Part shown: piece by piece, positions 1 to 33,350 of the stretch
Layout: the number at the start of each line of letters is the position of its first letter
How positions within the stretch are numbered: the first letter of the stretch is position 1
Assembly (NCBI GenBank): GCA_026645935.1
Contig: JAPKMP010000032.1
Location: forward strand, 1 to 33,350
DNA: 33,350 nucleotides
Origin: Candidatus Villigracilaceae bacterium
GTDB lineage: Bacteria > Chloroflexota > Anaerolineae > Anaerolineales > Villigracilaceae
Direction of reading: 5' to 3'
Notes under the pieces: model-generated
Database searches by the model: none
The model's input: the letters and a program-made list of their open reading frames with translations, nothing else
What the model was told of the DNA's origin: nothing
Position numbers and translations under genes: made by a program

Positions 1-8
1 GCCGACTT

Positions 9-3000
9 CTAACTTTTCACCAATCCGACCTTCACCATCTCCCCATCAAATTCATCTTCCGTCACAGGGGCATCCGCGGGCGGAGCGGCAAAGGATAACT
101 TGACCGTCAGCGTTTCGGTTCTGATGTAATCGGCGTGCGCTTCGATCGCGGAATTCAATCCGGCGCTGGCTTCGACAAACAGTTCGATACGGTCGGCGAC
201 GTCGAGATTGGCGGTCTTGCGCAAGTCTTGCACGCGGCGGACGAATTCACGTGCCAACCCTTCAGCGATCAATTCAGGAGTCAACGTGGTGACGAGCGCT
301 GCCACATAAGCGCCATCTTCCGCGACGGCAAAGCCTTCCTTCGCCATGGCTTTGACTTCCACTTCTTCAGAGATGACTTGGAAGGTCTCACCGTTCGCGG
401 TCACCTCAAGCGGCTTGCCGGAGGTCAACGTTCGGGCGACATCTTCCGCGTTCATGGCAAGGATCGCCTTTTGAATGGCGGGGAATTTGTTGCCGTATTT
501 TTGTCCCAGTTGCTTGGGCAGCGGCTTGACGGTGTGCGAAACGGCTTCGGTCGCGGCATCGAGCAGGCGCACCTGCTTGACATTCAACTCGTCCTTCACC
601 ACTTCCGCGTTCTTCAGTAATGCGGCGCGTTCAGTGTTATTGCCCACCGAGAATGCAGCTTCCGCCAGCGGCTGACGGACTTTGCGGTTCGCCTTCTGCC
701 GCGCCGAGTGGCCGAGCGATACCAACTTCATCACCAATTCCATTTCGCGGTTGAGAGACTCGTCGATGAACTCTTCCATCACAACGGGCCACTCCGCGAG
801 ATGAACCGACTCAGGCGCGGCTTCATCCACCGAGCGGACGAGGTTTTGGTACAACTCCTCAGCGATGAAAGGCATGGCAGGCGCGACAAGTTTGGCAACC
901 GTAGTCAATGCCGTGTAAAGAGTTGTATAGGCGGACTGTTTGTCGGCATTCGATTCATTCTTCCAGAAACGACGGCGTGAACGTCGCACATACCAGGTCG
1001 AGAGCGTCTCGACGAATTTTTCGACCGGGCGCGTGGCATTGGTCACATCGTAATCGTCGTAGGCTTTCGTCACATCACGCACAAGCACATTCAACTCCGA
1101 AAGCAGCCAGCGGTCGAGCTCGTTGGTCGGCGCGAGGACTTTGAGTCCCTGCGGCTTGTCGAGGTTGGCATAGGTCACGAAGAACGAGTACACATTCCAC
1201 AGCGTAAGCGTAAAACTGCGGATCACGTCCCCGACCAAGTCCGAGGAGAAGCGGCGCTCCTGTCCCGGCGGCGTGGCGGTGAAGAGATACCAGCGCAGCG
1301 CATCCGCGCCGTGCAGGTTGATCACATCCCAGGGCTCGACGATATTGCGCAGCGACTTGGACATCTTGCGCCCCTCCGCGTCCTGGATATGGCCGAGACA
1401 GATCACGTTCTTGAATGAGACTTTATCGTTGAGCAAAGTCGAAATGGCGTGCAGTGAATAGAACCAGCCGCGCGTCTGATCGACCGCCTCGCAGATATAA
1501 TCGGCGGGGTATTGCGCCTCGAACTTATCCAGATTCTCGAACGGATAATGCCACTGGGCATACGGCATCGCGCCGGAGTCGAACCACACATCGATCAGGT
1601 CTTTGACGCGGCTCATCCCGCCCCCGCATTTGACACACTTCCAGTGAATGCTGTCCACGTATGGGCGGTGAAGATCCAAGTCTTGCCCTGAGTTCATCGA
1701 AGGGTCGGTCAAATCCTTCCCGGCTTTATCGGAGAGTTCCTTCACCGAACCGATGCACTCGCGGTGATGGCAATCGTCACACTCCCAAACAGGCAATGGC
1801 GTGCCCCAATAACGCTCGCGCGAAAGCGACCAGTCGATGTTGTTTTCCAGCCAATTGCCGAAACGCCCATTGCGGATGTGGTCGGGGACCCAGTGGATGG
1901 TCTTGTTCAGATCAACCAGGTTTTGTTTCTTCGCGCTGGTGCGGATGTACCACGACTCGCGCGCGTAATAGAGCAACGGCGTGCTGCACCGCCAACAGAA
2001 AGGATACGTATGGGTGTAGCTCTCCGAGCGGAACATCAACCCGCGCGCTTCGAGGTCTTTGATGATCTGCGGGTCGGCATCCTTGACGAAGACTCCGCGC
2101 CAGGGGGTGACTCCAGGGATGAATGTCCCGTCCGGTTGAACCGTGAGCAGCACAGGCAGATCGAATTGCTTCGCCATCTCCATATCTTCCGCGCCGAAGG
2201 CGGGAGCCTGATGAACCAATCCCGTGCCGTCCTCGGTGGTAACAAAATCACCCATCACAACAAAGTGGGCAGGCTTATCGAGCGGTACGAAGGTAAAGAG
2301 CGGTTTGTACTTCACGCCTTTCAACTTTTTCCCTTTGAAGGTGTCGAGGACTTTCACTTCCTCGCCGCGGAAGACCTTGTCCATAAGCGATTTGGCAAGG
2401 ATGAGTTTTTCCGTCGAGCCGTTGTGCGCTTTTTCGACAGTCACATAGTCCACTTCGGGATGCGCGGCAACAGCCACATTGGCGGGAAGAGTCCACGGCG
2501 TCGTCGTCCACACCAGCATGGAGGTATCCGGCTTATCCACGAGCGGGAAGCGCACGAAGACCGAGGGATCGGTCGCTTCATCGTAACCAAGCGCCACTTC
2601 ATGGTCTGAGAGAGGCGTGCCGCATCGCGGGCAATACGGCACGATCTTGTAGCCCTTGAAGAGCAGGTCCTTCTCCCAGAAGTTCTTCAAAATCCACCAG
2701 ACCGATTCGATGTAGTCGTTGGTGTAGGTCACATAGGCGGTGTCCAAATCCACCCAGAAGGCGATGCGCTCGGTGAGTTTTTCCCATTCCTGGATATAGG
2801 TAAAGACCGATTTCTTGCAAAGCTCGTTGAACTTGTCGATGCCGTATTCTTCGATCTGTTGTTTGTTGGTGAAACCGAGTTGTTTCTCCACTTCGATTTC
2901 GACCGGCAAGCCGTGCGTATCCCAGCCGCCGCGGCGCGAGACGTGATATCCGCGCATGATCTTGTAGCGTGGAAACATATCCTTGAACGCGCGCGCAAGG

Positions 3001-3176
3001 ACATGATGCACGCCGGGGCGTCCATTCGCGGTGGGCGGACCTTCGTAAAAGACATACTCGGGTTTGCCCTGCCGTTGCTCGACGGTCTTTTTGAAGATCT
3101 CCTGCTTCCTCCAGAATTTGAGGACATTGTCCTCCATGGCAGGCACATCGAGTTTTGGGTTGACTGCTTTGAACAT
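9..3176 (-). CDS. ileS: Isoleucyl-tRNA synthetase
   Basis: Class I aminoacyl-tRNA synthetase that charges tRNA-Ile in the cytoplasm. The 1055-residue protein is of normal length for the long IleRS type. It shows the HIGH-type motif near residue 58 (GVHHVL), the editing domain, the KMSKS loop (GRKMSKSL) and a C-terminal anticodon-binding helical domain. The ATG at 3176 is preferred over the GTG at 3182 because AGGAG lies seven bases before the ATG and would overlap the GTG. It is preceded by a T-box leader that reads an Ile codon. Residues about 490-498 (PSMNSGQDL) look like an insertion encoded by a dispersed short repeat, just before the conserved LHRPYVD stretch. All catalytic motifs remain, so the enzyme is expected to work. 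Confidence 0.97.
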   Translation of the reverse strand: MFKAVNPKLDVPAMEDNVLKFWRKQEIFKKTVEQRQGKPEYVFYEGPPTANGRPGVHHVLARAFKDMFPRYKIMRGYHVSRRGGWDTHGLPVEIEVEKQLGFTNKQQIEEYGIDKFNELCKKSVFTYIQEWEKLTERIAFWVDLDTAYVTYTNDYIESVWWILKNFWEKDLLFKGYKIVPYCPRCGTPLSDHEVALGYDEATDPSVFVRFPLVDKPDTSMLVWTTTPWTLPANVAVAAHPEVDYVTVEKAHNGSTEKLILAKSLMDKVFRGEEVKVLDTFKGKKLKGVKYKPLFTFVPLDKPAHFVVMGDFVTTEDGTGLVHQAPAFGAEDMEMAKQFDLPVLLTVQPDGTFIPGVTPWRGVFVKDADPQIIKDLEARGLMFRSESYTHTYPFCWRCSTPLLYYARESWYIRTSAKKQNLVDLNKTIHWVPDHIRNGRFGNWLENNIDWSLSRERYWGTPLPVWECDDCHHRECIGSVKELSDKAGKDLTDPSMNSGQDLDLHRPYVDSIHWKCVKCGGGMSRVKDLIDVWFDSGAMPYAQWHYPFENLDKFEAQYPADYICEAVDQTRGWFYSLHAISTLLNDKVSFKNVICLGHIQDAEGRKMSKSLRNIVEPWDVINLHGADALRWYLFTATPPGQERRFSSDLVGDVIRSFTLTLWNVYSFFVTYANLDKPQGLKVLAPTNELDRWLLSELNVLVRDVTKAYDDYDVTNATRPVEKFVETLSTWYVRRSRRRFWKNESNADKQSAYTTLYTALTTVAKLVAPAMPFIAEELYQNLVRSVDEAAPESVHLAEWPVVMEEFIDESLNREMELVMKLVSLGHSARQKANRKVRQPLAEAAFSVGNNTERAALLKNAEVVKDELNVKQVRLLDAATEAVSHTVKPLPKQLGQKYGNKFPAIQKAILAMNAEDVARTLTSGKPLEVTANGETFQVISEEVEVKAMAKEGFAVAEDGAYVAALVTTLTPELIAEGLAREFVRRVQDLRKTANLDVADRIELFVEASAGLNSAIEAHADYIRTETLTVKLSFAAPPADAPVTEDEFDGEMVKVGLVKS
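1685..1708 (-). repeat. Short dispersed repeat inside ileS
   Basis: On the gene strand it reads CCCTTCGATGAACTCAGGGC. It shares CCCTTCGA...CTCAGG with the copy at 17396-17415 and encodes PSMNSGQDL. It fits an in-frame insertion of a palindromic, normally intergenic repeat. Confidence 0.7.
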
Positions 3177-3259
3177 TCTCACTCCTGGTTGAAGGTCAAA
3201 GGATTAACGTTACAGGTCAAAACATTCGACCTGCAACTTGCAACCTTCCAACCGAATTA

Positions 3260-3550
3260 AAAGAAAAACTCTCATCTCACACAGAGACGAGAGCCAGGCT
3301 CACGCGGTACCACTCTGGTTTCACGCACTCGGCGTGACACTCATTGGGCGACAACCATCGCCCTGTTCCGCTAACGAGGGACAAATTCGGCTCACTTACT
3401 TTCAGCGACTGATCACTCTTTACTGGTCACTGATTTCTGCTCACAGCTCCAGGAGGATTTTCAACCGTCGGCTCGCATCCGCCTCACACCATTTCACGGA
3501 CTCGCTGTTCGTTTTGAACGGTCTACTCGTTCCCATCAATGCTTTTGGAT
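3260..3550 (-). promoter_or_regulatory. T-box riboswitch leader of ileS
   Basis: The minus strand carries the T-box core AGAGTGGTACCGCG (3316-3303), followed by a terminator hairpin. Its arms are 3284-3293 and 3269-3278 (one position pairs as G-U), with a U-rich run at 3268-3260. A GC-rich hairpin (3346-3351 with 3358-3363) sits where stem III is expected. Upstream, a Stem-I-like region ends with GAAAATCCTCC, which puts ATC (Ile) at 3458-3456 in the expected specifier position. Uncharged tRNA-Ile should stabilise the antiterminator and allow ileS transcription. The core and terminator are seen directly. The specifier assignment is an inference from position and from the downstream gene. Confidence 0.9.
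3269..3293 (-). terminator. Regulated terminator of the T-box
   Basis: A ten-pair stem (GAGAC/GAGAG-type arms at 3284-3293 and 3269-3278) with a five-base loop is followed on the minus strand by UUUUUCUUUU. It is the terminator half of the T-box switch. Confidence 0.85.
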
Positions 3551-3556
3551 GCCGGG

Positions 3557-3585
3557 ATTATACACAAGCCGGGGAGTTTGGGCAA
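3557..3585 (-). promoter_or_regulatory. Sigma70-type promoter of the ileS T-box transcript
   Basis: On the minus strand TTGCCC (3585-3580) and a perfect TATAAT (3562-3557) are separated by 17 bases. Transcription would start near 3550, right at the 5' end of the T-box. It lies immediately after the stop of the diguanylate cyclase gene, so ileS has its own start rather than relying on read-through. Confidence 0.75.
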
Positions 3586-3593
3586 GGAAGTCC

Positions 3594-5171
3594 TCAAGCC
3601 GGGGGAGTAAACTTCTCTTCCGTATCCGTACTCCAGACCACGATCTGATCCCTGCCGGTTCTCTTGGCTTCATACAAGGCATGGTCTGCGCGGCGCAGCA
3701 TGGATTCAAGCGAGTCCCGCCCGCCCATGAATTCGGTCAACCCCAGGCTGAAAGTGATCTTTATGGAGTCAGCCCTCAACCCGAACGGGCTTTCTGCCAC
3801 GACTGCGCGCAATCGTTCGACTGCCTGCAGCGCCGCCTGCTCGTCCGTTTTTGGCATGAGGATCGCAAACTCTTCGCCGCCCAACCTCCCGATGATGTCG
3901 AAATCGCGGATGTTCCCTCGAAGGATCCCGGCAAGCCCTGCCAGAGCCCTGTCCCCCGCCTGGTGTCCGTAGCTGTCATTGATTTCTTTGAAGTAGTCGA
4001 GGTCGATCATTGCGAAGGCGAGCGGAGTTCCGTACCGTCGTGCGAAGCCGATCTGGCTCTCCGCCAGCTCCATGAAATGACGCCGGTTATAAGTTAAAGT
4101 CAGATCGTCCGTAATGGCAAGTTTTTCGAGTTTATCGCGGGTCTGCTTAAGCGCGGTGATATCGCGCCAGACGACCAGCCTGCCCATGGGCCGTCCTTTC
4201 GCATCCAGAAGGGTGGAAATGCTCAAATCAAGCGTGATTTCTCCGACGGTGATCTCCGTACGGGCTTGAGCGGTTTTTGAAAATTTTTCGACGAGATCCG
4301 GCATGTGTTTAAAGGCTGATTCCACCCGATCGCCGAGCGAAAAATCGGGAGACAGCTCCCTTCTCGCGGCTGGGTTGACATCCACAATCCGGTCATTCGA
4401 ATCGAGCACAAGCACGCCTTCACCCATGCTTTCGATCAACGCGCTGCGCGCGATCGGCACAATATCAAGCAGGCGGTAACGGATCAGCGCGAAGGCGATG
4501 AACAACGCGGTGAAAGAAAAAATGAAGGGGGTCATATCCGCATTGGGGAGCAAGCCCCCACCAGACAGGACAAACCCGACATGTACAAGCCAGGGCACGA
4601 CAGCGGCCGCCAGAATCATCGCCGCCTGCCGTTGATACACTCCCTTCGAACGACGGTAGGTTACGACAAGGATCAGGAACGCGATCAGGATGAGCAGATA
4701 GGAATAATAGATATTCGCCCAATGGACCGGACCCGCGTCGAGAATCATGACTGTGTTCAGCGCGCGCTTCCCGCCAAAAAACAGGTCATGCCACGGGTCT
4801 GTCCAAAGCAGGATGAAACACATCACCGGTTCGATCAACAACGCCAGAATGAACGGGCGGTTCAACCAGCGCCGCGCATTGGAATACTCGAGCGCAAATA
4901 TCAGGAAAGCGGTCGGCACGGTGAACGCGCCTGCCAGGGTAATATCCAGCCAGAAGTAGGGCGTGATCGCGGGTATATCGACCCAGAAGATGGCGTACGT
5001 AACATCCCACCAGGCAAGCCCGAGCAGAAAGATCGCCAGCGGTTTCGCGCCGGCCGCCTCGCGCCGAAAGTACCAGATCATGACCGCCACCACGAGGCAC
5101 GCGACACCGGCGGCGAGCAGGATCGCAGAGTAATAGATATTTGGCGGAAGCATGATAGGTTGACTATACAC
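3594..5171 (-). CDS. Membrane diguanylate cyclase (7TM - PAS - GGDEF)
   Basis: Predicted to make cyclic di-GMP from two GTP. The first ~220 residues form a hydrophobic multi-helix region of the HisKA-type 7TM sensor class. A PAS-like domain follows (about 235-340, with a VLDSNDRIVDVN segment) and then a GGDEF domain (about 345-510). The signature is GGEEF at residues 431-435, the active form. An upstream RxxD product-inhibition site was not identified with confidence. The coordinates use a GTG at 5171. An ATG at 5153 seven codons in is an equally good start, and neither has a strong Shine-Dalgarno. It lies 19 bases after ftcD on the same strand and may be cotranscribed with it. The ligand sensed is unknown. 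Confidence 0.9.
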   Translation of the reverse strand: MYSQPIMLPPNIYYSAILLAAGVACLVVAVMIWYFRREAAGAKPLAIFLLGLAWWDVTYAIFWVDIPAITPYFWLDITLAGAFTVPTAFLIFALEYSNARRWLNRPFILALLIEPVMCFILLWTDPWHDLFFGGKRALNTVMILDAGPVHWANIYYSYLLILIAFLILVVTYRRSKGVYQRQAAMILAAAVVPWLVHVGFVLSGGGLLPNADMTPFIFSFTALFIAFALIRYRLLDIVPIARSALIESMGEGVLVLDSNDRIVDVNPAARRELSPDFSLGDRVESAFKHMPDLVEKFSKTAQARTEITVGEITLDLSISTLLDAKGRPMGRLVVWRDITALKQTRDKLEKLAITDDLTLTYNRRHFMELAESQIGFARRYGTPLAFAMIDLDYFKEINDSYGHQAGDRALAGLAGILRGNIRDFDIIGRLGGEEFAILMPKTDEQAALQAVERLRAVVAESPFGLRADSIKITFSLGLTEFMGGRDSLESMLRRADHALYEAKRTGRDQIVVWSTDTEEKFTPPA

Positions 5172-5190
5172 TTAAGAAATAAGGTGGGAG

Positions 5191-6726
5191 TTAAACCCCG
5201 CCTCGTTCCTTCATCACAAGCTGGATCTCCTCCTCGAGTTTATCCGCCGCCTTTTCCAGCGCGGCCAATTCCTTCAACATCTTATCGCCCAACGACTTCT
5301 CCGCGAGCGAATTGATATTGATGCGCACGTTGAATCCGGCCGCCGTCAGCGAGGCGCGCGCCATGGCAAAGCCAGACATGGCGTCGCTGATGGCGCTTTG
5401 CAATCCGTGTTTGGCGCATTTGAGGGCGAGCTCCATTACTTTGACGGCATGCTGCGCCACATGAAGCGGGATATGCGCGGCATTCAAAGTCGCCTGTGTG
5501 ATCGCCGCATCCCGGGCGGACTTTTGCTCATCCGTCTCCTTCGGCATCTTGAACTTCGCCATCAACACTTCAAAGGATGCCGCATCGTCGTCCACAGCTT
5601 GGGTCAGTTCGGCGCGGAGATTCTCGGCAACGACTCGAATGGCTTGCATTTCGGCTTCGACTCCGGCATATTTCTTTTTACCAATGGTGACTCCTGAAAC
5701 CATGGCAACCAGAGCCGCTCCCATCGCTCCAGCATAGGCTCCGGCAGAACCGCCGCCGGGAGTCGGCGTCGGCGCGGCTAACTGCTCGATGAAACTTGAT
5801 CCGCTACCGGCAGAGTCTGAGGCGTCCGCGGTGGGAGAAGAATAAAGCCTGTATTCGAGAATCTGCTCGGGAGAGAATTGATCCAACTGGGTGTACCAAA
5901 CCGCGGCATCCACCAAGGCTTCCTGAGGAATCAAACCGACGAGTTCGCTGTGATGAATTCCCACACCGTAACGTTCGGCTTCGCGGCGGATGAACTCGAC
6001 GGCGCGGGCGATGGGCGTTTCGCGGAAGTTGGTCAGGTTCATCGAAACCTGCGCACGACCGTCCACGAGCAGACCGAGACCCTTGACGTAACGCAGACCG
6101 CCGGACGATTGACGCACAGCTTTGGCGATCTTCTTTGCGATGCCGACATCGTCGCTGGTGAGGTAGACGTTGAAAGCGATGAGCGGAGCCCGCGCACCGA
6201 TGACGGTTGCGCCCGCCTTCGGAAGTTTGCTTGGACCGTAATCCGGTTTGCGGTTTGGGTCGCTTTCGATTTCTTTCTTCAAGCCTTCATATTGTCCGCG
6301 GCGGATGTTTTCGAGATTGGTCCGTTCGGGCTTGGTTGCGGCGGATTCGTAAAGGTAGACGGGGATTTGCAATTCCTTCCCCACGCGTTCGCCGAGTCGT
6401 TTGGAGATGGCGATGCAATCATCCATCGTCGCGCCGCTGAGCGGAACGAAGGGAACCACATCCGTCGCGCCGATGCGCGGATGCTCGCCGGTGTGCTGGT
6501 CAAGGTCGATCAGTTCGGCGGCGGTCTTGATGGCGAGGAAGGCGGCTTCCTCCACACCCGCAGGCGACCCGGCAAAGGTCAGCACGGTACGGTTGTGATC
6601 GAGGTCGGAGGAACGATCGAGGAGTTTGACCTCGCCGACCGATTCGATTGCCGCGACGATCTGGTCTATCACTTCGGGTCGCCGCGCTTCGGAGAAGTTG
6701 GGGATGCATTCGATGAGTTGGGACAT
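5191..6726 (-). CDS. ftcD: Fused glutamate formimidoyltransferase / formimidoyl-THF cyclodeaminase
   Basis: Bifunctional folate enzyme. It moves the formimino group from formiminoglutamate (histidine breakdown) to tetrahydrofolate, then deaminates the product to methenyl-THF. Residues 1 to ~300 are the formiminotransferase part, with the conserved HTGEHPRIG segment where His82 corresponds to the catalytic His of mammalian FTCD. Residues ~312-511 are the cyclodeaminase part, with the PTPGGGSAGA motif. The 511-residue fused form is close in size to animal FTCD, whereas many bacteria have separate genes. No other histidine-degradation gene is in the window. The ATG lacks a good Shine-Dalgarno. 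The gene is divergent from the aldo/keto reductase across 101 bases. Confidence 0.94.
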   Translation of the reverse strand: MSQLIECIPNFSEARRPEVIDQIVAAIESVGEVKLLDRSSDLDHNRTVLTFAGSPAGVEEAAFLAIKTAAELIDLDQHTGEHPRIGATDVVPFVPLSGATMDDCIAISKRLGERVGKELQIPVYLYESAATKPERTNLENIRRGQYEGLKKEIESDPNRKPDYGPSKLPKAGATVIGARAPLIAFNVYLTSDDVGIAKKIAKAVRQSSGGLRYVKGLGLLVDGRAQVSMNLTNFRETPIARAVEFIRREAERYGVGIHHSELVGLIPQEALVDAAVWYTQLDQFSPEQILEYRLYSSPTADASDSAGSGSSFIEQLAAPTPTPGGGSAGAYAGAMGAALVAMVSGVTIGKKKYAGVEAEMQAIRVVAENLRAELTQAVDDDAASFEVLMAKFKMPKETDEQKSARDAAITQATLNAAHIPLHVAQHAVKVMELALKCAKHGLQSAISDAMSGFAMARASLTAAGFNVRININSLAEKSLGDKMLKELAALEKAADKLEEEIQLVMKERGGV

Positions 6727-6827
6727 TTACGTTTTGTTTCAGGCTTTAAGTATGGATTAACACGTCGAAGTATAGCAGAATCGAGAACCACCTGTGGTAT
6801 GCTTCGGTCATCAAGTAGGAGACGCCC

Positions 6828-7817
6828 ATGAACTACCGACAAATGGGAAAAACCGGTTTGCGAGTCAGCGAACTTTGCCTCGGCGCGATGACCTTCGGGC
6901 GCGAGACCACCGAGAATGAAAGCATCAGGCTCCTTGATCGATTTGTGGAAGCGGGCGGGAACTTCATAGACACTGCCGATGTGTATAACGAGGGCAGGTC
7001 GGAGGAGATCATCGGGCGATGGCTGAAAGGCAATAACCGCGATGATTTTGTGATCGCCACGAAAGTTCGCTTCCGCACGGGTCCGGGTACCAATGACATC
7101 GGCTTGAGCCGCAAACATATCCTCGCCGGGGTAGAAAACAGCCTGCGCCGATTAGACACAGACTACATCGATATTTACCAAATCCACAAATGGGATCCGC
7201 TCACCCCCATCGAAGAGACGCTTGCCGCTTTGAATTCTCTCGTGCAGGCAGGCAAAGTCCGCTATTTGGGGGCGAGCAATCTGGCGGGACATCAATTTCA
7301 GAAAGCCATCGACATCAGCCGCTTCAACGGATGGGAACCGTTTACCTGCCTCCAGCCCTTATACAATCTGCTCGACCGCGGAACGGAATGGGAGTTGCTC
7401 CCCGTTTGTTTGAACGAGGGAGCGGGGATGATTCCATGGAGTCCGCTGCGAGGCGGTTGGCTGAGTGGAAAGTATCGCCGGGGAATGTCCGCGCCTCCAT
7501 CCGGGACGCGCATCGATGACGCCGAAAAACACGGCTGGAGCGAACGCTGGTCCCTTTACTCCAATGAACGCACCTGGGACGTGATCGACGCATTGTTCGC
7601 CGTCGCGGAAGAGTCTGGCAAGACTCCCGCGCAAGTCGCATTGAACTGGGTGATCAACCGCACGGGGGTGACGGCACCGATCATTGGCGTGCGCTCGATG
7701 TCAAATCTCGAGGAAAATCTCGGAGCAAGCGGATGGTCACTTACGGACAATCAAGCACAAAAGTTGACACTCGCAAGCGATGTGCCGCTCCCCTATCCAC
7801 ACAGCTTCGAAGGTTAA
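6828..7817 (+). CDS. Aldo/keto reductase
   Basis: NADPH-dependent reductase of a TIM-barrel family acting on carbonyl compounds. The family tetrad is visible: Asp in FIDTADVY, Tyr four residues later, Lys in IATKV and His in QIHKWD. The C-terminal part includes APIIGVRS, the nucleotide-phosphate binding segment. At 329 residues it has the usual length of the YajO/YghZ-like or voltage-channel-beta-like subfamily. The ATG at 6828 follows AGGAG at about 6816. It appears to be a single-gene unit. The substrate cannot be told from sequence. Confidence 0.93.
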
Positions 7818-7856
7818 GCCCTATAATTTTTATGGATTTGACTTTAGAGGTGCGGC

Positions 7857-8000
7857 ATGAGCATGGGAAGTCTCGAGGCATTCAGCATAGGTAATCCTTC
7901 AGTTATCAAAGCGAACGGATTTCCCATCGTTTCAAGTCCGTTCGATGAGATACTTATTCAATTTAATCCGATCATAAACATCCTTTATCGACAGAGGTAA
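7857..8000 (+). CDS. Possible small ORF, 47 aa
   Basis: An ORF beginning MSMGSLEAFSIGN follows a GAGGTG ribosome-binding-like sequence and stops two bases before the ATG of the next gene. I recognise no family, and it has no membrane segment. The spacing would allow translational coupling, with its last codons overlapping the AGAGG of the following gene. It may equally be leader sequence, so the call is weak. Confidence 0.25.
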   Translation: MSMGSLEAFSIGNPSVIKANGFPIVSSPFDEILIQFNPIINILYRQR

Positions 8001-8002
8001 CC

Positions 8003-9406
8003 ATGTCAGACAGCCAATCCCTTCGCCTTTTCAAATGCCCAACCTGCGGCGCTCCGCTCGACCCGACACCGGGAATGGCGTCGATGAAATGTCCGTACTG
8101 CGGCGCGACGGTCGCCATCCCGGAGACATTGAGGACATCCGCTCTTTCGCCTGCGCAAAGCAGCAAGCCGGGTGGATATACCAGTCTCTCCGACGTGACC
8201 GAACTCGCGAAACAAGGCAAATTCGACGAAGCCGCCAGGATCTACAGCAAAATCACCGGGCTGAAGCACGAATATGCGCTATTGAGCGTAAAATCCATGG
8301 CGGGGGTTCGGGATGATGAGCCCGCGCAGCCAGCTCCCCCACCATCGAGAATCCCAACCTATTCGACGGGTCCCGTCATCGTCAACAGGCCGCAAAGCGG
8401 TTCGAGACCCGGTGAGCCCTTCGTCGTCGATTCGATTCCTTCCACGCCGCGTGCCCGACCGCGAAATCGTTCGTGCCTCGGCGGATTGATCAACCTGATC
8501 GTGCTTATCTTCATACTGGTCAGCGTCTTTCCAAGCATCCTTGAAGCCCTTCCATTCGAATTCCCATCGGAAATCCCCGCTCTTCCCTCGGGCGATTCCC
8601 TGATCGCGGCTCCGTTCGCCGATCAAGTCTTTGCCTTCAGTCCCCAGGGAATGAACGATCCACGCGCCATCGGGGTGGATGGGAATGGAAATATCGTCGT
8701 GGGCGATTTCAGCAGCGATGAGATCCGTGTCTTCGATTCCGTCGGAAACCTAACCGCAAACTTTACACCGGAAGGCGACCCTTACCTGACGACCATCGCC
8801 GTCACCCGCGAAGGGATGATCTACGTCCCTGGAGATACCATTCAAATGTACAACCTGAATGGTGAAAAATTCGGCGAAATCGGCGAACCCATCTTCTTTG
8901 GGTATCGACACATCGCCCTCGGCACGAACGATACGGTCCATGCAATGACGCATGATGCCATTGTCCGTTTCGACCAAAACGGGCAGGTCGATCTATCGAT
9001 TCCAGTCGAATCGCTGGAAGAACTCTCAGGCGAAACGATCGGTACCGGGCAGATCGCGGTCGATGCGCAGGGGAATATCTATTTTTGGGGAAACTTCGAT
9101 CCAACCATCTATAAGTTCTCCCCGCAGGGACAATACCTGATTCAATTTGGGGGAAAGGAAGGGAATGACGGATTCGAGCCCGGCAAATTCGTCAGCCCGC
9201 ACCAGATCGCCTTCGACAATTTTGGGCGATTGTATGTCGTCGATTTCTTCAATATCCAGGTCCTCGACGCGAACGGGAATTACATCGACAGGATTGAAAG
9301 CGGACATTATGGAGCGGCGTTCGATCCGCAGAACAACCTTTATGCGACCACTGCCGTGGATCACTCAATCGTTAAATACGAGGTGAAAAGTCCCGGCGAC
9401 CAGTGA
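8003..9406 (+). CDS. Zinc-ribbon, single-TM, NHL-type beta-propeller protein
   Basis: A 467-residue protein of unknown function. It starts with a zinc ribbon (Cys12, Cys15, Cys30, Cys33 in CPTC...CPYC), followed by a short helical stretch. A Pro-rich linker comes next, then one hydrophobic segment at about 157-178, and finally ~280 residues of repeated propeller strands of the type IGVDGNGNIVVGDF, IAVDAQGNIYFW and IAFDNFGRLYVVD. The layout suggests a cytoplasmic zinc finger anchored to an extracytoplasmic six-bladed sensor or scaffold domain, which is an inference. The start at 8003 is supported by AGAGG nine bases upstream. The family of zinc ribbon plus NHL proteins is common in Chloroflexota but uncharacterised as far as I know. 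Confidence 0.85.
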   Translation: MSDSQSLRLFKCPTCGAPLDPTPGMASMKCPYCGATVAIPETLRTSALSPAQSSKPGGYTSLSDVTELAKQGKFDEAARIYSKITGLKHEYALLSVKSMAGVRDDEPAQPAPPPSRIPTYSTGPVIVNRPQSGSRPGEPFVVDSIPSTPRARPRNRSCLGGLINLIVLIFILVSVFPSILEALPFEFPSEIPALPSGDSLIAAPFADQVFAFSPQGMNDPRAIGVDGNGNIVVGDFSSDEIRVFDSVGNLTANFTPEGDPYLTTIAVTREGMIYVPGDTIQMYNLNGEKFGEIGEPIFFGYRHIALGTNDTVHAMTHDAIVRFDQNGQVDLSIPVESLEELSGETIGTGQIAVDAQGNIYFWGNFDPTIYKFSPQGQYLIQFGGKEGNDGFEPGKFVSPHQIAFDNFGRLYVVDFFNIQVLDANGNYIDRIESGHYGAAFDPQNNLYATTAVDHSIVKYEVKSPGDQ

Positions 9407-9458
9407 AATGCCGAAGAAAATTGAACTGAATTACTCCAATATATTTTGGGTCGCCGCG

Positions 9459-9467
9459 TGATACAAT
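9459..9467 (+). promoter_or_regulatory. Extended -10 promoter candidate for the RRM gene
   Basis: TGATACAAT (TG, one base, then TACAAT) lies ~183 bases before the RRM start. No convincing -35 is present at the right distance. It would yield a leader of about 175 bases containing the hairpin at 9557-9599. Confidence 0.35.
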
Positions 9468-9556
9468 TCCTGCCGGATGCATGAATCAAGGCGGGTCATC
9501 AAACGGAAGGACGCCTCACGAACCAAGGCCTGGATGTTTGCCGATCGACTCATCAT

Positions 9557-9599
9557 GCACCGCCTATCCACCCGCCCGGCTTGATTGGGCGGTGCTTTT
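9557..9599 (+). terminator. Attenuator-like hairpin in the RRM leader
   Basis: GCACCGCC (9557-9564) pairs perfectly with GGCGGTGC (9588-9595) and is followed by TTTT. An internal CCGCCC can instead pair with GGGCGG around 9587-9592, so two mutually exclusive stems exist. It sits 50 bases ahead of the start codon, inside the transcribed leader, so it is better read as an attenuator than as the terminator of the previous gene, which ended 150 bases earlier. Confidence 0.55.
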
Positions 9600-9649
9600 G
9601 TGCAGTGACGCAATCCTTCCGGCAGCGCCGCGCACCCAGGAGATACGCA

Positions 9650-9994
9650 ATGGAATACAAACTTTACGTCGGGAACCTGGCTTACTCGGTCACCGAAGCC
9701 GACCTTCAGACGCTGTTCGCTCAGGCAGGGGCGGTCAAATCGGTGGCACTGATCAAGGACAAGTTCACGGGTCAATCCAAGGGCTTTGCCTTCGTCGAGA
9801 TGGAAAACCAACAGGGCATGGATACCGCCATCAACATGTTCAACGGCAAGGACTTCCAGGATCGCGCCCTGACCGTCAGCATCGCCCGCCCGCGAGAGGA
9901 ACGCCCGAGGTTCGGCGGCGGGTACGATAGCCGCGGCGGCGGAAAAGACCGCAAGCGAAAACCCCGGGGCGGAGACAATAAACAACGTTGGTAA
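9650..9994 (+). CDS. RRM-domain RNA-binding protein (Rbp-like)
   Basis: A single RNA recognition motif of the small bacterial glycine-rich type, known from cyanobacteria where such proteins respond to cold. RNP2 is LYVGNL at residues 5-10 and RNP1 is KGFAFVEM at 44-51. Residues ~85-114 form an Arg/Gly-rich, strongly basic tail. The 114-residue size is typical. The ATG at 9650 is chosen because AGGAGA lies six bases upstream and the family normally begins MxxKLYVGNL. The reading frame open from 9581 is leader sequence. A strong terminator follows, so the gene is monocistronic and probably controlled through its leader. Confidence 0.95.
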   Translation: MEYKLYVGNLAYSVTEADLQTLFAQAGAVKSVALIKDKFTGQSKGFAFVEMENQQGMDTAINMFNGKDFQDRALTVSIARPREERPRFGGGYDSRGGGKDRKRKPRGGDNKQRW

Positions 9995-10003
9995 TCAGAA
10001 TTG

Positions 10004-10028
10004 AATCCCCCGCATTGGGGGATTTTTC
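10004..10028 (+). terminator. Rho-independent terminator after the RRM gene
   Basis: AATCCCCC and GGGGGATT form an eight-pair stem with a five-base loop, followed by a T run (about 10023-10027), ten bases after the RRM stop. Confidence 0.88.
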
Positions 10029-10126
10029 ATTCTGATGCCATGGAAGTACAAAAAAGCAAAGAAGTGTTTTCGTCATGTGGGATGTGAATTAAGAGGGAAG
10101 TCACTTCAAAAAACCGCCGCTATACT

Positions 10127-10155
10127 TTGACGGAGGTCAATTCCCCTGCTATACT
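10127..10155 (+). promoter_or_regulatory. Sigma70-type promoter of the aldehyde dehydrogenase gene
   Basis: TTGACG (10127-10132) and TATACT (10150-10155) are separated by exactly 17 bases. Transcription would begin near 10162, leaving an ~85-base untranslated leader before the ATG at 10246. A second TATACT at 10121-10126 has no matching -35. Confidence 0.7.
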
Positions 10156-10245
10156 CCGATTAAGGTGTCAGACCGCATTTTGAAGGCTGGCAGCAGAAAC
10201 GAAAAAAAATCCACACACTGGAAACCAAATTCAAGGAGAATTCCT

Positions 10246-11919
10246 ATGGCTTTCAAACTCACGTACGCCACCATGTTCAACCCGCCTGAGACCCTGCACA
10301 AAGGCTTCGACAAAGCCGTCGCCCACCTCAAGGCGAACCTCGGCAGGGAATACGGGATGATCATCGATGGCAAGGATGTATTTGCCGACGAAAAACTGGA
10401 CGACTTCTCCCCCGTCAACACCGAATGGAAACTGGCGGTGATGCAAAAGGGCAACGCCTCTCACGCCAAAATGGCGATCGACGCGGCGCGGCGCGCCTTC
10501 CCCAAATGGAGTCGCACCCCCTGGCAGACCCGCGTCAAACTGGTGCGCAAGGCTTCGGCGCTGATCGAGAAGCGCATTTTCGAACTCGGCGCGGCAATGG
10601 CATTGGAGGTCGGCAAGAACCGCATGGAATCGCTCGGCGACGTGCAGGAGACTGCCGACCTTATGTATTATTCGGCTTTGATGATAGAGCAGAACAACGG
10701 CTTCATCAAACCGATGGGCAAGGACCCGCTTGTCGGCTTTGACTCGACGAATGTTTCCGTTCTCCGCCCTTACGGCGTCTGGCTGATCGTCTCCCCGTTC
10801 AACTTCCCCTTCGCACTCACGGGCGGTCCGACAGGCGCGGCGCTCGTTGCGGGGAACACCGTCGTCATCAAACCTGCCACCGATACCGCATGGATCGTGC
10901 GCTTGTATGCCGAATGCCTGCGCGATGCGGGATTCCCGAACGGTGTGGTGAACTTTGTGACCGGACCCGGCTCGTCCCTTGGCCAGGCTTTGGTCGAAAA
11001 TCCCGAAATTGATGGTGTGACTTTTACCGGGTCCTTCGATGTCGGCATGAAAATGTACCGCGATTTCGCGAACCGCAACTACGTCCGCCCGATCGTGCTC
11101 GAGCTCGGTGGGAAGAATCCCGCCATCGTGTCGCGCAATGCCAATTTGGAGGATGCAGCCACCGGCATCGTCCGATCCGCGTTCGGCCTGCAGGGACAGA
11201 AATGCTCCGCCGCCTCCCGCATCATCGTGGAAGAGCCCGTCTACGATGAACTCGTCGCCAAACTCAAAGCCAAGGTCGACGCCTTCGTCATCGGCGACCC
11301 GACCGAACGCAGTACCTACATCGGTCCCGTCGTCAACAAAAGCTCCTATAACGACTTCAAGAATTTCTGCGAAGAGATTCACGGCGCTGGAGGAAAGTTC
11401 CTCACCGGCGGCAAGGTCAAGACCGGCGGCATGTACGACAAAGGCTACTTCTGCGAACCGACCCTCGTCACCGACCTGCCTTTCGACCATCGTTTGTGGC
11501 AGTACGAGATGTTCCTGCCCATCAGCACAATCGGCAAGGTCAGCAATCTCGACGAAGCCATGAAGATCGCCAATAACGTCAACTACGGGCTCACTGCAGG
11601 ATTCTACGGCTCGCTTAAGGAAACCGCCTGGTTCTTCGACAACATCGAAGCGGGCGTCACCTACGCCAATCGCCCGCAAGGCGCGACTACTGGCGCATGG
11701 CCCGGCTTCCAACCATTCGGCGGCTGGAAAGGCTCCGGCGCCAGCGGCAAGAACGGCGGCGGTTACTACTACGTCCAGCTTTACATGCATGAACAGATTC
11801 GAACATTGGTCAAACCCGCCAAGCCTGCACCGGCAAAGAAGGCTGTGAAGAAGGTGATTAAGAAAAAGGTTGCCACAAAGTCCCTGAAAGGGAAGAAAGC
11901 GGCGAAGAAAAAGAAGTAA
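10246..11919 (+). CDS. Aldehyde dehydrogenase (PruA/RocA-like) with Lys-rich tail
   Basis: NAD(P)+-dependent aldehyde dehydrogenase of 557 residues. Catalytic features are Asn186 in SPFNFP, Glu286 in LELGGK and Cys320 in GQKCSA. The overall pattern resembles delta-1-pyrroline-5-carboxylate (glutamate semialdehyde) dehydrogenases, but no proline dehydrogenase gene is nearby, so the substrate is uncertain. The ATG at 10246 has AAGGAGA at the right spacing, while the frame open from 10165 starts at the transcription start and is rejected. The last ~35 residues (after LVKPAKPAPAKKA) are almost only Lys, Ala, Val and Pro, like histone H1 tails. Such a tail is not part of the enzyme fold. Confidence 0.93.
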   Translation: MAFKLTYATMFNPPETLHKGFDKAVAHLKANLGREYGMIIDGKDVFADEKLDDFSPVNTEWKLAVMQKGNASHAKMAIDAARRAFPKWSRTPWQTRVKLVRKASALIEKRIFELGAAMALEVGKNRMESLGDVQETADLMYYSALMIEQNNGFIKPMGKDPLVGFDSTNVSVLRPYGVWLIVSPFNFPFALTGGPTGAALVAGNTVVIKPATDTAWIVRLYAECLRDAGFPNGVVNFVTGPGSSLGQALVENPEIDGVTFTGSFDVGMKMYRDFANRNYVRPIVLELGGKNPAIVSRNANLEDAATGIVRSAFGLQGQKCSAASRIIVEEPVYDELVAKLKAKVDAFVIGDPTERSTYIGPVVNKSSYNDFKNFCEEIHGAGGKFLTGGKVKTGGMYDKGYFCEPTLVTDLPFDHRLWQYEMFLPISTIGKVSNLDEAMKIANNVNYGLTAGFYGSLKETAWFFDNIEAGVTYANRPQGATTGAWPGFQPFGGWKGSGASGKNGGGYYYVQLYMHEQIRTLVKPAKPAPAKKAVKKVIKKKVATKSLKGKKAAKKKK

Positions 11920-11940
11920 TGAGTAACGAGTGACTAGAGA

Positions 11941-11971
11941 GCCTCCCGGAGTTTGTTCGGGAGGCTTTTTT
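11941..11971 (+). terminator. Rho-independent terminator after the aldehyde dehydrogenase gene
   Basis: GCCTCCCG (11941-11948) pairs perfectly with CGGGAGGC (11958-11965), with a nine-base loop and a run of six T. Confidence 0.92.
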
Positions 11972-12030
11972 GATACAAAACCGGGGAAGTGGAATAAAAT
12001 AAGCTCATCACCTAAAATCAAGGAAACCAG

Positions 12031-12369
12031 ATGATCCATACTTTACGCGAAAAAGCTTCTCTTGCCCAAGTAAGAGAGATGCTCCAGGAACACAAAACCA
12101 TGATCAAGATCGTGGTGGATATACGCCAACGTATTCTTTCGGGAGGCGGCGAGATGCACGCGGATTGCGAATCAGTTTTGCTTGAGAATGGGAGTGAACA
12201 AGATGACCTTTGGGGTGCGAACTGGTACCCATCTGAGCAACGCATCGAATTTGAATCGCTGATCAACATCCGCCCCCGCCTGGGAAATCGGAGTATCATT
12301 TTGCAGGATGAAAATCTCCGCAAACAGGTCGAAGATGTGACCCGTGCCATCCTTGGAGGTGTGCAATGA
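12031..12369 (+). CDS. DUF5674 family protein
   Basis: A 112-residue protein that I recognise by pattern as DUF5674: the MHADCESVLLENGS segment (about 42-55), then DLWGANWYP and a FESLINIRPRLGNRS block. Function is not known. The conserved Asp, Cys, Trp and Arg positions suggest a small folded domain with a binding or catalytic site. It has an AAGGAAA ribosome-binding site. Its stop overlaps the next start (ATGA), so the two are translated as a pair. Confidence 0.8.
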   Translation: MIHTLREKASLAQVREMLQEHKTMIKIVVDIRQRILSGGGEMHADCESVLLENGSEQDDLWGANWYPSEQRIEFESLINIRPRLGNRSIILQDENLRKQVEDVTRAILGGVQ

Positions 12370-12710
12370 CGGATAAAGAAAAGAAGAGACAACGCTTCCT
12401 GCGCGACCCGCTCGAAAAACGGCTCGGCGGACTCGCCGCCACTCTCGCGCGGATTTCGTCCAGCGCGCGAAATTCGGAGTCGCCGGTTGTTGTGGAAAAT
12501 CTATTGGATGAAGCCAAGCATTACATCGAGTGGACCGCCGCCGATGCCGAGATCGAAACTGCTGCAGAGTTAGTGCAAATGCAAAGACTGATCACCCTTT
12601 GGGAAAAGTCGTGGAAAAATGCTTTTCAAGATACAACTCAGCGAATTGTGCTTTCCACACAGGCAAAGGAATGGTCTGATAAAACATTAGAGAGTTCAGG
12701 GTTGGTATAA
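12366..12710 (+). CDS. Small helical protein overlapping the DUF5674 gene
   Basis: A 114-residue, mostly helical, charged protein that begins MTDKEKKRQRF. I recognise no family. It overlaps the preceding gene by four bases, implying translational coupling. The N-terminal region (RFLRDPLEKRLGGLAATLAR) is basic and the middle (about 45-75) is acidic. The C-terminus runs directly into a degenerate gene remnant, so the last residues may not be ancestral. A two-gene module with DUF5674 is the most that can be said. Confidence 0.65.
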   Translation: MTDKEKKRQRFLRDPLEKRLGGLAATLARISSSARNSESPVVVENLLDEAKHYIEWTAADAEIETAAELVQMQRLITLWEKSWKNAFQDTTQRIVLSTQAKEWSDKTLESSGLV

Positions 12711-12856
12711 ACCTCCTCCCGTGGAGACTCGTCCCCTTCCTCGACCACTGCGTTGACCTGATCTTCCTGCGCCGCGTCGGTGGCGGATGCATCTTTATCC
12801 ACCGCCTGTTGATGGAACACTTCGCTGAAATGTACGTGGAAACAAAAAAGACCTGA
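12711..12856 (+). pseudogene. Remnant 1: C-terminal end of a STAND/NACHT-type protein
   Basis: The frame ending at the TGA 12854-12856 reads LPWRLVPFLDHCVDLIFL, then RRVGGGCIFIHRLLMEHFAEMY. This matches the closing segment (PW..xRFLDY...LRRVGGGYIFIHRxLLEYFA) I remember from large NACHT/STAND signalling ATPases, which is a recollection of family pattern. Nothing of the ATPase lies upstream, because the frame abuts the end of the 114-aa gene. It is a decayed gene end. Confidence 0.6.
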
Positions 12857-12944
12857 CAGGTTTCCACAGAGCCTCGATAAACCAACATGACTTTGATTCA
12901 CAGAACCCGAATCGACTCGATACTCGATAAAACTTGTCAGGTCT
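12849..12944. repeat. 15-bp inverted repeat between the two gene-end copies
   Basis: AGACCTGACAGGTTT (12849-12863) and AAACTTGTCAGGTCT (12930-12944) are inverted copies matching at 14 of 15 positions, 66 bases apart. Each touches one of the two duplicated gene ends. The motif belongs to the same style of short palindrome as AAAACCTCCGAGGTCTG at 26281-26297. Confidence 0.7.
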
Positions 12945-13042
12945 ACCTCATCTTCCTGCGCCGCGTCGGTGGCGGATACATCTTCGTCCACCGTCCGTTA
13001 ATGGAACACTTCGCCGAAATGTACGTGGAAACGACAAAATGA
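12945..13042 (+). pseudogene. Remnant 2: second copy of the same gene end
   Basis: Bases 12947-13042 repeat bases 12758-12856 with few changes and encode IFLRRVGGGYIFVHRPLMEH then FAEMYVETTK and a stop. Most differences are synonymous or conservative (Cys to Tyr, Ile to Val), so the two copies diverged while still read as protein, or come from two paralogous genes. No start codon or upstream domain remains. Confidence 0.6.
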
Positions 13043-13100
13043 AATTTGCAAACAACCATCCACGAATAAAAACCTTCACGAATTCCCAAAGACTCGCCCA

Positions 13101-13253
13101 TCGGATCGTTTATTCGTGGACGGAATATCCACCCTGCGCGAACTCCACGCCCTGCTCAAAGCCAAAGACCCTGGCTTCGGCGGTCTCATCCGCGTGATGA
13201 ACAAACGCCAGGAATTCCTTTGGGTCCACGAGAAGTTTGCGAGCGAGTATTAG
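13101..13253 (+). pseudogene. Remnant 3: orphan C-terminal coding end, family not recognised
   Basis: A frame of 50 codons reading SDRLFVDGISTLRELHALLK, then AKDPGFGGLIRVMNKRQEFL and WVHEKFASEY, ends at the TAG 13251-13253. It has normal coding composition but no start. The ending looks like the C-terminus of a real protein that lost its front. It stops seven bases before the stop of the convergent DedA gene. Confidence 0.45.
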
Positions 13254-13259
13254 GATGTT

Positions 13260-13679
13260 CTAAAGAATCGTCAACTTGAATCCCAGAATATAACTGACCC
13301 CCACCAAAAGCGTATTCCACACATACGCCCCGCCGAAGGATGCGCCGAAGAACAGGGCGAAGTTCTTGCGCGTGATTCCCGCGGGCACGCTGACCATGGT
13401 CCGCACACCGGGTAGGATGCGCCCGAATATGACCAGTATTACGCCCCACCGCTTGAATACATTCTCGGTCCAATCGATGTGACGGGTGTTCATACGGAAT
13501 CGGCTCGCCACCCGTCCCGCCAGTGGACGTCCGCCCAGGCGAGCCGCCCAGTACATCAAGATTTCACTCAAGACCGAGATCACGGCGGGGATCAATCCGC
13601 TGACCAATACGAACAATACCGGCTGCCCTTCAACGAACGCGCGGGCGATGTAATACAAACTTTCCAACTGACCGAACAA
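13260..13679 (-). CDS. Short DedA/VTT-family membrane protein
   Basis: A 139-residue membrane protein with the C-terminal half of the VTT (SNARE-associated) domain: GRILPGVRTMVSVPAGI followed by a FFGASFGGAYVWN helix, as in DedA proteins, which are linked to lipid flipping. Typical DedA proteins have ~200 residues, so the first helix and the usual N-terminal acidic motif are missing. The start is a TTG at 13679 with GAGGAAG seven bases upstream. This well-placed site suggests the short form may be genuinely translated rather than being a random truncation. It neighbours three gene remnants on its 3' side. Confidence 0.75.
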   Translation of the reverse strand: MFGQLESLYYIARAFVEGQPVLFVLVSGLIPAVISVLSEILMYWAARLGGRPLAGRVASRFRMNTRHIDWTENVFKRWGVILVIFGRILPGVRTMVSVPAGITRKNFALFFGASFGGAYVWNTLLVGVSYILGFKLTIL

Positions 13680-13765
13680 TGCTTCCTCTACGACTCAAGA
13701 ATTGAGCGCGTATTCTAATGGGATGAGAGGAAGTAACCCCGCCGATTCGAATGAAGCAATCGCGA

Positions 13766-14137
13766 TCAATTCGATTTGCGAGCGGAAAAATAATACCGAT
13801 GGATGATCAACGCGATCATCGCCCCTAAGTTATCGAAAACGAATACATCGATCAAAGATGCCCTGCGACCCGGCACAAAGGATTGATGGAATTCATCCGT
13901 GGCGGAGTAGAGGATGGCAAAAAACCAGGCGAGGAAGTAATTCCGCTTCGGTAGTGCGCGCAGGTAGGACAGAGCAAGCAATCCATACCCAAAAGCATGA
14001 GCGCTTTTCTTGAAGAAATAATCCCAGCCGCCGAAGTTCGGCAGTTCATCGGATGAGCGCGAAGAAACCGCGAAGATGACGATCATCAATACCAGGGCGG
14101 GAAGCCAGCGCGGTACAATATCAAGGATTTTGTTCAT
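13766..14137 (-). CDS. VanZ-like membrane protein
   Basis: A 123-residue protein with about four membrane helices and the VanZ-family features: an SSRSSDELP segment near residue 28, KKSAHAFGYGLLAL, and ATDEFHQSFVPGRRASLIDV. Its length is normal for stand-alone VanZ-like proteins. VanZ itself gives low-level teicoplanin resistance, but the role of most family members is unknown. The ATG has AAAGGAG six bases upstream. Its start codon is only 11 bases from the divergent pabBC start. Confidence 0.88.
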   Translation of the reverse strand: MNKILDIVPRWLPALVLMIVIFAVSSRSSDELPNFGGWDYFFKKSAHAFGYGLLALSYLRALPKRNYFLAWFFAILYSATDEFHQSFVPGRRASLIDVFVFDNLGAMIALIIHRYYFSARKSN

Positions 14138-14148
14138 CAGAGGCTCCT

Positions 14149-15870
14149 TTGATCGGCGATGTGATTCTCAAACAGAATGACGCGTGGTTAAAATTTTCCC
14201 GTCCGCGCCAGGTGATTGTAACCGGTAAGTTGGAGGACGTCCGCAAGGGATTGAGGGAGGTGGAGAGGCTGGTCGACGAAAAAGGCTGGACTGCCGCAGG
14301 CTTCGTCAGTTATGATTCCGCGCCCGCTTTCGATCCCGCCCTGAAGGTAATCCCCTCGCAGGGTTTTCCGCTTTTGTGGTTTGGATTGTATGACGAATTA
14401 CAGGAGCTTCAGACTTCCGAAGTCTTGAAAAACTTCGGAAGTCTCTCTCCAACCACCTGGCATCCCGATACCGGAAAGGAAGCCTACAATACTGCCATCC
14501 AGAACATCAAGGGACACATTGCAGAAGGCAGAACCTACCAGGTCAATTACACCATGCGGCTCAGCGCCGAATACCATGACGATCCCCTTCACCTCTTCGC
14601 TCACCTCGCCCATGCTCAAAATAAATATGCAGCTTATTTGGATATTGGAGACTGGGCGATTTGTTCCGCATCGCATGAGCTATTCTTCGATTTGGATGGG
14701 GAGGACATAACCGGGCGTCCCATGAAGGGAACTGCGGTTCGGGGACGAACCAATGAGGAAGATAAAAATATCTCGAATTGGCTACGCGCATCTATCAAGA
14801 ATCGCGCCGAAAACGTGATGATCGTCGATATGATCCGCAATGATATCGGGCGGATCGCAAAGATAGGCAGTGTGCATGTTCCAGAGTTATTCACCATTGA
14901 GAAATATCCCACCCTATTCCAAATGACGTCGACAGTAAAGGCAAAGATCCACGCCTCGGTGACGGAAATATTCTCCGCACTCTTTCCCTGCGCCTCCATC
15001 ACCGGAGCGCCAAAGGTCAGCACAATGGAAATCATCGCCGACTTGGAGACAAGTTCTCGAAAGATCTATTGCGGCAGCATCGGTTATATCGCCCCAAACC
15101 GCAAAGCGCGATTCAATGTCGCGATCCGCACGGCGCTGGTCGATAAGCAAGAGAGCAAAGCCGAGTACGGGGTCGGCGGCGGTATTGTTTGGGACTCCAC
15201 GCCTGCCGATGAGTATGACGAAGCCCTGCTCAAAGCCCGCGTACTCACCAACCCACCGCAAAAGGAATTTTGCCTTTTTGAAACAATGCTTTGGACGCCG
15301 GAAGATGGATATTATCTCCTTGATCGTCATATCGCGCGGATATTGGACTCTGCGGAATATTTCAGTTTCGCCGCAGAGGATCCAGGGAATAAAATCAGGC
15401 AGTTTCTGATCGGATTAAGCTCTGGATTGGATGCGCCCCAACGGGTAAAAGTCTTTTTGAACTCGAAAGGAGAAGTCTCTGGCGAAGCCAGCGATTTCCA
15501 ACCGAGCGACAAAATATTCAAAGTTTGCTTGGCGGAGGGACCCGTCAACTCAAACGACCGGTTCTTATTCCACAAAACCACCAATCGGGAACCTTATGAT
15601 CGAGCGGCGGTCGCAGGATTTGACGATGTCCTGCTTTTCAACGAAAAAGGCGAGCTGACGGAATTTACCATTGGCAATCTGGTCGTGCAGATGGCTGGAA
15701 ACCTTTTCACTCCACCCGTTGAATGCGGGCTACTGGGGGGCACGTTTCGGGCGGAACTGATCGCTCGCGGCGAGGTGAAGGAACGGGTGCTCAAGGTCCA
15801 AGACCTGGCCGAGTGCGAAGCGGTTTTCCTCGTCAATTCTTTGAGAAAATGGGTGCGGGTTTTGTTATAA
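14149..15870 (+). CDS. pabBC: Bifunctional aminodeoxychorismate synthase component I / lyase
   Basis: A 573-residue fusion in folate (p-aminobenzoate) synthesis. Residues ~100-370 are the chorismate-binding domain (MKGTAVRGR, PCASITGAPKV, YCGSIGY, VGGGIVWDS). Residues ~380-573 are a class IV aminotransferase fold like PabC, with the PLP Lys in HKTTNREPY and the ELTEFTIGN segment. It makes aminodeoxychorismate with a glutaminase partner (PabA, not in the window) and splits it to p-aminobenzoate. The start is a TTG at 14149 with AGAGG upstream. A GTG at 14161 is an alternative. Residues ~88-99 are encoded by a perfect 13-bp inverted repeat that looks inserted. Confidence 0.93.
   Translation: MIGDVILKQNDAWLKFSRPRQVIVTGKLEDVRKGLREVERLVDEKGWTAAGFVSYDSAPAFDPALKVIPSQGFPLLWFGLYDELQELQTSEVLKNFGSLSPTTWHPDTGKEAYNTAIQNIKGHIAEGRTYQVNYTMRLSAEYHDDPLHLFAHLAHAQNKYAAYLDIGDWAICSASHELFFDLDGEDITGRPMKGTAVRGRTNEEDKNISNWLRASIKNRAENVMIVDMIRNDIGRIAKIGSVHVPELFTIEKYPTLFQMTSTVKAKIHASVTEIFSALFPCASITGAPKVSTMEIIADLETSSRKIYCGSIGYIAPNRKARFNVAIRTALVDKQESKAEYGVGGGIVWDSTPADEYDEALLKARVLTNPPQKEFCLFETMLWTPEDGYYLLDRHIARILDSAEYFSFAAEDPGNKIRQFLIGLSSGLDAPQRVKVFLNSKGEVSGEASDFQPSDKIFKVCLAEGPVNSNDRFLFHKTTNREPYDRAAVAGFDDVLLFNEKGELTEFTIGNLVVQMAGNLFTPPVECGLLGGTFRAELIARGEVKERVLKVQDLAECEAVFLVNSLRKWVRVLL
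14411..14444. repeat. Perfect 13-bp inverted repeat inside pabBC
   Basis: AGACTTCCGAAGT (14411-14423) and ACTTCGGAAGTCT (14432-14444) are exact inverted copies with an eight-base loop. They are translated as part of LQTSEVLKNFGSL, in the variable region before the chorismate-binding core. Confidence 0.8.
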
Positions 15871-15871
15871 T
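15863..15871 (+). promoter_or_regulatory. Extended -10 promoter before the phosphodiesterase cluster
   Basis: TGTTATAAT (TG, one base, TATAAT) overlaps the stop codon of pabBC. TTGAGA at 15841-15846 is at a long 19-base spacing, so the extended -10 probably carries the activity. The start would be near 15878, 27 bases before the 60-aa gene. Confidence 0.5.
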
Positions 15872-15904
15872 CCAAGCCGAGCAAGATAAAGAAAAGAGGA
15901 ATAT

Positions 15905-16087
15905 ATGTATATCGACCCAAGTTCAGGCGGAATGCTGGCACAAATTCTCGCGGTTGCGTTCGGCGTGGTCTCCGGCGCGGTGCTGATGTTCTCCGGCAAG
16001 ATCAAAATGACCATCGCCAAATGGCGCCGGTCCATGCGCAAGGAAGAAAACGAGACAGGCGCGGATAACACTTCAGAACAAAAATAA
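15905..16087 (+). CDS. Small single-TM protein, 60 aa
   Basis: It begins MYIDPSSGGMLAQILAVAF, followed by a membrane helix (about residues 9-32) and a charged tail (WRRSMRKEENE...). I recall similar MYIDPSSGG-type small proteins next to phosphodiesterase or sulfatase-like envelope genes, so it is probably real. AGAGGA lies six bases before the ATG. Its function is unknown. It could be an accessory subunit of the envelope cluster downstream. Confidence 0.75.
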   Translation: MYIDPSSGGMLAQILAVAFGVVSGAVLMFSGKIKMTIAKWRRSMRKEENETGADNTSEQK

Positions 16088-16100
16088 CTCCTGCAAAACA

Positions 16101-16139
16101 AAGGAGGCGGTCATCTATGCAGCCGACAGTCGCCTCCTT
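16101..16139 (+). promoter_or_regulatory. Hairpin masking the Shine-Dalgarno of a leader ORF
   Basis: AAGGAGGCG (16101-16109) pairs perfectly over nine bases with CGCCTCCTT (16131-16139). The left arm is a full Shine-Dalgarno placed nine bases before an ATG at 16117. There is no T run, so it is not a usual terminator. Confidence 0.6.
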
Positions 16140-16146
16140 ATTATAA
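16117..16146 (+). CDS. Leader peptide candidate MQPTVASLL
   Basis: Nine codons with a perfect AAGGAGG at good spacing end with a TAA four bases before the phosphodiesterase ATG. The phosphodiesterase has no Shine-Dalgarno of its own (its upstream bases are CTCCTT, the complement). The arrangement fits termination and restart coupling. The existence of the peptide is an inference from the signals. Confidence 0.5.
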   Translation: MQPTVASLL

Positions 16147-16150
16147 AATC

Positions 16151-17980
16151 ATGCGAACTCTCATCATCGGGTTGGATGCATTCGACCCGGCTTTTTTTGA
16201 AAGCCTCCATTCGCAAGGCAAAACGCCAAACTTAAGCAAACTGCTCGAGGCTGGCGGCTATTCGCGCTTCCGCGTATCGGACCCGCCGCAAAGCGAAGTT
16301 TCATGGACGAGCATCGCCACCGGCATGAATCCCGGCGGTCACGGCATGTTCGACTTCGTGCATCGCAACCCCGCCAATTACAGTTTGCAGGTTTCATTGC
16401 TGCCGACCCAAAAAAGTTTGCTGGGTCTGCAATTCATCCCCCCTCACAGCGCGCGGACGATCTTCGATGAGATGGTCGAGGACGGTTATCCCGCCACTTC
16501 GATGTGGTGGCCCGCAACCTTTCCCGCCAGGCAAGCTTCGCCGGTTCAAACCATACCCGGTTTGGGCACGCCGGACATATTGGGGCGTCTTGGTGTGGGA
16601 ACTTTTTTTTCAGTCGAAGAACTTCCAACCGGCCCGGAAAGAAAAACCGCTGTCCGTAAATTGGCTGTAAAAGGGTCGAAATATATCGGCACGCTTGAAG
16701 GTCCGGCAAAAAAGAACGGCACAGTAAATATCGATTTTGAGTTTGAAATCAATGACGGCGCCGTAACTCTGCATGTCGCAAAGAAAAAAGTAATTTTGAA
16801 ACCCGGCGAATGGAGCGGTTTCCTTGAATTACCCTTCGCCTTGGGTCTCGGCATGACGGTCAAAGCCATCAGCCGCGTCATTCTTATCGATCTCGATCCC
16901 CTTTCCATTTATTTCCTCCCGCTTCAACTTCACCCCCTCGCCTCGCCCTGGCCCTATGCCACGCCGAAAAACTTCATCCAAGATCAATGGCTCAAGAACG
17001 GTCCGTTCCTCACGCTTGGCTGGCCCCAGGATACGACGGCGCTTAATGAAAATATCATCGACGACGAACAATTCCTCAAACTTTGCGAAATGATCGACGA
17101 GGAACGCGAGCGCGTGCTAAATCATTCGCTTGATTCGTTCAATGAGGGTTTGCTCGCCTGCGTATTCGATAGTCTAGACCGCGTCCAGCACATGTTCTTC
17201 AAGCGCCGCGAGGATGTCATCGAAGCCTGGTATAAACGCCTCGACCTGATGGTTGGACGAATAATGGAAAGAGCCTCTCGAAACAATAAAACGCGCATCA
17301 TCATCGTCTCCGATCACGGATTCGGTCGCTTCGATTACAAAGTCCACTTGAATCGATGGCTCGCAGAGCGCGGTTATCTGAAGACGGAAAACCCCGCCCT
17401 TCGACAAGCTCAGGACAGCGCCTCCTCCGACCTTCGGTCTGTGGACTGGTCTCAGACTCAAGCCTACGCTCTGGGTTTGAACAGCCTTTATATCAACCTC
17501 GCCGGGCGCGAAGGCAGGGGCATCGTCAATGAAAACGAAGCGGCGCAACTTCTCGCCAAACTGAGGGATGAACTCCTTGGTTGGAACGGCCCGAATGGGG
17601 AGTCTGTGATTCAATCAGCCCTGATTCGCAGGGAAGCCTTCGATGGTCCGCTTGCGGAACACGGTCCCGACATTTTCATCGGCTACCACCCGCCCTATCG
17701 CGGCTCGGCAGAGACAGGCCTGGGTCAATGGCGAGGCGAAGCGATCCAAAAAAATGAAGAACACTGGGAAGCCGATCATTGTTTTGATTCGAGAGCCGTC
17801 CCCGGTGTGATATTCTCCAACGAAGGGCTTGGGAATTTTTCATCGCCTTCATACAGAGACATCCCTGCGCTCACGATCGGAAAAGATCTAAAGACTCAGT
17901 CGTCCGCGCCGCCGCCCAAATACAGCGATGAAGACCAGGACGAGATCGAAAAGAGGTTAAAGGACCTTGGCTATCTCTAA
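16151..17980 (+). CDS. Type I phosphodiesterase / alkaline-phosphatase-superfamily protein
   Basis: A 609-residue member of the nucleotide pyrophosphatase/phosphodiesterase group, metal dependent. It has the metal-binding LIIGLDAFDPAFF start, the nucleophile region SWTSIATGMNPGGHGMFDF (about 56-74) and the second metal motif VSDHGFGRFDYKVH (about 388-401). There is no signal peptide, so it is cytoplasmic unless exported by another route. Homologues are annotated as alkaline phosphatase family proteins and act on phosphodiesters or lipid-linked phosphates, but the substrate is unknown. Residues about 416-432 (ALRQAQDSASSD...) are encoded by a dispersed repeat and break the otherwise smooth step from RWLAERGYLK to the DWSQTQAYALG segment. 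Confidence 0.9.
   Translation: MRTLIIGLDAFDPAFFESLHSQGKTPNLSKLLEAGGYSRFRVSDPPQSEVSWTSIATGMNPGGHGMFDFVHRNPANYSLQVSLLPTQKSLLGLQFIPPHSARTIFDEMVEDGYPATSMWWPATFPARQASPVQTIPGLGTPDILGRLGVGTFFSVEELPTGPERKTAVRKLAVKGSKYIGTLEGPAKKNGTVNIDFEFEINDGAVTLHVAKKKVILKPGEWSGFLELPFALGLGMTVKAISRVILIDLDPLSIYFLPLQLHPLASPWPYATPKNFIQDQWLKNGPFLTLGWPQDTTALNENIIDDEQFLKLCEMIDEERERVLNHSLDSFNEGLLACVFDSLDRVQHMFFKRREDVIEAWYKRLDLMVGRIMERASRNNKTRIIIVSDHGFGRFDYKVHLNRWLAERGYLKTENPALRQAQDSASSDLRSVDWSQTQAYALGLNSLYINLAGREGRGIVNENEAAQLLAKLRDELLGWNGPNGESVIQSALIRREAFDGPLAEHGPDIFIGYHPPYRGSAETGLGQWRGEAIQKNEEHWEADHCFDSRAVPGVIFSNEGLGNFSSPSYRDIPALTIGKDLKTQSSAPPPKYSDEDQDEIEKRLKDLGYL
17396..17415 (+). repeat. Short dispersed repeat inside the phosphodiesterase gene
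   Basis: CCCTTCGACAAGCTCAGGA, the plus-oriented relative of the copy in ileS, is translated ALRQAQD. I recall this peptide as a signature of the repeat in many genomes. Confidence 0.7.
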
Positions 17981-18539
17981 ATATTATTCCCGGCAGGGAT
18001 TGTGGACCCTGTTCCTGATGTGCGCCCTGCCGCTTCATATCTGGACGTTCATCCTCGCCTTTCGCGATTTCGACTGGGTCGCTGCGCGCACCAACTCGTG
18101 GGATGCCGTCGGCGTGATCGCTTATGGCTTGCTCTTTGCATTCATCGAAAGCGCGATCATCTTCTTCGTGGTGGCGCTGCTTGGGTTTTTCGTGTCGAAT
18201 AAATGGGAGGAAAAGAGGCGCGTCGGGTTGATGAGCGCGTTGATCATCCTCCTCTCGCTCTGGTCGATCTTCAACCAATACTATTTCCTGAAGGAACTGA
18301 ATTCTCCCGCCTGGCTGGTCGGCCTTGCAGTCGCAACAGGACGGCCTCTTGTGACCTTGTACGCGCTTGCGCTGGCGGCATCGGCAATTTCGATTCTTTT
18401 TCCGGTTTGGTTCATTTTGAAATCAGACAAAGTGTTGGGATTCGTCCATGAAGCCATCGACCGGCTCTCCATCCTCATGTTACTTTATCTGTTCTTCGAC
18501 GCGGCAGCGCTCGTCGTTGTGCTGATTCGCAATCTGTGA
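17967..18539 (+). CDS. Multi-pass membrane protein, five TM segments
   Basis: A 190-residue protein with about five hydrophobic helices (starting near residues 12, 45, 72, 105 and 130-165). I recognise no family. The TTG start at 17967 follows AAAGGA and overlaps the phosphodiesterase stop by 14 bases, a strong sign of cotranslation. The sulfatase-like gene follows seven bases after its stop. The context suggests a membrane partner of the two phosphatase-superfamily enzymes. Confidence 0.8.
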   Translation: MAISKYYSRQGLWTLFLMCALPLHIWTFILAFRDFDWVAARTNSWDAVGVIAYGLLFAFIESAIIFFVVALLGFFVSNKWEEKRRVGLMSALIILLSLWSIFNQYYFLKELNSPAWLVGLAVATGRPLVTLYALALAASAISILFPVWFILKSDKVLGFVHEAIDRLSILMLLYLFFDAAALVVVLIRNL

Positions 18540-18546
18540 GGATTTG

Positions 18547-20070
18547 ATGAACCGCGGTATAAACAGGCGCGATTTTCTGAAACTCGCAGGGCTTACTTCG
18601 CTGGGGCTGGTCATCCCGCCCTCTCTTCAACATGCGGGGGACCTCCATCAAAGCGAAAAAAAGAATGTGCTCATTATCGTTTTCGATGCGCTGAGCGCAT
18701 ATAACGTTTCATTGTACGGGTACGAACGCGAGACCATGCCAAATCTTTCGCGGCTGGCAAAACGCGCCACGGTCTTTCACAATCATTACGCCAGCGGGAA
18801 TTACACCACACCCGGCACGGCGTCCCTCCTGACGGGGACCCTTCCATGGACCCATCGCGCCATCCGCTTCAATGACGGCGTCAAGGACGATTTCGCTGGG
18901 AAGAGCATCTTCCGCGCCTTCAACGATTATTATTGCATCGGCTATTCCCACAACACTCTCGTCAACACGCTCTTCGGTCAGTTCTTGAGCGACATGGACG
19001 AGCGCATCCCGCAGGATAAGTTCTTTATCTTCAACGACGATTTCATCCAATCTGCCTTCAGGGACGATCAAGACGCCGCCACTGTCGCCTGGGCGCGGAC
19101 CGTCAAACGCACCGAGGGATATTCCTATTCATTGTTCCTCTCGTCGTTTTACGAACAATACCGCGACAGCAAAGTGAAGGGTGTCGCCGATATGTATCCG
19201 TACGGATTGCCCAACGTCAACAAGGACAATTACTTCATGCTCGATCAGAGCATCGACGCTCTTGGGGCTCGATTGTCTGAAATTCCCCAACCCTTCATGG
19301 GGTACTTCCACTTTCTGCCGCCGCATTATCCCTACAAACCGCACAGGGATTTTGCCGGGGCTTTCTCTCATGATTCCTTCAAGCCGCTGAGCAAGCCGGA
19401 TGACCTTTTCACCGAGGGCAGGTCGGAAGAATTCCTCGATAAGTGGCGCATCCCCTACGACGAATTCGTCCTCGATCTTGATAACCAGTTTGCGCGCTTG
19501 TTCGATAAACTCGAATCAGCTGGAATTCTTGATGAAACATGGCTGGTCTTCACCTCCGACCACGGAGAACTTTTCGAGCGCGGCATTTGGACTCACTCAA
19601 CCGCTGCACTATACCAACCCGTGGTGCGCGTTCCACTCTTGATCTTCGAACCGGGAGTCCAGACCGGGCGCGATGTTTACGCTCACACCTCCGCCATTGA
19701 CCTGATGCCCACGCTTCTTCACGTCACCGGGCACGAGATTCCCGCATGGGCAGAGGGATCGATCCTGCCGCCATACGCTTCCGCCCCTGGTTCAGGGACA
19801 AGCGGTGTGATGGCTGTGCAGGCAAGATATAACGACCCGGCCTTGCCTCTTACCGAAGCCAGTGTGATGCTCGTGCAGGATAATTACAAACTCGTCTACT
19901 ACACCGGCTACAAAGAACTCAGCGGGGATAAAGAACGTTTCCTCCTCTTCGATGTCCAGGCGGACCCGGAAGAACTCAACGAATTGTCGCAGGCGAAAAG
20001 GGAAACCGCGTTGGAATTGGTCAATATCGTCAAAACCCGGCTTGACGAGTCGAACGAGCCGTATTTGTAA
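18547..20070 (+). CDS. Tat-exported sulfatase/LTA-synthase-like enzyme
   Basis: A 507-residue protein with a twin-arginine leader (NRRDFLKLAGLTSLGLVIPP), which predicts export in folded form. The alkaline-phosphatase-superfamily core is visible: IIVFDALSAYN (metal site), YTTPGTASLLTG (nucleophile loop) and TSDHGELFERG (metal site). The nucleophile position is Thr, as in lipoteichoic acid synthases, not the Cys/Ser modified to formylglycine in true sulfatases. A phosphotransferase or phosphoglycerol-type activity is therefore more likely than sulfate ester cleavage. The ATG 18547 is preferred over a TTG one codon earlier, since GAGGA lies upstream. It closes the cluster that begins at 15905. 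Confidence 0.88.
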   Translation: MNRGINRRDFLKLAGLTSLGLVIPPSLQHAGDLHQSEKKNVLIIVFDALSAYNVSLYGYERETMPNLSRLAKRATVFHNHYASGNYTTPGTASLLTGTLPWTHRAIRFNDGVKDDFAGKSIFRAFNDYYCIGYSHNTLVNTLFGQFLSDMDERIPQDKFFIFNDDFIQSAFRDDQDAATVAWARTVKRTEGYSYSLFLSSFYEQYRDSKVKGVADMYPYGLPNVNKDNYFMLDQSIDALGARLSEIPQPFMGYFHFLPPHYPYKPHRDFAGAFSHDSFKPLSKPDDLFTEGRSEEFLDKWRIPYDEFVLDLDNQFARLFDKLESAGILDETWLVFTSDHGELFERGIWTHSTAALYQPVVRVPLLIFEPGVQTGRDVYAHTSAIDLMPTLLHVTGHEIPAWAEGSILPPYASAPGSGTSGVMAVQARYNDPALPLTEASVMLVQDNYKLVYYTGYKELSGDKERFLLFDVQADPEELNELSQAKRETALELVNIVKTRLDESNEPYL

Positions 20071-20160
20071 TCCCCGCTTGCTCCCGGCGACGCCTTGCCA
20101 AAAAGCCCCGCGCCTGGGACGGCGCAGCGAGCTATCTATAATTCGGATTGACTTTTCAAC

Positions 20161-20742
20161 TTATTTCCGCTGACGATAAAACTGCTCCTGCGGGACTTCC
20201 ATCATTGCGGCGGTGTTCAACGTGATTCCCAAGAATTCCACGACCTTCGTCATATATTCAGCGGGTTCTTTCAAAAGATCGTTATAACGAACGAACAACA
20301 CACGGATATTCGACTGTGAAGCCAGCCAAATTTTGACCTTTTCCAGGTGTTTCCCATAAAGCTCCGCAAACTTCCCGTCCTCGGCAGGATTCCCTGTCTT
20401 TCCGCGGCGTTCCAGCATCTTGCGCTGGGAGGCGAGGATCTCCATCATCTCACGCTCCATGAAGATGACCTTATAGGAATTTTCCGAAGGCAGGTGTTCC
20501 AGTAATGCTGAGATGACCTTGACGACTTTCCCCTGCGATTCCCTCACCCAGGCGATATCCCCTTCCTTCAATTGCTTCACCCGCTCGAATTCATAATAGC
20601 CCTGCAAATTATCGTCGTCCGCCGTGCGGATGTTATCCGTGAGGATCTCCAACCCGCCCGCTTCGAGCATCTTCATCATCATCGATGTCCCCGAACGCGG
20701 CAAGCCGGAGACGATATAGATCGGTTTGTTGTTTTCCGTCAT
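20161..20742 (-). CDS. Sulfotransferase family protein
   Basis: A 193-residue P-loop protein with the PAPS-binding motif GLPRSGTSMM at residues 13-22. A 3'-phosphate site is likely in the RYNDLLKEP region. It transfers sulfate from PAPS to an unknown acceptor, perhaps a glycan or lipid. The sequence is short compared with the ~250-300 residues of many sulfotransferases but fits a compact bacterial group. It is convergent with the sulfatase-like gene and divergent from the DUF255 gene. No sulfate activation genes are in the window. Confidence 0.85.
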   Translation of the reverse strand: MTENNKPIYIVSGLPRSGTSMMMKMLEAGGLEILTDNIRTADDDNLQGYYEFERVKQLKEGDIAWVRESQGKVVKVISALLEHLPSENSYKVIFMEREMMEILASQRKMLERRGKTGNPAEDGKFAELYGKHLEKVKIWLASQSNIRVLFVRYNDLLKEPAEYMTKVVEFLGITLNTAAMMEVPQEQFYRQRK

Positions 20743-20798
20743 TTCAGTAGACCATTCCTTGTTTCATTGTGCGGGCATGATACCCGTAAATCCAGGAA

Positions 20799-20825
20799 TT
20801 GAAAATACGTGCTATCCGATATAAT
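20799..20825 (+). promoter_or_regulatory. Promoter candidate for the DUF255 gene
   Basis: A perfect TATAAT (20820-20825) is preceded by TTGAAA (20799-20804) at a short 15-base spacing, 28 bases before the ATG at 20853. The -10 is convincing but the spacing is poor. Confidence 0.35.
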
Positions 20826-20852
20826 CCATAGACCACTCCTTTCAAAGGCAAT

Positions 20853-22961
20853 ATGCCCAACCTTCTCGCAACTGCAACCTCCCCCTACCTCCTCCAGCAT
20901 GCCGACAACCCGGTGAATTGGCTTCCCTGGGGGGATGAAGCATTGAATAAAGCCAAAATCGAAAACAAGCCGATCTTTCTATCCATAGGGTACGCCGCAT
21001 GTCACTGGTGTCACGTCATGGCACATGAGTCATTCGAAAACGCCGAAACCGCGGCGTTCATGAACGAGCACTTCATCAACATTAAAGTGGACCGCGAGGA
21101 ACGTCCCGACCTCGATAACATCTACATGCAGGCAACGATCGCGATGACCGGCTCGGGCGGCTGGCCCATGTCCGTCTTTCTCACGCCGGAACTCAAACCA
21201 TTCTATGCGGGGACGTACTTCCCACCCACTCGAAGATACAACATGCCTTCCTTTCGGGAGGTGCTGGAAGGGCTTGCGAACGCATGGACAAATCAACGCG
21301 AAGAAGTGGAAGACACGGGAGTCAAGGTCTATCAGCATCTACATTCTCAAGTAAAACTCGAAGGGGATGAAAGATTGACGTCAGACCATCTCGACGCCAT
21401 CGCGAAGGCGATGCAGGCCGCCTATTATTGGGGCACGGGCGGATGGGGCGACGCTCCGAAATTCCCGCAGCCGATGGCGCTCGAATTTTTACTTCATCAT
21501 GCGGTCGCGCGCAAACAGGATGAATATCTCAAACTCATCGAACATTGTCTTAAAACCATGGCGCGCGGCGGCATGTACGACGTGGTCGGCGGCGGTTTCT
21601 CGCGCTACAGCACCGACGATCACTGGCGCGTGCCGCACTTTGAAAAAATGCTTTACGACAACGCCCTGCTTTCGAGAGCCTATCTCCACGCCTGGCAGGT
21701 CACGCGCGATCCGTTATACAAACGCATTGTCGAAGAGACGCTCGATTTCGTCGCCAAAGAAATGACCCACGAACTCGGAGGATTCTATTCCTCGCTCGAT
21801 GCGGATTCGGAAGGCGAAGAGGGCAAATTCTACGTTTGGACTTTGGATGAAATCCGTAACGTGTTGAATGAAGACACCGAATTTTTCGAAGCGGCGTACG
21901 GAGTCACCGCCCTTGGGAATTGGGAAGGCAGGACAGTGCTTCAACGCGCGTTGGATGACTCCTCCCTCGCCGCCCGCTTCAAGCTTGACCTTGCATCTGT
22001 TCAGGCAAAATTAGCCGAGTCTCACTCGAGGCTTTATGCCGCGCGCGCAAAACGAATCCGCCCGGGGACAGACGATAAAGTCCTCACCGCCTGGAACGGT
22101 CTGATGCTGGCGGCGTTCGCTGAAGCGGCAAGGGTGTTGAAAAACGATGTCATTGCGAGCGTAGCAAAGCAATCTCCATCTCATGATGAGATTGCCTCGA
22201 CCTCTCCGCGGTCTCGCAATGACAGCTACCTCGATTTGGCTACCCGCAACGCGGATTTTCTCCTCACCCACCTTCGACGGGACGGCAAACTCCACCGTTC
22301 CTGGCGGGACGACAAAACCACAAATGAAGTTTTCCTTGAGGATCATGCTTCATTGATCCTCGGATTGCTGGAGTTGTATCAAACCGATTTCAACGAGAGA
22401 TGGTTCGCGGCCGCGAAGGAACTTGCGGATGAGATGATCCAAAAATTCAGCGACCCCGCTGGCGGATTCTTCGACACACCCGTGGATGGCGAAAATCTCT
22501 TATTCCGCCCGAAGGATGTTCAGGATAATGCCACTCCAAGCGGGAATGCGCTGGCGTGCGAAGCGCTGATTAAATTGGCGGCGTTCACCAATGAAGGGCG
22601 CTATCGCGATCTTGCTGAGAAGGCGTTGGAGCTTGTGACCAAGGTTGCCCTGCGCTATCCGCTCGGGTTTGGGAGATGGCTCACAGCGGCGGAACTCGTT
22701 TCGGGGACTTTGAATCAGGTTGCGGCGGTGGGCGAAGCGGAAGACCCGCACTTCCAGCGTTTGATCCAAGCGGTTCGAGCCGAATATCGCCCGGCCATGG
22801 TTACGGCTGCTTCGCCATTCCCAATCAAAGAGAATGCGCCTGCGCTTCTGAAAGATCGCGTCATGGTCGACGGCAAAGCGACCGTTCATGTATGCGAAGG
22901 TTTTTTCTGCAAACTGCCGACAACGGAAGTGGAAATGTTGATCGAGCAATTGAAATCATAA
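20853..22961 (+). CDS. Thioredoxin-fold DUF255 protein (YyaL / SPATA20-like)
   Basis: A 702-residue protein with an N-terminal thioredoxin-like domain carrying CHWCHVM (Cys50, Cys53), followed by an (alpha/alpha)6-type domain with segments such as [24 protein letters not shown] and [12 protein letters not shown]. These are the hallmarks of the YyaL/spermatogenesis-associated protein 20 family, whose function is not settled (a redox-linked glycan or epimerase-like role has been suggested). Residues 433-457, read as [20 protein letters not shown] and RSRND, come from a 75-bp palindromic repeat inserted in frame between RVLK and SYLDLATRN. MgtC follows 11 bases later. Confidence 0.93.
22149..22223 (+). 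repeat. 75-bp palindromic element inserted in frame
   Basis: The outer ends GTCATTGCGAG (22149-22159) and CTCGCAATGAC (22213-22223) are perfect inverted repeats of 11 bp. An inner pair GCAATCTC (22169-22176) and GAGATTGC (22188-22195) is also perfect. The unit is exactly 25 codons long and in frame. Its translation VIASxAKQS is a peptide I remember seeing across many unrelated bacterial proteins. Confidence 0.88.
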
Positions 22962-22972
22962 GAGGTGAAATA

Positions 22973-23614
22973 ATGGATCCAGTATTGATGGAGCAGTTGA
23001 TCAAGGTGGGCATGGCGATCGCGGTGGGCGGCGTGGTCGGGGCGGAACGCGAATATCAGGACAAGGCGGCGGGGTTTCGGACGATCATTTTGATTACATT
23101 GGGTTCCACGCTCTTTACCATCTTTTCATTGACGATGGATCCCGGTTTCACGCAGACACGCGTCGCGGCAAACATCGTCACCGGCATCGGTTTTTTGGGC
23201 GCGGGCGCCATCGTCCGCGAAGGCGGGCGCATCGCCGGGCTGACCACCGCGGCGACGATCTGGCTTTCAGCCGCGCTCGGCATGGGAATCGGCGCGGGCG
23301 ACCTGGTCTTCGTCAGCGCGGCGACGGTGATCACGCTTTTGGTTTTGCTGGTTTTTCCAAAACTGGAGAACCGCATCGACCGCATCCGCGAGGCGCGCAC
23401 CTATGAGATCGTTGTGGGCGCAAGCGACCACAAGAAGGTGGAAGGCATAGCCGCCCTGTTCGATTCTTTATCCCTGCGTGTGTTCGAGCACCACCAGGCG
23501 AAGAATGAGAAATCCATCATGAGTACGTGGAAGGTGATCGGCTCGCCGGATAATCACGAAAAGTTCGTGCAGAGGATGATGCGCGACAAGAGCGTGAAGG
23601 AATTGAATTATTAG
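22973..23614 (+). CDS. MgtC/SapB family membrane protein
   Basis: A 213-residue protein with the MgtC N-terminal membrane domain of about four or five helices: GGVVGAEREYQDKAAGFRT, then IVTGIGFLGAGAI and LTTAATIWLSAALG. A soluble ACT-like C-terminal domain covers about 145-213. MgtC proteins affect growth in low magnesium and bind the F-ATPase in some bacteria. The ATG 22973 has AGAGG eight bases upstream. The open frame from 22676 overlaps the DUF255 gene and is rejected. It is probably cotranscribed with the DUF255 gene, since only 11 bases separate them. Confidence 0.93.
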   Translation: MDPVLMEQLIKVGMAIAVGGVVGAEREYQDKAAGFRTIILITLGSTLFTIFSLTMDPGFTQTRVAANIVTGIGFLGAGAIVREGGRIAGLTTAATIWLSAALGMGIGAGDLVFVSAATVITLLVLLVFPKLENRIDRIREARTYEIVVGASDHKKVEGIAALFDSLSLRVFEHHQAKNEKSIMSTWKVIGSPDNHEKFVQRMMRDKSVKELNY

Positions 23615-23719
23615 AGCACTTGCAATGGCTTTTTGTAAAAGGGAACACGGATTCGGCAGTCTTGTCCGGCAGTATAGGGGTTCCAGAAACCTGGGTCACA
23701 GGTGGTTGGAGGTCAAACA

Positions 23720-24487
23720 ATGAAAATTGTGGTCGTTGGCGGAAGCGGATTAACCGGCGCAACGCTCGTGAAACGGCTGCGGATGCACGGACATGAAGCC
23801 CTATCTGCATCGCCTTCTTCGGGTGTCAACACGATCACCGGCGCAGGCTTGGACTCCGTGCTCAGGGGTTCCGAGGCTGTGATCGATGTTACAAACTCGC
23901 GGTCGTTCGACGATACAGCCATGCTGGAATTCTTCGAGACCTCGACCCGTAACCTCCTGATTGCCGAAGCGGCGGCGGAGGTTAAACACCACGTTATTCT
24001 CTCGGTTGTTGGCGCCGACCACATGCCCGACAGCGGCTATATGCGCGCGAAGATCGCCCAGGAGAATATGGCGCGCGACTCAGCCATGCCGTTCACGATC
24101 GTGCGGGCGACGCAATACTTTGAGTTCCTCGGCAGCATCGCCAATGCAAGCGCCGACCAGGGGACGGTCCGCTTGGCGCCAGCCCTGATACAGCCCGTCG
24201 CAGTCGATGATGTTGCCGAAATTTTGATCGATGTTGCCATTGGCGCGCCCGCAAATAACACGCTTGAGGCTGCCGGTCCGGAGCGATTCCGTCTCGATGA
24301 ATTGATCCGGCAATACCTGCAGGCTGCGCGGGATGCGCGAAAAGTAGTCACCGATCCCTCTGCCCGGTACTTTGGAGCAAAGTTGGAGGAGCATACGTTG
24401 ACACCGGGCAGCAGCCCCCGAATTGGGTCCACGCGCTTTGAACAATGGCTTGATAGGAACAGTCGTGAAGTGCGCTCAAAATCGTAA
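23720..24487 (+). CDS. NmrA-like NAD(P)-binding reductase (atypical SDR)
   Basis: A 255-residue protein with an N-terminal Rossmann motif VVVGGSGLTGATL (GxxGxxG). The following pattern is that of atypical short-chain dehydrogenases: SVVGAD, YMRAKIAQE and FTIVRATQYFEF. Such proteins bind NAD(P)H and act as reductases or redox-sensing regulators, and a catalytic Tyr-Lys pair is not clearly present. The ATG 23720 has GGAGG upstream, while the GTG at 23702 is less likely. It opens the more accessory half of the window. A perfect hairpin follows 23 bases after the stop. Confidence 0.88.
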   Translation: MKIVVVGGSGLTGATLVKRLRMHGHEALSASPSSGVNTITGAGLDSVLRGSEAVIDVTNSRSFDDTAMLEFFETSTRNLLIAEAAAEVKHHVILSVVGADHMPDSGYMRAKIAQENMARDSAMPFTIVRATQYFEFLGSIANASADQGTVRLAPALIQPVAVDDVAEILIDVAIGAPANNTLEAAGPERFRLDELIRQYLQAARDARKVVTDPSARYFGAKLEEHTLTPGSSPRIGSTRFEQWLDRNSREVRSKS

Positions 24488-24510
24488 TTGCATTTGGATG
24501 CATCTGTTTC

Positions 24511-24533
24511 ACTCTGCGCTCGAATCGCAGAGT
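24511..24533 (+). terminator. Perfect 8-bp hairpin after the NmrA-like gene
   Basis: ACTCTGCG (24511-24518) and CGCAGAGT (24526-24533) form a perfect stem with a seven-base loop. There is no T run, so it may be a transcript-end structure rather than a full terminator. The rest of 24488-24770 shows nothing recognisable. Confidence 0.4.
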
Positions 24534-24770
24534 GGATGTACAATTGACGCGTACGCGGTTCGCTCTGGTTCACAATATCGGCAGGAATCCACACCTTTGG
24601 GACGATCCACTGACCCCTGACCGGGGCACACCAGCCAGAATTCCGCCTGTGACGCGAGAAGCTGGTCCATCACTCAACGTCTGGGCAGGAATTTTTCTCC
24701 AAAATCCGGTTTTTCGACATTCTCGTTGGCTGGCTCTTTCTCAGTCAAGGATCATAAATGGAGGTCTCAT

Positions 24771-25145
24771 ATGTCTGAGCCTGTGACTTATGAATTGTTG
24801 AAGGGGTTTCTGGAAGCCTTCAATCGTCATGATCTGGATGCAATCATGAGCTATTTCGGAGAGGATTGTGTTTTATACATGCCGCGTGGCTCCACACCAC
24901 GCGGCGATCAATATGTAGGGAAAACCGACGTACGAGCCGGATTGGCAAAACGATTTACGGGCATTCCAGACGCCCATTATGGAGAAGACCGACACTGGGT
25001 GTGTGATGATTTTGGAGTCTCCGAATGGACCTTGACAGGCACCTCACTATCCGGGCAAAAAATAGAAGTGCGCGGCGTGGATCTGCTGGAGTTCGCCGAA
25101 GGCAAGATCATCCGCAAGGATTCATTCTGGAAAATCCTGGAGTGA
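24771..25145 (+). CDS. SnoaL-like / NTF2-fold polyketide-cyclase-type protein
   Basis: A 124-residue cone-shaped alpha+beta barrel protein. The typical SnoaL-like pattern is visible: LLKGFLEAFNRHDLDAIMSY, then FGEDCVLYMPRG, GKTDVRAGLAKRF, and the last strand with RGVDLLEFAEGKIIRKDSFW. Such proteins bind small hydrophobic molecules and sometimes act as isomerases or cyclases. No partner points to a substrate. The ATG 24771 has GGAGG at good spacing. The longer frame from 24726 is rejected. Confidence 0.88.
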   Translation: MSEPVTYELLKGFLEAFNRHDLDAIMSYFGEDCVLYMPRGSTPRGDQYVGKTDVRAGLAKRFTGIPDAHYGEDRHWVCDDFGVSEWTLTGTSLSGQKIEVRGVDLLEFAEGKIIRKDSFWKILE

Positions 25146-25242
25146 CAGCAACATCACAACCTTGTTTCCGCAGCAAGAGCTTGCACAGGCTCAACTCCGA
25201 AATACGGCATAATGACAATGAACAGAACCAATGTCCACGCCC

Positions 25243-25270
25243 GTCCCGCCGGATCGAGCCTGTCGAGATC
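25243..25270 (+). repeat. Degenerate copy of the CTTCGACA-type repeat
   Basis: CGAGCCTGTCGAGATC is close to the reverse complement of the CTTCGACAGGCTCAGG type of short repeat, and to the copy at 17396-17415. It lies in the 220-base gap between the SnoaL-like gene and the AT-richer gene, where I see nothing else. Confidence 0.4.
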
Positions 25271-25365
25271 ACACGCAGGCTTGTGCCACGAAGTGGTATA
25301 TCCGGTGAAGAGCACACGGGACAAGCCGCAAACCGTTAGCGGTCAGGCACAGGATACAAAATGTA

Positions 25366-26133
25366 ATGGATGATGTTGTAGTTCTCGAATGGACCTTTTC
25401 CCCTCCCGACTATTTCGAGGAGACGATTCCTATTGAGCGTGAAAGCTATACAATGATCATTGGCGCTGGAAAGATAGAAGCTCGTATTGACCCAAAGGTA
25501 TATGATGAAGAACACAAAATGCGAGATAAACTTCACGACATTTTGAATGACCGATTTTTAGGTGTGCAATTGCTTACTCGTAAATCCTACGAACTGTCAA
25601 AGTCATCAATGCACAGATTGCACCCGAACGGGCGCAAATCCGTTACCGTATTTGTTGATACGGCTGTAATTAAGATGTCCGCTGGAAATATTGACCTCCT
25701 GGTTAAGGACAAAAACGGAAATATCATTGACGACTCGCGCCGCGACCGTATCGAAAAGAAAAAAGTACTTGCCGAATTGGTAGAGAAGTACAGGCAACAG
25801 GATAAATTCGTAGAGTCGATGCTGAACTTTTACCAAAAAGCGATCCGCGACCCAAGTAATGAATTAATACATCTCTATGATATTTGGGAAGCACTAAAAG
25901 CACGGTTTGGCGGTCAAGCCGCTGCACTAATTGCTCTAGGAATTAATGATTTAGACCGAAGAACTCTTGGAAAGCTTGCTAATGACGAACCACTTCGTCA
26001 GGGCAGACATCGGGGCAAGAAGATCACTGACCTAAGAGATGCTACAGAAGCAGAGCTTGATGATGCTCGCCAAATTGCAAGGAGTATGATTGAGGCTTAT
26101 CTATACTACTTAGAAAACCAGAATACATCATAG
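25366..26133 (+). CDS. Uncharacterised protein, AT-richer, possible HEPN-like C-terminus
   Basis: A 255-residue soluble protein. The first ~145 residues are charged and mixed alpha/beta (EWTFSPPDYFEET, VFVDTAVIKMS). The C-terminal ~95 residues (from LIHLYDIWEALKARFG through LGKLANDEPLRQGRHRGKK to ARQIARSMIEAYLYYLE) look like a helical domain of the HEPN-like kind seen in uncharacterised and defence-associated proteins. The strict Rx4-6H RNase motif is not clear, and only RQGRH is seen. The coding sequence is visibly richer in A and T than its neighbours, a sign of recent acquisition. The ribosome-binding site is weak (AGGATA). Function is unknown. Confidence 0.7.
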   Translation: MDDVVVLEWTFSPPDYFEETIPIERESYTMIIGAGKIEARIDPKVYDEEHKMRDKLHDILNDRFLGVQLLTRKSYELSKSSMHRLHPNGRKSVTVFVDTAVIKMSAGNIDLLVKDKNGNIIDDSRRDRIEKKKVLAELVEKYRQQDKFVESMLNFYQKAIRDPSNELIHLYDIWEALKARFGGQAAALIALGINDLDRRTLGKLANDEPLRQGRHRGKKITDLRDATEAELDDARQIARSMIEAYLYYLENQNTS

Positions 26134-26280
26134 GATAAGACCGCTACCAATTAACAGCAGTGTCAAGGAGCGGGGAGACAAAAGAGGAGAATTGGTCCTG
26201 CAAGAAAAAAACACCCACCCTGCCCTCTTCTCTCAGGATGGGGCTGTCATGGCGAGCGGGAAAACGCCTGTCTTTATATG

Positions 26281-26298
26281 AAAACCTCCGAGGTCTGA
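26281..26298. repeat. Short palindrome AAAACCTCCGAGGTCTGA
   Basis: CCTCCGAGG is an almost symmetrical core with flanks resembling the AGACC...GGTTT repeat at 12849-12863. It lies directly beside the end of the truncated methyltransferase remnant. Confidence 0.4.
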
Positions 26299-26306
26299 CT
26301 TTCTCT

Positions 26307-26588
26307 TCACCAAACGTACGGAATCAACCGATACCTGACCTTCTTCTTATACTCCACATACCCCGGCAAATCCTTCTCCAGCGTCTTCTCCTCGTCCAAA
26401 ATGCGGAAGACGATCACGGGGATGATCGCCAACGCGGGGATGACCGCCCACCACGAGCCGAGCACGATCGGCGAAACGATATACAAGATGGTCATGCCGA
26501 CGTACATGGGATGTCGGACGACGCCGTACATGCCGGTATTCACCCTTTTTGTCCGCTTGAAACTTCCATGACGCTCGGCATAAAATTA
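26307..26588 (-). pseudogene. Truncated isoprenylcysteine-methyltransferase-like protein
   Basis: Only the C-terminal ~90 residues remain: SFKRTKRVNTGMYGVVRHPM, a membrane helix, then RILDEEKTLEKDLPGYVEYK and KKVRYRLIPYVW. This is the catalytic end of ICMT/PEMT-type membrane methyltransferases, which normally have 180-220 residues with more helices before it. In the same frame a TAA precedes GSFKR by a few codons and no upstream part is found. A GTG at 26543 has only a weak ribosome-binding site. It is most likely a decayed fragment, though a short product is possible. Confidence 0.65.
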
Positions 26589-26678
26589 TCTATCTATATG
26601 GGCGGAAGACAAGGTTTGGGAGCAAAAATTGGCTCTGACATAAATCCATTATAAGACTAACACTTGGAAATATTATTA

Positions 26679-28193
26679 CTATTTAGACATGGGAAACCGG
26701 TCTTTATATAGTCCAACAATGACAATGCCAGTTCCCACTACTCCCCATACGATCGCAAAGGCACCGCTAACGACCGCCACCCAGCCAACATCGGGTTGGA
26801 AAAGAATAACAGTGGAAATGTTAGCCTCGAATGCAGAAGGCAAAGTCACAAGAAGCACATAGGCAATGGTGATGTTCCAAATTAACGGCAAGGCGATATA
26901 ACGTGTGGCTTGCATCCGCGTTGGTAGTTGTGTACTCCTCCGCCAGAAACGGATGCGGCGAAGCATAATCAGGACGGCGAACGTATGCAATAACGGGATC
27001 GACATCACAAGCGCATAAATGATCCGCATCTGAACGAACTCAGTCCTCGATATGGTTGGCTGACCGAGCAGGATTCGCAATACATTCCCTGGAATGCTTG
27101 ACTCTCGAACCCCTAACAAAGGGCTAAAAGTGTTCATGACCATCGCGACTGCGATGTTTTTCTGGGGTACGAGGAACATATCTGTTGTATACCCCGGTAC
27201 TTGCCCGTTGTGTCTAACCACCTCTACATCTTGAAAGTGTTGTACTTCCCAGCCCATCGCGTAATAATCAGCTGAGCCGGGCATCGCAACATCAGGGTGA
27301 TGGAGTTTGGTTATCCCTTCTGGCGATAGCACAGATACGCCCTGATAGTTCCCTTCATTCAACTGCGCAATCAGATAATGCCCGAAATCCTCAGCGCTCA
27401 GAATGAGTTGGCCCGCCGGGAGGGAACCACGCGCGAAGGGCAGATTTGGTGAAGCGATGGGTATCCCAAACCACTTCTGGTAGCCGACTGCAAGCCCAGC
27501 CTGTTGAGCTTCGGTTTTTGATGCGAAGCTGTTCTGCATGTCAAGGGGTTGGAAGATATGTTCCTGGATATATGTCTCATAAGATTGACCAGTGACCGCT
27601 TGAATGATCATGCCCAAGGTAACATAGTTTGCATTGGAATATTCATAACGCTCGCCCGGTATTGCAATCAGTTCAATTTCCGCCAATGTCCGCACATTGT
27701 TTTCAATCGCGGAATCGCTCAGGTCTGTATTTGACAGTTGCTCCTGCCCAATGGACCGGGGAATTCCACTCGTCATGTTTAATAGCTGACGTAATGTGAA
27801 AACTTCGGAGGCTTTGACATCTGCGACTCGAAACCACGGCAGGTAGGTTTGAACCGGCGCATCCAACTTGATTTTGCCGGCTTCGACCAACTGCATGATG
27901 GCGAGTGCGGTAATGGATTTGCCTGTGGAACCAGTAAAGAACGGCGTCTGTGGTGTGACTTGGCGTCCGTCCGCATCGGCTACCCCGAATCCTTTCAGAT
28001 GAACGATCTGATCGCCTTGAACAATGACAAGCGCCGCGCCGGGGATGTTGAGCTCTTCCATCATTGTGCTGATGTAAGCGTCAACTTCTTCAAAGTTTAT
28101 AAGTTCGGTCTTTGCGAAGGACTGACCGACACCAAGACCATAGGAGATGAATACCAAAATCGTCAAGCCGATAAAGATCATTTTGCGAATCAT
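26679..28193 (-). CDS. Serine hydrolase, beta-lactamase/penicillin-binding class C family
   Basis: A 504-residue exported protein. Residues 1-28 are a signal peptide ending near FAK. The serine hydrolase motifs are all present: STGK at 89-92 (nucleophile Ser89 and Lys92), YSN at 185-187 and HNG at 328-330. The last ~120 residues contain about three membrane helices, a known extra domain in Chloroflexota and Firmicutes relatives. Activity on D-amino-acid peptides, esters or lactams is possible, but the substrate is unknown. It starts five bases after the alpha/beta hydrolase stop, in the same operon. Confidence 0.9.
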   Translation of the reverse strand: MIRKMIFIGLTILVFISYGLGVGQSFAKTELINFEEVDAYISTMMEELNIPGAALVIVQGDQIVHLKGFGVADADGRQVTPQTPFFTGSTGKSITALAIMQLVEAGKIKLDAPVQTYLPWFRVADVKASEVFTLRQLLNMTSGIPRSIGQEQLSNTDLSDSAIENNVRTLAEIELIAIPGERYEYSNANYVTLGMIIQAVTGQSYETYIQEHIFQPLDMQNSFASKTEAQQAGLAVGYQKWFGIPIASPNLPFARGSLPAGQLILSAEDFGHYLIAQLNEGNYQGVSVLSPEGITKLHHPDVAMPGSADYYAMGWEVQHFQDVEVVRHNGQVPGYTTDMFLVPQKNIAVAMVMNTFSPLLGVRESSIPGNVLRILLGQPTISRTEFVQMRIIYALVMSIPLLHTFAVLIMLRRIRFWRRSTQLPTRMQATRYIALPLIWNITIAYVLLVTLPSAFEANISTVILFQPDVGWVAVVSGAFAIVWGVVGTGIVIVGLYKDRFPMSK

Positions 28194-28198
28194 TACGG

Positions 28199-29152
28199 CT
28201 ACCTCGTTCCCATATCACGCACCTGCTCGACCATCTGGAGGATGGCTGCAATTGCAGACTTTGGCTTTTCAAAATGAATATTGTGATCGCTCTCTGCAAA
28301 TAGGTGCTGACTATTGGATGATAACTGAAGCAGTTCAGTTTGCCACTCCTGCCAGTTCTGTATGGGATTCAGCCTGGCGGTCAATATGATCAACGGTAGG
28401 TCACGAAAGGTCTTCACGGCAGAGGCTTCTGCTCCGGAGGCTGGCATACCTTGCGATTCATTAGTAAAGTTTTGTGCGCTTTGCGGTCGCACCATTCGGG
28501 CAAAGTAGGCGTCCTCTTCAGATAGAACAGTGGGCATAATTCCCAGTGGCTGCGCGAGCAAACGCAAGATTCCGAGACGCGCCAACACGGCTGGCAGGGA
28601 AAATGGCTGCGACTGTTTATCGGTCTGAGACTGTTCCCCGCCTTGCGATTGAGAAAATTGTCTTGGGCTCATCGAGTCGATCAATACAACTCCGGCAACT
28701 TCTGGAGCATATTCATTGACAAATACACGCACACCAAGTCCGCCAAGCGAATGCCCGACCATGACATACGGTCCCGGGACTTCGGCGTTTTGCAACAAAG
28801 TATGCAGTTCCTTTGCGAATTGAACCGCATCGCGTGGAAGTGGACCCGCTTCGCTCCACCCCCAGCCTGCCCGGTCATAAGTGCAGACTCGCGTCGCCTT
28901 TGCCACTCCTCGTTGAACAAAGTCCCACCCGGTTGACCAATCACCCAATCCTGCCTCGATCACTACAGTAGGACCACCAGTGCCGATGCAGTTGATATGC
29001 AGGTGATGACCGCCAACGTCCACCAATTGACCGGGCGGTGGATATGCTTTTGCATCGGCGGCTTCCGCCATGGACTCGAATATGGCTCCCGCCAACGCCA
29101 ATCCTAAAATCGAAACAACAATTCGACCCAGCCAGAGTAGGCTTGTTTTCAT
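28199..29152 (-). CDS. Alpha/beta hydrolase, secreted or membrane anchored
   Basis: A 317-residue hydrolase with an N-terminal signal or anchor (LLWLGRIVVSILGLALAGAI). The nucleophile elbow is GHSLGG with Ser135. The oxyanion region is near EAGLGDWSTGWD, the acid is in VVLIDSMSP, and the His is in SDHNIHFEKP near the end. The family is broad (esterase, lipase or epoxide-hydrolase-like). The ATG has AAAGGA upstream. It probably shares a transcript with the beta-lactamase-fold protein that follows it. Confidence 0.9.
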   Translation of the reverse strand: MKTSLLWLGRIVVSILGLALAGAIFESMAEAADAKAYPPPGQLVDVGGHHLHINCIGTGGPTVVIEAGLGDWSTGWDFVQRGVAKATRVCTYDRAGWGWSEAGPLPRDAVQFAKELHTLLQNAEVPGPYVMVGHSLGGLGVRVFVNEYAPEVAGVVLIDSMSPRQFSQSQGGEQSQTDKQSQPFSLPAVLARLGILRLLAQPLGIMPTVLSEEDAYFARMVRPQSAQNFTNESQGMPASGAEASAVKTFRDLPLIILTARLNPIQNWQEWQTELLQLSSNSQHLFAESDHNIHFEKPKSAIAAILQMVEQVRDMGTR

Positions 29153-29249
29153 CTCTTTTTTCCTTTTTTAGTTGATAATGTTTTCACAGTCTCTTCTCTA
29201 TCAGGTAGTTTCCATCACTGTCAGGGCATAGCTGACCTTATTGAACGGC

Positions 29250-29630
29250 TCAATTTTCAATCAACCATCTTTTTGCCTGATCAAAATCAGTAAACGTTTT
29301 TTCGATTTGTCCACGGTTGACCATGACATTTTCATGAAAAACATAGTCGTCCAGATCGTTCGTTACGACATTCGCTCGTTTGCAGAGCGATACGTTTACG
29401 CCAAAAGATGTGAAGATGTTCTTTATACGGTCAGGTAATTGATAAATCTGCAGAATCGATAGTTTTTGCGACACCTCGCGAAAATCATTCAAGATCAAAA
29501 GGCACTCTTTCTCTTTGGCTATCTTCGCAATCTTGGCTAATAATTCATCGACTTCGCCTAAAGTCATATCCCCAATCAATTTTGTTTCAATAATGCGTAG
29601 TTCTGGGTTATAAATAACTGTATGAGGCAT
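29250..29630 (-). CDS. STAS/SpoIIAA-like small protein
   Basis: A 126-residue protein whose pattern resembles SpoIIAA-like (STAS-type) proteins: strand-helix order with IIETKLIGDMTLGEVDELL, LLILNDFREVSQKLS and the closing FTDFDQAKRWLIE. No phosphorylatable Ser/Thr is evident at the usual place, so it may be a sensor or binding module rather than an anti-anti-sigma factor. Its ribosome-binding site is AGGAAG. The assignment is by overall pattern only. Confidence 0.6.
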   Translation of the reverse strand: MPHTVIYNPELRIIETKLIGDMTLGEVDELLAKIAKIAKEKECLLILNDFREVSQKLSILQIYQLPDRIKNIFTSFGVNVSLCKRANVVTNDLDDYVFHENVMVNRGQIEKTFTDFDQAKRWLIEN

Positions 29631-29671
29631 GGTTCACTTCCATTAATTCAAATCATTGCCTATGCATGCAA

Positions 29672-30379
29672 TCAAACACCAATGATCACATTATTCGATT
29701 TCTTGACTTCCTTTAAACAGCAACATGCGCTTCCATTGGATCTTTTGGGCGGCCAGCACGAATTGGCATCTGCTTTGTCGGGATGTTTTGCAACCAAATC
29801 TCCACATGTCCAGCAGGGAGCCAGGACTGTTTCAATAAGGGGAACCTGTAACAGGTCCGCGCCTAGGCGGGCTCGTTCGGTTGTATCGGAGTAAGGAGCA
29901 AGTCCTACTTTCCCATCCAGTGTGTAAGAGAGTTGCCCCACAAATTCAAAGCCTGCCTTGCTCATACCCGCGCCGGAAGGAAGATTTTCCGGCGCGTGGA
30001 TGATCCAAAACCGTTTGGCGTTTTGGATTTCCTGTTCAAGGATGGATTGCAGCAAACGCGGATACAGTCCGCGACCCTGCCAATCTGGAAGGGTTGCGAA
30101 ATCCCAGAGATAGCGGTCATGGGGTGGAATTTCAACATGGATATCGAGTTCACCGATGGATATCTTACTCGTAGCGAGCCAGCCATACGCTACCGGTTGA
30201 TCATCCATTCGCGCAACATAGGGATGATGTCCATCATTTAGTCGATTAATGACTTCTACCTGAGAGATGTGATTGATCTCGGCAAGCTCATCCCAGTCGA
30301 AAGTGGGACCCGCTGTAAATCCGGGTAACGATGCGATCGGGGTCAGGGAATCTTCAGTCCAAAAAGTGGCGAATGACAT
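29672..30379 (-). CDS. GNAT acetyltransferase with Cys-rich tail
   Basis: A 235-residue protein. The central part has the GNAT acetyl-CoA motif in FATLPDWQGRGLYPRLLQSI (about 92-111), preceded by a beta sheet. The last ~50 residues carry CWTC, then a Cys near SCWPP and ACCC, six or more Cys in a short tail that could bind metal. The acceptor is unknown. The ATG is preceded by GAGGA. The neighbours suggest a stress- or metabolite-related operon, which is an inference. Confidence 0.8.
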   Translation of the reverse strand: MSFATFWTEDSLTPIASLPGFTAGPTFDWDELAEINHISQVEVINRLNDGHHPYVARMDDQPVAYGWLATSKISIGELDIHVEIPPHDRYLWDFATLPDWQGRGLYPRLLQSILEQEIQNAKRFWIIHAPENLPSGAGMSKAGFEFVGQLSYTLDGKVGLAPYSDTTERARLGADLLQVPLIETVLAPCWTCGDLVAKHPDKADANSCWPPKRSNGSACCCLKEVKKSNNVIIGV

Positions 30380-30400
30380 TTTGTTTTCCTCGTAGGAGTG

Positions 30401-31105
30401 TTACTCGACAGATTCTGAAACGAATGCAGCGGAATTGAATCCCTTGATGATCAGCCAAACCCCGATGGACATCTCCCACAATCCGCCTGGAAGTGTGTGG
30501 AGCAGTTGCAGATTGAAGCCCAGGATTTCCAACATCGATCCGCCCAAAAAGCTCACATATCCAAGGAAGCCCCAGATGACGAAAAACTGCGGAAACAATT
30601 TTGCCCGATAGAAACCGTAGCAAAGCGTTAAACCTGCCATACCTAAAGCGACCATGCCAATCTGGTAGGTATAAGCCTGTGACTGTGCGAACAGAGTACT
30701 CAAGGATTGAAGATAGGAAACCTCGGATGCGCTGGCTTTCAGGAACTCGACACCCAAAGGAATTTGGAGCAAAATGAACAACGCCGAGATGGCGATAATG
30801 GCGGCTTCGACGAGTCTGGCGCTGAGGTAGCCGAGTGCGATACGCTCGTTGTATTGCTTCAAAATCGGGAACATCATCACCCCGTGAGCGGCATCGCCAG
30901 CAGCGGCGCTCACCCAGAGCAACGCACCGATTGCGATCATCATGCTCCTGGCAGAAACTGTCTCAATCTGACCCGGTGTACCGAGCGCCGATCCCGCAAT
31001 GCCCACAACGAATCCCAAAATGTATAGCGCGCCCACTACTTTGGCTGTCGTTCTGTATGTGTTGACTTTTGTAGCCATATTATTTTCTCTTTTGATTGAA
31101 TTCAT
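30401..31105 (-). CDS. DUF4386 family membrane protein
   Basis: A 234-residue protein with about six membrane helices. The DUF4386 features are visible: VVGALYILGFVVGIAGSAL, ALLWVSAAAGDAAHGVMMFP, ALGMAGLTLCYGFYRAKLFP and FFVIWGFLGY. The function of the family is unknown. The ATG at 31105 is chosen because AAGGAG lies seven bases upstream. An ATG at 31078 (MATKV) has a weaker site. Confidence 0.88.
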   Translation of the reverse strand: MNSIKRENNMATKVNTYRTTAKVVGALYILGFVVGIAGSALGTPGQIETVSARSMMIAIGALLWVSAAAGDAAHGVMMFPILKQYNERIALGYLSARLVEAAIIAISALFILLQIPLGVEFLKASASEVSYLQSLSTLFAQSQAYTYQIGMVALGMAGLTLCYGFYRAKLFPQFFVIWGFLGYVSFLGGSMLEILGFNLQLLHTLPGGLWEMSIGVWLIIKGFNSAAFVSESVE

Positions 31106-31137
31106 TTTTTATCTCCTTATTGGCTGTAGTCAGATTT

Positions 31138-32136
31138 CTAAATTTCGGTATTATGGTCTATCGTAATGACGACATTTCCCTTTTTGTGTCCTGTTTCGAC
31201 ATAGCGATGAGCTTCTGCAATTTGCTCCAACGCATAGCTTCGATCAATCACTGCCTTTAATTGTCCTGCCTCAATAAGGTCTTTGAGGAAAATTAAATCT
31301 TCAGTCTTTTGGCTTGCTGCTCCAATAATTACTTTTTTACCGCTTCGCATTGATGTCCACGGTCCTTGAAGGGTATGTGACAGTCCCGGGTTCGCCAAAA
31401 GGTAGCGTCCATTGTGCTTTAGCGACCCTATGCTGCCTGAAAATGAACTCTTGCCTGGCACGTCAAAAATAACATCATAGGTCTCCCAGTTCCTGGTGAA
31501 AGGTCCCTGGGTGTGATCAATGACATGGTCTGCGCCAATCGAACGCAACATTTCCAACTTGCTTGTGCTGTCCACGCCGGTTACTTCAGCCCCAAAGTAC
31601 TTTGCAAGCTGTACCGCAAAAGTGCCAATGCTTCCACCCGCGCCAATGATCAAGATCCTTTCACCGCCTTGGATATTTGCTTTTCTAATAAAATGCAAGG
31701 CTTCCAGCCCGCCCGTGGGAACTGCGGCGGCTTCCTCGTAGGTCGTTTTTGTTGGTTTGGTTGCCAGAACTCCCGTTGCAGATTCTTCGGGGAGACAAAT
31801 GTACTCGGCATACGCTCCAAAACCCAAACCTGTGGTCCCAAAAACCTGGTCACCTGTTTTGAAGCGTTTTACATCTTTGCCGATTGCTTCAATTTCTCCC
31901 GCGAACTCCTGTCCTAATATCGTTATTCGTTTTGGTTTTCTGAGACCCACATACATTCGCATGGGAAGACGTATGAGAATTGGCATCTTGAGGTTTCGAG
32001 CTTCGCAGTCTCCTGCAGTTACCGTAGTGGCATGGATTTTTATCAGTACTTCATTGGCTTTCGGAGTTGGTTCGGCTATCTCCTTGAGCTGAAGAACATC
32101 CGGCGATCCATAGTTCATCCAAACAATAGCTTTCAT
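31138..32136 (-). CDS. Zinc-independent MDR quinone-oxidoreductase-like dehydrogenase
   Basis: A 332-residue medium-chain reductase with a GroES-like N-terminal domain and a Rossmann motif [17 protein letters not shown]. The Cys ligands of zinc alcohol dehydrogenases are missing, so it belongs to the quinone oxidoreductase / reductase group using NADPH. Its start lies two bases beyond the stop of the paralogous gene upstream, suggesting a tandem duplication and cotranslation. The closest visible relative in the window is the 303-residue copy. The substrate is unknown. Confidence 0.9.
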
Positions 32137-32138
32137 AA

Positions 32139-33050
32139 TCAGATGCCTTCCCTCACATTGATAACAACATTTCCCTTTTTATGTCCTGCTTCAACATAGC
32201 GATGAGCCTCGGCGGTTTGTTCCAGAGGATAGCATCGATCGATGATGGGTCTAATTTTTCCCGCCTCGATCAGCTCTTTGAGAAAAATTAGATCTTCGGA
32301 CTTTTCGCTGGTTGAAGATCGAACGGAAAGATAGACTCCCTTCTCCTTCAGCGCACCTTTACTGCGGGAGAACGAGGTCTTGCGGACCGCGTCAAAAATA
32401 ACATCATAGCGCAGACCGCTTGTGGTGAAATCCTCTTTGGTGTAATCAATGACATGATCGGCTCCCAAAGACTTCACCAATTCCACATTCGCGGTACTGC
32501 ATACCCCCGTGACCTCTGCACCAAAGGTTTTGGCAATCTGCACTGCAAACGTGCCTACGCTTCCGGAAGCACCGTAGATCAAAACCTTGTGCTGTCTCTG
32601 GATATTGCCTTTTCGAAGAATATACAATGCTGTCATCCCCCCGACTGGGACCGCAGCGGCTTCCTCGTACGTCATATTAGGTGGCATTGTTGCCAGCACA
32701 CCTGCATCCCACTTTTCAGGCAGGCAGACATATTCAGCATTGGATCCCACACTCAACCCGGTAGTGGTTCCAAAGACCCGATCACCTATCTTAAATCGCA
32801 TAACCTTTTTGCCTATTGCTTCGATTTCGCCGGCCAACTCATGCCCAGGAATTCTCTTCCTTTTCATGCCAGACAGTTGCAGAGGGAGGAAAAACAGGGG
32901 ATGGAGTTTGCGAAGTATCACATCTCCAATTGTTACGGTGGCAGCATGTACTCTTATCAGTACTTCATTGTCCCTGGGCATAGGTTTCTTGACGTCTTGG
33001 AACTGCAAAACGTTCGGAGGGCCGGATTTTGTGCATACGATCGCTTTCAT
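32139..33050 (-). CDS. Paralogous MDR dehydrogenase, shorter by ~24-29 residues
   Basis: A 303-residue protein closely related to the next gene (same start MKAIV, same [15 protein letters not shown] and [17 protein letters not shown] end). Compared with it, a ~24-residue stretch is missing after the GVYLSV strand (the relative has [20 protein letters not shown] and more there). The removed part is in the nucleotide-binding domain just after the sheet edge, so activity or dimer contacts may be altered. The reading frame is otherwise intact. It is led by an inverted repeat that may be an operator. Confidence 0.88.
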
Positions 33051-33081
33051 GAGGATTCTTTCTTCGTAGCCATAGGGGGAT

Positions 33082-33116
33082 AAGTACCTCCTGGAATATC
33101 ATGCCATGAGGTACTT
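33082..33116. promoter_or_regulatory. Inverted repeat AAGTACCTC / GAGGTACTT
   Basis: Perfect 9-bp arms (33082-33090 and 33108-33116) with 17 bases between them lie ~30-65 bases before the dehydrogenase start. A third GTACT half-site follows near 33126-33130. It could be an operator for a redox-responsive repressor, or a terminator for the upstream fragment, since on the plus strand the right arm is followed by TCCTTTTG. No regulator gene is visible. Confidence 0.45.
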
Positions 33117-33128
33117 TCCTTTTGTGTA

Positions 33129-33227
33129 CTACCCTAAGGGTCGGTCCAACCGAACCAGTGCTTCCTGCACTGCCGCTTTGCCAACAACGTTGGAGACAGT
33201 TGTCACCAGACAGATCTTGCCGTTCAT
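33129..33227 (-). pseudogene. N-terminal remnant of a short-chain dehydrogenase
   Basis: A frame of 32 codons begins MNGKICLVTTVSNVVGKAAV and stops with TAG. It resembles the start of SDR enzymes (MNGKxxLVTGATSGIGKA), but the glycine-rich coenzyme loop is degraded. The rest of the gene is absent. It sits between the third dehydrogenase (off the edge) and the intact one. Confidence 0.45.
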
Positions 33228-33254
33228 ATTTTCTTTCGGGATCTCATTCCAGAT

Positions 33255-33350
33255 TTAGTTGTCCTGTGTCACGGTGATAACAACTTTTCCTTGAGCATGT
33301 CCTTCTTCAAAATACCTAAGCGCTTCAGGAACTTCGCTCAATGGGTAACG
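33255..33350 (-). CDS. C-terminal end of a third MDR dehydrogenase (partial at edge)
   Basis: The 31 codons before the TAA read RYPLSEVPEALRYFEEGHAQ and GKVVITVTQDN, the standard end of quinone-oxidoreductase-like MDR proteins. The gene continues beyond the window. With its neighbours it makes at least three dehydrogenases in the same orientation. Confidence 0.8.
   Translation of the reverse strand, partial: RYPLSEVPEALRYFEEGHAQGKVVITVTQDN

Follow-up and report, generated by a model that had tools for sequence, protein, structure and literature searches.

An Inverted Repeat in the pabBC Linker

The window, i.e., the whole stretch of 33,350 nucleotides that was analyzed, contains a fused pabB-pabC gene (14149..15870, + strand), which encodes a protein of 573 amino acids comprising aminodeoxychorismate synthase component I and the lyase, as assigned by Pfam (Chorismate_bind, residues 110-362; Aminotran_4, residues 376-571). 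Among solved structures, aminodeoxychorismate synthase component 1 is the closest in sequence. Inside this gene (pabBC), positions 14411-14444 form a perfect inverted repeat of two 13-bp arms and an 8-nt loop, read in frame as T89-L99, TSEVLKNFGSL, in the linker N-terminal of the first Pfam domain, just as a preliminary description of this DNA had stated. The left arm AGACTTCCGAAGT (14411..14423, +) covers residues Q88-V92, the spacer CTTGAAAA (14424..14431, +) V92-N95, and the right arm ACTTCGGAAGTCT (14432..14444, +) N95-L99. Arm pairing extends to 15 of 16 positions if the outer bases of the loop are counted, and each 15-nt arm is an odd palindrome by itself (AGACTTC-C-GAAGTCT). The preliminary description had considered such a repeat unlikely in ordinary coding sequence; perfect inverted repeats of at least 13 bp with a loop of 3-20 nt were absent from 40 dinucleotide-preserving shuffles of the window, compared to one in the real sequence. 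In the AlphaFold model of PabBC, the block of residues 91-100 has the lowest mean pLDDT (62) among 58 ten-residue blocks; residues 89-92 form a short helix, and residues 93-104 are modeled as coil, with neither helix nor strand. The residues encoded by the element are therefore predicted to sit in a flexible linker.

Two further genes of the window contain repeats of other kinds. The phosphodiesterase-like gene at 16151-17980 carries CCCTTCGACAAGCTCAGG in frame (NPALRQAQDSAS) at 17398-17415, which we take to be another dispersed-looking repeat, and a scan of the DUF255 gene (20853-22961) returned only two 8-bp inverted repeats (22169-22195 and 22338-22361), neither of which matches the DUF255 element of the preliminary description with certainty.

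A Dispersed Family of Double Palindromes

The pabBC element is one copy of a dispersed family, in which odd palindromes of 15-16 nt, AGACYTCSGARGTCTT, form an inverted pair (AGACYTCSGARGTCTT-spacer-reverse complement) around a spacer of a few, sometimes more, nucleotides. The period of the arms is mostly 18 nt, but 19 nt in the pabBC copy of the window, and copies measure 33-34 nt, or about 52 nt with a long spacer. Some consist of a single arm, and the second family member in the window is of this form (ACCTC type, AAACCTCCGAGGTCT; 26282..26296, +). When the 13-bp arm was counted genome-wide, as had been proposed in the preliminary description, the 13-mer ACTTCSGAAGTYT (ACTTC type) gave 9+7 matches in the own genome (G000), compared to 0+1 for the reversed control. 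A combined family pattern matches at 15 loci of G000 and at 23 of the sister genome G032, each figure including one tRNA-like false match (L236 and L257, judged by eye), which leaves about 14 in G000.

The ACTTC type was found in 44 of 61 relatives, namely in 35/37 genomes within the genus (own included) and in 9/24 elsewhere in the order, where two of the nine have one match each. Since the reversed control likewise occurs in 35/37 congeners, presence or absence of ACTTCSGAAGTYT is uninformative as a measure of distribution, and copy numbers were used: 792 matches in the 37 genus genomes vs. 97 for the control, which is exceeded in 32/37. The sister type ACCTCSGAGGTYT (ACCTC) is present in 40/61 relatives (33/37 in the genus, 7/24 elsewhere in the order), with 571 matches in the 37 genus genomes vs. 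6 for the reversed control, itself present in 6/37. The sister genome G032 has 19+21 ACCTC matches and one ACTTC locus. A phylum-wide search with fixed spacing found the pattern in 3/400 genomes, own included, which says little on distribution, since the pattern required an arm period of 19 nt and most copies have 18.

Copies of the family lie outside long ORFs as well as in frame within genes. Besides pabBC, the genes with a Pfam match encode an SMC hinge, a MetH B12-binding domain, aconitase, RecQ-like and HemN-like proteins, DUF554 and DHO_dh, which bears out the earlier suggestion of palindromes that tolerate coding sites. Judged by eye, seven of eight gene sites are read in the TSEV frame (in pabBC this applies to the left arm alone) and the eighth, DHO_dh, in the DLGGL frame; L240 and L243, single arms in a conserved gene that may be chance matches, were excluded from this count. 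An additional TSEV-frame copy (L252) lies in a gene that has no Pfam match. At one orthologous place (L232 vs. L261), where the spacer is TTTTCAAAA in the sister and TTTTCCCCCTTCGGGGACAAGCAAAA in the own genome, a further hairpin lies within the spacer.

A core, TTCGCGNAGCGCYCTGTG (at most one mismatch), was found in 20/57 congeners, compared to 2/57 for the reversed control. At loci L331-L360, the core TTCGCGAAGCGCCCTGTGGGTAAAG stands, in different genomes, between palindromic arms that are unrelated in sequence (ACCTCSGAGGT, ACCTGACAGGT, AGTGACNGTCACT and others), and in 16 of the 30 matches listed mutually complementary arms flank it, judged by eye. Some species have this core in pabBC, and another has it in SMC. 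These observations hint at one architecture, in which the palindromic arms are interchangeable. A more far-reaching idea, which we consider rather doubtful, is that such miniature repeats are recognized and perpetuated by shape and not by sequence, i.e., as an odd palindrome, an optional core of ~24 nt and a reverse complement; template switching would keep the arms complementary, and the repeats would thus repair themselves, persist in genes and rewrite the linker. Arms of the ACCTGACAGGT family flank the core in L345, L346 and L356; the window, too, has an inverted pair of them, AGACCTGACAGGTTT ... AAACTTGTCAGGTCT, separated by roughly 65 nt (12850-12942).

Relation to Known Repeat Systems

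In REPINs (PMC3116915), two REP sequences (repetitive extragenic palindromes) in inverted orientation enclose a spacer, and the present family resembles them in its inverted pair of palindromic units, its variable spacer, its dispersal and its capacity to form hairpins. Unlike REPINs as described there, the copies lack the GTAG/CGTC tag, have no linked RAYT gene among the loci examined, and often lie in frame in genes. A GTAG/CGTC tag within 12 nt was found at 6/23 copies, close to the mean of 4.6/24 for random positions, and the most uniform flank column around the copies is an A in 14/23. Matches to Y1_Tnp exist in 56/61 genomes, and linkage was examined at these loci only: the exact arm ACYTCSGARGT was found near Y1_Tnp at 0/30 loci with flanks of up to 1.5 kb and at 1/10 loci with flanks of up to 2.5 kb. 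A Y1 transposase as mobilizer is thus unsupported by linkage in the loci examined, and, with both the tag and the transposase test negative there, the family was not classed as REPIN. The own genome (G000:C2:78077-78430) and many relatives have a long open frame with a Y1_Tnp match, mostly of about 510-610 codons and hence far longer than usual Y1 transposases, which lies away from the palindromes in the examined loci except at L279 (~2 kb).

The Rickettsia palindromic elements, as summarized in part in PMC3733652, are likewise palindromic repeats in frame in ORFs that are probably still functional; compared by description only, the present copies differ in measuring 33-34 nt (about 52 nt with a long spacer) and in their host group, Anaerolineales. 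The same source also mentions that GTAG repeats occur in Chloroflexi and that REPs can lie within genes; intragenic palindromes per se are therefore not new. Perfect inverted repeats are also kept in protein-coding genes of Nematomorpha mitochondria (PMC6649704), but there they can be as long as 284 bp and code for conserved regions, whereas here a linker and a dispersed repeat are concerned. A family of such repeats in Anaerolineae or Chloroflexi was not found in the literature, which is weak evidence of absence; one of the searches returned mostly unrelated papers. As far as these searches show, three things are new, namely the family itself, the long time for which it has occupied a single coding linker, and the signature of template switching at that site.

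Occupancy and Age of the Linker Site

The preliminary description had regarded the element as an insertion that should leave a gap at residues 86-100 in sister species. This expectation did not hold: in the sister G032 (96% at the amino acid level), a related palindrome occupies the corresponding position of pabBC, as is the case in many congeners, which makes the element old and not a recent insertion. Linkers with the element are typically only ~3 codons longer than those without, which implies that linker sequence was replaced, not simply interrupted.

The comparison of pabBC drew on the best 80 of 474 matches plus further relatives; 57 congeners were searched, and 47 cover the linker in this set. 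Classified by hand, 15 of the 47 have a well-kept element, 17 a decayed or partial one, 6 other repeats and 9 none. In 13/47, no other window of the gene has a perfect inverted repeat as long as the longest one in the linker (arms of at least 11 bp in 11 of these), a check that scores copies containing G.U pairs, such as that of G032, low. On a quick tree (60 rows, linker columns removed, 11/57 inner forks open; L289, L291 and L330 absent), the element is scattered over a clade of 43 rows. The minimum number of changes between element and none is 6 if the other repeats are counted as the element, 5 if they are counted as lacking it, and 4 if those rows are omitted. We read this as an old gain followed by losses, decay and replacement, although the count is also compatible with a few gains, and infer from the tree that the element entered the linker in the ancestor of much of the genus.

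The other repeats at this place (L070/L100, L088/L112/L118/L119, L125 and L137, by eye) are a tandem GGTCTGACA (GLTGLT), AGTCTGACTAGTCAGACC-like sequences and CGGATTGGCAATCCG; L137 differs from L146 by a 24-nt in-frame insertion of CTTCGATCAAACTCAGGG. Palindromic repeats thus seem to have a hot spot in the pabBC linker. Together with a copy of TTCGACAAGCTCAGG in frame in another gene of the window, these repeats support the earlier proposal that several palindrome families tolerate coding sites. In G017 (G017:C2:1476218-1477980), pabBC was matched as two pieces in different frames, and the gene may be broken or mis-sequenced just past the linker.

Spacer Inversion and Paired Changes of the Arms

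Between G000 and G032, pabBC differs at 44/1685 bases (2.6%) outside the element and at 7/34 inside, and the bases adjoining the element are identical. Four of the seven differences lie in the spacer and vanish on reverse-complementing, since CTTGAAAA is the exact reverse complement of the sister spacer TTTTCAAG (mismatches 4 to 0); the other three are one paired change (two bases) and a single C to T. Among all 8-nt and 34-nt windows of pabBC, only 14424-14431 and 14411-14444 gain at least 2 when reverse-complemented. The inversion changes residues 93-95. In 25 rows, the loop reads TCAA (the G032 form) in 8 and TTGA (the G000 form) in one, the own genome, so that the flip probably occurred on the lineage to the genome of the window and changed F-Q-D to L-K-N. 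A second inversion, of a long spacer (about 20-24 nt), separates pabBC of L116 and L126 from that of the more distant row L124, with whole-element alignment scores of 49 and 52 inverted vs. 21 and 24 direct. A complete inversion of the spacer between close relatives, as read from the aligned sequences, is what template switching would be expected to produce, but a single inversion between two assemblies could also be a re-insertion in opposite orientation or an assembly error.

The arms of pabBC change in concert. In 22 selected rows (set A1), 78.1% of cells are paired vs. 72.6 after shuffling, and covariation is 0.257 vs. 0.173; in 25 selected rows (set A3, 24 distinct), the corresponding values are 80.6% vs. 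74.4 and 0.263 vs. 0.172, each with 0/500 shuffles as high, although all shuffle tests are inflated by kinship among rows. Sliding the partner by a column reduces pairing in the 25 rows to at most 53.6%. L163 and L159, which are outside the genus, were removed from A1 despite passing the length filter, and L145, L108 and L114, shifted by an indel outside the arms, were added by hand; A3 additionally contains L289, L291 and L330. The long-spacer rows L116, L124 and L126, the longer L113, L123 and L128, and the partly deleted L097 were left out of both. Ten rows of the SMC hinge gave 86.3% paired vs. 82.3 and covariation of 0.206 vs. 0.133 (0/500 each). Pairs with a two-sided change were not raised in pabBC (111/500 for 22 rows, 177/500 for 25 rows) and reached 29/500 in SMC; further pair types were not raised in SMC (411/500), compared to 18/500 and 20/500 in pabBC.

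Individual pairs of relatives illustrate the pattern. The sisters L105/L109 differ in the 34 nt solely by two paired changes (co-location chance 0.009), and the paired C-G to A-T change between G000 and G032 alters both T89 and S98 (co-location chance 0.03). At the SMC hinge, G032 and G017 (L224/L294) each have a perfect palindrome, but with different arms, AAACCTCCGAGGTTTT and AGACTTCCGAAGTCTT and their complements; four paired synonymous changes and no unpaired one separate them, while the flanks differ at 70/600 (co-location chance 0.0005). The SMC peptide TSEVFKTSEV is untouched, because the 18-nt period pairs third with third codon positions. Counterexamples are L095/L096, with four unpaired and no paired changes, and L102/L111, with two paired and five unpaired (p 0.41). 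Judged from these alignments, the arms of the pabBC element appear to have been kept complementary through paired changes, as template switching would predict, and the SMC hinge copy seems to behave alike.

Explanations for the Persistence of the Palindrome

Paired arm changes together with spacer inversion are a known signature of template switching at inverted repeats, and both spacer inversion and arm homogenization with non-synonymous changes have been documented in yeast coding DNA, as set out in the available part of PMC8604942. PMC8794818 argues that template switching can also create and maintain RNA hairpins, and terms its own evidence for maintenance circumstantial. The present case resembles those described in the two papers in its arm homogenization and exact spacer inversion, its multi-nucleotide and non-synonymous changes, its inverted repeat arms of >9 bp and its short spacer. 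It is unlike them in concerning uncultured bacteria, a dispersed repeat family, and one coding site across many species of a genus and not recent strains. We infer a replication mechanism of this type. A dispersed double-palindrome copy would have entered the PabB-PabC linker in the ancestor of much of the genus and would have been tolerated, as it reads through in frame and encodes a flexible loop. During replication, the hairpin that it can form would allow the polymerase to switch template between the arms, which would copy one arm onto the other and sometimes invert the spacer. The data suggest that such slippage of replication between the arms keeps the hairpin intact, and we propose that the palindrome persisted in several lineages because the hairpin permits it. 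Overall, entry of the repeat in an ancestor, its toleration in the linker and its upkeep in several lineages by template switching between the arms form the account that we hold to be probable.

The main rival to this mutational cause is selection on the mRNA, which would keep the hairpin, e.g., for translation pacing or pabBC stability, and would generate the paired changes as compensatory mutations via G.U intermediates. RNA folding is indeed strong (-16.2 to -28.8 kcal/mol, z -4.9 to -8.2, in five orthologues picked from the well-kept ones), and the mismatches in 11 well-kept pabBC rows comprise 10 G.U vs. 2 A.C, compared to 14 vs. 37 in 11 decayed rows (Fisher p 0.0006, with rows that are not independent, L102 and L103 being nearly identical). 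However, SMC shows no clear excess of G.U (6 G.U vs. 4 A.C in 8 well-kept rows), and neither spacer inversion nor C-G to G-C swaps are expected from point mutation mediated by G.U. The hairpin is not required: among the 47 congeners classified by hand, the linker lacks a repeat in 9, holds a different repeat in 6 and a decayed one in 17; moreover, the same element is present in unrelated genes and outside long ORFs, and nine loci gave no Rfam match at the gathering threshold. Its absence, replacement or decay in 32/47 congeners, along with its presence in unrelated genes, favors a mutational cause, and we regard RNA selection as unlikely.

Alternatively, the site may have been refreshed repeatedly from the genomic pool of copies by re-insertion or gene conversion, and the arms would match because every such copy was a perfect palindrome on arrival. 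Copies are labile: by eye, 12 paired places are occupied in both G000 and G032 and 7 in one only, whereby the 12 include pabBC, and L228/L271, of doubtful orthology, is counted in neither. Some of the pairings rest on short (L238/L250) or diverged (L234/L270) flanks, and several copies had no orthologous flank that could be matched. At aconitase, KETSEVSETSEVLAFPDT in G032 occupies the place of KEENGETIAFPDT in G000. The arm type at SMC is also the commoner type of the genome in G017, G032 and G009, though not in G015. Where filled and unfilled places were compared, the unoccupied partner is a different or diverged stretch with no clean gap, and a target-site duplication is not visible by eye. 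Refreshing from the pool is hard to reconcile with the pabBC copy of G032, which is of the ACTTC-derived type that is rare in that genome and yet differs by a spacer flip and a paired change, or with the unchanged bases beside the element in G000 and G032. In addition, several paired states are unlike the family consensus, the only reference compared, namely TGC/GCA (L102/L103), GATGTC/GACATC (L124) and AGAAT/ATTCT (G032). Repeated refreshing is therefore judged improbable.

Finally, the peptide TSEVFKDLGGL might be what is conserved, the palindrome being a by-product of codon choice, and the preliminary description had named the same residues with different codons in relatives as evidence against its reading. 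This is partly the case, as numerous orthologues retain TSEV but spell it with synonymous codons. Often, however, the opposite arm has changed along with such a codon: in pabBC, a third codon position on the left is paired with a first codon position on the right, so that a change that is silent in the left arm can replace a residue in the right one (F/L, S/G, G/R). Protein conservation alone is therefore insufficient, and with six residue differences between G000 and G032 in the stretch (T89N, S90F, L93F, K94Q, N95D, S98I) this already disfavored reading is very improbable.

Implications

If template switching is indeed what maintains the repeat, the pabBC linker would represent a natural experiment, in which template switching, and not selection, preserves a hairpin in a metabolic gene across many species of a genus, and amino acids are rewritten as a side effect. 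This would call for caution in taking covariation within coding sequences as proof of functional RNA. The family might moreover provide a bacterial system for measuring how often arms are corrected and spacers flipped.
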